DNA from: Botrimarina mediterranea
Lineage (GTDB): Bacteria > Planctomycetota > Planctomycetia > Pirellulales > Lacipirellulaceae
Reading direction: 5' to 3'
DNA length: 64,000 nt
Assembly (NCBI RefSeq): GCF_007753265.1
Contig: NZ_CP036349.1
Location: 3,195,363-3,259,362 of the forward strand
Shown here: positions 1 through 64,000 of the stretch, piece by piece
Numbering within the stretch: the first letter of the stretch is position 1
Layout of the letters: the number at the start of each line of letters is the position of its first letter
Notes under the pieces: model-generated
What the model was told of the DNA's origin: nothing
Seen by the model: only the letters and a program-made list of their open reading frames with translations
The model's database searches: none
Made by a program: the position numbers and the translations under genes

Positions 1-1696
1 CGAACGCGCCGACGTCTTCCGACGCCAGTGTGAAGTCCTTGCCGGTGCCGACGTTCTGAGTCGTCCCCGTGCCCGTCGCACCGAAGGACGAAGCCGTGAT
101 CAGGTCGAACGTGTCGCCGACCGTCGGCAAGTAACCATCGATCAGATCGAGGTCGATCTCGGCGCCGTCCAGGTCGGCGACGCCATCAACACTGATCAAG
201 CTGACGCCGCTGCTGTCGAGGATCTCGAAGCCGAGGGTGGCCGAGTTGCTGCGGCCCGCCCCGGAGGCGTCGCTGCGGAAGTCGCTCTTGTCGGCGGGGT
301 TCGCGAGCAGGTTGCCACCGATCTCGATCGTCGCCGCCGAGCCGCGGACAATCAGCGCGCCGCTGGCATTGAGGGCCTGGCCTTGAGCGTCGTCTGGGCC
401 GGTCGGCTCGACTCGCACGTCGTCGGCCGGGGCGTTGCTCGCCAGTGCGGCGCCGATGTGGACGTTGCCGACAACGTCGAGCGATCCACCACCAATCCGG
501 TACTCGCCGTAAGACTGGTCAAAGTCGCCGAGGAAGACATTTGTGGCGATGTTCACTTCGCCGCCGGTCTGATTGACGGCGCCCTGACCCGACCCCGGAA
601 GATCGACGAAGCCGACGCGGCCAACGAAGAAGTTGTTGACTTCGGCAACGGCGTCCGTGCCGGTTTGGTTGAGCACGCCGCCGCTGATGTTCCAGGTCCC
701 CTGGCCATCGCGACCGACCATGATGCTGCCGGAGCTATACGTGCCGCCGGTCTGGTTGACCGTGCCATCGCCGCCCGCAAAGGCGCCGATAACCGTATTC
801 AACGCGACCTCGGTCTCAGCGTCGTCGCTGATGTTGTAGGTCACTGTTGCGCCCTGGACGTCGCCAGGGTTCTCGATGTTGTCGGCGATCACAAACGTAT
901 TCGCGGTGAACTTGCCAGCGGAATGGGTGTACGTGGCGTTGCCGCGACGCCCCATGACGAAAGCAGCGGGAACCGTGAACGTGCCGCCGGTCTGATTGAT
1001 TGTGGCGTTGGCGTTGGGGAGAAACGAAGCGAAAGCAAAGTTGCCGACCCGAACGTTGGCGTCGCCGCTGATGTTCAGCGTTCCCGTGCCTTCGAAGCCG
1101 ATGAGGATATTCTCGCCGATCGCTTCAAGCGTGCCGCTGCTGATGTTTACCGTGCCATTGGAGGGGGCGCCCAAACCGATGAAGATCTCGTGGTTCGCTA
1201 GCATCTGACCGCCGGTCATGTTCAGCGTGCCGGTTCCGACATCTCCCACCAGCAGGTCGCCGATGCCAAAGCCGCTGGGGATGACGCCATCGATAAACAC
1301 CTCACCGCCGCTCATATTCAGAACGCCGGTCGATCCCTCGGCCTGACCAATACGGATCGTCGAGGGGAAGTCAGCCGGATTACCGGCGTTGGCGACATAG
1401 AGGTTGGCGCCCGCGGTAATCTCCATCGTCCCCGTCTCGCCGGCGACGGCGCCGAGGTCCACGAGGTCGGCGTCCGCGATGGTGCTCAGCGTGACGGTGT
1501 GCCCGCCGTTGATGAACGCCGAGTTTCCGATCGCCGGAACGCCGGCGTCCCAAGTCGAGGCGGAGTCCCAGGCGCCAGAACCGACAGCGTTGGTCTGCGC
1601 GTTAGCGCTGATTCCTACTAGCGAGAGAGCTCCGACTAACGAGAGGGCCAAGCCCAACGCCGCGGCGCGGCAAATGTGTGAAAGCTTGCGGGTCAT
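1..1696 (-). CDS. Secreted beta-helix/autotransporter-like repeat protein, 3' end outside window
   Basis: Reading leftward from the ATG at 1694-1696 gives an open frame of 565 codons that runs off the left edge, so the C-terminus (probably a dockerin and/or PEP-CTERM anchor) is not visible. The N-terminus is basic (MTRKLSHICR) followed by a long hydrophobic stretch ending ISANAQ, a typical signal peptide. The rest is built of short Gly/Thr/Ser-rich units such as GTLNMTGGQ, GTVNISSGTLE, GTLNISG and GAVNQTGGEVN, the pattern of parallel beta-helix proteins common in planctomycete PEP-CTERM families. It is probably exported and surface attached. No catalytic motif is visible, so I propose no enzymatic role. 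The reading frame and signal peptide make the gene itself secure. Confidence 0.85.
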   Translation of the reverse strand, partial: MTRKLSHICRAAALGLALSLVGALSLVGISANAQTNAVGSGAWDSASTWDAGVPAIGNSAFINGGHTVTLSTIADADLVDLGAVAGETGTMEITAGANLYVANAGNPADFPSTIRIGQAEGSTGVLNMSGGEVFIDGVIPSGFGIGDLLVGDVGTGTLNMTGGQMLANHEIFIGLGAPSNGTVNISSGTLEAIGENILIGFEGTGTLNISGDANVRVGNFAFASFLPNANATINQTGGTFTVPAAFVMGRRGNATYTHSAGKFTANTFVIADNIENPGDVQGATVTYNISDDAETEVALNTVIGAFAGGDGTVNQTGGTYSSGSIMVGRDGQGTWNISGGVLNQTGTDAVAEVNNFFVGRVGFVDLPGSGQGAVNQTGGEVNIATNVFLGDFDQSYGEYRIGGGSLDVVGNVHIGAALASNAPADDVRVEPTGPDDAQGQALNASGALIVRGSAATIEIGGNLLANPADKSDFRSDASGAGRSNSATLGFEILDSSGVSLISVDGVADLDGAEIDLDLIDGYLPTVGDTFDLITASSFGATGTGTTQNVGTGKDFTLASEDVGAF

Positions 1697-1798
1697 GGTG
1701 CGTTCCTGACTGGGATGCGCATGGAGCGCGGGTGAGGAGAGTTCCGCCTAGTCTCTAGCCCGAACAGCAGTCCCGTCGATTTCATGCCCAACGACATC

Positions 1799-1830
1799 TG
1801 GCCTGCCGGCGCGTCGGCGTCGGCAGGCCA
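1799..1830. repeat. Inverted repeat, GGCCTGCCG...CGGCAGGCC
   Basis: Arms TGGCCTGCCG (1799-1808) and CGGCAGGCCA (1821-1830) are perfect reverse complements around a 12-base loop. The word resembles the GGCAGGC-type inverted repeat upstream of acnA (58025-58086), so it may belong to the same dispersed intergenic family. No T-tract follows, so a terminator role is not supported. Confidence 0.45.
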
Positions 1831-2116
1831 AGCCGCCGAAGAAACGGCGGAGCGAAGGGTCGATTCGCTTCGGCCACTAACGCGGCTTCGGCGATCAGGG
1901 ACAAGCGTTCGGATTAGCGGCTCACGCAGGATTGCCCCGTTACGGGCGTCCGCGGCGCTTGCCTAGTTCGTAATGAGCGCTGCTGGACTCCTTGTTCGAA
2001 GCGACAACATCCCCAGCAACGATGGCATCGCGTGTTTCGTGTTCCGTAGTCCGTCAATCGAGCTGATCAGGGAACCTGGTCACATACTTGTCGATCAAGC
2101 GACTTCGAATGTTGCG

Positions 2117-2392
2117 TCACAAGTCGATATGACGACGCATGCCCAAGAGCTCGGCGGATAGTTCCATTCCAATCAAGAGTCGTGCATCTGGCCATGGAGA
2201 ATCACAACTCGCGGCTGGAATATTTAGCACCTGCCGCAAGGCGTCGAGAACATGCTGTTAAAGTGCTTGAACTGCCTGGCGCAGCAGGTTTTTGACGCTT
2301 TCCTTCCAATGCAACTCAAAGCGGCGTTGCGGGTAGATGTACTTCTCTGTGCCAGCTGAAGTCACGAGCTGTCTCTTATACCTGGGCGTTAG
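2117..2392 (-). pseudogene. Decayed fragment of an unrecognised protein
   Basis: Read leftward in one frame between the stop at 2393-2395 and the stop at 2117-2119, this segment gives protein-like sequence (KYIYPQRRFELHWKESVKNL, then LLIGMELSAELLGMRRHIDL) interrupted by an in-frame TAA at 2258-2260. No start codon with a ribosome site is present. The amino-acid texture is that of a globular protein, unlike the low-complexity shadows elsewhere, which is why I call it a remnant. I do not recognise the family. A sequencing error at the TAA could explain the break, but the absence of a start argues for decay. Confidence 0.3.
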
Positions 2393-2851
2393 CTACACCC
2401 CTGATCCGCGATCGATGCGTGGCGATCATCCCACTGCAAGTCGGTACGACGCCCTTCTGGCCCTAAAGAATATTGGATCGTCGTCGCAACTGCGGGGACG
2501 CCTTGCGAATGCGAGGCGGTCGGCATCCGCAAGACGAGCCCCCACTTAAGGATTGTGAGTTACCCAAACTGATTGAGTGACTTGTTCGCCTCATCACTCG
2601 CAGGAAGCTCTCGTTCTCGCTCTCCTCAGGTCCGTCGGATCTGCGTTCTTCCTGTCGCGAATGAAGACGAGGTCGCCGTGATTCAGCCATTGCCTCAACG
2701 CGTCCTGTCACTCAGCATGGAAACATGGGAAGCAGCCTGTCTTGTCGGGCTTCCGCGCCTGCAACTCATGAGAGTGGGACGTCACTTCTCTGAGGCGCCT
2801 TTCGCTTAGCGCCGCGGCCTATCCGCCGGCACACTGAACATTGAGGCTAAG

Positions 2852-5458
2852 GTGAAGAAGCTATTGCGCTGCATCATTGAGACTCATCTTGCGGTCTTCT
2901 TAGTCGTCTCCGTCTCGCCGCCATTACTCTGGGCAAGTTCGATCACCGAGACGCACGACTGGGAGATTGTCGCCCGATTGACCGGCCCCGCGGGCTCCGA
3001 CTCGATCAACCCGACTTGGGACGTCGGCATCGGCGGAACCGACTTGGGCTTTTCGGTCAATCACAACGGCAAGGCTTACTACCTCTTCGGGGACACCTTC
3101 GCGTCGGACGCCGGCGCCGGCTCGGGCGGCCCGGACTGGCGTAAGAACGTGATGGCCTACAGCACGGACTTCGAGCCGTCCGACGGCATCACGTTCGACG
3201 GCTGGATTACCCGCCCCAACGGCACGGCGACCCAAGTCATCACCCCCGGGACGGCTCCGGTAACGTACATCCCCACCGGTGGCGTCAGTGTCGGCGACAA
3301 CCTTTACGTGTGGTACATGCACGTCTCGGACTGGAATGAATGGACCCTCAGTCACGCCGGGCTAGGACGCTGGAGTGAAGGCGACAGCCAGTTCACGATC
3401 GTCCCCGACTATCAATTCTCGAATCCAAACGGCGGCGCCTACAGCGCCGGCCACGGCTCTCAGGGTTACGGAAACTTTGGCATGGTCGCGGCCAGTTACC
3501 GCAACCCGCTGGAGAACACCAGCGACCCGCACATCTACCTGTGGGGGACCCCCGGCGGCCGTGAGGGGGGCGTCAAGCTCGCCCGAGTTCTGCCCGAGCA
3601 GATCGAAGACCTTAGCGCGTACGAGTATTTCACCGGCGAGTCGGCGGGAACGCCGCAATGGGGATCGGGGGAGACCAGCGGCGTCAAGCTCGTCGACAGC
3701 GGCGTGGGTGAGATGTCGGTCATGTACAACGAAGCGCTCCGCGAATGGACGATGATGAGCATCTCCGGCGGACCGGCGCCCGACATCGAGGTCCGTCACG
3801 CCGAGAACCCCTGGGGGCCGTGGTCGGCGCCTAAGACCGTGGTCGACTTTGCAGACGCCCCAGGAGGGATTTACTCTCCCTACATGAACCCGCTGCTCGT
3901 GGAGGGCGGCGGTCGGACCGTTTACTTCACGATGTCGCTGTGGGACCCCTACGACGTGTATCTGGCGAAGGCGACGTTCGACATCGACTTCGAGACACGC
4001 TGGGACGCGGCCCTCAGTTCGGCGGCGTTTGACGCCAACTGGAGCCATGGTCTGCCAACCGACGAGCATCGGACTCTCGTTGACAACGGCGGCACAATCC
4101 GCGTCTCGGCCGCGACGGTCATGCGTGAGATGGTCATCGGCAGCGACGTCTCGCTCGGCGGCGCCGTGCAAGTCTCGCCGTCAGGGTCGCTCACGATCGG
4201 CGGCGGCGGCGTCGTGCTGAGCCGCACCAGCACCAGCGAGGCGGAGCTGGTCGTCGCGGGGGGGCGGCTCGAAATACAAGCCGACGCGAACGGAGCCGGC
4301 GACATGATCGTCGGGGAACGCGGGCCTGCCACGTTCACGCTGACGGCGGGAGAGACGCGTCTGGCCGGCAATCTCACTTCGGCGGTCTTTGGTTCACACG
4401 CAACGATCGAGCACTCGGGCGGAACCCTCGAAGCCAAGGAGCTGCTCCTCGGCGGCGAAGGCCAGTCCGATTACGCGCTCTCGAGCGGCGGCGTCCTTAC
4501 GGCTCGTGGCCTGATGGTGCTGGCCCGACAAGCCGGGGGCGAGTCGACCTTTACACAGACCGCTGGCGAGGTCGCCCTGTCAACGGCTAGCGCCGTGCCG
4601 AGCCGTATCGGTTTGGTGATCGGCGAGCGCGGATCGGCCCAGTACACGATTAGCGACGGCACATTGGACGTGCCGGGCGTCGTCTGGATCGCCGGGCAGG
4701 GCGGGTCGCAGGGGGAGCTAGCGATCGAAGGAGGGGCCGTCCGAGTGGGCGGCGACTTGGTCGTTGGCCAGCAAGGGCAGGGCGTGCTGACGCAGAGTGA
4801 CGGAACGCTTCAGGTCGACGGGCGTTTGCGGGTTGGAAACGGCAGGCTTGAAGTCACCGGAGGCGACCTCACCGTCGGCTCGTACCAACAAGACACGGGT
4901 TCGACGTTAGAGTTCGGGATCGGTGTCGTTGAGGGCGGAGACGTAACGGTTCTGAGTACGGCGGTTCTCGGCGGAGACCTGAGCCTCAGGCTACTCGACG
5001 ATCATTTGCCCAGCGCGGGAGAGTCACACACCCTGCTCGACGCCGGAGCCGATCTCCTCGGCGCGTTCGAGAACATCGCCAGTGGCGACCGCCTCGAGAC
5101 GCTGGACGGACAAGGGAGCTTCCTCGTCCATTACGGCGCCAATAGCCCATACGGCGCCGATCGATTGGTGCTCGACGCTTTCGAGATCGCCGGCTTGCGT
5201 AGCGACTACAACGGCGACGGGCTCGTCGACGCGGCCGACTACACTGTTTGGCGTGACTCGTTCGGCGATCCTGTCAGCCGTCCCTACGACGGCGCCGATG
5301 GCGACGGCAACGGGGAGATCGATCAGGCCGACTACGCCATCTGGGCGACGAACTTTGGCGCGTCGGCGGATAGCGATCCTGCCCACGCCGTGCCGGAGCC
5401 CTCGGCTCTTGTCGTGGGTGTCGCGATGCTCTTAGCTCTTCAAGTAAAACAGCGATAA
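2852..5458 (+). CDS. Secreted DUF4185 protein with dockerin-like repeats and PEP-CTERM anchor
   Basis: 868 residues from a GTG start. Residues 1-30 are a signal peptide (KKLLRCIIE... LLWASS). Residues ~35-370 match the DUF4185 fold, a five-bladed beta-propeller related to glycosidases; visible landmarks are WDVGIGGTDLGF, YYLFGDTFA and GGIYSPYMNPLLV. Residues ~370-760 are Gly/Thr-rich beta-helix-like units. Residues ~770-830 hold two dockerin-like Ca-binding loops (DYNGDGLVDAADYTVWRDS, DGDGNGEIDQADYAIW). The C-terminus is VPEPSALVV, a hydrophobic segment and KQR, the PEP-CTERM sorting tail. It probably acts outside the cytoplasm on glycans, but the substrate is unknown. The next gene also encodes a sugar-propeller-like protein on the same strand. 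Confidence 0.85.
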   Translation: MKKLLRCIIETHLAVFLVVSVSPPLLWASSITETHDWEIVARLTGPAGSDSINPTWDVGIGGTDLGFSVNHNGKAYYLFGDTFASDAGAGSGGPDWRKNVMAYSTDFEPSDGITFDGWITRPNGTATQVITPGTAPVTYIPTGGVSVGDNLYVWYMHVSDWNEWTLSHAGLGRWSEGDSQFTIVPDYQFSNPNGGAYSAGHGSQGYGNFGMVAASYRNPLENTSDPHIYLWGTPGGREGGVKLARVLPEQIEDLSAYEYFTGESAGTPQWGSGETSGVKLVDSGVGEMSVMYNEALREWTMMSISGGPAPDIEVRHAENPWGPWSAPKTVVDFADAPGGIYSPYMNPLLVEGGGRTVYFTMSLWDPYDVYLAKATFDIDFETRWDAALSSAAFDANWSHGLPTDEHRTLVDNGGTIRVSAATVMREMVIGSDVSLGGAVQVSPSGSLTIGGGGVVLSRTSTSEAELVVAGGRLEIQADANGAGDMIVGERGPATFTLTAGETRLAGNLTSAVFGSHATIEHSGGTLEAKELLLGGEGQSDYALSSGGVLTARGLMVLARQAGGESTFTQTAGEVALSTASAVPSRIGLVIGERGSAQYTISDGTLDVPGVVWIAGQGGSQGELAIEGGAVRVGGDLVVGQQGQGVLTQSDGTLQVDGRLRVGNGRLEVTGGDLTVGSYQQDTGSTLEFGIGVVEGGDVTVLSTAVLGGDLSLRLLDDHLPSAGESHTLLDAGADLLGAFENIASGDRLETLDGQGSFLVHYGANSPYGADRLVLDAFEIAGLRSDYNGDGLVDAADYTVWRDSFGDPVSRPYDGADGDGNGEIDQADYAIWATNFGASADSDPAHAVPEPSALVVGVAMLLALQVKQR

Positions 5459-5480
5459 GCGCCGGGGTATCGCTGCTCTT

Positions 5481-5541
5481 GGGGCAACGTAGCGGCAGAG
5501 CAGTCTGCGCTTGCCCCCACCAGTCGCGCCTCTGACGCGAC
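5481..5541 (+). terminator. Possible terminator hairpins after the DUF4185 gene
   Basis: Two short inverted repeats lie in the 103-base gap: GGGGCAA (5481-5487) with TTGCCCC (5511-5517), and GTCGCG (5523-5528) with CGCGAC (5536-5541). There is no T-tract. In GC-rich DNA such hairpins arise easily by chance, so this is weak. Confidence 0.25.
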
Positions 5542-5561
5542 GGCTTCCCTAACTCTCGTCG

Positions 5562-6593
5562 ATGACGGCAACGATGCACCTAAAGACCGCTTTCACATGG
5601 GGCGCTGCCCTGATGTTCGTGCTCACGATACAGGGCTCCAGCGTCTTCGCTCAGGCGCCGTTGGAAGCGAGAATCTTAGAAACAAAGAAGATCTGGGACC
5701 GCGCCGACCATAACGCCTTCACGGACTTGCTCTACTGGAAAGGCGTTTGGTTCTGCGCATTCCGTGAAGCAAAGAGCCACGTCGGCTCGCAAGGCGTGCT
5801 TCGTGTGCTGCGATCGGACGACGCCGACAACTGGGAGTCCGCCGCGGTGGTCCGTGATCCCACCTACGACCTACGCGACGCCAAGCTTTCGGTCACTCCG
5901 AGTGGCGACCTCATGATCACCGGTGGGGCGCAGACGTCGGCAGACGGTCGCTTGTTGACCGGCACGATCACCGCCGTCTCGAGCGACGGCGTCGAGTGGA
6001 CTTCGCCGGAGATGGTCGTTGAGCCCGGGCGTTGGGTTTGGGACCTTGCCTGGCGTAACGGCGTCGCCTGGGGGGTCAGTTACGCGGCCCCGGAGGGGAC
6101 GAAAGCCACGTCGTTGGTCCGCACAACCGACGGTCGTCAGTTCGAAACCCATGTCGAGGAGTTCTTTGCAAAGACCTCCTACCCCAATGAGGCCCGCATC
6201 CGATTCGACGCACAGGGCGCGGCCTACTGCTTGCAACGGAGCGATGGCGATCAAGACGCCGCCTACCTCGGCGTCTCCACGCCTCCCTACCAGCGCTGGG
6301 AATGGAAAAGCCTCGAGCGATTCATTGGCGGCCCCAGCCTCTTGCAACTGCCGTCCGGAGAGTGGCTCGCCGCGGGACGCATCTTTGAAAACGGCCAGCC
6401 AAAGACAGCCGTCCTCAGTCTCGACGTCGAAGCGGGCGCCGTCGAAACGCTGGCCGTGCTCCCTTCCGGTGGAGACTGCAGCTACCCCGGGCTCGACTTC
6501 CGCGACGGCGTGCTGCGGGTCTCTTACTACTCGAGCCATGAAGGGAAGGCGTCGATCTATCTGGCGAAACTAGCGATCGATTCCCCGTCCTAA
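5562..6593 (+). CDS. Secreted sialidase-like (BNR/Asp-box propeller) protein
   Basis: 343 residues. Residues 1-30 form a signal peptide (hydrophobic LMFVLTIQGSSVFAQ). The mature part has the six-bladed propeller texture of the exo-alpha-sialidase superfamily: FREAKSH near the start (the FRE motif carries the first arginine), Asp-box-like SDDADNWES and SSDGVEWTS, and EARIRFD in the middle. These proteins either cleave or bind terminal sialic or other acidic sugars; many planctomycete members have unknown substrates. ATGs at 5562 and 5574 (MHLKTAF) are both possible starts. It follows the DUF4185 gene by 103 bases, so the two may be co-expressed. Confidence 0.8.
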   Translation: MTATMHLKTAFTWGAALMFVLTIQGSSVFAQAPLEARILETKKIWDRADHNAFTDLLYWKGVWFCAFREAKSHVGSQGVLRVLRSDDADNWESAAVVRDPTYDLRDAKLSVTPSGDLMITGGAQTSADGRLLTGTITAVSSDGVEWTSPEMVVEPGRWVWDLAWRNGVAWGVSYAAPEGTKATSLVRTTDGRQFETHVEEFFAKTSYPNEARIRFDAQGAAYCLQRSDGDQDAAYLGVSTPPYQRWEWKSLERFIGGPSLLQLPSGEWLAAGRIFENGQPKTAVLSLDVEAGAVETLAVLPSGGDCSYPGLDFRDGVLRVSYYSSHEGKASIYLAKLAIDSPS

Positions 6594-6619
6594 CCATCGG
6601 GCGTCACCCACCTCGATGG

Positions 6620-6657
6620 AGGCGTCAACGTCCCTGTTTCGCCCTGCTTTGACGCCT
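6620..6657 (+). terminator. Stem-loop downstream of the sialidase-like gene
   Basis: AGGCGTCAA (6620-6628) pairs perfectly with TTGACGCCT (6649-6657), and CGATG/CATCG (6614-6618/6662-6666) can extend it. It begins 27 bases after the stop of the upstream gene, where a terminator is expected, but no U-run follows. Confidence 0.35.
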
Positions 6658-6962
6658 ATACATCGGTGGTGGAGTGATCATGTGTCCAGAATCCTCACAG
6701 GGGGCCATCTGACGCGTCTTGGCGCCTCGCTTAGGGTTTACCCAGGGGTCGCCGTCCGATGCGATAGACGGGCTCCTAGAGCCTCCTGGAAGGGCCCCCG
6801 GCGGGGGGGCTCCGCGGTCGCCAATTGATCGTCCAAGAACGGGCTACGTCATCGCGTAGCGGCACCTCAGAGAGAGCCTGAGTTGTGGGCGCGAGAGCAT
6901 TTTGCATTTTCCATCATCGTAAGTCGAAGAACCGGACGCTAAGGCGTGCCGGCTGATCTTGG

Positions 6963-7240
6963 TGGCTAGAGCGTGCTTCACTTGGCCGTAGCGTTTCTAG
7001 CCTCGCTCTGATCCACGGAGCAACGTGCGGAAGTCTCGCGCAGAGACGCAGAGTTGGATGCTTTCCAAGACTCACGCAAAGGCGCTAAGCCGCAAAGAAC
7101 GCGTTGCTCTGCGATCGTTTGCGGCTATGCCCATTTCTCAACGACTTTGTCTTTGCGCCTTGGCGGCTTGGCGTGAGTCTTCGCTGCCTACCCTCGGCGT
7201 CTCCGCGCGAGACGCTACGGCAAAATAAAGTACGCTATAG
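6963..7240. repeat. Long palindromic dispersed element, copy 1
   Basis: A ~278-bp sequence closely similar to 31695-31988. It is itself an imperfect palindrome with nested arms. The outer ends are CTAGAGCGTGCTT versus the complement of AAGTACGCTATAG (11/13 matches). Next come CCGTAGCGTTTC versus GAGACGCTACGG, then a CGCAGAGACGCAGAG arm with a complementary CTCCGCG..GAGACG arm, then GACTCACGC..AAGGCGCTAAG versus CTTGGCGGCTTGGCGTGAGTC. The centre is an AT-richer loop around TTTGCGGCTATGCCC. The DNA could fold into one long hairpin, as in MITEs or large REP-type elements. No open frame is conserved between the copies. The right CTCTGCGTCT arm is shorter here than in copy 2. Confidence 0.85.
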
Positions 7241-7263
7241 CGCTTATTAGCCGCGGGGCCTTA

Positions 7264-7480
7264 GGACGTGTCTTCAAATTGCCTAAGAGGTTTAAGGGCC
7301 GCTACGACTCCGCCTTCTTGTTTCTCAGGTCAAGGAAGACGGAGCCGAGTTGTTGAAGCGGGAGGAGTATCCAGCGATTTGACGAGCGGGCATCAGCGAG
7401 TGATCTGGCAGTTGCTGCCGGTGAGGTCGAGGCGGGGCCGGCCGCCGGTGGACCGTCGGGAGGTCCTCAACGCGATCCCG
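7264..7480 (+). mobile_element. Decayed 5' fragment of an IS5-family element
   Basis: Between about 7355 and 7480 the + strand encodes SSDLTSGHQRVIWQLLPV followed by RGRPPVDRREVLNAI. This matches the conserved start of IS5/IS427-type transposases (LT-x-x-QW-x-x-I-x-x-LLP, then RGRPP-x-D-x-RE-x-LNAI). Similarity stops abruptly at NAI, before the catalytic DDE residues. The upstream word GGACGTGTCTTCAAATTG (7265-7282) is placed where the left terminal inverted repeat would be. The remnant cannot transpose. It abuts the 3' end of the leftward 1360-residue gene, whose stop codon lies inside it. Confidence 0.65.
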
Positions 7481-10400
7481 TGCTGGCACGGGACATTGAC
7501 GCAAGAGGCTCTAGTCCGTCGGGGTTGGACACAGGCATCTCCTCGGCATCGTTACTGTCGTTACCCAGCAGGGCGAAGGCTTCCTCATGATCACTCACGT
7601 CCGTACGTTGGTTCATCAGGAACGCCAACTGTAGGGCGATCGCAAGGGAGCCACCGTTCTCATTTAAGCGAGGGCGCAGCGGCATTGGCTGAAACTGCTT
7701 CCGCTGCGTACCAGACATCTCTGCGAGTAGGAGTGAACCCATCGCGGGCTCGATTGCTAGGGCCTCAAAACCGCCATCGACGGACAGAACTCTGTCAATC
7801 GCTATCGCCTGCTTTAGGGCAGGTGCTAGTGGAATTGCTGGGTCATCCATGGTGAAGACAGCGAACCCCAGAAGAACCTGGTCGGCTCCCTCGACAACGT
7901 ACTCGAGCGTCAGGCCGCTGTGGGGCGCGGAGAGGTCGAAGGGCGCGCCGAGGGCCAGCGACTCGCCGGGCAGCAACACAGTCGCGCCGGCGGCGTTGAG
8001 TTCGGAGAGGGCCGACGCGGTCGGCGCCGCCTCCTCCCAGCCGGCGATGGATTGGTCGCCGAGACTGTTCCAGGCGCCGTTGCCGGGAAGCAACGAGGCG
8101 TTGGCCGAGAGGAGGCTGTACCCAATCAGCGACAGCGGCGCCCCGGCGCCGTTCCACAGCCGGGCGTCGCCCGTCGAGGGGTCGATCATCAGCACGAGCG
8201 CATCAAGCACCGGCGGTTGGCCGTTCGCATCGCCGAGATGGTCGCGCCATACGGTGTAGTCCGCCGCGTTGACGACGCCGTCGCCGTTGCCGTCGGCCGC
8301 GTTCTGACCCGCGGCGCCGTAGGAAGCCCGCCACACGGCGTGGTCCGCCCGGGTGACCGCGCCGCTGCGGTCGTAGTCGCCGGCGAGAGGATCGATCACC
8401 GCTGCGAAGCTGAGCGGCGCGTTGTTCTCCGCCAGCCAGCGCGCGTTGAAGAGGTTCCAATCGTCGACGTCGGTGTCGCCATCGAAGTCGACGTCACCGT
8501 AGCTGACGCGCTCTTTGAGCGACAACAACGACCCGTCCGCGCCCCACCCCGCGCCGAACGCGGCGACGTCGTTCAGATCGAGCCTGCCGTTGAGATCGAC
8601 GTCGCTCGTGGTGAACGGGAGCAAACGCCCCGAGTCGAGCACCGCAGCGATCTCCAGGAAGTTGATCCGGGTCTCCTTGTCGGCGGCGGCGCCGGCGTCG
8701 AGCGTGAGCCGGCCGTCATTCACCACGACGAGGCGCGTCGTCTCGGCGAACTCGTTGGCGTCGAGCGGCTGGCCCGCCCAGTAGCCCGTTCCCTCGACGT
8801 TCAATGTGTGATTGCTGGGGAAGCCGGCGTCGCCGACGCTGGCGGTCACCAAGTACTCGCCGTTGGGAACCTCGATCTCCCAGACGCCGCCGGCGTGGAA
8901 GTGGACCAGGGTGTCGAGCAGCGGGTCCGTGTTCGCGTCGCGGTCGCGGCTGACGTCGGTGTGGTCGGAGGACCAGCCATAACTCCAGCCGGCGCCGTGA
9001 TCGGCGTAAGGCAGGCCCGTGTCGGCCAAGTAGCCGCCGGGGGCCGCGACCCCGGCAACTTGGAAGTTGATGTTCACTAACGGCTCGGCCGAGACCTGCG
9101 TCAGCCGGGCGCCGGCCCAGTCGGCGTGGTCCTCGCCGTTGCCGTCCCGGTTGTCGTCGACGATCAGCTTGAGCTCGCTCGCGCCCACGACGCTGACATC
9201 GACGGCCTGGGTGGGCGACGCGCCGGTCATTGTGCCGCTGTTGTAGACCTCGACCCCATCGACCAGCACACGGAAGACGACCGTGCCGCCGCCCACCTCG
9301 TCATCGACGCCGATGTCCGAGACGAAGCGTGCGTACTGGCCGTCGAGCGCGTAGGTGATCTCCGAGTTGGCATGGACGCCGAGCCCCTTGGGGTAGACCA
9401 CGCCATTGAGGCGGATCGACCGTCCGTCGCCAGCGTCGTCCTCTCCATTGCTTGAGTCGAACTCGACAGGCCCCCAGCCATTCACCGGCGTCTCCGCCGG
9501 CGCCAGATCGCTCAGGTAGACGAAGTCCTCATCGTAGGTGCGGTACAGGGCGACGTAGGCCGTGTCGTCCTCTGGCGTGAAGATGGTCCGCTCGTTGTTC
9601 GTAACGCCGTCGAGCCACTGCACGAAGTAAGCGGTCCCGTCGCCGAGCGACTGCGTCAACGGCGCCTTGAGGGTCCGCTCGACGTTCTCAACGCCCCTGT
9701 CGGTGAAGGGCCCGTCGATCTCTTTGCCATCGATGGTCAGGGTCCCGGCGCCGCCGGGGAGGTTGGTCTGGACGACAAACTCCGACTTATGCGGCAGCAC
9801 ATCGACGAACGTCGACGACGTTAGCCCCGCAGAGTCGGTGACCGTTAGATTGATGCGGTACCAGACATTGTCATCGGTTTCGGTCGCGGTGGGGACTTGG
9901 AACTCGCCGCCGGAGACGCCCGTCGTCGGCGGGATGAAGGGATGCGAGTGGACGTTGTGATGGAAATCGACGCGCCAAGTGAGCTGGGAGTCGGCGAGCG
10001 TCCCGTCCTCCGCGTCGCTGGCGAAGCCGCTGAACGTGATGATGTCGCCCGCGGCGTAGGCAGCGCCTTCGGTGGGGAGCACGATGTGGGGCGTGGGGGG
10101 CGTGTCGCTGGTGACCGTCAGCGTCGCCGCCGCGCTGATGGCGCTGCCGAGGGCGTTCGTCACTACGGCGCGGTAAGTCTTCCCCGAATCGGCAAGCTGG
10201 ACGCTATTGAGGTTGAGCGTGGCGGAGTTCGCGCCGGGGACATCGACGTAAGGGCCACCGCTCGAGACCTGCCATTGATACGCCAGCGGCGACGTGCCGG
10301 CGGCGCTGACGGTCATCTGCGTCGAGTACCCCACCGAGGCCAGTTGATCGCTGGGATCGACGACGATCGACGGGCCGACGTCGGCGGCGTACGCGATCTT

Positions 10401-11549
10401 GCGGACCGACCCCGAGCCGATGCCCGGCGCGCCCCCCGCGCCGGCGCCGCGCGAGATGTAGTACAGCGAGCCGTCGGGACCGAACTCGATGTTCATCGGG
10501 AAGTCGGCGCCCTTCGCGAAGACCGTCGCCTCGCCGGCGGCGGGTGGGTTCGCGGGGTCGATGAGCAACAGCTGGCCGCTGCAGAACTCCGCGAAGAAGA
10601 CCTTCCCCTGGTACGACTCGGGGAACGCGTTGGCGCCGGGCTGAGTGAACGCGACGCCGGTGATCGCGCAGCCTAGCGTGTGGGGGTAGCCATAGAGCGG
10701 CTCGGTGAAGTCGGGGAACTGGCCGTCGTTGAAGGGTCCCTCGGTCGTGGGCCACCCGAAGTTGAGCCCCGGTTGGGTGGCGTCGTTGATCTCTTCCCAG
10801 CTGCCCGCGCCGACATCGGCGATCAGGTAACGACCGGTCAGCGGATCGAGGTCGCCGGCGAAAGGATTTCGCAATCCCGACGCCCAGATATAGTCCCGCC
10901 ACGTGACGCCGTCGGCCGCGTTGTAGTACGGGTTGTCGGTCGGTATCGAGCCGTCCGAGTGGAGACGGAAGACCTTGCCGAGCGGCGACTCAAGGTCTTG
11001 CGACTGGGCGGACTGCTGCGACTCGCCGATCTGCACGTAGAGATGGCCCTCGGCGTCGAAGACCACCGAGCCGCCGATGTGCCACGGCGGATTGCCATAC
11101 TCGGAGAGGGGTGGCAGCTCGAGGAGCGGGACTTCGCTCCCCGGCAGGATGGTGTTCTCGGTCGTGGGATCGACCGTTAGGCGACTCAGCCGGTTATGGG
11201 GCTCGGGCGTGTTGGCGGTGTAGTAGACGTAGACGTAATGGTTGTTCTCGAAGTCGGGATCGAGCTCGAGGCCCTGCAGGCCATGTTCGGCCGAGCCGTC
11301 GGCGTCGAGTTGATGGGCGAAGACCGGCTCGCTTGCGCCGGGTTCGAGGACCTCGATCCGACCGTCTTGATAGGCGACCCAAACCCGCCCGCTCTCGTCG
11401 ATGTCGAGCGTGGTGGGGCTGGTCAGCTCCGCCGCCAAGACGGTTTCAGTGAACCCCGCCGGTACGTTCGCCAACAGCCGCCGATCTTCGAGCCGCTCGG
11501 CGCCCAGCGTCCGCGCCGCTAGAAGCCCTCGGTGCTTCCTGAACCTCAT
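7467..11549 (-). CDS. Giant secreted glucose/sorbosone dehydrogenase-like protein with Ig, NPCBM and dockerin-like modules
   Basis: 1360 residues. The N-terminus carries GAERLEDRRLLAN, the planctomycete LExRxLL-type motif of giant surface proteins. Residues ~30-390 are a PQQ-type glucose/sorbosone dehydrogenase propeller (GLQGLELDPDF, YVYYTANT, ASGLRNPFAGDLDP, GSWEEIND, NFGWPTTEG). Then follow an Ig-like domain (~395-480), a PKD/cadherin-like part, an NPCBM carbohydrate-binding module (~690-830; KGLGVHANSEITY), a malectin-like segment (~835-965), four dockerin-like Ca loops (~975-1110) and the ~115-residue domain also found twice in the 13434-15302 protein. It probably oxidises or binds sugars at the cell surface. 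The last ~10 residues (MSRASTGSR) read through an IS remnant, so the original C-terminus was probably lost, and no PEP-CTERM tail is present. Confidence 0.85.
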   Translation of the reverse strand: MRFRKHRGLLAARTLGAERLEDRRLLANVPAGFTETVLAAELTSPTTLDIDESGRVWVAYQDGRIEVLEPGASEPVFAHQLDADGSAEHGLQGLELDPDFENNHYVYVYYTANTPEPHNRLSRLTVDPTTENTILPGSEVPLLELPPLSEYGNPPWHIGGSVVFDAEGHLYVQIGESQQSAQSQDLESPLGKVFRLHSDGSIPTDNPYYNAADGVTWRDYIWASGLRNPFAGDLDPLTGRYLIADVGAGSWEEINDATQPGLNFGWPTTEGPFNDGQFPDFTEPLYGYPHTLGCAITGVAFTQPGANAFPESYQGKVFFAEFCSGQLLLIDPANPPAAGEATVFAKGADFPMNIEFGPDGSLYYISRGAGAGGAPGIGSGSVRKIAYAADVGPSIVVDPSDQLASVGYSTQMTVSAAGTSPLAYQWQVSSGGPYVDVPGANSATLNLNSVQLADSGKTYRAVVTNALGSAISAAATLTVTSDTPPTPHIVLPTEGAAYAAGDIITFSGFASDAEDGTLADSQLTWRVDFHHNVHSHPFIPPTTGVSGGEFQVPTATETDDNVWYRINLTVTDSAGLTSSTFVDVLPHKSEFVVQTNLPGGAGTLTIDGKEIDGPFTDRGVENVERTLKAPLTQSLGDGTAYFVQWLDGVTNNERTIFTPEDDTAYVALYRTYDEDFVYLSDLAPAETPVNGWGPVEFDSSNGEDDAGDGRSIRLNGVVYPKGLGVHANSEITYALDGQYARFVSDIGVDDEVGGGTVVFRVLVDGVEVYNSGTMTGASPTQAVDVSVVGASELKLIVDDNRDGNGEDHADWAGARLTQVSAEPLVNINFQVAGVAAPGGYLADTGLPYADHGAGWSYGWSSDHTDVSRDRDANTDPLLDTLVHFHAGGVWEIEVPNGEYLVTASVGDAGFPSNHTLNVEGTGYWAGQPLDANEFAETTRLVVVNDGRLTLDAGAAADKETRINFLEIAAVLDSGRLLPFTTSDVDLNGRLDLNDVAAFGAGWGADGSLLSLKERVSYGDVDFDGDTDVDDWNLFNARWLAENNAPLSFAAVIDPLAGDYDRSGAVTRADHAVWRASYGAAGQNAADGNGDGVVNAADYTVWRDHLGDANGQPPVLDALVLMIDPSTGDARLWNGAGAPLSLIGYSLLSANASLLPGNGAWNSLGDQSIAGWEEAAPTASALSELNAAGATVLLPGESLALGAPFDLSAPHSGLTLEYVVEGADQVLLGFAVFTMDDPAIPLAPALKQAIAIDRVLSVDGGFEALAIEPAMGSLLLAEMSGTQRKQFQPMPLRPRLNENGGSLAIALQLAFLMNQRTDVSDHEEAFALLGNDSNDAEEMPVSNPDGLEPLASMSRASTGSR

Positions 11550-11596
11550 AACGCCCTCTTCACGGTTGTCGATCGACAGTTACTAGCGCGGTCCGT

Positions 11597-12541
11597 TTAC
11601 GACCGGCGGCGCCGCGTCGCGGCGCCGAGCACGCCGGCCGACACCAGCAGGGCGCTCGTCGGCTCGGGCACGCTTTGCAGCATCGCATTGAGCTGGGCCA
11701 TCGAGAGGCCGCCGAACTCGGAGTTGTTTCTCCACTCGAGGAAGTCGGTGAAATCAACCTCGCCGTCGCCGCTGAGGTCGCCAAGATTACGCGTAGCGAC
11801 ATTCATGCGGAAGTTGTCACGGATAATGGCGTAATCATCGAGGAGCACGTTGCCGTCGCCGTTGACGTCGCCGAGGACGATGCCGGAGATCTCCTCCAAG
11901 CGGATGTTATCAACATTAACTCGGGCCGCGCCCGTGGAGTTCCGGATGAACACGACGATGTTGCCGGTCGGCGCCGTGCCGCCAACGGTGAAGGTCGAGA
12001 CACGCCCCAAGGCGCCGGAGCCGATCTGATTCAAGGCGCTGGCGTCGCGGAAGACGTTCCACAGGTTGTCGCCGTCCGGATTCCCCGAACCGTCCCAGAC
12101 ACCTTGGATGTCCATGAAGCCCGCGGTTCCGAGGTCCGTCCCGATGGCGTCGCTGGAAAAGACGCCGAACTCTACCTCACCGTGGGTGAAGCCCTCACGG
12201 TGTGCGCTGGCGAGATCAACCCGGTAAGTCATCCCAGGCTGAAACGACACTCCCAGGTCTTGGTAAAGCGTGCCGTTCTCCACACCGAGATACTGCAGGC
12301 CGTCCCCTCCCGACATGCCGACGCCGGTGATCGACTCGACGAACTCGTTGTTCGAGTCGAGGCTGGTCCAGCCGGTCGGGGTCTCCAGCAGGTACCCACC
12401 GGCGGCGTCGGGGCCCTCGAAGCTGTGGTTGACAATCGGTATCGAGACCGCCGATGCCGACGCCCCGAGCAGCAGCAGGCACGCCAGGGCCGCGGCGCCG
12501 TGGCTCGCGGATGGATGCGAATGACTCGTCGAACGGGTCAT
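11597..12541 (-). CDS. HpiC1-like PEP-CTERM protein with dockerin-like loops, paralogue A
   Basis: 314 residues from the ATG at 12539-12541, which has GGGAG nine bases upstream; the frame extends further upstream but only as antisense of the neighbour. It has a signal peptide (ending GASASAV), then a beta-sandwich starting IPIVNHSFEGPD and containing LYQDLGVSF, TYRVDLASAHR and DIQGVWDGSGNPDGDNLWN. That start resembles the HpiC1 cyclase-like fold that many secreted bacterial proteins use as a sugar-binding domain. Two dockerin-like Ca loops follow (GDVNGDGNVLLDDYAIIRDN, GDLSGDGEVDFTDFLEWRN), then VPEPTSALLV, a hydrophobic segment and RRRRS. It is a tandem paralogue of the next gene upstream, which lacks the dockerin part. 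Its function is unknown beyond surface display. Confidence 0.85.
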   Translation of the reverse strand: MTRSTSHSHPSASHGAAALACLLLLGASASAVSIPIVNHSFEGPDAAGGYLLETPTGWTSLDSNNEFVESITGVGMSGGDGLQYLGVENGTLYQDLGVSFQPGMTYRVDLASAHREGFTHGEVEFGVFSSDAIGTDLGTAGFMDIQGVWDGSGNPDGDNLWNVFRDASALNQIGSGALGRVSTFTVGGTAPTGNIVVFIRNSTGAARVNVDNIRLEEISGIVLGDVNGDGNVLLDDYAIIRDNFRMNVATRNLGDLSGDGEVDFTDFLEWRNNSEFGGLSMAQLNAMLQSVPEPTSALLVSAGVLGAATRRRRS

Positions 12542-12624
12542 GGAAAGTTTCTCCCTAGTTGGACTTGCGACAAGCGAGGCCCACCGGCGCGTCGCTCCCG
12601 CGATTCGCCGGCGAGTGCTCTTGG

Positions 12625-13341
12625 TTAGCGTCGGTTGAGTAAGGTCGTAACAAGCGAAGCGGCGAAAGCGATCATCGCCCCGCTCGGCTCGGGGATCGCG
12701 ATTGCCGTGACACGAACGTTGTCGATGTTCACACGGTTGCCGCTGTCGCCGAGGACACGGAGGAAGACCGCGACATTGCCGCTGGGGACGACGGGACCCG
12801 TCGTGAAGGTGTACACGTCGCCGAGCGCGCCGGACCCGATGGCAGCGAGGAGCGAAGCGTCTCGCAGCGTGTTCCAAAGGTTGTCGCCGTCCGGGTTGCC
12901 GCTGCCGTCCCAGACGCCCTGGATATCGGCGAAGCCCGGCGTGGCGAGGTCGACGCCGATCGCGTTGCTGTCGTACAGCCCGAACTCCAGGGTGCTGTGG
13001 GTGAAGGTTTCGCGGTGGGCAGAGGCGACGTCCACGGTATAGGTCGTGTTGGGGGCGAAAGCCACGCCGAGGTCTTGATGCACCTCGCCACCCTCGAAGC
13101 CGAAGTATTGCAGACCCTCACCGCCGGTGAATCCCACCGCCGCGCTGTTCTCGATGAATGGGTTGCCGGAGGAGGCGTCGGTCCAACCGGTCGGCACGCC
13201 AGCGGCGAATGAGCCGCCAACGTCGGGGTCTTCGAAGCTGTGGTTGAACACGGGGATGCTCGCAGCAACGGCGGAGGCGCTCGCCATCCCCAGTCCGATC
13301 AAGACAGCCGCTCCTGCCAAGACGTGTCGGTAACGTTTCAT
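12625..13341 (-). CDS. HpiC1-like PEP-CTERM protein, paralogue B
   Basis: 238 residues starting MKRYRHVLAG at 13339-13341, with purine-rich GAGAGCG upstream; a longer frame upstream is less likely because it would displace the signal peptide. After the signal peptide (ending ASAVA) comes the same domain as in the downstream gene: IPVFNHSFEDPD, EVHQDLGVAF, TYTVDVASAHRETFTH and IQGVWDGSGNPDGDNLWN are almost shared. It ends directly in IPEPSGAMIA, a hydrophobic stretch and NRR, without dockerin loops. The 83-base spacing and strong similarity indicate tandem duplication, with gain or loss of the dockerin cassette. Both genes and the next one upstream are probably one transcription unit read leftward. 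Confidence 0.85.
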   Translation of the reverse strand: MKRYRHVLAGAAVLIGLGMASASAVAASIPVFNHSFEDPDVGGSFAAGVPTGWTDASSGNPFIENSAAVGFTGGEGLQYFGFEGGEVHQDLGVAFAPNTTYTVDVASAHRETFTHSTLEFGLYDSNAIGVDLATPGFADIQGVWDGSGNPDGDNLWNTLRDASLLAAIGSGALGDVYTFTTGPVVPSGNVAVFLRVLGDSGNRVNIDNVRVTAIAIPEPSGAMIAFAASLVTTLLNRR

Positions 13342-13433
13342 TAGTTCGCTCTCGGTGGTGTGGAATCTCATGGGTCGGATATCGCGGCGCCTTTCTCTCG
13401 TCCGTCGTGAAGCCCTCAACTAGCTTGGTCCCC

Positions 13434-15302
13434 CTAGCGTCGGCGTTGGCCAGTCGCCCGTCCAAGGGCGCCGGCCAGCAGCAGCACAAGGCCCGTCGGC
13501 TCGGGGACGGCCTCGGCGCTAGACGTCGATGTGGCCGCGGTTGCGCCATAGCGGCTCGCCCAAAAGTCGTAGTCGGCTTGGTCCACCACGCCGGGGCTGA
13601 TGCCGCCTTCGTTCGGCAGACTGCCGGGGCCGAGGTTGTCCCGCCAGACGGTGTAGTCCGCGGCGTTGACGACGCCGTCGTTGTTGTAGTCGCCGGGGAC
13701 GCTGACGATTTCGGGGATCGGCCCGTACTCGACGACCCCGGTGCGTACCTCTTCGACGCCATCGACCATAAGGAGGAACTCCAACTCGAGATCACGGACC
13801 CCGTCGAGCGAGAACATCTGCCCAAGCGAGAACGCCTGACCCGGGAAGAGCGTCGCCACGCCGTCTGGCACGAGTTCGGACAACGCGAAGCTGGCGTTGG
13901 CTGCGGGCGCGGCCTCGTCCCAATCGCCGACGGCCTGCGATTCGAGGCTTGTCCAATTGTCGCCGTCGAGCGAACCGAAGTCCGAGAGTATCGAGTAACC
14001 GACTAGGTCGATGGTGAACCGCGAGCCGTTCTGCAGCTGCGCGTCGCCCGTGACGGGGTCAACTGTGAGCAGGAGGTTGTTGGCGGCGGCCGTGCCGGTG
14101 TATTCGACCAGACCCTGCACAGCCGTTGTCGCGCCGTCCACCGCGTATTCGAACGTCACCTCATTCGGGGCGGCGCCAAACTCCTGCGGCGAGACATAGA
14201 CGTTGCCCAGCTGGATCGCCGTGCCGGTGAGGGCTAGCGAGCCTTGCGAGTTCAATTCACTGAGCGACTGCGGAGACGGCGCCGTCTCTTCCCAGCCGGC
14301 GACCGATTGCTCGGTCATACTCGTCCAACCGGCCGGGTTGAGCCCACCGCTGTCTGACAGAACCGAGTAGCCGATGATGTCGATCGGGGTCCCGCTCGCA
14401 TTCATCATCGTGACGGCGCCGGTGTTCGTGTTGACCTCGAGCGAGGCGTAACGGTCGTAGGAGAGTTCGAGAACTTTGCCGTTGCCGCCATCGCTGACCC
14501 GGGTGCGGTAAGCGTGCCCCGCCGGGACGGGCGAGAGCGCCGTATCGACAACGAACCCCGCGCCGGTGATCGCGCCGCCGTCGAGAATCGTCCACGAATC
14601 CCCCGCCGTGGGCGTGTAGCCGGCCGACGTTTGAATCGAGAGCAAGCCCTGCAAGTTGTTGATCCCCCCCGGCGTTGTGAGCGTCGTGTGGGTGTCGGCT
14701 TGCAGATCGACGATGTACTGACTGCTGCCTTCGAAGTCGATGAACCCGTCCGCCGAGAAGACATGCCCCGGGCCGTGCGTGATCGTGAAGCCGTTGAGGT
14801 ACATCGAGTCGGTAGAGACGACGGAGGCCACCCCCGCGCCCCCGCCGATCTCCACGGTGCTGCCGGCATTGACGTCGAGGGACGTCGTCGAGAACGCGCC
14901 GCCGCTCTGGACTCGGAGCGTGCCCCTGCCGTCGAGCCCGATGTTCGCCACGCCGACCGGCGGGACGAGCGCCGGCGCGGCGACTTTCTCGATCAGGTTG
15001 AGCGAGCCCCCCGGCTGGATCACCAGCGAGCCCGATTCCCCCGCGCTCTGTCCCAAGACGAGGCCGGCCGCGTCCGGCGCCGTCGTGTTAAGCGTCGCGA
15101 CGCCGCCGTTGTTGATGATCGCAACGTCTTCATAGAACTCATCGGGAACCGCGAGCGTGTCCCAGTTGTTGTCCCCCATCCAAGAGCTATTGCCCGCGGT
15201 CCAGAAAACATCGAAGGCCTGCGCCTCGGCGACAAACAGCGACAGGGCGGCCGCCATAAAGAGCCGCGGGCGCCAGCCGAGAGGGGACGATGGCGTCGAC
15301 AT
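13434..15302 (-). CDS. PEP-CTERM protein with beta-helix region, two copies of a novel domain and dockerin-like repeats
   Basis: 622 residues. It has a signal peptide ending AEAQA, then ~240 residues of beta-strand repeats (FWTAGNSSWMGDNNWDT start, typical of planctomycete PEP-CTERM proteins). Two tandem ~115-residue units follow (residues ~283-405 and ~407-525), each with the pattern L-x-V-x-x-x-TG-x-x-x-x-x-N, GYS[VI]LSD, GW or W-x-S[ML], Q-[SA]-V-x-[GD]W-[ED]E-[TA]AP, LSEL and a final [GT]-x-VEY. Dockerin-like loops follow (DYNNDGVVNAADYTVWRDN, VDQADYDFWASRYG), then VPEPTGLVLLLAG and RATGQRRR. It is likely an exported, surface-anchored structural or adhesive protein. The upstream neighbour is a DUF1559 gene on the same strand 105 bases away. 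Confidence 0.85.
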   Translation of the reverse strand: MSTPSSPLGWRPRLFMAAALSLFVAEAQAFDVFWTAGNSSWMGDNNWDTLAVPDEFYEDVAIINNGGVATLNTTAPDAAGLVLGQSAGESGSLVIQPGGSLNLIEKVAAPALVPPVGVANIGLDGRGTLRVQSGGAFSTTSLDVNAGSTVEIGGGAGVASVVSTDSMYLNGFTITHGPGHVFSADGFIDFEGSSQYIVDLQADTHTTLTTPGGINNLQGLLSIQTSAGYTPTAGDSWTILDGGAITGAGFVVDTALSPVPAGHAYRTRVSDGGNGKVLELSYDRYASLEVNTNTGAVTMMNASGTPIDIIGYSVLSDSGGLNPAGWTSMTEQSVAGWEETAPSPQSLSELNSQGSLALTGTAIQLGNVYVSPQEFGAAPNEVTFEYAVDGATTAVQGLVEYTGTAAANNLLLTVDPVTGDAQLQNGSRFTIDLVGYSILSDFGSLDGDNWTSLESQAVGDWDEAAPAANASFALSELVPDGVATLFPGQAFSLGQMFSLDGVRDLELEFLLMVDGVEEVRTGVVEYGPIPEIVSVPGDYNNDGVVNAADYTVWRDNLGPGSLPNEGGISPGVVDQADYDFWASRYGATAATSTSSAEAVPEPTGLVLLLAGALGRATGQRRR

Positions 15303-15406
15303 CGAGATGCTCCGTCTTGTGGGTCAGCGCTAGTGCTGTGAGGAAGAGCGACGTCTGCCTCATCAGCAAGCGGGATGAGTCTTTCGAGTAGGGGGCGGCG
15401 TCGCGC

Positions 15407-16495
15407 TCAGTTGTTGACCGAGGCGACGTTGCCGTCGGCGCGGTTTCCGAGGTCGCGATGAATCTGCCAATCGAGGTCGTAACTCATTGCGTGAACGCTC
15501 CCATCGCACATCGCGACCAGCCACACGCTGGAATGGGCCGAGCCGAACCGGTTGGGGGATTGGGGGGACGTGAGATCGGAATCCGGGATCGGCACCAGCG
15601 CGTCGGCCCCGTTGTTAGTGGCCGTCGCGCGGAAGTTGTCGTTGTTGAAGCCGGTGCACCAAGTCTCATTGTCGCCGGCCCAGTCGGTGGTCGCGTCGTA
15701 GTTGTTCGCGGGGACGTATTTCTCACCAATCAGGTAGGTGTGCGATGTTCCGTCGGTGATCTGCCGGATGCCGACCTCGCTTCGGCCGAAGGAGACCCCG
15801 GAGTAGGCCGCCGTGCCATCGGCGGCATTGGTTGTGTTGAGGAGGTTATCCGCCCGTTCATAGAACTGGGCGCGGGCGGCTGCGGAGTAATCCGCGGGCC
15901 CCTCGTAGATCGTGTTGTCGGGCCATTCGACAAAGACGTGCCCGGCGTTGATCGCGTAGTCCATCTTGATCGACTCTTCGGGCGTCAGCGCGTTCTTCAA
16001 TGTGCCGCCCCATCGCTTGTACGGGATCGCGGGGCGACGGCTCGGGCAGTTGGTGAGCTTTACCGGAGTCTGCACGACCGCCCGAGCCATTTCGAGTTGG
16101 GTCCTGTCGGGACGGCGGCCCGAGGCGTCGGTCCGTTGGCCGTCGCCGCTGCTGTCACGTAGCGCTTGCTCCTCGATGAACGGGAGCGTGTTGAAGACCC
16201 ACCCGCCCGGCTGATCCTTGCCGAATCCCCAGTCGGGATCGCCGATGTACGCCCACCCCCATCCGCCGGTCTGGAAATGGCTGTGCACATCGTGGTGATT
16301 GATCGAGCCGAGAGCGAGCTGCTTGAGCTGGCTCTTGCACTGGTTGCGCCGCGCCGCTTCGCGGGCCGCTTGAACAGCCGGGAGCAACAGGGCGACCAGT
16401 ATCCCAATGATGGCGATCACCACCAGCAACTCGACCAACGTAAAGCCGCTGGCCGCTGCATCGGGACGGACTCGAGATGCTGTTGGACGCTGCAT
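15407..16495 (-). CDS. DUF1559 pseudopilin-like protein (paralogue 1)
   Basis: 362 residues from ATG 16493-16495; a GTG 33 bases further upstream is an alternative. The N-terminus has a prepilin peptidase site and helix ([19 protein letters not shown]), then [20 protein letters not shown], the DUF1559 signature shared by hundreds of planctomycete proteins. The body shows [23 protein letters not shown] and, near the end, the typical [21 protein letters not shown]1559 proteins are processed like type II secretion/type IV pilus pseudopilins, and their exact role is unknown. It is closely related to the DUF1559 gene at 19323-20435, sharing the unusual GWGW...[10 protein letters not shown] block. 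It points away from the sigma-factor gene across a 428-base shared upstream region. Confidence 0.9.
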
Positions 16496-16923
16496 ACCAA
16501 TGGCTGCTTGCAGAAGCCGGCACGGCACGAGGCCGTGCTTGATAACGACCTCACCGGCGGCTTGTGTGACGTTGAAGAGTGCTGAGACAAGGCGCGGCGG
16601 ACGCCGCGAGAGCCTGCCGAGCGCAGGGGCCGCGGCCGCTCTTACCAGACATGGGCGCTAACGACGGCGAGGGTCGCAGAAAAATCTGCAAGAATCGCCG
16701 ATTCGCCCCTCCGCGAAGAAACGACGGCTTCTGCAGAGAATTCTCGACACCTGAACGCGGCAAGTGGACAATCCCTTTGGGGCGAGTCACACTTGGCGGC
16801 CTTGTCAAACAACTCGTCATTCAACTCGCCAACGAGACGCCCCAACCGAACCGGGATTCTCGGCCAATTTGTCGATTCGTGGATTCTATTACCCCAACCG
16901 ACGCAAGGCTGGTCGAACCGACG
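16496..16923. other. Divergent promoter region between DUF1559 and sigma-factor genes
   Basis: 428 bases without a gene, between the starts of a leftward DUF1559 gene and a rightward sigma-factor gene. Rightward reading is open here in the sigma-factor frame, but the predicted residues match no part of the family, so I take it as non-coding. It contains a short inverted word (CAGAAAAATCTGC near 16676-16688) and an AT-richer part at 16800-16900 that could hold promoters. No consensus promoter is obvious. Confidence 0.45.
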
Positions 16924-17454
16924 ATGGGCGACGAACTCGATACGTTTGTCACCGAGCTCACCGGCAGCCAAACCAACCTGCGAGCGTATATTCTTGCGAC
17001 CATCGGTAACCGCACCGACGCCCACGACATCCTGCAGCGCACCAACCTTGTTCTCTGGAAGAACGCCGCCAGCTTCCGACCCGGCGCGCCGTTCATGCCG
17101 TGGGCGATCACGATCGCTAAATACGAGATCCGGTCGTACTACCGTGAACGCGGGCGTGACCGCCACGTCTTCTCGGAGGACGTGGCGATGCTGATGCTAC
17201 AAACGGTCCAAGAAGAGGTCGCCGACCCGACCGAGCGACAATACGCCCTCCGCCACTGCCTCGGCGACCTCCCCGCCAAGAGTCGGCGGCTGATTCAATT
17301 ACGCTATGAGTCGGAGTTCACGCTGCAACAGATCGCCGAGAAGTTGCGACAAACGGAGAGCGCCGTGAAGAGCGCGTTCGCCCGGGTGAGACGGTCACTC
17401 GAGGCATGCGTCGAACGTCGCTTAGCCGCTGAGTCCCGCGAAACCCCTGCTTAA
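16924..17454 (+). CDS. Sigma-70 family factor, Rhodopirellula/Verrucomicrobium type
   Basis: 176 residues from ATG 16924. Region 2 covers residues ~10-85 (LRAYILATIGNRTDAHDILQ, then NLVLWKNAASF and FMPWAITIAKYEIRSYYRER); region 4 covers ~110-165 (LPAKSRRLIQLRYESEFTLQ followed by QIAEKLRQTESAVKSAFARV, the helix-turn-helix). The length and the sequence of region 2 fit the ECF-like family found mainly in planctomycetes and verrucomicrobia. It should direct RNA polymerase to a small regulon that probably includes this operon. The gene 26 bases downstream encodes a membrane FecR-type protein, the usual partner that senses a signal and holds such factors. Confidence 0.9.
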   Translation: MGDELDTFVTELTGSQTNLRAYILATIGNRTDAHDILQRTNLVLWKNAASFRPGAPFMPWAITIAKYEIRSYYRERGRDRHVFSEDVAMLMLQTVQEEVADPTERQYALRHCLGDLPAKSRRLIQLRYESEFTLQQIAEKLRQTESAVKSAFARVRRSLEACVERRLAAESRETPA

Positions 17455-17480
17455 AGCTTTTGCTTGTTGGTTTGTACCGG

Positions 17481-19199
17481 ATGTCCGACGCATCAGCCCA
17501 TCACCGCGACCTCGACGAGATTCTCGCCGATGCCCTCGAGGGGCTGGCGACCGAAGACGAGTTGACCCGGCTCAGCGATGAGCTGCGGCAGAACGCCGAG
17601 TTCCGCACGCGTGCTTGCAGGTATCTCGTCGATGACTCGCTGATCGCCGAGCTGATCCTGCCGGCACGGCAGGTGAAGGGCTTGGTCGAGTCCTTGTCGG
17701 CGCCGCATCTCCGAACGACGCCCGCCCGGCGGAAGACGCCGGGCTCTTGGCTGGGCTTCTTCTATGAAAACCGTGGCGCCGTCGTCGCGGCCGCGGCGGC
17801 CGTGCTGTTGGTAGGGCTCTCCGTGCTGCACCTGCGGGCACTGAAGGAGATCGACCGGTTGCATTCGCTCGCCGTCGTCGATATCGCCCAGGTCGAAACC
17901 GCCGATGGCCGGTCGCCAGCGCAGAGCGACGGTTCGTCGTCGCCCCCTGCGAAACAAGTTGTCGGCCGCGTCTCGGGTCTTGATGGAGTCGAGTGGGAGA
18001 GCGACGAACAGGCACTGCGGTTCGGCGAGACGGTGCTGCAAGGGCGGATGATCAGCCTCACCAGTGGGGTCGTCGAGCTGCTGCTCACCACCGGCGCCAA
18101 GGTGACCATCGAGGGGCCCGCGAAGTTCGAGGCGGGATCGACGATCGAGACGACCCTCGATCACGGCAGGATCGCCGCCGCGGTGCCGCGCGCCGCGCGG
18201 GGCTTCACGATCTTCACGCCCACCTCCGAAGTGGTCGATCTCGGCACGCAGTTCGGCGTCTCGGTCGATGACCTTGGCGACACCGAGGTGCATGTCTTCG
18301 ACGGCGACGTCGTGGCTCGATCACGCTTGAAGAACGCGTCAACAGAATTGGTGCACGCCCAGCAGAACCAAGCGGTTCGCTTCGGCTCGACCAGCGACAA
18401 GCCACAGCGTTTCGCCGCGCGGACTGCTGACTTCGTCCGGAGGCTCGGGCCGGCGATCACTTCGGAGTCGCTGCCGCCCTTGCCGGTAGTGAAAGACTTA
18501 GGCGTCTGGTACGCCGCTGACCTCGTTTCCAACATCACGCTCAACCAGCCCGTTTCCAGCTGGCGTGACGTTCTGGTTGGCGACAACGAGTTCCCCGACG
18601 ACGCTTGGCAGTTCGAGGAGGGCCGTTGCCCACTGCTCGTCGAAGACGACGCCGACCGCCGCGCGCTGCGTTTCAACGGTTGGTCCACCTACCTCGAGAC
18701 GGCGCCAATGGACACCAGCGACCGACAAACGGTCTTCGTCGTCTATGCGGCGGGCCCGGCGAACTTCGCGACCGACCACCAGGGCGGCATCCTCCTCAAG
18801 TACCCCACCGCTCCGTCGCTCGAAGTCGCCGTTTTCGGTGACCGCTCCACCCACGGCTGGGTGTGGCCCGGGCCGGGGAGCGATGGCAACGTGGGCGTAG
18901 TGCGCAGCGCCCCGGTGGAGGCCTCGGGGGTGACGGTGGTCGCATACACCTACGACGCCGTCGCGGGGCGTTCCGAACTCTGGAACAACGGCGTTAGCCA
19001 AGGTCAATCGGACGCGCCCATCGGCTTTAAGCAGCCGGGCCAACGCTACATCGGCAGGCACCCCGATCTCAACCTTGCGGCGGCGTTCTTCGGCAACATC
19101 TACGAGGTTCTGATCTATGACGCCGCGCTGGACAGCGAGGCGATGGCGGCATTGAACGGCTACCTGGCGGAGCGCTACAGGATCCCCCCAGGTTCGTGA
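17481..19199 (+). CDS. FecR-like membrane anti-sigma partner with LamG-like C-terminal domain
   Basis: 572 residues from ATG 17481 (a TTG seven codons upstream is less likely). Residues 1-75 are a cytoplasmic helical part (LDEILADALEGLATEDELTR), residues ~99-119 a transmembrane helix (AVVAAAAAVLLVGLSVLHL), residues ~150-290 a FecR domain (VVELLLTTGAKVTIEGPAKF; FTIFTPTSEVVDLGTQFGV) and residues ~330-565 a concanavalin-like/LamG domain that ends YEVLIYDAALDSEAMAALNG. In planctomycetes this architecture regularly follows the sigma-factor type encoded just upstream, so it probably transmits an envelope or glycan signal. The LamG domain facing the periplasm could bind a sugar ligand; this is inference. 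The next gene, a DUF1559 protein, starts 123 bases downstream. Confidence 0.85.
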   Translation: MSDASAHHRDLDEILADALEGLATEDELTRLSDELRQNAEFRTRACRYLVDDSLIAELILPARQVKGLVESLSAPHLRTTPARRKTPGSWLGFFYENRGAVVAAAAAVLLVGLSVLHLRALKEIDRLHSLAVVDIAQVETADGRSPAQSDGSSSPPAKQVVGRVSGLDGVEWESDEQALRFGETVLQGRMISLTSGVVELLLTTGAKVTIEGPAKFEAGSTIETTLDHGRIAAAVPRAARGFTIFTPTSEVVDLGTQFGVSVDDLGDTEVHVFDGDVVARSRLKNASTELVHAQQNQAVRFGSTSDKPQRFAARTADFVRRLGPAITSESLPPLPVVKDLGVWYAADLVSNITLNQPVSSWRDVLVGDNEFPDDAWQFEEGRCPLLVEDDADRRALRFNGWSTYLETAPMDTSDRQTVFVVYAAGPANFATDHQGGILLKYPTAPSLEVAVFGDRSTHGWVWPGPGSDGNVGVVRSAPVEASGVTVVAYTYDAVAGRSELWNNGVSQGQSDAPIGFKQPGQRYIGRHPDLNLAAAFFGNIYEVLIYDAALDSEAMAALNGYLAERYRIPPGS

Positions 19200-19322
19200 G
19201 CGAAGGCGGCAATGCTTGGCCTAGCGGAAATATCGACACGACACCCTTGGTGCTCGCACGTGGCGGGCGGCAGGGCTATGCTGAGGGCAGTTCCTCTCTT
19301 CTTCTCCTGATCGTTTTCCGTC

Positions 19323-20435
19323 ATGGCAAACCGCCGCTGTCAGCGTTGGTTGAGGCCCCACCGTTCGATCGGGTTCACGGTCGTCGAGCTGCTGGTGACG
19401 ATCTCGATCGTGTCGCTGTTGGTGGCCATCACGAGCCCCGCGATCCAATGCGCTCGCGAGTCGGCCCGCCGGATCGAGTGCAAGAGCAACCTCAAGCAGT
19501 TGGCGCTCGCCTGCGTCGGGCACCACGATGTCCACGGCCATTTCCCGACAGGCGGGTGGGGTTGGTACTGGGTGGGCGACGCCGACCGAGGCTTCGGCAA
19601 GGACCAGCCCGGGGGCTGGATCTTCAACCTCCTGCCTTACGTCGAAGAGTATCCCCTCTACGACGGTACGACCGATGGCGACCCGTATGTGTTGACACGG
19701 CAACAACGGCTCGGCGCCATGACGATCGTGCAAACGCCCCTACGAATCATCAACTGCCCGTCGCGCCGCGCGAACACCGCCTACCCGATGTCAAACAACT
19801 CAGGCGGCGCCAACGGCTTCTTCAACGCCATCACGCCGCCAACCGCCGGCCGCAGCGACTACGCGATCAACTCGGGCCACGTCTACAACGAATGGCCCCA
19901 GCAGGAACTCGGCCGAGGCCCGCGCAGCTACCAAGAGGCGGACTACTGGACGACGAACAGCTTCTGGGGCGGCGAGCAACCGGCCGTGACCAAGAGGGTG
20001 CCCGGTTCCTTTGCCATGACGGGAATCGCCTTCGAGCGGAGCCAAGTCGCCCTCCGCCAAGTGTCGGACGGACTGTCGCACACTTATCTGCTCGGTGAAC
20101 GTAACATCTCCCAGGCGGAATACCTCACGGGCTTTGACAGCGGCGACAACGAGACCTGGTGCACCGGCTTCAACAACGACAACTACCGCAAGACTGCCCG
20201 ACTCGTCGGCGGCGAGCTCGTCGAGGCGTCCCCTGCGCCCGACTCGGCGCAAGGGCTTGAGGAACATCACGGCCGCTTTGGCTCGGCTCACCCCGCCGCC
20301 TGGAGCGTCGCCTTCTGCGACGGCAGCGTGCGAGAAATGTCCTACGACATCGACTGGCGGGTCCACCGTGACCTCGGCAACCGACTCGACGGCAATCAGC
20401 CAGTAGCAGTGGATTTGTCTGCAGCCGGCCATTAG
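19323..20435 (+). CDS. DUF1559 pseudopilin-like protein (paralogue 2)
   Basis: 370 residues. The prepilin-like start is GFTVVELLVTISIVSLLVAI, with cleavage expected after the Gly, followed by QCARESARRIECKSNLKQLA. The central [39 protein letters not shown] and [12 protein letters not shown] blocks match the DUF1559 protein encoded divergently at 15407-16495, so the two are recent paralogues. The C-terminus has the family motif GSAHPAAWSVAFCDGSV. It lies at the end of a sigma factor/FecR/DUF1559 gene string on the + strand and is a likely target of that sigma factor. The helix is slightly unusual in having Val for Leu after FT and Ser-rich turns. Confidence 0.9.
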   Translation: MANRRCQRWLRPHRSIGFTVVELLVTISIVSLLVAITSPAIQCARESARRIECKSNLKQLALACVGHHDVHGHFPTGGWGWYWVGDADRGFGKDQPGGWIFNLLPYVEEYPLYDGTTDGDPYVLTRQQRLGAMTIVQTPLRIINCPSRRANTAYPMSNNSGGANGFFNAITPPTAGRSDYAINSGHVYNEWPQQELGRGPRSYQEADYWTTNSFWGGEQPAVTKRVPGSFAMTGIAFERSQVALRQVSDGLSHTYLLGERNISQAEYLTGFDSGDNETWCTGFNNDNYRKTARLVGGELVEASPAPDSAQGLEEHHGRFGSAHPAAWSVAFCDGSVREMSYDIDWRVHRDLGNRLDGNQPVAVDLSAAGH

Positions 20436-20795
20436 CCATCTCGCATCGGCTCCAAAGTTTGAGCCATCATCTCTCATCGCCGCGATAGGCGTAAGCAGGC
20501 CGCGTACGCCACGGCATTTTACCAGAGCAACCCAGGCGCTAGGTCTGCGTGTAGCCTCCTCGATGTAATTCATTGGCGGATTTCTTATTTCGCCGGTCAG
20601 ATTGTGTACAGCTGCGGACCTTCACTCTTACACCTTGGCTCTCGTCGTGCTGAGAACCCATTCCCTCCTTTGACAATTGTGTGTCCAATGCTTGTTTATG
20701 TTTCGTGGAATAGCCCGCCTCATGCCGAAGCAGCAATCGCATCGTCCGCTGCTCTCATGTTTAGCGACTTCCGCAATCTACCGATCTCCTAGGGT
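20436..20795. other. Gene-free stretch upstream of the MMPL exporter
   Basis: 360 bases with visibly lower GC than the flanks. A short leftward open frame (20539-20742) has no recognisable family or ribosome site. A TTGACA word occurs at 20671-20676 with an AT-rich TGTTTA at about the right distance (20694-20699), a weak promoter candidate for the downstream exporter. Nothing else is evident. Confidence 0.35.
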
Positions 20796-23510
20796 ATGAA
20801 CCTTAATAAACTGACGGCTGATCGCAGGCTTGCTCTGCTTGTCGTCGTTGCCCTCGTAACCGCCTACCCCTTTGTCGGACGACTCGCTCAGCAAGCCATC
20901 CGCGGGCATCAAAACCGGGTCGAGGACTGGCTGCCGACCACTTACCAAGAGACGCAAGAGCTCGGGTGGTTCCGTCACCGCTTTGTCGCTGACCAGTTTG
21001 TGGTCATCAGCTGGGAGGGCTGTACACTCGGTGACACGCCGGCGGAGGACGACCCGCGCATCGCCAAGCTCACCGCGGCGCTGCAGGTCGCCTCGCTCCC
21101 GCCGAACGAGGCGCCCTGCTTCCAGAGCGTGACGAACGGCCGCAAGACGCTCGAAGAGATGGCGGCCGCTGATATCCCCGAGCCGATCGCGCGCGAGCGG
21201 TTGGCGGGGACGCTCGTCGGCGTTGACGGCAAGCAGACATGCGTGATGGCGGTCCTCAGCGATGAGGCCGTCGACCACATGAAAGAAGTTATCGCGCCCC
21301 CGCGACCGGCGACACTCATCCAGCCCGAGTCGCCGCTCTCGCCGCTGTTCGCCGCGATCCAGGGGGCGGGCCTCGACCCGGCTGAGGTGCATCTGGGCGG
21401 ACCGCCGATCGACAACGTCGCGATCGACGAAGAGGGGCAGAAGACGCTGGCCAATCTGGCGGTGCTCTCCAGCAGCCTCGGCATCGGCCTGGCGTGGTGG
21501 TCGCTACGCAGCCTACGGATGACGGCGCTGGTGTTCATCGTCGGCCTCGGCAGCAGCGCGGTGTCGCTGGCGATGGTGCCGCTCACCGGCGGGTCGATGG
21601 ACGCGATTATGATGTCGATGCCGGCGCTCATCTACGTGCTCGCCGTGTCGGGGTCGCTGCACTACCTCAACTACTACAAGACGATCGCGATCAGCGAGGG
21701 CGTCGAGCACGCCGCTTCCGAAGCGTTCTGGCACGCCTGGCGACCGTCGTTGTTGTGCAACGTCACGACGTCTGTCGGGTTGCTGTCACTCCTTGCCAGC
21801 GATATCACGCCCATCCGCCGCTTCGGCCTCTACTCGGCGATCGGCGTGATGATGTCGCTGGTGGTGCTGTTCAGCTTTCTGCCGGCGATGCTGACGCTGT
21901 GGCCGTGGCGCCCCAAGGGCTCACAAGTCGATAACGAGCCGCGCCAGAGCCCCTTCTGGCGTCGCTACGCGATGGCTGTGGAGCGCCACTACGGCAAAGT
22001 GCTCTTCGCTTCGATCGCTGTGATCATCGCGCTGGCGCTCGGGCTGCCGAGAACCACGACCTCGATCGACCTGCTAAAGCTCTTCAGCCCCGACGCGCAA
22101 CTGCTCCAGGACTACCGCTGGTTCGAGGACCACCTCGGCAAGCTGGTGCCGGCGGAGCTCGTGGTGCGATTCCCTGGCTCGGCGCTGCGGGAGTCGCTCC
22201 CCGAGACGGCGACGCCGCGCACGGTGGCGTCCTCGTTCACGATGCTCGAGCGGCTCGAGTTGGTGCGGCGGATCGAGACCACCGTACGGCAGCGTCTCGG
22301 CGCCGACGGCGAGGGACTCGTCGGCGCTACGATGTCAGCGGCGACCTTCGCGCAGACCCCCGAGGACACGTCAGGGCTCGGCCGGTCGGGGCAGCGCTAC
22401 GCAATTAATGAAGAGCTGATCAAGGCTTGGCCGCGGCTCGAGAAGACCGGCTTCTTGCGCAAGGATGCGGAGACAGGGGAAGAACTCTGGCGGATCACGG
22501 TCCGCTGCGCGGCGTTTCATGCCGAGGACCGCGACGAAGTCGTTGGCGACATCCGCAAGGTGGTCGCCCCCGTGATCGCAGGGTACGATGCAGGAGTCGA
22601 GACGCTCGCCGATATCTCGAAGTTCGAAGGTGAAGCCCCCCGCGTTCCCAAGGTGGCGATTTATGCGCGCGGGGGCGTCACCGACGACGTACGGACGGCG
22701 GGCGGCCTGCTGCGCGACCGCGGGTTGCGCGTGGCGGTGCTCGATCATCCGCTAAGCCAAGCAACCGAGAGCGAGCGGAACGCGCTGAAGGAACAAGACT
22801 ACGTCCTCGCCTACGGCGCTTCGGCCGCCGACCTGGAGTCGTTGCGCGCCTTGGGACCGGCCGTCAAACCGATGTCCGCGGAGTCCGCTGACGGTCCCGT
22901 CCGTGTCGTCTACACCGGTGTCTTACCGATCGTTTACAAGGCGCAGCGGGAGTTGCTCAATAGCCTGATCGAAAGCACTTGGTGGTCGTTCGGCACGATC
23001 TTGCCGTTGATGATCTTTGTCTGCCGCAGTTTCCTGGGCGGCATTGTCGTGATGCTCCCCAACGTGCTCCCAGTGCTCGTTGTCTTTGGCGGGATGGCGT
23101 GGGCCGGCATGGCGGTCGATATCGGTTCGATGATGGCCGCCAGCATCGCGCTAGGCGTCGCGGTGGACGACACGATCCACTTCCTCGCTTGGTACCGCGA
23201 CGATGTCGAGAGACTCGGCTGCCGCAACGAGGCGATCGTCTCCGCCTACGAGCGCTCGGCCGCACCGACGTTGCAAGCGGGGCTTGTCAACGGGCTTGGC
23301 TTGTCGGTCTTCGCCATGAGCTCGTTCATCCCGACGCAGCGCTTCGGCCTGCTGATGCTGGCGATCCTCATCGCCGGCATCGTCGCCGAGCTCGTGCTGC
23401 TGCCGGCGATGCTCTTCAGCCCGCTGGGCCGGGTGTTCGATCCACCGAAGAAACGCGTTGACAACGTCGAGCCGATCGCGACCGGAATCGTGGCGTCCAA
23501 GGCGATCTAG
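20796..23510 (+). CDS. RND/MMPL family exporter
   Basis: 904 residues with the two-fold RND layout. A first transmembrane helix (~13-30) is followed by a large exported loop (~31-205) and six helices that include MVPLTGGSMDAIMMSMPALI. A second membrane entry near 400 (VLFASIAVIIALALGL) leads to a loop up to ~720 and the last helices. These contain IGSMMAASIALGVAVDDTIH, the GxxxDD-type motif used for proton coupling in MMPL proteins. The first half has no matching acidic pair. Substrates of this family are lipids, hopanoids or other hydrophobic compounds; the gene has no informative neighbours, so the cargo is unknown. The start is ATG 20796 with a weak ribosome site. Confidence 0.85.
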   Translation: MNLNKLTADRRLALLVVVALVTAYPFVGRLAQQAIRGHQNRVEDWLPTTYQETQELGWFRHRFVADQFVVISWEGCTLGDTPAEDDPRIAKLTAALQVASLPPNEAPCFQSVTNGRKTLEEMAAADIPEPIARERLAGTLVGVDGKQTCVMAVLSDEAVDHMKEVIAPPRPATLIQPESPLSPLFAAIQGAGLDPAEVHLGGPPIDNVAIDEEGQKTLANLAVLSSSLGIGLAWWSLRSLRMTALVFIVGLGSSAVSLAMVPLTGGSMDAIMMSMPALIYVLAVSGSLHYLNYYKTIAISEGVEHAASEAFWHAWRPSLLCNVTTSVGLLSLLASDITPIRRFGLYSAIGVMMSLVVLFSFLPAMLTLWPWRPKGSQVDNEPRQSPFWRRYAMAVERHYGKVLFASIAVIIALALGLPRTTTSIDLLKLFSPDAQLLQDYRWFEDHLGKLVPAELVVRFPGSALRESLPETATPRTVASSFTMLERLELVRRIETTVRQRLGADGEGLVGATMSAATFAQTPEDTSGLGRSGQRYAINEELIKAWPRLEKTGFLRKDAETGEELWRITVRCAAFHAEDRDEVVGDIRKVVAPVIAGYDAGVETLADISKFEGEAPRVPKVAIYARGGVTDDVRTAGGLLRDRGLRVAVLDHPLSQATESERNALKEQDYVLAYGASAADLESLRALGPAVKPMSAESADGPVRVVYTGVLPIVYKAQRELLNSLIESTWWSFGTILPLMIFVCRSFLGGIVVMLPNVLPVLVVFGGMAWAGMAVDIGSMMAASIALGVAVDDTIHFLAWYRDDVERLGCRNEAIVSAYERSAAPTLQAGLVNGLGLSVFAMSSFIPTQRFGLLMLAILIAGIVAELVLLPAMLFSPLGRVFDPPKKRVDNVEPIATGIVASKAI

Positions 23511-23576
23511 TGTCCTGAGTTAGTCGTTCGTTCACATTCAGAGTCCGTGCCGCGATGCGGATGCTAAGGAGTGAGC

Positions 23577-23659
23577 ACCACGACGGACACGACGGTTTGC
23601 CTCTTGATGCTATGACGCCTCGCCAAGCAGGCCGTCGTGTTCTTCGTGCCCGTCGTGGT
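23577..23659. repeat. Inverted repeat of the ACGACGGGCACGAAGGACACGACGG family
   Basis: ACCACGACGGACACGACGG (23577-23595) is followed by CCGTCGTG...CCGTCGTGGT (23632-23659), its complement with an insertion of a few bases. Single arms of the same family occur at 52737-52766 and 53251-53276. Lying between the converging ends of the MMPL exporter and the response regulator gene, it could act as a bidirectional stem-loop terminator or simply be a dispersed repeat. Confidence 0.7.
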
Positions 23660-23715
23660 TAGTCTCTAATCATGTCTCGTTTTAAACCTGGTTCAATTTG
23701 GGTACGAACTTCGAA

Positions 23716-25161
23716 CTAGGGGTTCACGTCGGCGCCGGAGGGCGAGCGCATCAGTCCGAGCTTCGCGCGCAGCGTCGTTCTCGAGATGCCTAGCAAGGCG
23801 CTGGCCTCGACTTGGTTGCCGCCGGTCACCCGCAGCGCCTCGTCGAGCACGACGCGATCCACGGCCAGAACGACTTTGCGGTACACGTGGCCCGTGCCGC
23901 CCGCGATCAGCTGCCGGGCTAGTTGCGCCACATCGAGCGAGCCGTCGGCGCTTGGCTCGACGGTCTCGCCGAGATTGCGGATCGCTTCGGGCAGGCAATC
24001 GGGCGTGAGCACGTCGGACGTCGCGTTCACGAGGGCCGTCTTTACGGCGCCCTGTAGCTCGCGCACGTTGCCCGGCCAGTCGTAGGCTTCGAGGAGGCGC
24101 AACGCCTCGGGCGCCACGCCGGTGACGCGGCGGCCGACCTCGGCGGCGTGCCGACGGAGAAAGAACTCGACCAACTGCGGCACGTCGTCCCGCCGGGCGC
24201 GTAAAGGCGGCAACGCGATCGTATAGGTGTTCAGCCGGTAGAAGAGGTCTTGGCGGAAGCGACCGGCGGACACCAGCTCGGGCAGATTCTGATTCGTGGC
24301 GGCGATGACGCGGACATCGGTCTGAATCGTCTCGTTGCCTCCGACGCGTTCGAACCGCTGGTCCTGCAACAGCCTTAGCACCTTGGCCTGGATGCCGGGG
24401 CTCATGTCGCCGATCTCGTCGAGGAAGACTGTGCCGCCGTCGGCCTGCTCGAACCGGCCGACGCGCAGCCGGTCGGCCCCGGTGAACGCGCCGCGTTCGT
24501 GGCCGAACAGCTCGCTCTCTAGCAGGTTCTCCGGTATCGCGGCGCAGTTGATCGCCAAGAATGGCTTGTTGGCCCGCCGGCTGTGCTGATAGATCGCGCG
24601 GGCGACCAGCTCCTTGCCGGCGCCGCTCTCGCCGAGCAGCAGCACGTTGACGTCCGACTCGGCGACACGCCCGATCGCCTTGAAGACCTCTTGCATGGCG
24701 GCGCTGCGTCCGACGAGGCGATCGTCCTCCACTCCGCCAGCCGCCGCGTCACCCGCCGCGGCGTCCTCGGTCGCCACGGACCGGTGGGCGAGACGATTCG
24801 CTTCCAAGGCCCGCTGGACGACCGCCCGCAAGGTCGGCAGGTCGAAGGGCTTGAGCAGGTAGTCGAAGGCGCCACGCTTGGTCGCCTCGATGGCGGTGTC
24901 GGTCGTGCCGTGGGCGGTGATGACAACCACCGTCAGCCGCGGGTCGATCTCCCGCATCGCCGACAGCGCGTCGATCCCCGACAGGTCGGGGAGCCGCACG
25001 TCGAGCAGCACAAGATCGACGCCGCCCGCCCGCACCCGTTCGATGCCCGCCCGTGCGGTCTCGCACGATTCAACGGCGACGCCCTCGGAGGTGAGCGTCT
25101 TGGCGAGCGAGTAGCGGACGCTCGCTTCATCATCGACAACAAGAATTCGGTCGGTGCTCAT
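23716..25161 (-). CDS. Sigma-54-dependent NtrC-family response regulator
   Basis: 481 residues. The receiver domain (~5-120) has the acidic pocket VVDDE, phospho-acceptor Asp54 in LLDVRLPD, and the switch residues T and K (VVITAHG, LLKPFD). The AAA+ domain (~150-390) shows Walker A GESGAGKE, the sigma-54 contact loop GAFTGA, Walker [13 protein letters not shown] and the arginine region [10 protein letters not shown]. The C-terminal Fis-type helix-turn-helix (~435-475) reads [20 protein letters not shown]. It activates sigma-54 promoters when phosphorylated by the kinase encoded just upstream, whose stop codon overlaps this start (ATGA), giving translational coupling. The target genes are not evident from this window. 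Confidence 0.95.
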
Positions 25162-26615
25162 ACCGTTGGCTTCAGGGGAGTTGAGCGATCGTAGATTGGC
25201 AGCTGGACGCTAAAGGCGGCGCCGCCGTCGGGGCGGTTCTCCGCGGCGATGCGGCCGCCGTGGGAGGCGACGATCCGCTGCGAGACCGCCAGCCCGAGAC
25301 CGATGCCGGTGTCCTTGGTGCTGACGAAGGGCTCGAAAAGTCGCGGCTCGATCTCCGGGTCGATGCCGGCGCCGCGGTCGGCGACTTCGATGACCGCCTC
25401 ACCGTCTGCCGCGGGACCGATTGTCACCAGGACCTCGCCGCCCCCCGGCTGGGCGTCGATGGCGTTGATCATCAGGTTCAGCAGCACCTGCCGCAACTGC
25501 TGCCTGTCGGCGAGCAACTCGACGGCGCCATCGACCTGGTGCTCGATCGTCACACCGACCCGTTCCGCCCGGGGCCGAACGATATCAACGGCTTGCAGCA
25601 CTTCGGCGACGGCGTCGACGCGACCCCTCACCAGCCGCGGCGGCCGGGCGAAGTCGAGGAAGGTTTGCAGCATCTGTTCCATCCGCGCCGCCTCTTCACG
25701 GATCATCGCCACTTCCGCGGCGTTCATCGGTTCGCCTTGCTCGGCCGAGTTGTCGGCGAGCAGCTTGATGGCGGTCAACGGGTTGCGCAGTTCGTGGGCG
25801 ATGCCCGAGGCGAGCTGGCCAACCGCCGAGAGCTGATCGGCGCGCGCGGCCGTTTCGCGCGATCGCTGCAACTCGGTGACCATCCCTTCGGTCTTCACCT
25901 GGACCTCGCTCATGACGTCGATCAACTCCTGGAGCTCGCTGGTTGGCTGGGCGGGACTCGCCCCTTCCGTCAACGACTCGCTGAGCGACTGCACCGAGCC
26001 GCCGAGCGTCTCGATCGAGCGGACAACGCTCCGAGAAACGCCCAAGCCCGCGATCAGACCCGCCGCCGACCCGCAGAGCCCCAGGAAGGCAAGCCCCGTG
26101 CCGACACGGCGGGCGAACAAGACATTCTCCGAGCTGATCGCCTCGAGCGTCCCTTGGTTGGCGTTGAGAAGGTCGCCCGCTGCGTCGACCGCCGGCCCGC
26201 GGAGCACCGCCATCCCGGCCTCAAACTCCTCACGACCCATCTCCCCGGCGTTCGACAACAGGTTCTCGATCGTCGCCATCCGCTGCTGCACCACCTCAAG
26301 CAGTTGCCGGTCGTGCGGGTGTTCTTTAATCGTCTGGAGCAAGTGGGCCGCCTCGGCAAAGGACGCCTGGGCTGCCTCCAGCGCCTCGGGTGTCCCGCGC
26401 GCGTATAGCGTCATCTCGTTGCGGGTGTCACGGAGCGCAAACACCAACTCCTCCGAACTCAAGACGGCGTCGACCCACCGGTCGAGCTCGTCAGAGAGGT
26501 GCGCGTTGAGCTGATAGATGTAGGCGCCGGCGACGAGGCCGAAGGCGAGCAGCAACACGCTGACGACCAGCGTCGGCAGGCTCATCCGCCACATCAGCGG
26601 GATTTGTCGTTTCAC
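25158..26615 (-). CDS. Membrane sensor histidine kinase partner of the NtrC-type regulator
   Basis: About 485 residues from GTG 26613-26615 (VKRQIPLMWRMSL); ATG 26594 is an alternative, and longer frames would run into the divergent U32 gene. The first helix is LPTLVVSVLLLAFGLVAGAY; a ~150-residue helical periplasmic sensor follows (LDRWVDAVLSSEELVFALRD), then a second helix (GTGLAFLGLCGSAAGLIAGL) and a linker. The dimerisation/phospho-acceptor motif is GIAHELRNPLTAIK. The catalytic domain has the N box (LLNLMINAID), DRGAGI, and GIGLGLAVSQRIVASHGG. Autophosphorylation on His passes to Asp54 of the regulator encoded downstream. The sensed signal is unknown; the helical sensor resembles the bundle-type input of chemoreceptor-like kinases. 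Confidence 0.9.
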   Translation of the reverse strand: MKRQIPLMWRMSLPTLVVSVLLLAFGLVAGAYIYQLNAHLSDELDRWVDAVLSSEELVFALRDTRNEMTLYARGTPEALEAAQASFAEAAHLLQTIKEHPHDRQLLEVVQQRMATIENLLSNAGEMGREEFEAGMAVLRGPAVDAAGDLLNANQGTLEAISSENVLFARRVGTGLAFLGLCGSAAGLIAGLGVSRSVVRSIETLGGSVQSLSESLTEGASPAQPTSELQELIDVMSEVQVKTEGMVTELQRSRETAARADQLSAVGQLASGIAHELRNPLTAIKLLADNSAEQGEPMNAAEVAMIREEAARMEQMLQTFLDFARPPRLVRGRVDAVAEVLQAVDIVRPRAERVGVTIEHQVDGAVELLADRQQLRQVLLNLMINAIDAQPGGGEVLVTIGPAADGEAVIEVADRGAGIDPEIEPRLFEPFVSTKDTGIGLGLAVSQRIVASHGGRIAAENRPDGGAAFSVQLPIYDRSTPLKPTV

Positions 26616-26754
26616 AACTGAACGCGGTGGCCAGCGGTTGTACAGGTAAAAGATGGGACCAAGGTTGGCGGGCGACGCCGCTCTAGCATAGCGAGAGCGG
26701 GGCCCCTCTCGGCTAGCACTCCTTGTGCCGCCCGGCCACGGTATACTGGCGGGA

Positions 26755-29265
26755 ATGCCAACCGCAGAACGACGTCCGCCGGGAATCCCCGAGTTGCTGG
26801 CCCCCGCCGGCAACTTCGAGTGTGTCCGCGCCGCGGTCGAGAACGGCGCCGACGCGGTCTATTTCGGCCTCCAGAACGGCTTCAACGCCCGGGCCCGGGC
26901 CGACAACCACGCTCTAAACGACCTCGGCGAGACCATGGCCTTCCTCCGCCGCCGCGGGGTAAAGGGCTACGTCACGCTCAACACGCTGATCTTCAGCGAC
27001 GAGTTGCCGGCCATCGAAGAGGCCGTTATCGCCGTCGCCGAGGCCGGGGTCGACGCCGTTCTCGTGCAGGACTTGGGCCTCGTGCGGCTCGTACGCGCCG
27101 TCTGCCCGGACCTGCCGGTCCATGCCTCCACCCAGATGACGCTGACCAGCGCCGAGACCGTCCGCGCGGCCGAGCGACTCGGCGTCGAGCGCGTCGTCTT
27201 GGCACGTGAGCTGTCGCTCGCCGAGGTCCGCAAGATCCGCGATCGGACATCGGTCGAGATCGAGACCTTTGTTCACGGCGCGCTGTGCGTCGCCTACTCG
27301 GGCCAGTGCCTCACGAGCGAGTCGCTCGGCGGTCGCAGCGCCAACCGCGGGCAGTGCGCCCAGGCCTGCCGGCTGCCGTACGAGCTCGTTTGCGATGGCA
27401 AGGATGTCGAACTCGGCGCGCAGAAGTATCTGCTTAGTCCCCAAGACTTGGCGGCGTTCGAACTCGTTCCCGAGTTGATCGACGCGGGCGTCGGCTGTTT
27501 GAAGATCGAGGGACGCCTGAAGACGCCCGAGTACGTCGCCAACATCACCCGTCACTATCGCCGCGCAATTGACGCAGCCGCCGCGGGTCGCGCCGTCTCG
27601 TTTTCGCAACGCGACGTGACCGAGATGGAGCTTTCCTTCTCCCGGGGCTTCTCGCCCGGCTGGCTGCACGGCTGCGATCACAAGCAACTCGTCCCCGCCA
27701 CGAGCTCGGCGAAGCGCGGCGTGCGCATCGGCGAGGTGATCGACGTGCGGCGCGACCGGGTCATGGTGCGGCTCTCGAACCCGCTGGCGGCGGGCGACGG
27801 CGTCGTCTTCGACGGCGACCGCCTCACCGGCGCCGAGCAGGGGGGCCGCGTCTACACGATTCACCTCGACGGCGAATGGATCACGGGAGAAGCTTCGCCG
27901 GGCGAAGTCGAGCTGGCGTTCGGCCACGGCGCGATCGACCTCGATTCGCTCTACCCAGGACAAACGCTCTGGAAAACCGACGACCCCAAGCTCAACGCCG
28001 CGCTGCGCAAGACATACACCGGCGCCGATCCCCTCCGTCGCCAGCCGATCGATGTGGAAGTGGAAGCCAAGGCGGGCGAACACCTCCTTGTGACGGCAAC
28101 GGCATTGCGAGGTACCCAAGTCCGGGTGGCGTCGGCACAGCCTTTGGAAGTAGCCCAGCGTCACCCAGCGAGCGAAGCGATGCTCGCCGAGCAACTCGGG
28201 CGTCTCGGCGGATCGGACTACGAACTGCGTCAGCTCACGGCGTCGATCGAAGGCGGTCCGATGGTCCCGCTGAGCATTCTCGGCCAACTGCGGCGCGAAT
28301 TGATCGCAAAACTCGACGAGGCCCTCTCCGCGCCGCCGGCGCGACGGATCGACCGTCATGCGGCCCGTGCCCTGATGCCAGAGCGCGTCGAATCGCAAGC
28401 CGCCGGTGAACCTCAACTGCGGGTGTTGGTGCGTTCGTTGTGGCAACTCGGCGCCGTGCTCGCAGCCGGCGAAACGCGTCTCGCCGCCGACTTCGCCGAC
28501 ATCCGTGAATACGGCGAAGCGGTCCGCATCGCCCGCGACGCCGGCGCCGACCTCTTGCTGGCGACGCCGCGCATCCAGAAGCCCGGCGAAGCGGGCGTCT
28601 TCCTGGCGATGCGTAAGCAACAGCCCGATGGCTTTCTGGTGCGTAATCTCGCCGGCGTCGATTTCTGCCGCGAGCACGGCTTGCGGTTCGTTTGCGACTT
28701 CTCACTCAACGCCGCCAACCCGATCACCGCGGCCTACTTGAAAGAACTCGGCGCCGAATGCGTCACCGCTTCGTACGACCTCAACCGCGAACAAATCCTC
28801 GACCTCGCCGCGCAAACGCCGCCCGAGTGGCTCGAGGTGGTCGTCCATCAGCATATGCCGATGTTCCACATGGAGCATTGCGTCTTCTGCTCGCTGCTGT
28901 CGCCGGGGACGAACAAGACCAACTGCGGCAGGCCCTGCGATCGGCACGACGTGAAGCTCCGCGACCGCACCGGCGCGCTGCACCGCCTCACCGCCGACGT
29001 CGGCTGTCGCAACACGCTCTTCAACGCTGTGCCACAGTCGGCGGCCGAAGCCATTCCTTCGCTGTTGGCGACCGGCATCCGCTCGTTCCGCGTCGAGTTC
29101 CTCGAAGACGAGGACGCCATCGCCGACACGCTGCGTGTGTACCGCGATTTGCTCGCCGGACGCATCTCTGGCAAAGACGTCTGGCGCCGCTTGAAGGCCG
29201 CCAATCGTGTCGGCGTCACGCGCGGCACGCTCGAAGAGAAAAGAAACCCTCTGGCGATCTTGTAA
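26755..29265 (+). CDS. U32 family protein, RlhA/YegQ-like, long form
   Basis: 836 residues from ATG 26755. Residues ~8-290 are the U32 barrel: ELLAPAGNFECVRAAVENGA at the start, the signature ETFVHGALCVAYSGQCLTS with its Cys residues, and GQCAQACRLPY. Residues ~300-580 form the DUF3656-type insertion, and the second U32-like part ends with cysteines in MEHCVFCSLL, TNCGRPCDRHD and VGCRNTLFN. E. coli RlhA, of this length class, hydroxylates C2501 of 23S rRNA; other U32 proteins do oxygen-independent hydroxylation, so the annotated peptidase activity is doubtful. A TATACT box lies at 26742-26747, only 8 bases before the ATG; if used, the mRNA would be nearly leaderless. It is divergent from the two-component genes. 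Confidence 0.9.
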   Translation: MPTAERRPPGIPELLAPAGNFECVRAAVENGADAVYFGLQNGFNARARADNHALNDLGETMAFLRRRGVKGYVTLNTLIFSDELPAIEEAVIAVAEAGVDAVLVQDLGLVRLVRAVCPDLPVHASTQMTLTSAETVRAAERLGVERVVLARELSLAEVRKIRDRTSVEIETFVHGALCVAYSGQCLTSESLGGRSANRGQCAQACRLPYELVCDGKDVELGAQKYLLSPQDLAAFELVPELIDAGVGCLKIEGRLKTPEYVANITRHYRRAIDAAAAGRAVSFSQRDVTEMELSFSRGFSPGWLHGCDHKQLVPATSSAKRGVRIGEVIDVRRDRVMVRLSNPLAAGDGVVFDGDRLTGAEQGGRVYTIHLDGEWITGEASPGEVELAFGHGAIDLDSLYPGQTLWKTDDPKLNAALRKTYTGADPLRRQPIDVEVEAKAGEHLLVTATALRGTQVRVASAQPLEVAQRHPASEAMLAEQLGRLGGSDYELRQLTASIEGGPMVPLSILGQLRRELIAKLDEALSAPPARRIDRHAARALMPERVESQAAGEPQLRVLVRSLWQLGAVLAAGETRLAADFADIREYGEAVRIARDAGADLLLATPRIQKPGEAGVFLAMRKQQPDGFLVRNLAGVDFCREHGLRFVCDFSLNAANPITAAYLKELGAECVTASYDLNREQILDLAAQTPPEWLEVVVHQHMPMFHMEHCVFCSLLSPGTNKTNCGRPCDRHDVKLRDRTGALHRLTADVGCRNTLFNAVPQSAAEAIPSLLATGIRSFRVEFLEDEDAIADTLRVYRDLLAGRISGKDVWRRLKAANRVGVTRGTLEEKRNPLAIL

Positions 29266-29366
29266 TCGTCGCAGCCTCTTCTTCCAGCCACTTGTAGCGT
29301 TTTGCAAACGCCGCGAGCGATCGGTTTGTCATGACGGCGTCAGCACGTTATAACGCGGCGCAGTGG

Positions 29367-29387
29367 GTCGTCGCCCAAGGCGACGAC
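29367..29387 (+). promoter_or_regulatory. Perfect hairpin in the nrfHA leader
   Basis: GTCGTCGCC (29367-29375), loop CAA, GGCGACGAC (29379-29387): nine pairs with a three-base loop, 45 bases before the nrfH start. Just upstream is a CGTTATAACG palindrome (29346-29355) and, at 29297-29311, a smaller hairpin (GCGTTT-TGC-AAACGC). The larger hairpin may end U32 transcripts or be a leader structure of nrfHA. No FNR-type TTGATnnnnATCAA site was seen. Confidence 0.4.
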
Positions 29388-29432
29388 ACTTCGAAGTCCT
29401 CCTTGTCTTAATTCCACACTTTCGTCGTCGCC

Positions 29433-29957
29433 ATGGCGGGCCGCGCTACGAATGACAAACCGTCGCGTGGCGTCGCTAAGGCGACGCTGCTGACGGTCGC
29501 CGTCGCCGCGATGTTCGGCGTTTTCGGCGGCCTGGGCTTCTTCACGTTCGGTTACGGCGAGGGGTACGCCTATCTCGGCAACGACCCCGCCAGCTGCGCC
29601 AACTGCCACGTGATGCAAGAGTTCTACGACTCGTGGCTTAAATCGAGTCACCACAACGTCGCCGTCTGCAACGATTGCCACACGCCCCACGACAGCATCG
29701 TCGCCAAGTACCTCACCAAGGCCGACAACGGCTTCTTCCACTCGCTGGCGTTCACGACCGGCGACTTCAAGGACCCGATCCAGATCAAAGCCCGAAACAG
29801 CCGCGTCGTGCAGCACGCCTGCCTCGATTGCCATAAGAATCTCGTCAACCACCTGCTCCCAACCGAAGACGGGGGCGACATGATCTCTTGCGTCCATTGC
29901 CACGCTAGCGTGGGCCACTCACAAACCGTGGCGCCGCGCCGTTACGAAGGGTACTGA
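29433..29957 (+). CDS. nrfH: Cytochrome c nitrite reductase small subunit NrfH
   Basis: 174 residues. One N-terminal membrane anchor ([20 protein letters not shown]) is followed by four c-type haem motifs at residues 55-59 (CANCH), 79-83 (CNDCH), 130-134 (CLDCH) and 153-157 (CVHCH), as in the NapC/NirT-type Nrf[20 protein letters not shown] matches the quinol-site region. NrfH oxidises menaquinol in the membrane and passes electrons to NrfA, which reduces nitrite to ammonium in the periplasm. nrfA starts four bases after this stop, so the pair is one operon. No haem-lyase or other nrf gene is nearby. Confidence 0.95.
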
Positions 29958-29961
29958 ATCC

Positions 29962-31701
29962 ATGCCGTCGACCATTCGCAACTCTTCTCGAAGCGGCCGC
30001 AAGGGCGGCGTCGGCCTGTTGCTGCTAGCGTTCCTAGTCGCCGCGATCGGGACGGCCCTCGTGGCATGGGTGCTGGTGACGATGTTCGGCCACAAGCAAG
30101 AGGCGCGAACGCCTTACGTGCGTGTGGTTGAACTCAACGAAGTGTCGGTCGATCCCGAGCCCTGGGGCCTCAACTGGCCGCACCAGTTCGACGGCTGGAA
30201 GTCGACCGCCGGCGACAAGTTCTATGGCGGCTCCAGCGCGATGCCCGAGTCGAAACTCGATAAGCAGCCTTGGCTCAAACGCCTCTACGCCGGTTACGCG
30301 TTCAGCATCGACTACCGCGAAGCCCGCGGCCACGCCTACATGCTTTACGACCAGGGCGTCACCGAGCGCGTCACCAAGAAGCCCCAGGCCGGCGCCTGCC
30401 TGCACTGCCACGGCTCGACCACGGTGCTGTACCGCCAGGTCGGCCTCGAAGCGATGGGCGAGGACGCCGACGACGAGGCCCTCGCCGCCCACTTCAACAT
30501 GGAAGCCGTGCAGCGCGGCTTCGAGGAAGTCAGCACGAAGACGTACGGCGAAGTCCTCGACATGCTCAAGGCCACGCCCGACGGCACGCCCGAAGAGAAC
30601 GAGCCCGTCTTCCCGCCGGCGCCCGCCGGCGGCTTTACCGGCGAGATCGCCGGACAACCCCTTCCCGAAGGTCACGCCAACACCGGCGGCGGCGAGGCCC
30701 ACCCCGTCACCTGCATCGATTGCCACGACCCCGCCACGATGGCGATCCGCGTCACCCGTCCGGGATTCGTCAACGGCATCGCCGCCCTCGCCGAAGGAGA
30801 CGCCCCCGTCCCACACATCCCGAGCATCGAGAAGTGGCGCCGCGGTGGCAAAGCGACTCCTTACGACCCTAACAAGGACGCGTCACGGCAAGAGTTGCGT
30901 TCGTTCGTCTGTGGCCAGTGCCACGTCGAATACTACTGCGCATCGAAGATGACGCTCACATTCCCGTGGAAGAACGGCCTCAAGATGGAGGACGAGGAGC
31001 AGACTTGGGAAGAGACGACCTTCCCCGATGGCAGCCCCTTCATGGACTATGCCCACGGTGAGACCGGCGCTCCCACCTTCAAGGTCCAGCACCCCGAGTT
31101 CGAGCTGTGGAGCCAGGGCGTCCACGCCCGCAACGGCGTCAGCTGCGCCGACTGCCACATGCCTTACCAGCGAGTCGGCGCCGCGAAGGTCTCGAATCAC
31201 CACGTCCGTTCACCGCTCGAGAACCTCAACTCGGCATGCCAGACGTGCCACCGCCAGAGCGAGGCAGAACTAGCCCAGCGGATCGAGACGATTCAAACCA
31301 CCAATCAAGCGCTGCTCGAACGCGCCGCCGGCGCGATGACCGCCATGCTCGACGCCATCCTCGAAGCCAAGGCCTCCGGCGCCGATGAGGAAGGCCTCGA
31401 AGAAGTCCTCAAGCTCCAACGCAAGGCCACTTGGCGGCTCGACTACGTCAGCAGCGAGAACTCGCGCGGCTTCCACGCCCCGCAAGAGGCGGCGAGGATC
31501 CTCGCCGAGTCGATCGACTACAGCCGTCAGGCCGAAGCCCTGGCGCTGCGGCTACGAGCCCCCGAGGCGCCGGACATCGAAGGCGTTCCGATCGAGCCGA
31601 TCCAGGGCGTGACGCCCACCGAGCCAATCGTCAAGGAACCGGCCGGCAAACCCGAGACCGACGCCGTGTCGTTAAACGCTCCCCCTACAACCGATGGCTA
31701 G
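29962..31701 (+). CDS. nrfA: Ammonia-forming cytochrome c nitrite reductase NrfA, CXXCH active-site variant
   Basis: 579 residues with an N-terminal membrane helix ([20 protein letters not shown]) and five haem motifs: CLHCH (146-150), CIDCH (251-255), CGQCH (317-321), CADCH (395-399) and CQTCH (426-430). CGQCHVEYY carries the catalytic Tyr, and [12 protein letters not shown] the catalytic His388. In classical NrfA the first, catalytic haem uses CXXCK with lysine ligation; here it is CXXCH, as in a known subset of NrfA (for example Campylobacter), so His probably ligates the active-site iron. About 100 residues lie between haems 1 and 2. The C-terminal tail is Pro-rich. The stop codon lies in the first bases of the palindromic element that follows. 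Confidence 0.92.
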
Positions 31702-31988
31702 AGCGTGCTTCACTTAGCCATAGCGTTTTAGCCTCGCTCTGATTTACGAAACAACGTGGGGACGTCTCGCGCAGAGGCGCAGAGACTCAGAGTTGGATGC
31801 TTTCAAGACTCACGCCAAGGCGCTAAGCCGCAAAGAACAAGTTGCTGTGCGATCGTTTTCGACTGCGCTCATTTCTCAACGACTTTGTCTTTGCGCCTTG
31901 GCGGCTTGGCGTGAGTCTTCGCTGCCGACCCTCTGCGTCTCCGCGTCTCTGCGCGAGACGCTACGGCAATAGGAAGTACGCTATAGCC
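31695..31988. repeat. Long palindromic dispersed element, copy 2
   Basis: 294 bp closely similar to 6963-7240, in the same orientation. It begins TGGCTAGAGCGTGCTTCAC, so the element starts just before the nrfA stop and supplies its TAG, and ends at CTATAGCC. Nested arms pair across the whole length: ACTCACGCCAAGGCGCTAAG (left) with CGCCTTGGCGGCTTGGCGTG (right), and CTCGCGCAGAGGCGCAGAG with TCTCTGCGCGAGACG. This copy has a longer CTCTGCGTCTCCGCGTCTCTG arm than copy 1. No conserved open frame is present. It fills most of the 403-base gap between nrfA and the fucose operon. Confidence 0.85.
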
Positions 31989-32104
31989 GCCTCGTATCAC
32001 GTCACTCGGCTGGCGGTCGATGGCGGGGCAGGGTATCCATACCGTAGGCCGGCGAGGCATCGCCGTGGCCGAGCGTCCCACGCCTCACTCGTCGTACCAC
32101 CGCG
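31702..32104. other. Gene-free stretch between nrfA and the fucose operon
   Basis: The first ~287 bases are the palindromic element; the remaining ~115 bases (31989-32104) hold the presumed promoter of the rightward sugar operon. I see no clear -35/-10 pair and no regulator-type palindrome there. Confidence 0.5.
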
Positions 32105-33142
32105 GTGAACCCTTCAACTCCGCCAATCGTTGAGCCGCCGCGGCTGCCGCGGGTAATCTTCGGCTCGAGCGCCCTGGGCAATCTCTACGAGGCGATCCCC
32201 TTCGAGCGCAAGCTTGCTATCGCCCGCGCTTGGATCGAGCACGGCGGCGACAATGTCGTCATCGACTCGGCCGGCAAGTACGGCGCCGGCTTGGCGCTGG
32301 AGTGCCTCGGCGATTGCCTGCGGAGCCTCAACGTGCCCCCCGAGCGAGTCACGATCAGCAACAAACTCGGTTGGCGCCGAGTGCCTCTCGTGGGCGAGGA
32401 GCCGACCTTCGAGCCCGGTGTCTGGCGTGACCTCGGGCACGACGCCGCGCAGTCCATCGAGGCCGAGGGCATTCTCGCCTGTTGGCGCCAGGGCCTTGAG
32501 CTGCTCGGCGAACCTTACGCTCCGCGGATGCTCTCGGTCCACGACCCGGACGAGTATCTCGCCAGTGGCGACCCCGAGGTGCGGTGGCGTGACCTCGTCG
32601 CCGCTTACGAGGCGCTCAGCAAGCTCCGCGACGAAACCCCGGGCGCGACGCTCGGCGTCGGCTCTAAGGACTGGCGCGTCGCCAAGCGGATCGCCGAGTC
32701 CGTGCGGCTCGATTGGGTGATGCTCGCCAACTGCGTGACGATCTACACGCACCCACCCCAGGTCCTCGACTTCATCCTCAGCCTCGCCCGGCAGGGTGTA
32801 GCTGTCGTCAACTCCGGCGTCTTCAACGCGGGCTTCCTCGTCGGCGGCCGCTACTTTGACTATCGTCTCCCCTCGCCGACCGCCGAGAAGAAGCTCTTCG
32901 ATTGGCGTGAGCGATTCCTATCGCTCTGCAATAGGCACGGCACACGCCCTGCCCACGCTTGTGTGCAATTCGGCCTCTCTCCACAAGGCGTCGTCTCGGT
33001 CGCGCTGAACACGACCAATCCCGATCGAGTTCAAGAAAACGTCGAGATCGCCGTCACGCCGATCGCCGATGACTTCTGGCTAGAGGCTAAAGCGATTGGT
33101 CTCATCGACGACGCCTACCCGTACCTCGGGAACAACGCATGA
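32105..33142 (+). CDS. Aldo/keto reductase, L-fucose (D-threo-aldose) 1-dehydrogenase-like
   Basis: 345 residues from a GTG start. The aldo/keto reductase tetrad is visible: Asp and Tyr in VIDSAGKYG, Lys in TISNKLGW and His in LSVHDPDEY. The start (RVIFGSSALGNLYEAI) and the overall sequence resemble the D-threo-aldose/L-fucose dehydrogenase group, which oxidises the pyranose at C1 to the lactone with NAD(P)+. The next genes encode a FucU-type mutarotase and a fuconolactonase-like hydrolase, which supports that reaction order. The stop overlaps the next start (ATGA), so this is the first gene of a tightly coupled operon. Related sugars (L-galactose, D-arabinose) are possible substrates. Confidence 0.8.
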   Translation: MNPSTPPIVEPPRLPRVIFGSSALGNLYEAIPFERKLAIARAWIEHGGDNVVIDSAGKYGAGLALECLGDCLRSLNVPPERVTISNKLGWRRVPLVGEEPTFEPGVWRDLGHDAAQSIEAEGILACWRQGLELLGEPYAPRMLSVHDPDEYLASGDPEVRWRDLVAAYEALSKLRDETPGATLGVGSKDWRVAKRIAESVRLDWVMLANCVTIYTHPPQVLDFILSLARQGVAVVNSGVFNAGFLVGGRYFDYRLPSPTAEKKLFDWRERFLSLCNRHGTRPAHACVQFGLSPQGVVSVALNTTNPDRVQENVEIAVTPIADDFWLEAKAIGLIDDAYPYLGNNA

Positions 33143-33528
33143 TCCGCAGCGGCATCCTCAACCCGCACCTCGCCTCGCTCTTGCGGCGCGTGCGTCACAC
33201 CAACACCCTAGTCATCGCCGACCGCGGGTTCCCATCCTGGCCGGGCCTGGAGACGATCGACCTCAGCCTCGTTGACGACGTGCCGACCGTGCTGCAGGTG
33301 CTCGAAGCGATCAAGGCCGAAGGCGTGTTTGGCGCCGCGTGGATGGCCCAAGAGTTCCTCGCCTACAACAAGGGCGTCACCCAAGAGACGTTCGCCGGCG
33401 CCCTGAGTGGCGTTCGGTTGTCGCACGAGCCGCACGACGAGTTCAAGAAACGCGTCCCGCACGCCACCGGCCTCATCCGCACCGGCGACACGACGCAGTA
33501 CGCGAACATGATCCTGGAGTCGGCATGA
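33139..33528 (+). CDS. RbsD/FucU family sugar mutarotase
   Basis: 129 residues, slightly shorter than FucU (~140). It has the conserved His in LRRVRHTNTLVIADRGFPSW, with the partner Asp in the same block, and the C-terminal GLIRTGDTTQYANMIL with the RTG and Tyr residues of the active site. These proteins interconvert anomers (alpha/beta L-fucose for FucU, pyranose/furanose ribose for RbsD). Overlap with the genes on both sides and the downstream lactonase argue for L-fucose or a close relative. It would feed the correct anomer to the C1 dehydrogenase. Confidence 0.9.
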   Translation: MIRSGILNPHLASLLRRVRHTNTLVIADRGFPSWPGLETIDLSLVDDVPTVLQVLEAIKAEGVFGAAWMAQEFLAYNKGVTQETFAGALSGVRLSHEPHDEFKKRVPHATGLIRTGDTTQYANMILESA

Positions 33529-34367
33529 TCCTCGACGCCCATCACCACCTGTGGCGTTACAGCCGTGAGGAGTACGGCTGGATCTCCGACGAGATGAGCG
33601 TCTTGGCCCGTGATTTCGCCGTCGCCGATTTGCGGGCGACAGCAGGCGAATGCGGCGTCACCGGTTCAATCGCCGTGCAAGCGCGGCAGACGATCGCCGA
33701 GACCAATTGGCTACTCGACATCGCGGACTCCGATGACTTTGTACAGGGCGTCGTCGGGTGGGCGCCGCTGGCAGACCCGGACGTTGGCGAAGTGCTCGAC
33801 CGCTGGGCCGGTCGCTCCAAGCTCAAAGGCCTCCGGCACGTCGTTCAAGACGAGCCCGACGACTTCTTCCTGTTGCGTGATGACTTCAATCGCGGCGTGG
33901 CCGAAGCGCTGCGGCGTGGACTGACGTACGACATTCTCATCTTCGAGCGCCAGTTGCCGGCGGCGATTGAGTTCGTTGATCGCCATCCCGACGGCCGCGT
34001 TGTGCTCGACCACCTCGCCAAACCCCGCATCGCCGCGGGCGCGATCGAGCCGTGGCGCAGGCAACTTATCGAATTGGCGCAGCGTCCCAACGTCGCCTGC
34101 AAGGTTTCCGGCGTCGTCACCGAGGCGGACTGGTCGAACTGGTCCGCGGACTCGATCCGCCCTTACCTCGACGCAGCGCTCGAAGCGTTCGGCCCGACGC
34201 GATTGATGTACGGTTCCGACTGGCCCGTCTGTCTGCTGGCCGCCGACTATCGGCGCTGGGTCGAGGTCGTCACCGCCTGGGCCGACGCGCTCTCTCCAAG
34301 CGAGCGGGCGTCGTTCTTCCACGGCGCCGCCGAGACGGCTTACCAACTAGAGACTGCCCAAGAATGA
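33525..34367 (+). CDS. Amidohydrolase-family sugar lactonase (L-fuconolactonase-like)
   Basis: 280 residues from ATG 33525, which overlaps the previous stop. The frame is open upstream, but that part is antisense or shadow of fucU. Amidohydrolase metal motifs are DAHHHLW at the very start, VLDHLAKP in the middle and YGSDWPV near the end. This is the COG3618 group that contains L-fuconolactonase and L-rhamnono-lactonase. It should open the lactone made by the dehydrogenase to L-fuconate. It overlaps the following dehydrogenase gene. The later enzymes of the pathway (a dehydratase and an aldolase or hydrolase) are not in this window, so the route is incomplete here. Confidence 0.87.
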   Translation: MILDAHHHLWRYSREEYGWISDEMSVLARDFAVADLRATAGECGVTGSIAVQARQTIAETNWLLDIADSDDFVQGVVGWAPLADPDVGEVLDRWAGRSKLKGLRHVVQDEPDDFFLLRDDFNRGVAEALRRGLTYDILIFERQLPAAIEFVDRHPDGRVVLDHLAKPRIAAGAIEPWRRQLIELAQRPNVACKVSGVVTEADWSNWSADSIRPYLDAALEAFGPTRLMYGSDWPVCLLAADYRRWVEVVTAWADALSPSERASFFHGAAETAYQLETAQE

Positions 34368-35383
34368 AAGCCCTCGAGATCACCAAGCCCGGCGCCGCCC
34401 GTCTGGTGGATCGCCCCGAGCCCACGCCCGCGCCCGGCGAGCTCCTGCTACGCATCCACACTGTCGGTTACTGCGGCACCGACCTGAGCACTTACCGCGG
34501 TCGCAACCCGCTGGTCGCCTACCCACGCATCCCCGGACACGAGGTCGCGGCGGTCGTTGAGGGCCTCGGCGAGGGCGTCAGCGATTGGACCGTCGGCGAG
34601 CAACTCCTGGTGTTCCCCTACACCGAGTGCGGCGTTTGCTCCTCGTGTTTGGCCGGTCGCCCCAACTGCTGCAAGAACAACCAGACCCTCGGCGTGCAAC
34701 GCGACGGCGTGCTGGCGGAGTTCGCAACGATCCCCGCCGGCAAGGCGATGCGGGCCGCGGGCCTCGGCCCGCGCGAGCTGGCGCTGGTGGAGCCGCTCAC
34801 CGTCGGCGCCCACGCCGTCGCCCGCGGCCAAGTAACGGCTGGCGAGACCGTCGCCGTTTTTGGCTGCGGCGCCATTGGCCTTGGGGCAATCGCCGCGGCG
34901 TCCTATCTCGGCGCCCGCGTCGTCGCCATCGACGTCGATGACGCCAAGCTCGACCTCGCGGCGGCCTGCGGCGCCGCCGAACGCCTGCACTCGATCCGCG
35001 ACGACCTCGGGGCGCGGCTGAACGAACTCACCGAAGGCCACGGCCCCGCCGTTGTCATCGAAGCCGTCGGCCTGCCGGCGACCTTCCGGGCGGCGGTGGA
35101 CCTCGTCGCGTTCGCGGGGCGCGTCGTCTACATCGGCTATGCGAAGGAGCCTGTCGCCTACGAGACGAAGTGGTTCGTGATGAAAGAGCTCGATATCCGT
35201 GGCTCGCGCAACGCGTTGGCCCGCGACTTCGAGCAGGTGATCGCGATGCTCGCCGCCGGCCGCGTCCCAACCGAGCGGATCGTCACCCAAGACGTGTCGC
35301 TCGCCGACGCCCCCACCGCACTCGCCAACTGGGACCGGGCGCCGGGCGACGTGACAAAAATTCACGTGCAGCTCAGAAAGTGA
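34364..35383 (+). CDS. Zinc-dependent MDR-family alcohol/sugar dehydrogenase
   Basis: 339 residues from ATG 34364, overlapping the lactonase stop. Catalytic zinc motifs are VGYCGTDLSTYRG and IPGHE. Structural zinc cysteines are in CGVCSSCLAGRPNCC. The Rossmann motif is VFGCGAIGLGAIAAASYLGA with VAIDVDDAKL after it. The group includes L-threonine, sorbitol, galactitol and fuconate-related dehydrogenases. In this operon it may act on C1 of fucose as an alternative to the aldo/keto reductase, or on a later keto-acid; the sequence alone does not decide. It is the last gene of the four-gene overlapping operon. Confidence 0.85.
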   Translation: MKALEITKPGAARLVDRPEPTPAPGELLLRIHTVGYCGTDLSTYRGRNPLVAYPRIPGHEVAAVVEGLGEGVSDWTVGEQLLVFPYTECGVCSSCLAGRPNCCKNNQTLGVQRDGVLAEFATIPAGKAMRAAGLGPRELALVEPLTVGAHAVARGQVTAGETVAVFGCGAIGLGAIAAASYLGARVVAIDVDDAKLDLAAACGAAERLHSIRDDLGARLNELTEGHGPAVVIEAVGLPATFRAAVDLVAFAGRVVYIGYAKEPVAYETKWFVMKELDIRGSRNALARDFEQVIAMLAAGRVPTERIVTQDVSLADAPTALANWDRAPGDVTKIHVQLRK

Positions 35384-35394
35384 TTTAACTGCGA

Positions 35395-35459
35395 GCCGAT
35401 TACGCGCACACGCCGATTTCGGTCAAGACACCGTAATCGGCGTCTGGAGACGCCTCCCA
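35395..35459. repeat. Repeat of the CCGTAATCGG.GTCTGGAGAC.CCTCCCA family
   Basis: GCCGATTAC (35395-35403) pairs with GTAATCGGC (35433-35441), followed by GTCTGGAGACGCCTCCCA (35442-35459). The same words with GGGG in place of GGCG occur at 52058-52136 and 52625-52651. It lies between the converging 3' ends of the sugar operon and the sulfatase gene, so the stem may help end both transcripts. Confidence 0.6.
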
Positions 35460-35469
35460 CATTCTGGCG

Positions 35470-37032
35470 TTATTCACCAACTTTCGGCGGCGTGAAACCG
35501 TAGTCCTCCCGCAACTCGGCGAGCCGCGCAGTCAACCGTTCTCGGACCTCGGCGTACCTGGGATCGTCCGCCACGTTGCTGAGCTCTCGCGGGTCTTCCT
35601 CCAGGTCGTACAGCTCCCACTCGTCACGCTTGTAGAAGTGGATCAGCTTGTGCCGGCCGTCGGTCACGCCGTCGTGCAACTGCACGTTGTGGTCCCGCTC
35701 GGGACCCTCGTGATAGTGATAGTAGAAATCCTCTCGCCAATCGGGCGTCGGCTCGCTCCGCAGGATCGCCGTCAGGCTGCGGCCGTCAACTTCTGGATCG
35801 ACTTCGGCGCCCGCGAGTTCGAGGAACGTCGGCGCGATGTCGAGGTTCGACACGATGCGGCCCTCTTCACGACCCGGCTCTTTCAGACCCGCTGGCCAGC
35901 GCACCACCATCGGCGTCCGCAGCGACTCCTCGTACATGAACCGCTTGTCGAACCAGCCGTGCTCGCCGAGATAGAAGCCTTGGTCGCTCATGTAGACGAC
36001 GACCGTGTTCTCGGCGAGCCCGGCGCCATCGAGCCAGTCGAGCACGCGGCCGACGCCCTCGTCAACGCTTGCGACACACGCCAAATAATCTTCCATGTAA
36101 CGCCTCCACTTCCAGCGAGTGCGTTCGTCCCCTTCGAGTCCCGAGTCTTCGAGCTCCGCCTGCCGCGGATCAATATGCTCGACCCACGCCGCCTTCTGGT
36201 CGGCGGTCATATGGTTGTAAAGCCACTGCCGGTGGTTATTGTCTTCCGCCCACGTCTTGATGTCGCGGTCGTTCATCGTCTCCCCGATCCGCATCTTCGC
36301 GTCCACCGCCGAGCTGGTCCGCGTCGAATAGTCGTCCAGCAGCGTCGCCGGCTCGGGGATCTCGCGGCCGACGAACTCCTTCAGCCGCTCCGGCGCCGGG
36401 TCCCACGGCCGGTGCGGCGCCTTCTGATGGATCATCAACAGGAAAGGCTTGTCCGCTTTGCGGCCCGTCTCGCCCGCGCCGTTAAGCCACGCGATCGCCT
36501 TGTCGGTCGTGACATCGGTCACATAGCCGTCGATCGCGCTCTTACCGGCCGGGGTGATGAAGTCGGGCCGGTAGTACTTCCCTTGGCCCGGCAGGACATC
36601 CCAGTGATCGAAGCCCGTCGGCTCGGACACCAGATGCCACTTGCCGACGATCGCCGTCTGGTAGCCCGCTCGCTGCAAAGACTTCGCCATCGTCCACTGC
36701 GTGCCATCGAACGTCGAACGGTTGTCGTAGAACCCGTTCCGCGAGCTGTGCTTACCCGTCAGCACCGTCGCCCGACACGGGCCGCACAACGAGTTGGGCA
36801 CGTACGCCCGATCGAAGCGAATCCCCTCACGGGCGATGCGGTCGATGTTCGGCGTGTTATTGATGCCGGCCCCATAGGCACTGACCGCTTGGTAAGCGTG
36901 GTCATCCGACATGATGAACACGAAGTTCGGCCGCGGCGCCCCCTCGGCGCTGACCGCAATCAGCAACGCAAGCAGGAGGAACCGCCACGACGCGGGGAGC
37001 GCCAAGGAACGCCGGATTCTCTTGGGAGCCAT
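35470..37032 (-). CDS. Secreted type I sulfatase
   Basis: 520 residues from ATG 37030-37032, preceded by GGAG at good spacing; an upstream ATG adds 16 non-signal residues. The signal peptide is FLLLALLIAVSAEGA. The sulfatase start RPNFVFIMSDDHAYQA gives the two calcium-binding Asp. The maturation motif SLCGPCRATVLTGKHS contains C-x-P-x-R, where the first Cys becomes formylglycine. VGKWHLV, HQKAPHRPW and VVYMSDQGFYLGEHGWFDKR supply further active-site residues. The DVLPGQGKYYRPDFIT block resembles carbohydrate 6-O-sulfatase subfamilies of S1; the exact subfamily is uncertain. It lies downstream of a GH144-like gene and faces the fucose operon, consistent with desulfation of sulfated polysaccharides. 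The anaerobic or aerobic maturase is not in the window. Confidence 0.92.
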   Translation of the reverse strand: MAPKRIRRSLALPASWRFLLLALLIAVSAEGAPRPNFVFIMSDDHAYQAVSAYGAGINNTPNIDRIAREGIRFDRAYVPNSLCGPCRATVLTGKHSSRNGFYDNRSTFDGTQWTMAKSLQRAGYQTAIVGKWHLVSEPTGFDHWDVLPGQGKYYRPDFITPAGKSAIDGYVTDVTTDKAIAWLNGAGETGRKADKPFLLMIHQKAPHRPWDPAPERLKEFVGREIPEPATLLDDYSTRTSSAVDAKMRIGETMNDRDIKTWAEDNNHRQWLYNHMTADQKAAWVEHIDPRQAELEDSGLEGDERTRWKWRRYMEDYLACVASVDEGVGRVLDWLDGAGLAENTVVVYMSDQGFYLGEHGWFDKRFMYEESLRTPMVVRWPAGLKEPGREEGRIVSNLDIAPTFLELAGAEVDPEVDGRSLTAILRSEPTPDWREDFYYHYHEGPERDHNVQLHDGVTDGRHKLIHFYKRDEWELYDLEEDPRELSNVADDPRYAEVRERLTARLAELREDYGFTPPKVGE

Positions 37033-37159
37033 CGCCTTCTCCGCAGGAAACAGGGTCACGAGACGAGGACGATTGTACACTATTGGGTGGCCATTTCCTA
37101 CGAGAAAAGCACGTCACTTAGCCCCCGGTCAATGACCGGCGGCTAAGTAAACCCCGCCA

Positions 37160-38581
37160 TCACTCGCGCTCCTTCGCGCCCTCGTTCAACCACCCACCCG
37201 CAAAGCCCGCACGCTCCAGACCCGCGCGGACATACGGGCTACGCTTCATCAAGTCCCACACGAAACCGCTGCGGTGGTTCTCGGCCATCAACAGGATCGG
37301 CCCCTGGTCAATGCCGAGGTAGTCCGAGTCGAACCAGCCGTGCTCGGGATCGATCACGCCGCGCTGCGGCCGGGCGTCGGCGAAGCGGAACGAGGGGTTG
37401 AACGCGTCGCGGAAGCCATACTCGCCGTAGAGCCGATCGCCGTATCGCTCGCGCATCGACTTGAGGGCGTGGGTCGTTTCGTTCGGAGCGAAGGGGATCG
37501 ATCCGCCGGTCGCGGTGGGGGCGATCGTGCCGTCGTCGATCACCGCGGTCGCGCTCGCGCCGCGGGCCATGTACGTGTGGAAGCGGCGCGACTGGCCGTT
37601 GTGACTCCACTCCCCGTTCGCGGGCCCGTCACAAGCGGTGAGGCCCCAGACATCGGCGCCGTAGTCGCGCCAGCTGGCCGGGTTGGCGATCGCGTACTCA
37701 CGTTGCGCGAGCGTCGCGCGGCGCGAGTTCTCGAAGTAATCGATCCCCTTCTCGCGCAAGTAGGCGTCGGCGACGCCGCGCAGGTCGATCCAGCAGGCAG
37801 CGTACTGGTGACCGAAGAGCGGGGCGAAGTTGACGTGCTCGCCTTGGCCCTGGAAGTCGGCCCACTTGTAGGTCTTCGTGAACGCTTCCCATGCCTCCGG
37901 CTCGACCGGGTGCGTCGGCGAGCCGATCGCCAGCACGTAGAGGAACATGGCCTCGTCGTAACCGCGGTAGTCGGCCCGACCAAAACCTCCCTCTTCGGGC
38001 TTCCACCCCATCGCGATCAGCGGCGGACGCGGCTGCATCCAGTCCCAACGCACGTTACGATACAGCGCGTCGGCCGTCTCGCGAATCTCACGCTCCGTGC
38101 CGTTGTCGCCATCAAAGTACTCGCGCGAAGCGAGCACGCCCATCATCAGCAACGCCGTATCGATGCTCGACAGCTCGCAGTTGCGCCAGCGCTCGCCGGT
38201 GCGCATGTCGAGGAAGTGATAGAAGAACCCGTTATGGCCGCTTGCTCCGGCGGTCTCTTCGTTCTGACGAGCGTCTCGTAAGAATCGCAGCGTCGCCAGC
38301 GTCCGTTCGGCCGCTTCGTCGCACTCGACCCACCCGCGCTCGACGCCGACACAGTAAGCCGTCAACCCAAACCCCACCGCCGCGATGCTGCAGGGCGAAG
38401 CGCTGGGATATCGATCGGGCGTCAAACCGTTCTCGGCCGGTGCGGTCTCCCAGAAGAAGTTGAACGTGCGCTGCTGGAGGTTGTCGAGGAAGGCGGAGTC
38501 CGACTCGATCGCAGCACTCGGCGACGCTAGGAGCGATGCGAAAAGGAGGCCGATCAACTGCGCTGAAGTCCGTTGAATCAT
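37160..38581 (-). CDS. Glycoamylase-like GH144-type glucanase (endo-beta-1,2-glucanase candidate)
   Basis: 473 residues from ATG 38579-38581. The signal peptide is LIGLLFASLLASPSAA. The (alpha/alpha)6 glycoamylase-like domain runs from LDNLQQRTFNFFWETAP to the end; landmarks are SIAAVGFGLTAYCVGVERGW, GFFYHFLDMRTGER, YRGYDEAMFLYVLAIGSPTH, FGHQYAACWIDLRGVAD and DYGADVWGLTACDGP. Family members of GH144 hydrolyse beta-1,2-glucan, and others in this Pfam family have unknown substrates. In this locus it is accompanied by a GH3 beta-glucosidase and a LacI regulator, a pairing known for beta-1,2-glucan (sophoro-oligosaccharide) loci. It is secreted and followed by a sulfatase gene, so a substituted natural glucan is possible. 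Confidence 0.8.
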   Translation of the reverse strand: MIQRTSAQLIGLLFASLLASPSAAIESDSAFLDNLQQRTFNFFWETAPAENGLTPDRYPSASPCSIAAVGFGLTAYCVGVERGWVECDEAAERTLATLRFLRDARQNEETAGASGHNGFFYHFLDMRTGERWRNCELSSIDTALLMMGVLASREYFDGDNGTEREIRETADALYRNVRWDWMQPRPPLIAMGWKPEEGGFGRADYRGYDEAMFLYVLAIGSPTHPVEPEAWEAFTKTYKWADFQGQGEHVNFAPLFGHQYAACWIDLRGVADAYLREKGIDYFENSRRATLAQREYAIANPASWRDYGADVWGLTACDGPANGEWSHNGQSRRFHTYMARGASATAVIDDGTIAPTATGGSIPFAPNETTHALKSMRERYGDRLYGEYGFRDAFNPSFRFADARPQRGVIDPEHGWFDSDYLGIDQGPILLMAENHRSGFVWDLMKRSPYVRAGLERAGFAGGWLNEGAKERE

Positions 38582-38685
38582 GCAGGAACGCCAGGTGTTC
38601 AAAGAGAAGGGGAGCGGACTCGTTGTCCGCTCCCCGTGATTTCAGCTGATATGAAAGTAGGGCCAAGCCCCAGTGCGCTTTGTGC

Positions 38686-39909
38686 TTAAAGATTCACGTC
38701 GACTGTCTCGCCGTCGCGCCGATGTCCCATCCGATTGAAGTTCTCCGGGTCGACGCCAAAGGAGATAAAATGCACGGACCCATCGGCGAAGACCGAGTTG
38801 ATGCCACCGGGGTGCGAGGACCCAAGCACCCAGTCGCCGACATTGTCACACGAGCCGTCCGGACCGAAAATGGCGGCGAGCTGCTGATCGCGACTCTGGT
38901 CGGAGGTGCTGGCTTTACCAGGCACTTGAGAAATGTCGTTGTCGGCTCGCGGCGGAAATAGCGTCGTGCGGACGTTATTGCAGTCCCACCCGTCGGCCCA
39001 GCCATTGTCATCGCCCGCCCCAATGCCAAAGCCCACGCCGCTACTGGCCCCAGTAATGATGTCGGGAACAAGCCACTTCTCGGCGATCAGCATCGTCTTG
39101 CTTGATCCGTCCGTGATTTTTGCAAAGGTCATTTTCGAACCGGCGCCGCCGGCTTCACCCGAAGTCGGTGGATTACCATTCAGAATCCAGTCGGTCCGCT
39201 GAATCACGCCGCGGTATTGGACTTGGCCTTGCGCCTCCCTCGAAGGATTCTTTAGGCCTTGGACGACGTTTCGGGGGGGAACCCCTTCAGCGCATGTCGA
39301 ACAACCCCACGTCGACTGATTGAGGCGGTTATAAGGCGTTGTATTCATCGGGCTGGCAAGCATGTTCTCCATTTCGTTCGCCCCACTCATCTCTGAACGC
39401 GCTGGGGCCGCATTCACAGCCGCGTAATCTACCTTAGAAGCGGTGCCAGGCGTTGGAGTGCCGGGACTTCGACGTGACGGGCAGTAATACATTGCAACAG
39501 TGAATTCGCTAATCTGGCTCTGCTGAACGACACCGGCGATGGCCCCTTCTTCCATAAAAGGAAGTATCTGATAGAAGACGCCGAGTCCTTGCGTTTCGGG
39601 GCCGTTAGGCGGACCTTGCCTCAATGCCGGGTTGGGCTGAGAAAAAGTATCTGCGAGGTAGTTCTCGATCCTGGCCTGCGGTGTCGTCCCACCCGTGGGG
39701 AACTGATCCTGGGTGTCGTAAAAGTTTTGACACGCCAACCCGATGTTCTTCAGGTTGTTCTTACACTGCGTGCGCCGCGCCGCCTCGCGCGCCGCTTGCA
39801 CGGCCGGCAGTAGCAGCGCGACCAAGATGCCGATGATGGCGATCACCACCAGCAGCTCGACCAGGGTGAACCCGTATTGGCGATTGCCTTTCAACTTTGC
39901 CTGTTCCAT
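38686..39909 (-). CDS. DUF1559 pseudopilin-like protein (glycan-locus copy)
   Basis: 407 residues. A short leader ([13 protein letters not shown]) precedes [20 protein letters not shown] and [20 protein letters not shown]. The body has the family blocks [15 protein letters not shown] and the terminal [11 protein letters not shown]. Unlike the two DUF1559 proteins near 15-20 kb it has no [12 protein letters not shown] block, so it belongs to another subgroup. It sits 80 bases downstream of a PEP-CTERM protein gene and 104 bases upstream of the GH144-like gene, on the same strand, probably in one unit. A role in presenting or exporting surface proteins of the glycan locus is plausible but not shown. 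Confidence 0.92.
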
Positions 39910-39912
39910 TTG

Positions 39913-39932
39913 AAAACCTGCTTGTAGGTTTT
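39913..39932 (-). promoter_or_regulatory. Hairpin covering the ribosome-binding region of the DUF1559 gene
   Basis: AAAACCT (39913-39919) and AGGTTTT (39926-39932) can pair across a six-base loop. Read leftward, the AGG that would serve as the ribosome site lies in the arm next to the ATG at 39909. Folding could restrict translation of the DUF1559 gene relative to the PEP-CTERM gene upstream. This is inferred from sequence only. Confidence 0.3.
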
Positions 39933-39989
39933 AACTTGTCGCCAATACGGGTCCACACCCGGCTAACCACCCCGGATCATCGATCCGCT

Positions 39990-41462
39990 TCAGACGAGTC
40001 GCCGCCGAGCGGCAACGGCCGTCAATCCGACTAAGACAAGTACGCAAGCGGTCGGCTCGGGGATCGCGGCCGCCGCCGATGGCGCCGACGTGGTGCCGTA
40101 ATTGTCCGCCCACAGGTCGTAACCCGCTTGGCTGCTGTCGGGCGAGTTGCCGTCACGCCAGACCGTGTAGTCGGCCGCGTCAACCTTGCCGTCGCTGTTG
40201 TAGTCGCCCGCCAGACCACCCGTGACGGCCATCAGCGAGAAGTCGTCCCAGAAGGCCGACACCGTCGTGCCGGTGTCCGGGTTGGCGGTGATGTTGTTGG
40301 TGATGCCAGCGACTCGGACATCTACCGTTCCCGCCGGCGCCGTTGCCGACAGAGAATGCGTGTGCCAGTTGTTGTCGGCGGTCTGTCCAGCAGCACGTAG
40401 GTCGAGAGTGGACGAATCGATAACGACTCCCTCGCTATCGAGAAACGCCAGTTCGAGAAGCATCTGATTCTCGTCGCCGCCAGCGTTGTAAAAGTTTACC
40501 TCCCAACGCGAAGAAGCCGTAAACATGTACTCCGTTCCGGCCACCCCAGCGACAGACTGTTGAATCGAGGCCGAGTCCGCATCCGCAACGAACGGACGGA
40601 CCCAGATCCCATTTGTGCCACCGGTAGCGGGATTGTTGGCGAAGCCCGCCGCCGCCAGCGAGTTGACGCCTTCAGGGTTCTCAATGAACTCCCACCCGGC
40701 TTCGACTAACCGCTCTTCCGCCGTTGGCGGCACTTCCGGCAGGATGTTCAGATTGGCGTTCTCCAGCAACTGAGTTGTAGGCGCGGCGGTGGTCGTTAGC
40801 GAGAAATTGTCCACGAAAGCCGACTGCGCTCCGCCGTTGGTGTTGGTGGTCATGTTGAGGCCCTGAGCCCGCACCCGGACTGACGCGGCGCCCGCCGGGG
40901 CGACCCCTACTAGCGGCGTGATATCGGGGTTGCCGTCCCGGCCCGACCAGCCGAGCCCCGCAATTAATTCGGTCTCTAGGTCGCGCACCAACGGCGAGCC
41001 GATCACCATCCCGCTCGAATCGAGGAACGCCAACTCAAAGTTGATGTCCGTGGAAAAGCCGGCCGTGCCGCCATAGTTTGCCTCAAACAGCCCGTCACCC
41101 GTAAACGAGTACTCTTGGCCGGGAACGGCCGCCACGATCTGCGTGAGGATCGCTTCCGTGGTGCCGTTCGCTTCATTGCCGCTGAATGGCTTGATCCACA
41201 GGCCGCGGTGATCCGGATCGACGGCGAGGGGGTCGATCGGATTGTCCGCGAAGCCGGCCAATGAAGCCGAATCCACCATCAGCGAGGGGTCCGCCGTGCG
41301 GAACTCCTCGAGCGTCCAGAACGGGACCTCGGGGATCGATGGTAGTGCAGGGAGTTCGAAATTGCCGAACGTCAGCAGTTCGACCGCCGTCGCACGCTGC
41401 GCCACCCCGAGGGCCGCGGCGCCAACCAGAGTACAAGCAACAAGTCGCCATTTGGTCGTCAT
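39990..41462 (-). CDS. PEP-CTERM protein with two carbohydrate-binding-like sandwich domains and dockerin-like loops
   Basis: 490 residues from ATG 41460-41462, with AAGGAAAG upstream; longer frames do not add a signal peptide. The signal peptide ends RATAVE. Two similar ~170-residue beta-sandwich units follow. The first begins LLTFGNFELPALPSIPEVPF and contains GLWIKPFSGNEANGTTEAIL; the second begins LLENANLNILPEVPPTAEER and contains GIWVRPFVADADSASIQQSV. Each contains a PG-EYSF or AGTEYMF strand and ends with AFVDNFSL or FWDDFSL, like carbohydrate-binding modules. A dockerin-like segment (GDYNSDGKVDAADYTVWRDG, YDLWADNYG) and IPEPTACVLV with ARRRLV end the protein. It probably binds the glycan attacked by the neighbouring enzymes. 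A LacI-type operator lies 339 bases upstream. Confidence 0.82.
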   Translation of the reverse strand: MTTKWRLVACTLVGAAALGVAQRATAVELLTFGNFELPALPSIPEVPFWTLEEFRTADPSLMVDSASLAGFADNPIDPLAVDPDHRGLWIKPFSGNEANGTTEAILTQIVAAVPGQEYSFTGDGLFEANYGGTAGFSTDINFELAFLDSSGMVIGSPLVRDLETELIAGLGWSGRDGNPDITPLVGVAPAGAASVRVRAQGLNMTTNTNGGAQSAFVDNFSLTTTAAPTTQLLENANLNILPEVPPTAEERLVEAGWEFIENPEGVNSLAAAGFANNPATGGTNGIWVRPFVADADSASIQQSVAGVAGTEYMFTASSRWEVNFYNAGGDENQMLLELAFLDSEGVVIDSSTLDLRAAGQTADNNWHTHSLSATAPAGTVDVRVAGITNNITANPDTGTTVSAFWDDFSLMAVTGGLAGDYNSDGKVDAADYTVWRDGNSPDSSQAGYDLWADNYGTTSAPSAAAAIPEPTACVLVLVGLTAVAARRRLV

Positions 41463-41933
41463 GAGTAGCTTTCCTTGAAGAGTGTCCAACCTGCCGTGAC
41501 TTCGAACGTGAAGAGGTCGCTTGCCTCCCGGAGCCTCCGCCAACCGGAGCCCTCTGCTATTCGATGCAGAGCCGCTTTGCGGGGCGAAAGTGTTGCGGGA
41601 GGTTTCAGCGACTGATTGAGCCGCCATCTTGTAAACCCAACCCACCACTGGCGGGCCGCGTCATGAAAAGCCGTTATCGATAAGCCGAGCCAGCGTCACG
41701 CCACCGCAGGAACCATGACAGGGGCCAAATAGCCACAGCAGGGCCGGGGGTGACGCACGTATGTCCCTACCTAAGAAAGTAATCCATCGCCGCCACTCAC
41801 TGCAAGCGCTTTCACGACGAATTAACCGAACTTTTCCGTCAGATTTCTACGCAGGACCACCCCGAGCGGCAACCGGCAGCTTTCAAGTGCTTGCCCGCCA
41901 CGGCGCGCCCTGGCGCCGGTCAGTTGGCGCCGG
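41463..41933. other. Gene-free stretch with LacI-type operator
   Basis: 471 bases between the start of the PEP-CTERM gene and the end of lacI, both leftward. It holds the operator-like palindrome at 41801-41814, an AT-richer flank (41820-41850) that could contain a promoter, and a tandem duplication of TGGCGCCGGTCAG (near 41911-41938) that overlaps the last lacI codons. An open frame reading rightward here continues over lacI in antisense and is not credible. Confidence 0.5.
41801..41814. promoter_or_regulatory. LacI-family operator, site 1
   Basis: TGCAAGCGCTTTCA is a near-perfect 14-base palindrome with the central CG and flanking AA/TT expected of LacI/CcpA-class operators (TG-x-AA-x-CG-x-TT-x-CA). 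It differs by one base from site 2 at 45593-45606. It lies between lacI and the PEP-CTERM-DUF1559-GH144-sulfatase string, so it probably controls the latter. Confidence 0.65.
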
Positions 41934-42950
41934 TCAGCTGCCGGAGAGCGTCCCGCACGACTCGCGGACAACCACCCGTGTCGGCAGGATCACCCGGCTA
42001 GAAGGCCGCTCAGGCTCGTTGAGCCGCTCGCAGAGGAGTTCGATCGCCTTGGCGCCCATCTCCGCCATGGGGACGTGGACCGTCGTCAGCCGCGGCCTGG
42101 TGAGCTGGGAGATGCGGGTGTCGTCGAAACCGACCACCCGCAGGTCCTCGGGAATCGACAGCGTCGCGGCGATGGCGGCGTCAACGACGCCGGCGGCCAT
42201 CTCGTCGTTGGCGGCGAAAACCGTCGCCCCCGCGGCGGCCCATTCGCTGACCCTTTCGGTGGCGTACTCGAACGCGGTGCTGTAGCGGTAGTCGAGGTGG
42301 ACCACGTCCTCGGCGGCGGGGCGGACGCCCACCTCGGCGAGCACCTTGCGGTAAGCGTTGAGCCGATCAATGGTGTCGAGGTTGGTCTCGTGACCGCCGA
42401 GGAAGACGATGCGCTTGCCCGGGTAGGACGACACCAGCCGGCGGACGAGCGTCTCGGCGCCGTTGTGGTGGTCGATGGCGACGGTGTCGTGCTTGGCGCC
42501 CTGGATGTCGCCGTCGAGGACCACCAGCGGGATCGAGGCGTTCTGCAGCGATTTGCGGATCATCGAGCTCATCTCGGTGACCATCACGATCATGCCGTCG
42601 ACGAGCCCCTGCGTCCCCACCGCCGCGAGCACGTCCTGTCCGTCGTCGTCGGCGGTAACGGAAGAGACGAGCAGGTGGTAGCCCAGCTCCCGAGTCTTCT
42701 GGTTCGCGCCGCGGATGATCTCCGAGTAGAACTCGCCGTGGAGGTCGGGGAGCACCAGGCCAAGCACGTTGCTCTTACGCAGCATCAAGCCGCGGGCGAA
42801 GACGTTGGGTCGATACCCAAGTTCCGCAATCGCCGCCTCGACCCGCTTGCGCGTCTCGACGTTCACCAAGTTCCGCCGGTTCAACACGCGCGAGACGGTG
42901 CTGATCGACACATTGGCTTTCTTCGCAACGTCTTCGATCGAAGCAGCCAT
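41934..42950 (-). CDS. LacI-family transcriptional regulator
   Basis: 338 residues from ATG 42948-42950. The helix-turn-helix and hinge are canonical: SIEDVAKKANVSISTVSRVL, then NRRNLVNVETRKRVEAAIAE and LGYRPNVFARGL. The periplasmic-binding-protein-like effector domain follows (VLGLVLPDLHGEFYSEIIRG; FAANDEMAAGVVDAA; RVVGFDDTRISQLTRPRLTT). The effector is probably an oligosaccharide released by the neighbouring glycosidases. The gene follows the GH3 gene on the same strand by 97 bases, so it is probably autoregulated from the GH3 promoter, where operator site 2 lies. A second operator is located downstream of lacI. Confidence 0.95.
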   Translation of the reverse strand: MAASIEDVAKKANVSISTVSRVLNRRNLVNVETRKRVEAAIAELGYRPNVFARGLMLRKSNVLGLVLPDLHGEFYSEIIRGANQKTRELGYHLLVSSVTADDDGQDVLAAVGTQGLVDGMIVMVTEMSSMIRKSLQNASIPLVVLDGDIQGAKHDTVAIDHHNGAETLVRRLVSSYPGKRIVFLGGHETNLDTIDRLNAYRKVLAEVGVRPAAEDVVHLDYRYSTAFEYATERVSEWAAAGATVFAANDEMAAGVVDAAIAATLSIPEDLRVVGFDDTRISQLTRPRLTTVHVPMAEMGAKAIELLCERLNEPERPSSRVILPTRVVVRESCGTLSGS

Positions 42951-43047
42951 GAGCGGACGTGAGGGGAAGAGGGATGGCGTTATCGCGTCGCGACGGGCCG
43001 GCGATAGAAACCCTACCCTGTGGGAGACGACTCCGTGCCGCATTAGG

Positions 43048-45519
43048 TTAATTCGACGCCACCGGGGCGACAACGTTAGCTTTGGCGCCGCGGAGCCGCG
43101 ACCGTTTCGCCTCGTCCGTGACCTCCGAGCCGCGGAGCGTGAAGGTCTCCGACAGGGAGACCGTCGAATCCCCCCCCACGCCAAGGCGGAACTCGCCGGG
43201 CTCGAGCACGACCTCGCCGCGGTTGTCGTAGTAGGCCAGGTCGTCCGTCGAGAGTGCGAACTCTAGCACCTGCGACTCGCCCGGCTCCAGCCGCACCCGG
43301 CGGAAGCCCTTCAGCTCGCGCACCGGCCTCACCAAGCTCGCCGCCACGTCCTGCACATAGAGCTGCGCGACCTCGTCGGCGGCGACATCGCCCGTGTTGG
43401 TGAGCCGGACACGGACGCCGATCGTCTGACCCGGCTTGATTGAATCCGTCGTCAACTCCGGCGAGTCGTAGCGGAAACTCGTGTACGACAAGCCAAACCC
43501 GAACGGATAGAGCGGGAACGGATCGACATCGATGTAATGCGAGCGGTACTTCTGATCCTCAGGGAAATCGGCGCGACCCGAACCGATCAAGGCCTTCGTC
43601 TCCGGCAGGGCAGGGCGGCCCGTGTTGGGGTGGTTGTAGTAGAGCGGGCACTGGCCGACCTGCTTCGGGAAGGTCGCCGGCAGTTTGCCGCTCGGCGACT
43701 CGTCGCCGACGAGCAGCTCGGCGATCGCCGGTCCGCCCATCGTGCCGGGGTGCCAGGCGTAGAGCACCGCGTCGGCGAGCTCGGCCTCGGCGCCAATCGT
43801 CAGCGGACGGCCCGCCATGACGACCAGCACGACAGGCGTTCCCGTCTCGGCAATCGCTTGCACGAGCGCACGCTGCGAGCCCGGCAGATGCAAGTCGGCC
43901 CGGCTCCGCGCCTCGCCGCTGAGCATCCAGCCTTCTCCGACGCAAACGATCGCCACGTCGGCGCCCTCGGCCGCATCCAGCGCCCCGTCAAAACCCTTGG
44001 TCGAATCGTCGATGCTCGACTCGGACCCGGCGGCATGGACCACTTCAATGCCATCGCCGAGCGTCTCCTTCATCGCCGATAGCAACGTGACTGCGTCTTC
44101 GGGCTTGCCATCGAGCATCCAGCAGCCCAACTGATCGCGGGCCGCGTCCGCCAACGGCCCGATCACCGCCACTCGCTTCAGCTTATCGGTCTTCAGCGGC
44201 AGGGCGACGCCGTCGTTCTTGAGCAGCACGCAGCTCTGTTGAGCCAGCCGCTTCGCGACTTCACGGCGCGACTCAATCGTCTGGTCCGCCAGCGGGTCGT
44301 CATCACGCGGCATCGCAAATTGGAGCTTCACTCGTATGATCCGGAGCACGGCGTCGTCGATCTGCGACTCTTCGATCTCGCCTGACTCGACAAGGTCCAC
44401 CAGGTTTTCGCGGAACGTCGTGCTCGCCATCTCCATGTCGAGCCCCGCGGAGACCGCCAGCCGCGCCGCCTCGCGGCGGTCCGCGGCATAGCCGTGCTCG
44501 ATCATCTCGATGACGGACGTCCAGTCGCTGACGACAAGCCCCTCAAAGTCCCAGCGTCCCTTGAGCAGGTCGGTGATCAGCTCACGATGCCCGGTAACGG
44601 GAACGCCATTGACGGCGCTGAAGCCCGTCATGAAGGTCGCGCAGGCCGCCTCGGTCGCTGCGCGGAACGGCGGCAGGATCGCGTTGTGCAGCTCGCTGAT
44701 CGAGACCTCGGCGCGGTTGTAGTCGCGGCCGCCCTCCGTCAAGCCGTAGGCGGCGAAGTGCTTGGCGCAAGCGGCGATGCCTTCGTAAGCGACCGTGCCG
44801 TCGGCGTTCTCGACGGGCTGCTGGAAGCCCCGCACCATCGCTTTGGAAATCGCCGACGCGAGCAACGGGTCTTCGCCCACCGACTCGGCGATCCGCCCCC
44901 AGCGGGCGTCGCGGCTGATGTCGAGCATCGGCGCGAACGTCCAGTTCACGCCCTGCGCTCGCGCCTCATCGGCGGCGATCGCCGAGGCGGCTTCGATCAG
45001 TTCGGGATTCCAACTCGCGGCCTGCCCCAGCGGGATCGGGAAGACCGTCTCAAACCCGTGGATCACATCGCGGGGCGTCAGCAGCGGCAGGCCGAGCCGT
45101 GACTCCTCCATCGCGACGCGTTTCGCCTCGCGCGTCTGCTCGGGCGTCCCCGTGTAGAAAAGCGAGCCGATCCGTCCGCCGCGGAGGTCGTCGGCGACTT
45201 CTTTCGGCAGGTCGGTTCCGAACGACGACACCTGACACATCTGCCCGATCTTCTCGCGCAGGCTCATCGCATCGAGCACTCGCTGAGCGATCTCGTCGAT
45301 TGTGCCGTCCGTCAGATCGATTTCCACCGCCGGCAGGCCGACGGGTTCGGCGAGCGGGTCCTCCGCGCCGAGAGTCCGCTCAACCTCGGGGTTGATCACC
45401 GCCGGATTGAAGGTCGTTGCGTCCTCGGCGTTAGCCACCAGAGCGGAAGTAACACCGAGCGCGAGCGCGAAACAAACGCGACAGAGTGCCGCGGACGGCG
45501 GAATAGCGTGAATCGGCAT
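43048..45519 (-). CDS. Secreted GH3 beta-glucosidase
   Basis: 823 residues from ATG 45517-45519 (signal peptide ALCRVCFALALGVTSALVAN); ATGs at 45561 and 45570 would add basic residues. The GH3 barrel runs from EIAQRVLDAMSLREKIGQM; AACAKHFAAYGLTEGGRDYN is the KHF substrate-binding motif, and GLVVSDW carries the nucleophile Asp. The alpha/beta sandwich (RVAVIGPLADAARDQLG; VCVGEGWMLSGEARSRADLH) and a C-terminal fibronectin III-like domain (YPFGFGLSYTSF onward) complete the usual beta-glucosidase architecture. With the GH144-like enzyme and LacI it could act on sophoro-oligosaccharides; beta-1,3 or beta-1,4 products cannot be excluded. It is divergent from the AEC permease gene, with an operator between them. 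Confidence 0.92.
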   Translation of the reverse strand: MPIHAIPPSAALCRVCFALALGVTSALVANAEDATTFNPAVINPEVERTLGAEDPLAEPVGLPAVEIDLTDGTIDEIAQRVLDAMSLREKIGQMCQVSSFGTDLPKEVADDLRGGRIGSLFYTGTPEQTREAKRVAMEESRLGLPLLTPRDVIHGFETVFPIPLGQAASWNPELIEAASAIAADEARAQGVNWTFAPMLDISRDARWGRIAESVGEDPLLASAISKAMVRGFQQPVENADGTVAYEGIAACAKHFAAYGLTEGGRDYNRAEVSISELHNAILPPFRAATEAACATFMTGFSAVNGVPVTGHRELITDLLKGRWDFEGLVVSDWTSVIEMIEHGYAADRREAARLAVSAGLDMEMASTTFRENLVDLVESGEIEESQIDDAVLRIIRVKLQFAMPRDDDPLADQTIESRREVAKRLAQQSCVLLKNDGVALPLKTDKLKRVAVIGPLADAARDQLGCWMLDGKPEDAVTLLSAMKETLGDGIEVVHAAGSESSIDDSTKGFDGALDAAEGADVAIVCVGEGWMLSGEARSRADLHLPGSQRALVQAIAETGTPVVLVVMAGRPLTIGAEAELADAVLYAWHPGTMGGPAIAELLVGDESPSGKLPATFPKQVGQCPLYYNHPNTGRPALPETKALIGSGRADFPEDQKYRSHYIDVDPFPLYPFGFGLSYTSFRYDSPELTTDSIKPGQTIGVRVRLTNTGDVAADEVAQLYVQDVAASLVRPVRELKGFRRVRLEPGESQVLEFALSTDDLAYYDNRGEVVLEPGEFRLGVGGDSTVSLSETFTLRGSEVTDEAKRSRLRGAKANVVAPVASN

Positions 45520-45592
45520 AGGAAAGACGAGAGTGAATCGGTATCGACGAGGCGCTGCCATGAGTAGCATATGAACTCAACGAGGCCGCGAC

Positions 45593-45606
45593 TGCAAGCG
45601 TTTTCA
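45593..45606. promoter_or_regulatory. LacI-family operator, site 2
   Basis: TGCAAGCGTTTTCA matches site 1 in 13 of 14 positions. It lies in the 139-base region between the divergent GH3 (leftward) and AEC permease (rightward) starts. On the + strand its right end covers a possible -35 (TTTTCA, 45601-45606), 16 bases before TATAAA (45623-45628). Repressor binding there would block the permease promoter and probably also GH3-lacI. Confidence 0.68.
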
Positions 45607-45628
45607 TCCCTATTCGGATCGGTATAAA
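45601..45628 (+). promoter_or_regulatory. Candidate promoter of the AEC permease gene
   Basis: TTTTCA (45601-45606), 16-base spacer, TATAAA (45623-45628); transcription would start about 25 bases before the ATG at 45659. The -10 is close to consensus, the -35 is weak, and it overlaps the LacI-type operator. Confidence 0.45.
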
Positions 45629-45658
45629 GTCGCTCTCGTTGCAACCGCAGTCCCTCTG

Positions 45659-46600
45659 ATGTCACTCGCTCTCTCGCTGGAACAGTTTCAACACCTGGCC
45701 CAGGTCTTGCTACCCATCTTCGGCATGCTCCTCCTGGGCGTCGCCGCCAAGCGTTACGGGTTTCCCGGCGACGGCTTTTGGGTCCCCGCCGAGCGGCTGA
45801 CCTATTTCGCGATGTTCCCGGCGCTGATTGCTTCGACGCTAGCGAGCGCCGACCTGTCAGAGCTCCCCTGGAGGCGGATGGGGCTGGGAATCGCCGGGGC
45901 CATCGCCATCGTGACACTGCTGGCGCTCGCCCTTCGCCGGCTCATCGCGATCGACGGGCCGCGGTTCACCAGCCTCTACCAAGGCTCCGTCCGGATGAAC
46001 ACCTACGTCGGACTGGCTGTGGCCATGCGTTGGGCCGGCCCCGAGGCGCTCGCCTATGCGGCGGTGGCGATCGGCGTGATCGTGCCGCTGGTGAATCTGG
46101 TCTGCGTCTGGATGCTCGCCGAGTTGGGCGATCAACCGGGCGGCGGGAGTGTGAGCGTCTGGCGGCAGGTGGCGACCAACCCGCTCATTCTCGGCAGCGC
46201 GGTGGGCGTCGCTCTCAACGCGTCGGGCATCGGCGAGCCGCCGGTCCTCGGTGACCTGGCCCAGATGCTCTCGAAAGCAGCGCTACCGATGGGCCTGCTG
46301 GCCGTGGGCGCGTTCCTGAGTTGGGAGGCGATCGCCGCTTGTCGGCTTCTTGAGGCGTTGGCGACGTTCGTCAAGCTCTTGGCCCTGCCTGCGCTGACGG
46401 CGGCCTTGATGACACTGATGGGCGTCGATGGCGTCGCCCGTGGCGTCGGCGTCCTGTTTACCGCTCTACCAACAGCGACCAGTTCGTACCTTCTGGCGCG
46501 CCAGATGGGCGGCGACGCCGAGAAGATGGCCGCCCTGATTACTGCCCAGACAGCCCTCGCACTGTTCACCTTGCCAATCGTGATGATCTGGCTGGCATGA
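45659..46600 (+). CDS. AEC (auxin efflux carrier) family permease
   Basis: 313 residues, about ten hydrophobic helices. It starts with HLAQVLLPIFGMLLLGVAAK, where the conserved LP-x-F-x-x-LLLG of the family is visible. PAERLTYFAMFPALIASTLA, YQGSVRMNTYVGLAVA and the second half starting NPLILGSAVGVALNASGI complete the 5+5 repeat. AEC carriers of bacteria move organic acids and similar small molecules; sugar transport is not established for them. Its placement across a shared operator from GH3 suggests it handles a product or by-product of glycan breakdown, which is inference. Confidence 0.9.
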   Translation: MSLALSLEQFQHLAQVLLPIFGMLLLGVAAKRYGFPGDGFWVPAERLTYFAMFPALIASTLASADLSELPWRRMGLGIAGAIAIVTLLALALRRLIAIDGPRFTSLYQGSVRMNTYVGLAVAMRWAGPEALAYAAVAIGVIVPLVNLVCVWMLAELGDQPGGGSVSVWRQVATNPLILGSAVGVALNASGIGEPPVLGDLAQMLSKAALPMGLLAVGAFLSWEAIAACRLLEALATFVKLLALPALTAALMTLMGVDGVARGVGVLFTALPTATSSYLLARQMGGDAEKMAALITAQTALALFTLPIVMIWLA

Positions 46601-46677
46601 ACCGGCTCGCCCGGCGACGCCCTACGAAAGCGTAGAGCGTCGCCGGCTCGCCAAGTCTTCCTTCGGCCGGCGATCGA

Positions 46678-49600
46678 TTAGACCGTCGGGATCTGGGCCT
46701 CCAGCTCGAGGACCTGCTCCAGACCGGTCGCTAGCGCGATGTCGCCTTCACCGGCAAAGTAGAGGTCGCGCCCGCCGCTGCCGACGAGCAGATCGAACTC
46801 CTCATCGTCCACGACCGTCTGATCCTCGCCGCTGACGATCAGGTAGTAATCTTCGTTGAGGCCATCCTCGGAGTTATCGAGGTCGCCGACTAGGTTATCG
46901 ACGCGTTGGTTGTACGAGCGGCTGCTGCCCCACTCGGCGAGGATCGCGTCGAGGGCGGTCCTATCTCCGTCGTGCAGCGTCTCTCCGGAGATCAGCACGT
47001 CGTCGCCCCCTTCGGCGAAGAGCAGGTCGATGCCCGTGCCCCCGATCAGGAGGTCACGGCCCGCTCCGCCGAACAACAGATCGTTACCGGCGCCGCCCAA
47101 CAGGATGTCGTTGGCAGAGCCGCCAGCCAGCAAGTCATCGCCTGCGCCGCCATCGACGAAGGCCGACTTGTTGAACGTGCTCGACACAAATCCGATGTCG
47201 TTGCCGCCGCCCAAGTACAGCTCTGCCGAGGAAACGCTGCTGGCGTTGAAGTGGTGGATGACGGGCGGGCAACCGTCCAGGTCACTGATGACGTAGACCT
47301 TGTTCAAGAAGGAGACACGGTAGACCTGGAACGAATCGTTGCCGTTCGTGCCAATACCGACCAGAACGCCGTCCTGTAGCGCGACGCCCGAGATGATCGA
47401 CTGCGTCGTCGCGGTCGCTACGCCGCCGTCGTCATCGGTCAGCGTCACTGTCACGTCGTAGAAGCCGGCGTCGGCGTAGGCGTGGGTCAGCGCCGCCGAG
47501 CCAGCCGAGCCAGCCGCGAAAGTTGAGGTCGTGCCATCGCCCCAGTCGACCGTCACGTCATGCGTATCGAGCACACCGGCGTCCGTAAACGCGGCGTTTA
47601 GCGTAACGGCTTGCCCCGCCTTCTTTGCGCCAAAGTCGGCGCCGTCCGACGTGACGCTCGTTAGGACCGGAGCGACGTTCTCCACCGTCAGGTCGAAAGT
47701 CGTCGACGTGAGACCGCCATCGCCGTCGTTGGCGGTGATCGTCACCACACCGGCGAAGTCGTCCTCACCCGCATAGGACCAGGTCCATCCGCCCGCGCCA
47801 TCGGCGAGGACGCTGCCAATCGAAGCCGTGAACGTCAGGGGATCGGCAACGACGTCCGAGAACGAGCCGCTCGCCGTCAACTGCGAACCTTCGTCGCCTA
47901 CCACAGCGCCGGGCGTCGCGACGACAACCGGGGCGACGTTCTCAACCGTCAGATTGAACGTCGTCGAGGTCAAGCCGCCGTCACCATCATCGGCGGTGAC
48001 CGTCACCACGTCGGTGAGGTCGTCTTCCCCGGTGTAGGTCCACGTCCAATCACCATTGCCGTCCGCGGTGATGCTGCCGATCGAAGCGGTGAACGTCAGC
48101 ACGTCGCCGGGGACGTCCCAGAACGAACCGCTGGCCGACAGCACCGTCCCCTCGTCACCCACCACCGCGCCGGGCGTCGAGACCACTGTCGGATCGACGT
48201 TCTCGATGGTTAGATCGAACGTCGTTTCGGTAATGCCGCCGTCGCCGTCGTTCGCGGTGATCGTCACGGTGTCGGTGAGGTCGTCATCGCCGGTGTAGGT
48301 CCACGTCCAGCCGCCATTGCCATCCGCTGAAACATCGCCAATGGACGCGGTGAACGTCAGCGTGTCCCCGGTCACGTCAGAGAACGAGCCCGACGTCGTC
48401 AACAGCTCGCCTTCCAGGCCGGTGACCGGTCCGGACTCATCGACGATCCCCGGCGCGACGTTGTTGACCACTAGATTGAACGTGTCCGTCACGACGTGGG
48501 GCGTCGCTTGGTCGTCGGTCACGGTAACGCGGACCTGGAGGTCGGCGTCGTCCTCGAAAAGGGCATTTGTGAGACCGCTGAGGGTGACCGTGCCTACCAG
48601 CGAGGCGCCTGAGACAACAATGTCCGTCACCGGCGAGCTACTGGGCGGAAATGCCGAAATCAACTGCCCCAAGGAGTCGAGCAATTCGACCGTGTAGTAG
48701 TAATTGTCTTGCGTCGTCTGAGAGACCGTCTGCTCGACCGCGACAACGCCATCCGCGCCGTTGCGGCCGAATAGGGTGTTGTCGGGATCGGTCCCCGACA
48801 CGCCGCCACTGACGTCGATCGTAGCGCCGGCCGTGCTGAACGCGCCGTTCTGGTCGTGGGCCAGCAGGATGCGTCCGCCTCCGCCGCCACCGCTGTAGCT
48901 GTACAAGTTGTTCGACCCGGCCGCGCCGCCCCGGGCGCTGAGGGAGCCGCTGATATTGATGTCGTTAGCGTGCATGAGAATGCCGCCACCCGCGCCACCC
49001 GCGCCGCTGTAGAACCCCACGCCGCTCATTCCATCGGCGCCGTCGGCAAAGACGTACCCTGTCGATTCAACGGTGATCGCACCGACAGCGCCAAACTCGA
49101 CGCCACCGCCACCGCCGCCGCCTTCCAAACCTATTGGGTTCAACTCTCGGCCGCCCGCGCCGCCGCCGCCGCCCTGGATTCCATCCGATAGGTCACCATT
49201 CACTGCACCAGCTTTTGGGACTTGATTGGGAGTCGTCCCGCTCCAGGCCTGAGGACCGCCAGTGCCGCCGGCCCCACCGAAACCGCCGCCACTGCCAGCG
49301 AAAGACGAGAAGGTAGGAGGAAGCAGGCCGAAGGCGCCCGCCCCGCCCGCGAAGCCCGCCGCTGAACCCGCCGCGGACTCGCCGCTGGTCGCGGTGGTGC
49401 CGCCGCCGCCTGGGACGACGGCGCCGCCGTTCCCGCCGCCGGGGCCCGCGATGCGGCCGTTCGCGCTGACATCGATCACGCCGCCGATCGAGATGTCGCT
49501 CAGCGAGAGAATCGCAAACGGACGCGACCCCGTCGCGGTGATCGTCTGCCCCGCGTCGAGGTCGAACGAGTCAAAAGTGAAGACCGCGATCTCATAATCG

Positions 49601-49941
49601 CTAGCGCCGACATTGTTGAGAACTGTCGCGCCGTTGCTGGCGAAGCCGGTGATTGTGAGCGCGTCGGTGTCGATGACGATCGACTCCATCGGGTTGGCCG
49701 GATCGAACACGCCCAGCGAGGCGAAGTCCTCCGGGTTCAGCCCGATCGACGAGCCCGACGAGGTTTGCAGCGTGTCGGTGAATGAAAAGGTGAGGTCGAG
49801 CGCGCCGCCCTCATCGATCGATTGATCCGGGAGGCTGCCGACCAGCGCCAAGTCGGCCGTCAGCGGCAAGCGGGCTTCGAGCTGTTCTTGACGGCGGACA
49901 AAGGACCGGCGACGAGCGGACAATGAGCGGTGACGACCCAC
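46678..49941 (-). CDS. Giant surface protein with Gly-rich beta-roll, repeated PKD-like domains and RTX Ca-binding repeats
   Basis: 1087 residues from GTG 49939-49941, chosen because AAGGAG lies seven bases upstream; the frame upstream codes for nothing recognisable. The N-terminus has RRQEQLEARLPLTAD, a variant of the planctomycete LExRxLL motif. Residues ~20-140 form a Calx-like beta domain. Residues ~150-400 are very Gly-rich (GGNGGAVVPGGGG, AGGAGGGILMH). Then come about four similar ~95-residue units (each with LTFTASIG, GWTW-x-Y and VENVAP), a PKD-type unit (VTVDWGDGTTSTF) and, near the end, RTX nonapeptides (GGAGDDLLAGG, GGAGNDLLFGGAGRDLLIGG) that bind calcium. RTX repeats are typical of type I secretion, while the N-terminal motif suggests a planctomycete-specific route. 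It is likely an adhesin or envelope layer component. Confidence 0.87.
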   Translation of the reverse strand: MGRHRSLSARRRSFVRRQEQLEARLPLTADLALVGSLPDQSIDEGGALDLTFSFTDTLQTSSGSSIGLNPEDFASLGVFDPANPMESIVIDTDALTITGFASNGATVLNNVGASDYEIAVFTFDSFDLDAGQTITATGSRPFAILSLSDISIGGVIDVSANGRIAGPGGGNGGAVVPGGGGTTATSGESAAGSAAGFAGGAGAFGLLPPTFSSFAGSGGGFGGAGGTGGPQAWSGTTPNQVPKAGAVNGDLSDGIQGGGGGAGGRELNPIGLEGGGGGGGVEFGAVGAITVESTGYVFADGADGMSGVGFYSGAGGAGGGILMHANDINISGSLSARGGAAGSNNLYSYSGGGGGGRILLAHDQNGAFSTAGATIDVSGGVSGTDPDNTLFGRNGADGVVAVEQTVSQTTQDNYYYTVELLDSLGQLISAFPPSSSPVTDIVVSGASLVGTVTLSGLTNALFEDDADLQVRVTVTDDQATPHVVTDTFNLVVNNVAPGIVDESGPVTGLEGELLTTSGSFSDVTGDTLTFTASIGDVSADGNGGWTWTYTGDDDLTDTVTITANDGDGGITETTFDLTIENVDPTVVSTPGAVVGDEGTVLSASGSFWDVPGDVLTFTASIGSITADGNGDWTWTYTGEDDLTDVVTVTADDGDGGLTSTTFNLTVENVAPVVVATPGAVVGDEGSQLTASGSFSDVVADPLTFTASIGSVLADGAGGWTWSYAGEDDFAGVVTITANDGDGGLTSTTFDLTVENVAPVLTSVTSDGADFGAKKAGQAVTLNAAFTDAGVLDTHDVTVDWGDGTTSTFAAGSAGSAALTHAYADAGFYDVTVTLTDDDGGVATATTQSIISGVALQDGVLVGIGTNGNDSFQVYRVSFLNKVYVISDLDGCPPVIHHFNASSVSSAELYLGGGNDIGFVSSTFNKSAFVDGGAGDDLLAGGSANDILLGGAGNDLLFGGAGRDLLIGGTGIDLLFAEGGDDVLISGETLHDGDRTALDAILAEWGSSRSYNQRVDNLVGDLDNSEDGLNEDYYLIVSGEDQTVVDDEEFDLLVGSGGRDLYFAGEGDIALATGLEQVLELEAQIPTV

Positions 49942-50150
49942 GGTGTATCTCCTTGCGTGCGGTGTTCGCGAAACCGTTAGTGGCGTTCGTCGCGCGGAAG
50001 AAGAGGCAAGCTGGGCGCGACTTGGCGGTGATTGTAGTTGGACGCTGGCGTTGCAACTACACGAGTTGACGCACACGGGCCGCGTTTTTCCAACTTCTTG
50101 CCTGCTTCATAATCCCGCTAGCGGCGTTCGGGGCGCCGAAGCGCAGCGCT

Positions 50151-50648
50151 CTATTTCAGTGTCTTCTGATAGAAGCAAGCATCGAGCCAACGATCGAACT
50201 TACGGCCAACTTCTGGCAGCCTGCCCACCAGCTCAAAGCCCGCCGACTCGTGAAGGCGGCAGCTCGGCGAGTTGGCGGCGTCAATCACGCCGATGAGGGC
50301 GTGCATCCCTGCGCTTTGCGCACGTTCGACGATCGCAGTAAGAAGCAGCCGCCCGATCCCGCGCCCGCGATGCGACGCGACAACGTAGATCGAGTGCTCG
50401 GCCGTAAGCCGATAGCCCGATTGCGGCCGAAACTGGCCGTAGGTCGCAAAGCCGACGAGCTCGTCGCCGTCAAACGCGCCGATCACGGGAAACCCCGCTG
50501 CGACCTTCGTGTCCCACCAACCGCGCACGGTCGCTTCCGAACGCGGCGATTCCTCCCAGAGGGCCATCGACTGCGCGATCTCGGTGTTGAAAATCGAGCG
50601 GATCGCATCGAGGTGCGTCGCGTCGCAGTCGGCCAGCCGTATCGCCAT
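50151..50648 (-). CDS. GNAT N-acetyltransferase, phosphinothricin-acetyltransferase-like
   Basis: 165 residues from ATG 50646-50648. It starts IRLADCDATHLDAIRSIFNT as in the PAT/bar-like family and contains GFPVIGAFDGDELVGFATYG and YRLTAEHSIYVVASHRGRGI; the acetyl-CoA loop is RGRGIGRLL and the end is LHESAGFELVGRLPEVGRKF. These enzymes acetylate small amines (phosphinothricin, methionine sulfoximine and similar); the natural substrate here is unknown. The start lies two bases after the stop of the MtfA-TPR gene, so the two are co-transcribed. Confidence 0.88.
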   Translation of the reverse strand: MAIRLADCDATHLDAIRSIFNTEIAQSMALWEESPRSEATVRGWWDTKVAAGFPVIGAFDGDELVGFATYGQFRPQSGYRLTAEHSIYVVASHRGRGIGRLLLTAIVERAQSAGMHALIGVIDAANSPSCRLHESAGFELVGRLPEVGRKFDRWLDACFYQKTLK

Positions 50649-50650
50649 CG

Positions 50651-52042
50651 TCACGGTGAGTCCTCCGACTCGTCCGCCTCGTCTGGCGCCGCGGCGAGCA
50701 GCTCGGCGCGGTCGTAGTAGCGCGCGGCGGAGCGGCTGTCGCCGAGCTTCTCGCACACGGTCGCCAACCAGTAGTGGGCGTCGCCGTCGTACGGGTCGAG
50801 CGCGACGGCGCGCTTGAGAAGGTTCTTCGCCTCGCGCATCCGCTCTTGGTTCAACGCCACGAGGCCGCCGTAGAGCCAGCCCGCCGGCTCCTTCGCGTCG
50901 AGCCGTCGCGCCTGCGCCGCGTGCTTGCCCGCCGCCGCGTCGTCATCGAGTTCGAAGAACGCCTCGGCGGCGGCGACCTGCGCGGCGACGCTGTCGGGCT
51001 CGATGGCGATCGCCGCCAGCGCGTCGTCGCGCGCCGACTCGAACTCGCCTAGCCCGAGCCGCGCCTCGGCGCGGAGCACGAGCGCCTCGGCGTCGTTTGG
51101 GTCCGCCGCGATGGCGCGGTCGAGCGCCGCCGCTGCCGCGCGGAACTCGCCGGCCGAGAGCAACGCCTGGCCTTCGGCGAACGCCGCGTCGGCGCCGCTG
51201 AGGCCCAGCCCACTGACGTCCACGTGCATCGGCGCGCGCATCGACTGCGCGACGCGCCGCCGCGGCGCCAAGCGCGGCAGCCACTGCGAAGGGTCCTGCC
51301 GATAGAAGTCCGCCATCAGCCCGTAGAGCTCGCCGTGCCGCTCGCGCATGTCGTGCGGGCGTTCGAAGAAGCACTCGGTCGACACGGCGAAGAACTCGGC
51401 GTGGTTGGTGGCGCCGTACTGGTCGAGCACCGTCAGTTCGCCGCGCCGCGCCTGCGCGACGAGGCGATCGAACTCACGGCTCACCACCGCCGGCCAGCGT
51501 CGCGCCGCGGCGCCCGTGACCATCGGGATGCCGTCGGTGTCGCCGTTGAGGCCATCGACGTAGTGAGCGAACTCGTGCAGCACGAGGTTCTGCCCGCGGC
51601 CCGGCCGACGCGCGCTGCGGATCACGTCGGGCCACGACAACACGATCGGCCCGCGCCGCCACGCCTCGCCGAGCCGGTGCGAGCCCACGTCCGAATCGCC
51701 GCCGCCCCCCAACAGGTCGAGCCAGCCGCCGTCTTGCCGCCGCGCGTTGAACGCCCCGGGGTAAAGAATGATCGCCGGCACATCGTGATAAACGTACCGG
51801 TCGTCATAGCCCAGCGTCATCAACGCCGCGACGCCCGCCACCGTGACGCGCATCTCGTCGGTCAGCACGAGCCCGCCCGCGCCTTCCCAGCGCCGCTCGG
51901 CGACCATCCGCGCGACGACCTCGCCGTGACGCGTACGCCACTCGTCCGGCACGAAGCGGTAGTGCCACACGTTCCGCGCGAGGATCGATTCCCAATCGCC
52001 GCTCGCAACAGCGGCAGGGCGGCGGCGGAACCAGGAGAACAT
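50651..52042 (-). CDS. MtfA-like zinc peptidase fused to a TPR domain
   Basis: 463 residues from ATG 52040-52042. The N-terminal ~250 residues match the M90/MtfA family. FSWFRRRPAAVASGDWESIL starts it, ILYPGAFNARRQDGGW and GPIVLSWPDV follow, and LVLHEFAHYVDGLNGDTDGI carries the HExxH zinc site; NHAEFFAVSTECFFERP supplies the third ligand. E. coli MtfA (265 residues) is a cytosolic peptidase that binds the glucose-PTS repressor Mlc. Here a C-terminal ~190-residue TPR-like array (AFAEGQALLSAGEFRAAAAA; KRAVALDPYDGDAHYWLATV) follows and the tail is acidic. The TPR part may bring in a partner. No Mlc or PTS gene is seen nearby. Confidence 0.88.
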   Translation of the reverse strand: MFSWFRRRPAAVASGDWESILARNVWHYRFVPDEWRTRHGEVVARMVAERRWEGAGGLVLTDEMRVTVAGVAALMTLGYDDRYVYHDVPAIILYPGAFNARRQDGGWLDLLGGGGDSDVGSHRLGEAWRRGPIVLSWPDVIRSARRPGRGQNLVLHEFAHYVDGLNGDTDGIPMVTGAAARRWPAVVSREFDRLVAQARRGELTVLDQYGATNHAEFFAVSTECFFERPHDMRERHGELYGLMADFYRQDPSQWLPRLAPRRRVAQSMRAPMHVDVSGLGLSGADAAFAEGQALLSAGEFRAAAAALDRAIAADPNDAEALVLRAEARLGLGEFESARDDALAAIAIEPDSVAAQVAAAEAFFELDDDAAAGKHAAQARRLDAKEPAGWLYGGLVALNQERMREAKNLLKRAVALDPYDGDAHYWLATVCEKLGDSRSAARYYDRAELLAAAPDEADESEDSP

Positions 52043-52057
52043 TCGACAACCAATGGA

Positions 52058-52136
52058 GGAGGGGTCTCCAGACCCCGATGACGCGCACCATACCGCCACG
52101 GCTCCGACGCCGTAATCGGGGTCTGGAGACCCCTCC
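52058..52136. repeat. 21-bp perfect inverted repeat, GGTCTCCAGACCCC family
   Basis: Position 52058-52078 (GGAGGGGTCTCCAGACCCCG plus A) and 52116-52136 are perfect reverse complements over 21 bases around a 37-base loop. The loop continues with GATGACGC...GCGCACC and a CCGTAATC word. The same family occurs as a single arm at 52625-52651 and as a variant at 35395-35459. It lies just upstream of the MtfA-TPR start and downstream of the cytosine deaminase stop. Confidence 0.8.
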
Positions 52137-52157
52137 CACAGGGCGACGCTGTCGCTC

Positions 52158-52595
52158 TCAAACGCCTATATCCTCGTTCCACAACTCGGGCCGCGCGGCG
52201 ATGAACTCTTCCATCAGCCGCACGCACTCCGGGTCGTCGACGATCACGAGGTCGACGCCCCGGCTGCGGACGTACGCCTCGGGGCCTTGGAACGTGCGGT
52301 TCTCGCCGACCACGATCCGCGGCACCTTGTAGAGCAGCGACGCCCCGCTGCACATGTCGCACGGCGACAGCGTGCTGTAGAGCGTCGAGCGCTGGTAGTC
52401 CGCCGCCGTGAGCCGACCCGCGTTCTCCAGCGCGTCCATCTCGGCGTGCAAGACGGCGCTCCCCTGCTGCACCCGCCGGTTGTGCCCGCGGCCGACGATC
52501 TTGCCGTCGATCACGAGGACCGACCCGATCGGGATGCCCCCCTCGGCGAGCCCGAGCTTGGCTTCATCGATCGCAGCGGCGAGGAACTCATCCAT
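52158..52595 (-). CDS. Cytosine deaminase, yeast Fcy1-type
   Basis: 145 residues. The zinc-dependent deaminase motifs are LHAEMDALENAGRL (His ligand and the proton-shuttling Glu) and TLSPCDMCSGASLLYKVPR (two Cys ligands). The whole length resembles the small eukaryotic-type cytosine deaminase (Fcy1): EGGIPIGSVLVIDGKIVGRG, VVGENRTFQG and the C-terminal RPELWNEDIG are close. It would convert cytosine to uracil, salvaging pyrimidines; the Fcy1-like RPxxWxEDIG tail distinguishes it from tRNA adenosine deaminase. It is a monocistronic gene between two repeat elements of the same family. Confidence 0.88.
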   Translation of the reverse strand: MDEFLAAAIDEAKLGLAEGGIPIGSVLVIDGKIVGRGHNRRVQQGSAVLHAEMDALENAGRLTAADYQRSTLYSTLSPCDMCSGASLLYKVPRIVVGENRTFQGPEAYVRSRGVDLVIVDDPECVRLMEEFIAARPELWNEDIGV

Positions 52596-52624
52596 GATTG
52601 ACGCCCTGGGGATTGAACTCTTGT

Positions 52625-52651
52625 AGGAGGGGTCTCCCGACCCCGATTACG
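52625..52651. repeat. Single arm of the GGTCTCC.GACCCCGATTACGG family
   Basis: AGGAGGGGTCTCCCGACCCC followed by GATTACGG repeats the left arm at 52058-52078, with the extra GATTACGG end that appears as CCGTAATC in the other copies. It lies 30 bases upstream of the cytosine deaminase start. Confidence 0.65.
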
Positions 52652-52736
52652 GTCTCCACCGATGAGAGGCTAACCCTCCTGATAGGCTTCATGCAATCGG
52701 ACTCGGCGACGCTTCGATAGAGTACAAGTGGCTGGG

Positions 52737-52766
52737 ACCACGACGGGCACGGAGGGCACGACGGCC
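52737..52766. repeat. Arm of the ACGACGGGCACG.AGG.CACGACGG family
   Basis: ACCACGACGGGCACGGAGGG followed by CACGACGGCC. A directly oriented copy lies at 53251-53276 and an inverted pair at 23577-23659. With the copy at 53251 it brackets the SMR transporter gene and its leader. Confidence 0.7.
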
Positions 52767-52827
52767 GGCAACGCAGGGCAGCCCGACTCGCGATGGCGTT
52801 CCCGGCTCGCCATCTTCGAAGTAACGG

Positions 52828-53157
52828 TCACTCCAACGGCGCATGCGACGCCACCTTCATCAGCACGAGCCCGCCAACGATCATCGCTACGGCGGTCACG
52901 CGCAGGAGGCTTGCCGATTCGTTGAACGCCAGCACGCCGACCACAAAGGCGCCCACAGCGCCGATGCCCGTCCAAACGGCGTAGGCCGTGCCGAGGGGGA
53001 GCGTCCGCATCGAGACAGATAGCAGCGCGAAACTCGCCGCCATGGTCACGAGGGTGAGCAGCGTCGGCGTCGGCTTCGTGAAGCCGCGGCTCTCCTTCAT
53101 GAAGAAGACCCACACGACTTCCAGCACGCCCCCCACGACTAAATAGACCCAGGCCAT
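52828..53157 (-). CDS. SMR family exporter of the Gdx/SugE (guanidinium) type
   Basis: 109 residues with four transmembrane helices. The membrane Glu used for proton/substrate exchange is in VVGGVLEVVWVFFMK. The loop LPLGTAYAVWTGIGAVGA is the Gdx/SugE pattern and differs from the multidrug EmrE pattern. Gdx proteins export guanidinium. The leader upstream contains hairpins that resemble a guanidine-II riboswitch (53183-53234), which supports this subtype. The start is ATG 53155-53157, with GAGAG nine to ten bases upstream. The gene stands alone between two direct repeats. Confidence 0.88.
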   Translation of the reverse strand: MAWVYLVVGGVLEVVWVFFMKESRGFTKPTPTLLTLVTMAASFALLSVSMRTLPLGTAYAVWTGIGAVGAFVVGVLAFNESASLLRVTAVAMIVGGLVLMKVASHAPLE

Positions 53158-53182
53158 CGTAGGCTCTCTTGGTTAGAGAAAG

Positions 53183-53234
53183 CCGGGCCGTCCCGGGCAG
53201 CGTTCCCCAACGCGGGGCCGAGGTCGTGGCCTCG
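53183..53234 (-). promoter_or_regulatory. Candidate guanidine-II (mini-ykkC) riboswitch
   Basis: Read on the minus strand, the leader holds CGAGG-CCACGA-CCTCG (53219-53234), then GCGTT-GGGG-AACGC (53200-53213), then CCGGG-ACGG-CCCGG (53183-53196), which ends 25 bases before the SMR start codon. Guanidine-II riboswitches are two stem-loops with ACGR loops placed shortly before the ribosome site of SMR genes. The start-proximal hairpin fits exactly; the distal one has ACGA but with two extra C in the loop. The gene downstream is of the guanidinium-exporting type. The match is partly by eye, and high GC makes hairpins common. Confidence 0.45.
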
Positions 53235-53250
53235 CAGACGTAGCTTAACT

Positions 53251-53276
53251 CGACGGGCACGAAGGACACGACGGCC
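53251..53276. repeat. Arm of the ACGACGGGCACG.AGG.CACGACGG family
   Basis: CGACGGGCACGAAGGACACG followed by ACGGCC, a direct-orientation copy of 52737-52766. It lies just upstream of the SMR leader. Confidence 0.7.
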
Positions 53277-53543
53277 GGGGAGGCGGGGCGAAGGGCTTCC
53301 GGGTGGGCGGCTGCTCCCAGTGGAATTTGGGCCACCGAGAGGCTTCGGCGCCGAGCTGTCGCCGACGTGGTCACAGCATCGATTCTAAGGGCCCTAGCGT
53401 GCACGTAGGCGGGACTTTACGCCCCGGACGACAACTTCTTCGACCGGCCTCCGAAGCCGCTGCAACGTGCCAATTTGCGGCTCTGGCGCGGGGTAACTTT
53501 CTGTGTGTTTCTGGCCGCATTTCGCTGGATTTTGGCCACCGCG

Positions 53544-53936
53544 TTACGACGCATCGAGCGACCGGCGGACCGCGGCGCAGCCGCCTCGCATCAGGGGGGC
53601 GACGACCTCCGCGCGGCTGTCGGGCAGCAAGTCGCTGAACCAGACGAACTTGCACTCGCTCTCGCTGACGGCGATCACCTGCATCGACGCCGAGTGGTGC
53701 TCGAACATGTCGCCGAGCACCGTATAAGCAATCCGCTGCCGGTCGTCGTCGATCGCGATAATCCGCTCCTCCACGACCACGCCGTTGGCGAAGGTGACCG
53801 TCCGCAAGTCGCCCTCGACACGGCAGTCGGTCAGCACGCCGGCGAACAGTTCGTGCGTCTTCGCAACATCCCGCAACGCCTGCCAGACCTTTGAGGCGGG
53901 CTGGTTGAGGAGGGTCTCTTGGTAGAGGGACGCCAT
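53544..53936 (-). CDS. SRPBCC (START-like) fold protein
   Basis: 130 residues. The helix-grip pattern is visible: N-terminal strand SLYQETLLNQPASKVWQALR with the conserved P-x-x-x-VW-x-x-L, then ELFAGVLTDCRVEGDLRTVT, FANGVVVEERIIAIDDDRQR and a C-terminal helix. Such proteins bind hydrophobic ligands or act as small cyclases; this one resembles the MxaD/polyketide-cyclase-2 type. It has no operon partner. The ligand is unknown. Confidence 0.75.
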   Translation of the reverse strand: MASLYQETLLNQPASKVWQALRDVAKTHELFAGVLTDCRVEGDLRTVTFANGVVVEERIIAIDDDRQRIAYTVLGDMFEHHSASMQVIAVSESECKFVWFSDLLPDSRAEVVAPLMRGGCAAVRRSLDAS

Positions 53937-54259
53937 GAGTTGAAAGTTGAAAGGCGGAAGGCGGAAGCTAGTAATTACCCAGCCAACCTTATAGCCCCGG
54001 AGGGGCGGCAGCGCGTAGCCAGGGGCGCCAGCCCCTGGAACATGATGCGAGATTGGAGTGAGCCCCGGAGGGGCGACAGCAACTCAGTTTGCCGAGTTGC
54101 TGTCGCCCCTCCGGGGCTTCGCCTCTTGAAGCGATACGGCTCCCAGGGGCTCGCGCCCCTGGCTACGCGCTGCCGCCCCTCCGGGGTTTTTGTCAAACCG
54201 TTCGTGTGGCCGGGATCGCAGCGTAGCGGTGCCCCCGGCGAATCACGGCCTAACGCCGG
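53937..54259. other. Gene-free stretch filled by a nested palindromic repeat
   Basis: 323 bases between the SRPBCC gene start and the small membrane protein stop. Most of it is the palindrome at 53995-54191; the remainder has no recognisable content. Confidence 0.6.
53995..54191. repeat. Nested palindrome of the CCGGAGGGGCGGCAGC family, ending in a T-run
   Basis: Outer arms: CCCCGGAGGGGCGGCAGCGC through GTAGCCAGGGGCGCCAGCCC (53995 to about 54038) pair with the complementary sequence at 54142-54187. Inner arms: AGCCCCGGAGGGGCGACAGC (from 54061) pair with GCTGTCGCCCCTCCGGGGCT (to 54118), with the inner loop closing on CAACTC/GAGTTG. TTTTT follows the outer arm (54187-54191). The element could fold into a very stable cruciform or RNA structure. 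The words are typical of dispersed repeats in planctomycete intergenic DNA. Confidence 0.85.
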
Positions 54260-54445
54260 TTAGTCTTTTCGAAAAAGCTTCAGGTTGAACCAAACCGAAA
54301 TGGCAAACAGTAGCAACAGCGTAGCGACACCCCAAACGCTGCTTTTTGCCCACTGGTACAAGAAGGCGCAGAGAGGCGTTACGACCAGCAGGCCAGCTAT
54401 CAGGATTGGCAGATGGAAGAACCCATGGGATGCGAATAGCGGCAT
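54260..54445 (-). CDS. Small two-helix membrane protein, unknown
   Basis: 61 residues from ATG 54443-54445 (MPLFASHGFFHLPILIAGLL). An ATG 48 bases upstream gives 77 residues, but those extra codons lie in a repeat arm (54463-54474), so I prefer the shorter form. Two hydrophobic segments (FFHLPILIAGLLVVTPLCAF; SVWGVATLLLLFAISVWFNL) and a basic end LFRKD. No family is recognised. The GC content is below the neighbours. It has no obvious partner gene. Confidence 0.55.
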   Translation of the reverse strand: MPLFASHGFFHLPILIAGLLVVTPLCAFLYQWAKSSVWGVATLLLLFAISVWFNLKLFRKD

Positions 54446-54462
54446 GGTTCTCGACACGTTTT

Positions 54463-54562
54463 GTAGGTCAGGCTGTGACTGACGGTTCTCCAATCTTGAC
54501 GACTCTTCCCGTTACTTCGAACTCTTACTCATAGCAGGGCCGTCAGGCATAGCCTGACCTAC
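54463..54562. repeat. Inverted repeat of the GTAGGTCAGGCT family
   Basis: GTAGGTCAGGCT (54463-54474) and AGCCTGACCTAC (54551-54562) are perfect reverse complements separated by 76 bases. A shorter second pair (TGACTGACGG versus GCCGTCAGGCA) lies inside. It separates two leftward orphan genes. Confidence 0.75.
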
Positions 54563-54566
54563 TTCA

Positions 54567-55133
54567 CTAGGCATACCTGTAAAGCAGCGTAACACAAATC
54601 CGCTGAATATTTTCGATGGCCGACAAGACTGTTGACAGGATTGTCGTGAATTCGGTTGTAGTCATCGGCCCAAGCAGCACATGTCGCATCCACGCATCAA
54701 ACTTCTCTTTCTTTTTAGGTTTGGCATGCGACATCCCGCCATAGATGAAGACATCCATTACTTCTCGCCGAGACGCGGTCCTTGCTCCTTCCTTGAACAT
54801 GCTTGAGCCATCAAGGTACTTGTTGAGGCTTTCTCGGATCTCATAAAAGCGCCTTCGCTCACCCGGTGTAGCAAGATCGCTTGAGAAAACTTTCGCCATG
54901 TTGCGAATAGAGATGGACTCATTGTCTTGAATGAAGAATCTAAACGTGAGCACGAAAGCCTCGACATTCTCCCACCGCGGCCCACGGTGCTCTATTCTGA
55001 CGGCTTCGTCCTTTTTGCCGGAAAGCGTCCAACCCATGTTCACGGCAGCTTCTTTCAAGAATGTACTCTTCAGCAAGCGGTTGGCTTTCTCAACAAAGAG
55101 CCTCGCTGCATTTAGCTCTTCTCTTGTAGCCAT
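54567..55133 (-). CDS. Orphan cytoplasmic protein, unknown, AT-richer
   Basis: 188 residues. It starts MATREELNAARLFVEKANRL and is rich in Lys, Arg and Phe, with a helical first half (LLKSTFLKEAAVNMGW) and a middle RRFYEIRESLNKYLDGSSMF. No signal peptide or membrane helix. I recognise no domain. Codon use (AAA, TTT, AGA, ATC and ATA mixed) and visibly lower GC differ from acnA next door, so the gene may be a recent arrival. It is flanked by inverted repeats on both sides (54463-54562 and 55216-55237). A phage-defence or similar accessory role would be guesswork. Confidence 0.6.
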   Translation of the reverse strand: MATREELNAARLFVEKANRLLKSTFLKEAAVNMGWTLSGKKDEAVRIEHRGPRWENVEAFVLTFRFFIQDNESISIRNMAKVFSSDLATPGERRRFYEIRESLNKYLDGSSMFKEGARTASRREVMDVFIYGGMSHAKPKKKEKFDAWMRHVLLGPMTTTEFTTILSTVLSAIENIQRICVTLLYRYA

Positions 55134-55215
55134 AATTATTTGACGCAGAGATCGGTAACGGGTTCACGCTTCGATTCAACGCAACCTAGATTTGCAACGT
55201 TGTCTACAAAAGCAC

Positions 55216-55237
55216 ATGGCCACGCAAGCGTGGCCAT
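55216..55237. terminator. Ten-pair perfect hairpin between acnA and the orphan gene
   Basis: ATGGCCACGC (55216-55225), loop AA, GCGTGGCCAT (55228-55237). It begins 40 bases after the acnA stop on the leftward strand, so it may end acnA transcription, though no T-run follows; the very short loop also makes it a typical dispersed palindrome. Beside it, CTCTCCGCGTCCTCCGCGG (55255-55273) belongs to the CCGCGGAG.ACGCGGAGG family seen at 62036-62109. Confidence 0.55.
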
Positions 55238-55276
55238 GGCGTCCTCCAAATTTCTCTCCGCGTCCTCCGCGGTGAA

Positions 55277-57988
<2,712 letters not shown>

Positions 57989-58300
57989 TGCGGAATTCGG
58001 ATAGCGGATTGCGGATTGGCTCGCAGGGCAGGCCTCGCCTGCCGGCGTCACGTTTGGCTTTGATTCTGGCAGGCAAGGCCCGCCCTACGCGCTACGGCCG
58101 CCTGCGAGCCGGGAAGCGTCAGCTCCCGGAGCGCATCGGCGTAAGCCCAACCACCCTAGCAAATTACGCCACGGGGCGGGAGTCGGGCCGTGTGCGGGTC
58201 GGCGGCGCCCGGAACCGATAAGCGGCGCAGCGTGATAGCCCCCGAGCGGCTAGTATTTCGCCGCCCACCCATTTCACCATCGCCGCCACGGAAGGCCTCG
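57989..58300. other. Gene-free stretch between acnA and a divergent PEP-CTERM gene
   Basis: 312 bases. It holds an AT-rich simple repeat (GCGGAATTCGGATAGCGGAT followed by TGCGGATTGG, 57991-58019), the inverted repeat at 58025-58086 and about 200 bases of GC-rich sequence without recognisable content. Both genes must have their promoters here, but no consensus is clear. Confidence 0.45.
58025..58086. repeat. Inverted repeat of the GGCAGGC..GGCCCGCCCT family
   Basis: AGGGCAGGCCTCGCCTGCC (58025-58043) pairs with GGCAGGCAAGGCCCGCCCT (58068-58086), with two mismatches, around a 24-base AT-richer loop. It resembles the short inverted repeat at 1799-1830. Confidence 0.7.
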
Positions 58301-59158
58301 ATGCGGACTACCGGACTCGCCCTGATCGTCACCCTACTGGCCGCAACAGCGATCGCCGCTCCCGTCCGCGTCGAGTTCGTGGCGACGCTTACCGAGGGGG
58401 CGCTCGCTGGCGCCCCAGCCTCGCTGCGTGGGTTCTACGAGTTCGACGACGAGCAGGTGGTCGAGATAACGGACGACCGCTTCGGCGTCGTTCGGACCCA
58501 CCAGATGACGGGCTTTGGCCTCACGGGGTTCGGCGCCGAAGGCGAGGCGAACGGTTCCCGCCCCAGCGCGACCCTGCAACAAGCTTCGGAAGCATCGCCG
58601 CCGTCCGCTTTCCGGATCCCTTGGATCAACTATGCCGTCAAAACCTTGGAAGCCAACGATGTTGGTGACTCGCTGGCTGCTACGCCTTTAGACATCGTGG
58701 GGCCAAGCCTGACCATTGCTAGAGAAGACCTGCAAGCTGACGACCTTGATGGCAACGGATCGTCTGGAACGATAAGGGTTCTCGCCGACATTAACGGCGA
58801 CGGCGTCATCGAAGGCCATGAGGTGATTGCAATTGTGGGTGGATACAGCGGCGTCGCTGCATCGACTCCGTTCCTAGAAGAGCTAACGCTCTCTTTCCGA
58901 CCAATCGGCGCGGCTCTGCCGAGCGAAGCAGCGCAAGGGCCGCCCCAGACGCTGGACGACATCGCCGCTGCCGTCCTTCGCATCAACCACCGTGAGGACT
59001 CGCCCACGCTCCAGCGCCTCGGCTTCCCGTCGCTCGGTGGTCAGATCGGCGAACTCCAGTACACGATGACTTCACTTAGCGTTGTGCCCGAGCCCGGCAC
59101 GTCGCAGCTGCTCGCCGCCATCACGCTCGTGGCCCGCAGACGCCGTCGTCAACGCTGA
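58301..59158 (+). CDS. PEP-CTERM exported protein of unknown function
   Basis: 285 residues from ATG 58301, preceded by GGAAGG; the frame is open upstream without coding signal. The signal peptide is LALIVTLLAATAIAAP. The body (VRVEFVATLTEGALAG, GFYEFDDEQVVEI) is predicted beta-rich and contains one EF-hand-like loop (LADINGDGVIEGHEVIAI). The C-terminus is VVPEPGTSQLLAAITLVARR, a PEP-CTERM tail whose hydrophobic part is short, and ends RRRQR. It is a lone gene converging on the nagZ-like gene, with nine bases between the stops. I do not recognise a function. Confidence 0.75.
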   Translation: MRTTGLALIVTLLAATAIAAPVRVEFVATLTEGALAGAPASLRGFYEFDDEQVVEITDDRFGVVRTHQMTGFGLTGFGAEGEANGSRPSATLQQASEASPPSAFRIPWINYAVKTLEANDVGDSLAATPLDIVGPSLTIAREDLQADDLDGNGSSGTIRVLADINGDGVIEGHEVIAIVGGYSGVAASTPFLEELTLSFRPIGAALPSEAAQGPPQTLDDIAAAVLRINHREDSPTLQRLGFPSLGGQIGELQYTMTSLSVVPEPGTSQLLAAITLVARRRRRQR

Positions 59159-59167
59159 ATTGAATAG

Positions 59168-60730
59168 TCAGCGAGTGACGAGGACCGCCGCCAGCGCCCG
59201 CTGGCTCGCCGGCACATCGCTGTGCGTCACCAGCCGAGCCGCCGCGTCGGGGTAGCCGTCTAGCGCGTTCTCAACGCCGAGGCAGACGAGCACCACCGGC
59301 CGGGCCGCCATCAGTTCGCGGATCACTGCGTCCTGCACTTCGGTCAGCCCAAAGGCGTGCCACGCGGCGGGCTTCACGATCATCGCCACGACGATCGGCG
59401 AACCTTCGGGACATCCGGCGAGGAGGTCGGCGGCGAGCGAGGGATCGATCTCAGGGCCCGTCTCGAAGTAACGGACCGCGGCGAACTCCTCCCGCAGGGC
59501 CGCCGCCAGCGGTTGCTCCGGCGGGTCGGTGGGGCGGTGGTGCGGTTTGAGCATCAGGCACGTGACGCTCTTCGACCGATCGAGCGGCAGCGCGCCGGGC
59601 GACGCCGAGACGACGCGCGTCGCGGCGCCGGCGATCCGCAGCGCCGCGGCTTCACCCCCGGCGAGGCTTTCGGGCGTCGGCAGTTGAATCGACGCGCGAG
59701 ACGCCGCGCGTTCTTTCAATCGCCAGACGCGGTCGAAGGCTTCGTTGATCCGTTCGATCGTCAAACGCCCCGCTTCGACGGCCTCCACCAGGGCGCTAAC
59801 GACCGACACGGGGTCGGCGACGTCGAGCAGCAGGTCGACGCCGGCGTTGAGCGCCGCCAGGCACATCTCGCCCTCGGTGTCGAAGCGATCGCGCACGCCC
59901 GCCATCAGCAGGCTGTCGCTGCACACGACCCCTTCGAAGCCCATCTCGCCGCGCAGCAGATCGACGAGGATCGGGCGCGAGAGCGTCGCGGGCAGGCCGC
60001 TGGGGTCGAGGGCGGGGTACTCGACATGGGCCGTCATCAAGAGCGAGACGCCTGCGTCGATCGCCGCTTGGAACGGGACGAGTTCTCGCTGGCGCAGCTC
60101 TTCGGCCGAGGCTTCGACGCGCGGCGTGGCGTCGTGCGAGTCTTGGTGCGTATCGCCGTGGCCGGGGAAGTGCTTGGCGGTGGTCATCAGGCCCTCCGCT
60201 TCGCAAGCCCGGATATAAGCGGCGACAAGCTCCGCCGCGCGCTGCGGGTCGTTGCCGAACGCGCGGGTCGCGATGATCGGGTTCCGCGGGTCGCTGTTCA
60301 CATCGGCGACGGGGCCGAACGTCACGTCGATGCCCGCGGCGTGGGCTTCGCTCGCCGTCGTGCGGCAGAACTCGCCGATCGCTTCGTCCGAGTCTTTGAG
60401 ATCGACGAACGCGCGTTGATGGGGAAACAGCGTCAGCCCCGCCACCTGCTGCCCGGCGCCGCGTTCGATGTCGCTGGCGACGAGCAGGCGATGCCGACAC
60501 TGCGACTGCAAACGCTGGAGCGTTTCGCGCGTTTCGGGCCAAGAGCCATTAAAGAGCAGCAGCCCACCAACGGGGCAGTCGCCGAGCAGCTGAACCACCC
60601 GCCCTTCGTCCTCATGAACACGGAGGATCGGCGGCAGGTTCGAGCCGATGCGCACCATCAGCAATTGAGCGAGGCGCTCGCGCAGATCGGTCGGCTCGTC
60701 GGTTGGCTTGGGGGTTGAACTCACAGTCAT
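59168..60730 (-). CDS. GH3-family beta-N-acetylhexosaminidase, NagZ-like
   Basis: 520 residues. The GH3 barrel covers ~20-350: LLVASDIERGAGQQVAGLTL at the substrate cleft, ATRAFGNDPQ and TTAKHFPGHGDTHQDSHDAT, the KHFPGHG-x-T-x-x-DSH motif that distinguishes NagZ-type enzymes, with the catalytic His/Asp loop; the nucleophile is Asp in GVVCSDSLLMAG. A C-terminal ~150 residues form an extra alpha/beta domain, so it is longer than cytosolic E. coli NagZ (341). No signal peptide is visible. It removes GlcNAc from anhydromuropeptides or other GlcNAc-glycans. It overlaps the upstream AmpG-like gene (ATGA), which fits peptidoglycan recycling. Confidence 0.9.
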   Translation of the reverse strand: MTVSSTPKPTDEPTDLRERLAQLLMVRIGSNLPPILRVHEDEGRVVQLLGDCPVGGLLLFNGSWPETRETLQRLQSQCRHRLLVASDIERGAGQQVAGLTLFPHQRAFVDLKDSDEAIGEFCRTTASEAHAAGIDVTFGPVADVNSDPRNPIIATRAFGNDPQRAAELVAAYIRACEAEGLMTTAKHFPGHGDTHQDSHDATPRVEASAEELRQRELVPFQAAIDAGVSLLMTAHVEYPALDPSGLPATLSRPILVDLLRGEMGFEGVVCSDSLLMAGVRDRFDTEGEMCLAALNAGVDLLLDVADPVSVVSALVEAVEAGRLTIERINEAFDRVWRLKERAASRASIQLPTPESLAGGEAAALRIAGAATRVVSASPGALPLDRSKSVTCLMLKPHHRPTDPPEQPLAAALREEFAAVRYFETGPEIDPSLAADLLAGCPEGSPIVVAMIVKPAAWHAFGLTEVQDAVIRELMAARPVVLVCLGVENALDGYPDAAARLVTHSDVPASQRALAAVLVTR

Positions 60731-62031
60731 GTTGCAGAGGCTTCCTGCGGTTCTTCACGGAGCGGTGCGAGCAACGTAATGATCAAACTCGGGACGATCG
60801 CCGCCAACACCCAGAGGAAGAATTTCTCGTAGCCGAGCCACTCTTGCAGGGCGCCGGAGTACTTCATTGGGATCATCATCCCGAGGGCCATGAACCCCGT
60901 GCAAAGGGCGTAATGGGCGGTCTGGTGCTCGCCGCGAGACAGGTGCAGCATGTAAAGCATGTAGCCGGCGAAACCAAAGCCGTAACCAAACTGCTCGATG
61001 CCGATAGCGGTTGCGATCGGCCAGATCGATTCGGGTTGCGTGAACGCCAGCCACGCGTAAGCGGCGTTCGGGAGGTTGATCGCCAACGCCATGGGGAAGA
61101 ACCACCGCCGCAGGCCGTCGCGGGCGACGATGATGCCGCCGACAATTCCACCCAGCGTCAGTAACGTCACACCGATGGTGCCGTCCAAGAGACCGAGTTG
61201 TTCGTTCGAAAGCCCCAGGCCTCCCTTGTCCCGCGGATCGAGCAGGAAGAGGGGCTTCATCTTCACCAGCTGCGCTTCGCTGAATCGGTAGATCAACAGG
61301 TAGGCGAGCGCCAGGCCGATTCCCGGCTTTTGAAAGAAGGTGCTGAACGTCCTGCCAAACTCGACGAGGACATCGCGGGCGGTCCGTGACTCAACCGCAC
61401 GTCGAACGGCAGGGTGGGGTAGGGCAAAGGCGTGATACGCCGCGAAGGCGACGAACAAGACGCCGATGCCGCTAAAGACCGCCGACCACGATTCGCTGAT
61501 CGAAAAGCCAGCCGCCTTATTGAGCACCCCCGCCAACGCCACCAGCGCGCCCGAACCGACGATCATTGATAGCCGATAAAACGAGCTCCGGATGCCCACG
61601 AACCAAGCCTGATCACGCTCGGGCATGCTCGCCATGTAGAAGCCATCGGCGGCGATGTCGTGCGTCGCCGATGCGATCGCCAACAGCCAGAAGCCGCTCA
61701 TCGTGAGCATCAAGAAGTTCTCTGTCGGCGCCGCCATCCCGACCGCAAACAGCCCCGCTGCGATCACGGCTTGCATCGCCACCACCCACCGGCGCTGAGT
61801 GCTCAGCACATCGACGAGCGGGCTCCAAAGCGGCTTGACCACCCACGGCCACATCAATAGGGCCGTGTAATCGGTGTTGACCGAATTGGCGACGCCCAGG
61901 TTCTGGTACATCACTGTCGCCAGCGTCATCACGGCGACGTAGGGCAGCCCCGACGCAAAATAGAGCGTCGGAATCCAACTCCACGCCGCAAGGCGAGTCG
62001 AAGGGGCGGGCTTATCGCTGGCGTGATTCAA
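60727..62031 (-). CDS. MFS permease, AmpG-like
   Basis: 434 residues with about twelve hydrophobic helices. The start WSWIPTLYFASGLPYVAVMT, the loop KPLWSPLVDVLSTQRRWVV and ATHDIAADGFYMASMPERDQ match the AmpG/SLC33 group of the major facilitator superfamily. AmpG imports GlcNAc-anhydroMurNAc peptides in Gram-negative bacteria. The gene overlaps the NagZ-like gene, which would cleave the imported product, and follows a glycan hydrolase by about 80 bases on the same strand. Other substrates (acetyl-CoA-like or siderophore) occur in the family, but the context favours muropeptides. Confidence 0.87.
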   Translation of the reverse strand: MNHASDKPAPSTRLAAWSWIPTLYFASGLPYVAVMTLATVMYQNLGVANSVNTDYTALLMWPWVVKPLWSPLVDVLSTQRRWVVAMQAVIAAGLFAVGMAAPTENFLMLTMSGFWLLAIASATHDIAADGFYMASMPERDQAWFVGIRSSFYRLSMIVGSGALVALAGVLNKAAGFSISESWSAVFSGIGVLFVAFAAYHAFALPHPAVRRAVESRTARDVLVEFGRTFSTFFQKPGIGLALAYLLIYRFSEAQLVKMKPLFLLDPRDKGGLGLSNEQLGLLDGTIGVTLLTLGGIVGGIIVARDGLRRWFFPMALAINLPNAAYAWLAFTQPESIWPIATAIGIEQFGYGFGFAGYMLYMLHLSRGEHQTAHYALCTGFMALGMMIPMKYSGALQEWLGYEKFFLWVLAAIVPSLIITLLAPLREEPQEASAT

Positions 62032-62035
62032 AAGA

Positions 62036-62109
62036 GTCCACCGCGGAGTACGCGGAGGGCGCGAAGGATACGTCGCAACTCTTGGCGACCTCCGCGCTCC
62101 CCGCGATGA
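62036..62109. repeat. Inverted repeat of the CCGCGGAGTACGCGGAGG family
   Basis: GTCCACCGCGGAGTACGCGG followed by AGG (62036-62058) pairs with CCTCCGCGCTCCCCGCGATG (62089-62108), imperfectly, with ~30 bases between. A single related arm lies at 55255-55273. It fills the gap between the GHL10 stop and the AmpG-like start. Confidence 0.65.
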
Positions 62110-62110
62110 G

Positions 62111-63676
62111 TTAATCGATGGCTACAACCGTCGGCTCGCCGAGGCGGCCGAACTCGTCCACCGCCGAGACCGCGATCGCGTCGGCCGCGACGCCGTCGGC
62201 GTTGGGGCGGACGCGGATCGTTTCGATCTGCCCGCCGAAGACGCCGGTCGTCCAGTCATCGCCACAGCGCTTCTGCAGCACCCAGCGCGACGGCTTGGCG
62301 TCGCCGTCGAGCGACAACGCAAACTGCGGCGTCCCCTCTTCCTCGACGCGCTCAACACTTGGCGCCGCGGGCCTTTCCTTGTCGCCAGCCAGCCAATCCG
62401 AATCGGGCGGCAAGGCGCCGTCGGCGTAGACGGTCTCCTTGAGCTTGTCGTTGATGCCCAGCCAGTTCTTCACCAAGGCCTTCATGCTGAAGTGGATGTG
62501 GCCCGCCTCGTCGCCCGATTGTTCGCGGGTTGCGAGAATCTGATCAACGATCTCCTGCGCCGGGTACTTCGGGGCGTCGCCGCCGAGCCGAGACGTGTAG
62601 AGCCCCGGCCAGAGGTTGCGGATGTGGGTGTTCTCACTCGCCCACCAAGCGAGTAGCGCCGTGAAGCTCTGCGGCTTCTGGTCGATCGCCCAGTAGAGCT
62701 GCGGCGAGAGGTAATCGACCCAACCCTCGTTGAGCCACAGCTTGGCGTCGGCGTAGAGCTTGGCGTACTGGTCGAAGCCCTGAATGCCCTCGGGATGGCC
62801 GGGGCGCCAGATGCCGAAGGGGCTCACGCCGAGCCGGACGTGGGGCTTCACCTTGTGGATCTCGACGCCGAGGTCCCGGATGAAGCGGTTGACGTTGTCG
62901 CGGCGCCAATCTTCGCGCGTCATCCGCTCGTCTTCGGGCGTCTCGTCGCAGTAGACCTTCCAACTGGCGTCATCGGGGAAGGGGACTTCCACCTGCTTCT
63001 TCTCGCCCGTCCCGTCTTCCAGGGCGTCGCTGATCGGGTAAGGGTAGAAGTAATCGTCGAAGTGAACGGCGTCGACGTCGTAACGACGCACCACGTCGAG
63101 CATCACGTCCATCGAGTGCTCGGACGCTTCTTTCGCGCCCGGGTCGAGCCAGCGGTAGACGCCGTATTGCGGCGCGAGCTCGGGCCGGCGGACGGCGATG
63201 TGCGACGTGTCGAGCGGGCCTTTGTCCGCCGGGTGGGTCGCCCGGTAAGGGTTGAACCAGGCGTGTAACTCGAGGCCGCGGGCGTGGGCTTGCTCGCAGG
63301 CCCACGTGAGCGGGTCGAAGCCGTCGGCGGGCGCCTGCCCCTGCTTGCCGGTGAGGAACGCGCTCCAGGGCTCGAGCTCCGAAGCGTACAGCGCGTCGCA
63401 CGCCGGCCGGACCTGCAGCACCACGGCGTTGAGCTTCAGCTTGACGCACAGGTCGAGGATGCCGGTCAGTTCGGCCTTGAGCTCGTCGTTCGAGAGCCCC
63501 GGCTTGCTCGGCCAGTCGATGTTGGCGACGGTCGCGACCCAGACGGCGCGGAACTCCCGCGGCACGGGCGGCGGCGTGATCGCCGCGTCGTCCTGACCGT
63601 GACTGAGCGTCGGCGCCAGGACGGCGGCGACGAAGAGGAGGGGGCGAGTCGCGGCGAGCAGTTGGCGAAACGTCAT
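62111..63676 (-). CDS. Secreted GHL10-family glycosidase (YddW/DigH-like)
   Basis: 521 residues from ATG 63674-63676; a GTG eight codons upstream is possible. The signal peptide is LLFVAAVLAPTLSHGQ. The GHL10 barrel (~45-380) begins EFRAVWVATVANIDWPSKPG, with VVLQVRPACDALYAS, LELHAWFNPYRATH, YDVDAVHFDDYFYPYP (paired Asp at the active site), LGVSPFGIWRP and DYLSPQLYW. A C-terminal Ig-like domain follows. E. coli DigH (YddW), of this family, cuts denuded peptidoglycan glycan strands, which would feed the AmpG-like/NagZ-like pair encoded just downstream. Confidence 0.9.
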   Translation of the reverse strand: MTFRQLLAATRPLLFVAAVLAPTLSHGQDDAAITPPPVPREFRAVWVATVANIDWPSKPGLSNDELKAELTGILDLCVKLKLNAVVLQVRPACDALYASELEPWSAFLTGKQGQAPADGFDPLTWACEQAHARGLELHAWFNPYRATHPADKGPLDTSHIAVRRPELAPQYGVYRWLDPGAKEASEHSMDVMLDVVRRYDVDAVHFDDYFYPYPISDALEDGTGEKKQVEVPFPDDASWKVYCDETPEDERMTREDWRRDNVNRFIRDLGVEIHKVKPHVRLGVSPFGIWRPGHPEGIQGFDQYAKLYADAKLWLNEGWVDYLSPQLYWAIDQKPQSFTALLAWWASENTHIRNLWPGLYTSRLGGDAPKYPAQEIVDQILATREQSGDEAGHIHFSMKALVKNWLGINDKLKETVYADGALPPDSDWLAGDKERPAAPSVERVEEEGTPQFALSLDGDAKPSRWVLQKRCGDDWTTGVFGGQIETIRVRPNADGVAADAIAVSAVDEFGRLGEPTVVAID

Positions 63677-64000
63677 ATGCGCATCGTCTGGAGGGATCAC
63701 GAGCAGAAACGAACAGCGTAGCTGATCGCCTGCCGCGGCGGGAGAATCCGGCGCAGTTCCGTCTCGCTAACGCGCACCTTTGCAGTAAGGTCTCGCCAGA
63801 TTGAACGCGCGTCTGCGGATTACGCCTCCGCAGTTCAACACAGTGGCCCACCCGAGCCGATGGGCTTAACGAGCCGATGGGACCGTCCGGCAATTCGGCT
63901 GTCGACACACAGTCGTCCAACGGACGCACCGCCAGTCTTGGGCCGCAGTTCATCGGCGGATCGACTGACTAGGAACGACTGGCCGGCGTCGGCCTACGGT
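63677..64000. other. Right-edge stretch without a recognised gene
   Basis: 324 bases. It contains a hairpin CTGCGGA/TCCGCAG (63813-63819 and 63827-63833) with outer TTGAAC/GTTCAA words, and a short direct repeat GAGCCGATGGG (63855-63885). No open frame has a convincing start or family; anything beginning here would have to continue beyond the window. Confidence 0.45.
63813..63833. repeat. Short inverted repeat, CTGCGGA...TCCGCAG
   Basis: Seven perfect pairs around TTACGCC, extended outward by TTGAAC (63801-63806) and GTTCAA (63834-63839) with a bulge. Function unknown. Confidence 0.4.

Follow-up and report, generated by a model that had tools for sequence, protein, structure and literature searches.

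A dispersed palindromic element with IS630-type ends on the chromosome of the planctomycete Botrimarina mediterranea

Two long non-coding palindromes of nearly identical sequence lie within the window analysed here (the whole 64,000-nucleotide stretch of Botrimarina mediterranea DNA), and they raise the question of what kind of unit they represent and by what means it came to occupy more than one place. End-to-end alignment bears out the first-pass annotation in placing them at 6963-7240 and 31695-31988, in the same orientation and with matching 13-base ends, and shows near-identical copies in dissimilar flanks, which argues against the segmental duplication that similar flanks would have indicated. 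The borders could be drawn more sharply, with a CTAG at 6966-6969 and a 3' TATAG ending at 7240 in copy 1, and a CTAG at 31698-31701 and a 3' end at 31986 in copy 2, leaving an element proper of 269 bp and 283 bp, respectively, between the duplicated TAs (Table 1). The difference in size between the copies consists mainly of one 8-base unit per arm. The palindromic architecture described for both copies is likewise upheld by folding far beyond shuffled sequences, copy 1 as DNA (z -6.9) and copy 2 as RNA (z -11.3), with no shuffle among 200 equalling either value.

Table 1. Coordinates of the two copies of the element and their parts in the window
Feature	Position	Strand	Remarks
Copy 1 of the element with its two border TAs	6967..7239	+	Element proper 6969-7237; lies between convergent genes
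Left terminal inverted repeat, copy 1	6969..6993	+	GAGCGTGCTTCACTTGGCCGTAGCG
Right terminal inverted repeat, copy 1	7213..7237	-	TAGCGTACTTTATTTTGCCGTAGCG on the - strand
Asymmetric 40-bp linker beside the left repeat, copy 1	6994..7033	+	Absent from the diverged copies L028, L040 and L059
Nested palindromic interior, copy 1	7034..7212		Stem a TCTCGCGCAGAGACGCAGAG, stem b ACTCACGCAAAGGCGCTAAGCCGCAAAG, loop, b', a'
Copy 2 of the element with its two border TAs	31699..31985	+	Element proper 31701-31983; within the TAG stop codon of ORF 29962-31701
Left terminal inverted repeat, copy 2	31701..31725	+	
Right terminal inverted repeat, copy 2	31959..31983	-	

Terminal repeats of the IS630 type

The two terminal repeats of the element, each of about 25 bp, contain both conserved boxes of an IS630 subgroup from the same bacterial order. 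The ends of these IS elements read YTAGAGCG, about 13 variable bases and then CGTAGCG or TAGCG; in the element, the left end has both boxes at matching positions and the right end is CTATAGCG. Left and right ends of the element share only about 70% similarity, and no single IS closely matches the central part of the terminal repeat. As our first search for IS ends used the consensus of the element, the matrix built from it is partly circular, and the independent checks of the IS ends are a motif-free search for inverted repeats and a comparison among copies of the same IS. Across 30 distinct IS loci, the motif-free search returned a top inverted repeat of the matching type at 15 and no such pair at the other 15; the comparison of four copies in genome G161 and three in G221 fixed the IS ends at a TA followed directly by GAGCAGACC and a TA followed directly by GTGCGTTTC, with identity starting and stopping at those TAs to within a few bases attributable to chance. 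When the window was scored with matrices built from IS630 ends of other genomes, with none from B. mediterranea itself, the four ends of the two copies ranked 1-4 among 127,944 window positions, scoring 20.0-28.9 against at most 12.2 elsewhere with the 3'-end matrix and 23.4-31.6 against at most 10.5 elsewhere with the all-ends matrix. The terminal inverted repeats of the element are those of the IS630 family.

In light of these ends, together with the TA duplication and the empty site presented below, we are confident that the element is a non-autonomous MITE of the IS630 family (Tc1/mariner), which supports the earlier suggestion of a MITE-like element moved by an unlinked transposase and ties it to IS630. 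The family adds a further member to a known kind of element, the IS630-type MITE, and does not make up a new kind; a search of the open-licence literature found no paper describing it. A repeat spread over the chromosome of a little-studied planctomycete is thereby placed in a transposon family whose target rule can be stated.

The element resembles RUP and the Correia elements in its architecture. RUP of Streptococcus pneumoniae is described as a 107-bp element with IS630-Spn1 as its proposed mover; like our element it is short and many-copied, has IS630-like ends and TA at its termini and sometimes lies inside transposase genes (PMC2229807, PMC3049150). The element differs from RUP in its greater length, its GC-rich nested-palindrome interior, its unrelated sequence and the presence of the matching IS here only in decayed form. 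The Correia elements or NEMIS of Neisseria share terminal repeats of about 24 bp and TA at the termini, and are described as giving a hairpin transcript in Neisseria (PMC2229807), but their sequence is unrelated, they belong to another phylum, and no promoter-like site was found in the element. Closer at hand, a short element of genome G008 (L060, near 1500-1670) has end boxes identical to those of the MITE and, like it, no visible gene; it spans about 170 bp between TTA and TAA, was found in one place, by one end, and its interior is unrelated.

Copy number, target site and an empty site

The count of two copies given by the first-pass annotation proved to be an undercount imposed by the window: BLASTN against the complete genome, a single contig of 5.87 Mb, recovers at least 40 dispersed copies in unrelated flanks. 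The 88 BLAST rows include second-strand matches of identical palindromes and reduce to 40 distinct places, beside which one extra diverged copy was detected at 4066943 by its end pattern. All 40 BLAST copies were retrieved and aligned, and across them the ends hold constant positions amid unrelated flanking sequence. Both ends are scorable (at least 20 of 27 each) in 35 of the 40, which range from 249 to 304 bp; short copies dispersed over 40 places and free of a transposase gene are what is expected of a MITE. Derived variants recur at unlinked sites, namely an inverted core in L027, L029, L032 and L033 and an identical deletion in L020 and L023; the former suggests an inversion followed by further spread. 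The most similar pairs of copies are 96-97% alike, implying that the last activity was not extremely old.

ISY100, a member of the IS630 family, is described as inserting almost only at TA, which is duplicated (PMC2170065). Of the 35 scorable copies, 29 carry a TA at the left border and likewise 29 at the right, six lacking it on either side; the base outside it is C or T in 34 on the left and G or A in 32 on the right. These figures, which answer the proposed check for target-site duplications in the way anticipated for an IS630-family MITE, point to a target YTAR with duplication of the TA. A search for empty sites was also productive, for one copy: the joined flanks of L007 align unbroken to an 88-bp high-copy palindromic repeat of the B. 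mediterranea genome and two relatives, and uninterrupted homologues of this host repeat show TTAG, as in L148, where the element sits in L007, whose left TA reads TT, so that the duplication is not intact in that very copy. The 88-bp palindrome itself (beginning GTGGGAGGCGTCTCCAGACGCCGAT) has dozens of copies in B. mediterranea, G001 and G003 (L148, L154 and others), and none was found in G002.

Five of the 35 scorable copies, window copy 2 included, have as their target a TA within the stop codon of a reading frame that shows a coding signature, five more frames having passed the length test without such a signature. At window positions 31699-31701 and in L009, L027, L032 and L038 the element interrupts the stop codon that ends the frame upstream of it, and its own first base contributes to preserving a stop. 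At L013 and L029, read by eye, removing the element and one TA restores an inverted repeat that the insertion had cut. With L039 excluded, hairpin loops are no more frequent at insertion sites (6/39) than at intergenic YTAR controls (22/134). A preference for paired sites was considered and dropped: at least 12 enclosing pairs occur at 27 of 39 sites against 64 of 134 intergenic controls (p 0.03), but coding YTAR controls reach 155 of 240, giving no sign of such a preference.

Source of the transposase and of the interior

The Pirellulales IS630 elements to which the ends are compared (e.g. L084, L085 and L137) have the YTAGAGCG and CGTAGCG boxes at equal spacing and the TA target, but are about 1.03 kb long and carry two overlapping transposase frames, whereas the MITE has none; they match the NCBIfam IS630 model (127.6 bits, cut-off 100) and Pfam DDE_3. 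At L084 (1022-2010) the transposase spans the two overlapping frames as if made via frameshifting. IS630-type genes were recovered from 30 of 43 genomes of the family by a PF13358 search, and matches to the L084 protein from 58 of 396 genomes of the order; the named IS630 records come mostly from Planctomycetota, including Adhaeretor mobilis (Lacipirellulaceae, Pirellulales), with some from other phyla. A functional cognate transposase in the same genome is usual for a MITE and not required. Searches of the B. mediterranea genome with PF13358 and a subgroup query found no intact transposase of the matching subgroup; they yielded one decayed subgroup copy, with 48-50% protein identity to L084 and an end unlike that of the element, and one intact DDE_3 gene (L105/L111) of another subgroup, which the subgroup query missed and whose locus lacks matching ends. 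On this basis the element is probably immobile now, or else served by a transposase not recognised here.

A 27-base end pattern allowing up to three mismatches has matches in four of the 43 genomes of the family, B. mediterranea included; in B. mediterranea itself, by-eye comparison with the copy list places all its matches at ends of such short elements. In G012 and G013 the match is the end of an apparent transposase gene at a contig edge, that of G013 showing 78% identity to the L084 transposase over 23 residues. A 24-base end pattern had no match in the contigs of the other genomes. We infer mobilisation of the element in trans: an IS630 transposase would bind the ends, cut the element out and join it to the TA of a YTAR site, duplicating that TA, and copies would multiply as the donor site was repaired or replicated. 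This enzyme would since have been lost, leaving its decayed relative, or would be one that we failed to recognise.

The interior appears to have a different history. Parts of it occur in three of the four genomes of the genus, B. mediterranea included, and none in the fourth, while among these genomes the terminal ends are found only in B. mediterranea. In G001 a nested palindrome of both stems lies between genes without terminal repeats (L046/L058). Palindromes of the same words without terminal inverted repeats were also seen in that genome in apparent gene gaps at L044, L046 and L051. As same-genus genomes carry the interior without the ends, the ends may have taken up a repeat already present in the genome, which is the simplest reading of the sequences; the interior would then probably be a palindromic repeat, resident in the lineage, that became enclosed by a pair of IS630 ends. 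The reverse is possible, namely that the ends were lost in the relatives. A review describes the question whether MITE motifs arose by capture from existing chromosomal sequences as open (PMC2229807), and an interior with relatives in sister genomes that lack terminal inverted repeats offers a concrete case that bears on how MITEs acquire their cargo.

Gene context and competing explanations

With gene calls that are crude, 24 of 38 classified copies lie between convergent genes, 14 between tandem genes and none between divergent genes (39 copies considered, one unclassified, L039 left out), against 6 convergent, 13 tandem and 5 divergent gaps among the window gene gaps of at least 50 bp, a small control (Fisher's test, p 0.004 for convergent and 0.007 for divergent). 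This bias fits selection against promoter damage, which would have removed copies that hit promoters and left those downstream of genes; a role at gene 3' ends would fit too. A rival explanation would make the element a host-maintained 3'-end structure (a two-way terminator, insulator or mRNA stabiliser) that was spread and kept for its function, whatever its mover. The giant hairpin folded by both window copies and the excess of convergent gaps speak for it; yet the same bias is expected from selection against harmful insertions, the gene calls were crude and the control small, and neither a T-tract terminator-like site nor a promoter was found in the gap of either window copy. Nor does the element behave as a conserved structured RNA: in an alignment of 28 of the 40 copies (dropping four whose core is inverted and eight that are truncated, carry deletions or have diverged), changes on both sides that keep the pairing occur in 4 of 72 pairs, with a covariation term of 0.01. 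We regard the explanation by a host-maintained 3'-end element as unlikely. We would entertain, as a speculation that is doubtful but worth stating, a combination in which two IS630 ends turned a captured, lineage-wide palindromic intergenic repeat into a mobile 3'-end cassette, so that transposition spreads a regulatory or insulating hairpin of the host, the cassette landing between convergent genes and on stop codons, YTAR containing TAG and TAA.

Explanations that dispense with an IS630-type mover fare worse than the MITE reading. The first-pass annotation had offered a REP-type element as an alternative, and a REP or BIME moved by a RAYT (Y1) transposase would account for a palindromic, intergenic repeat in a genome with five Y1_Tnp matches. 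REPs are described as palindromes of 20-40 bp, tagged with GTAG or CGTC and linked to a RAYT gene (PMC3733652), and our element is neither a short tagged palindrome nor so linked: a length of 250-304 bp, ends of IS630 type and a TA target are at odds with a REP, and the sole Y1 match touching a copy is a frame that the copy itself (L012) interrupts, with resemblance on both sides. That assignment comes from a 53-position match and a reading of the frames; taken singly, the two pieces of 26 and 28 residues matched nothing in Pfam or NCBIfam. A RAYT mover is, in our judgement, scarcely credible. It is also very unlikely that the palindromes were assembled independently from widespread words of 8-base period, or multiplied by segmental duplication, with no transposition at all; the words do recur across the genus in other arrangements, and such an origin is conceivable for the interior, but for the full element it is refuted by the fixed ends in unrelated flanks, the border TAs, the empty site and the derived variants common to unlinked copies.

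Rfam has no family at either copy (6967-7239 and 31699-31985). Elsewhere in the window, on the minus strand at 53993-54038, it reports an Acido-Lenti-1 RNA (RF01687) with 43.4 bits against a gathering score of 37.
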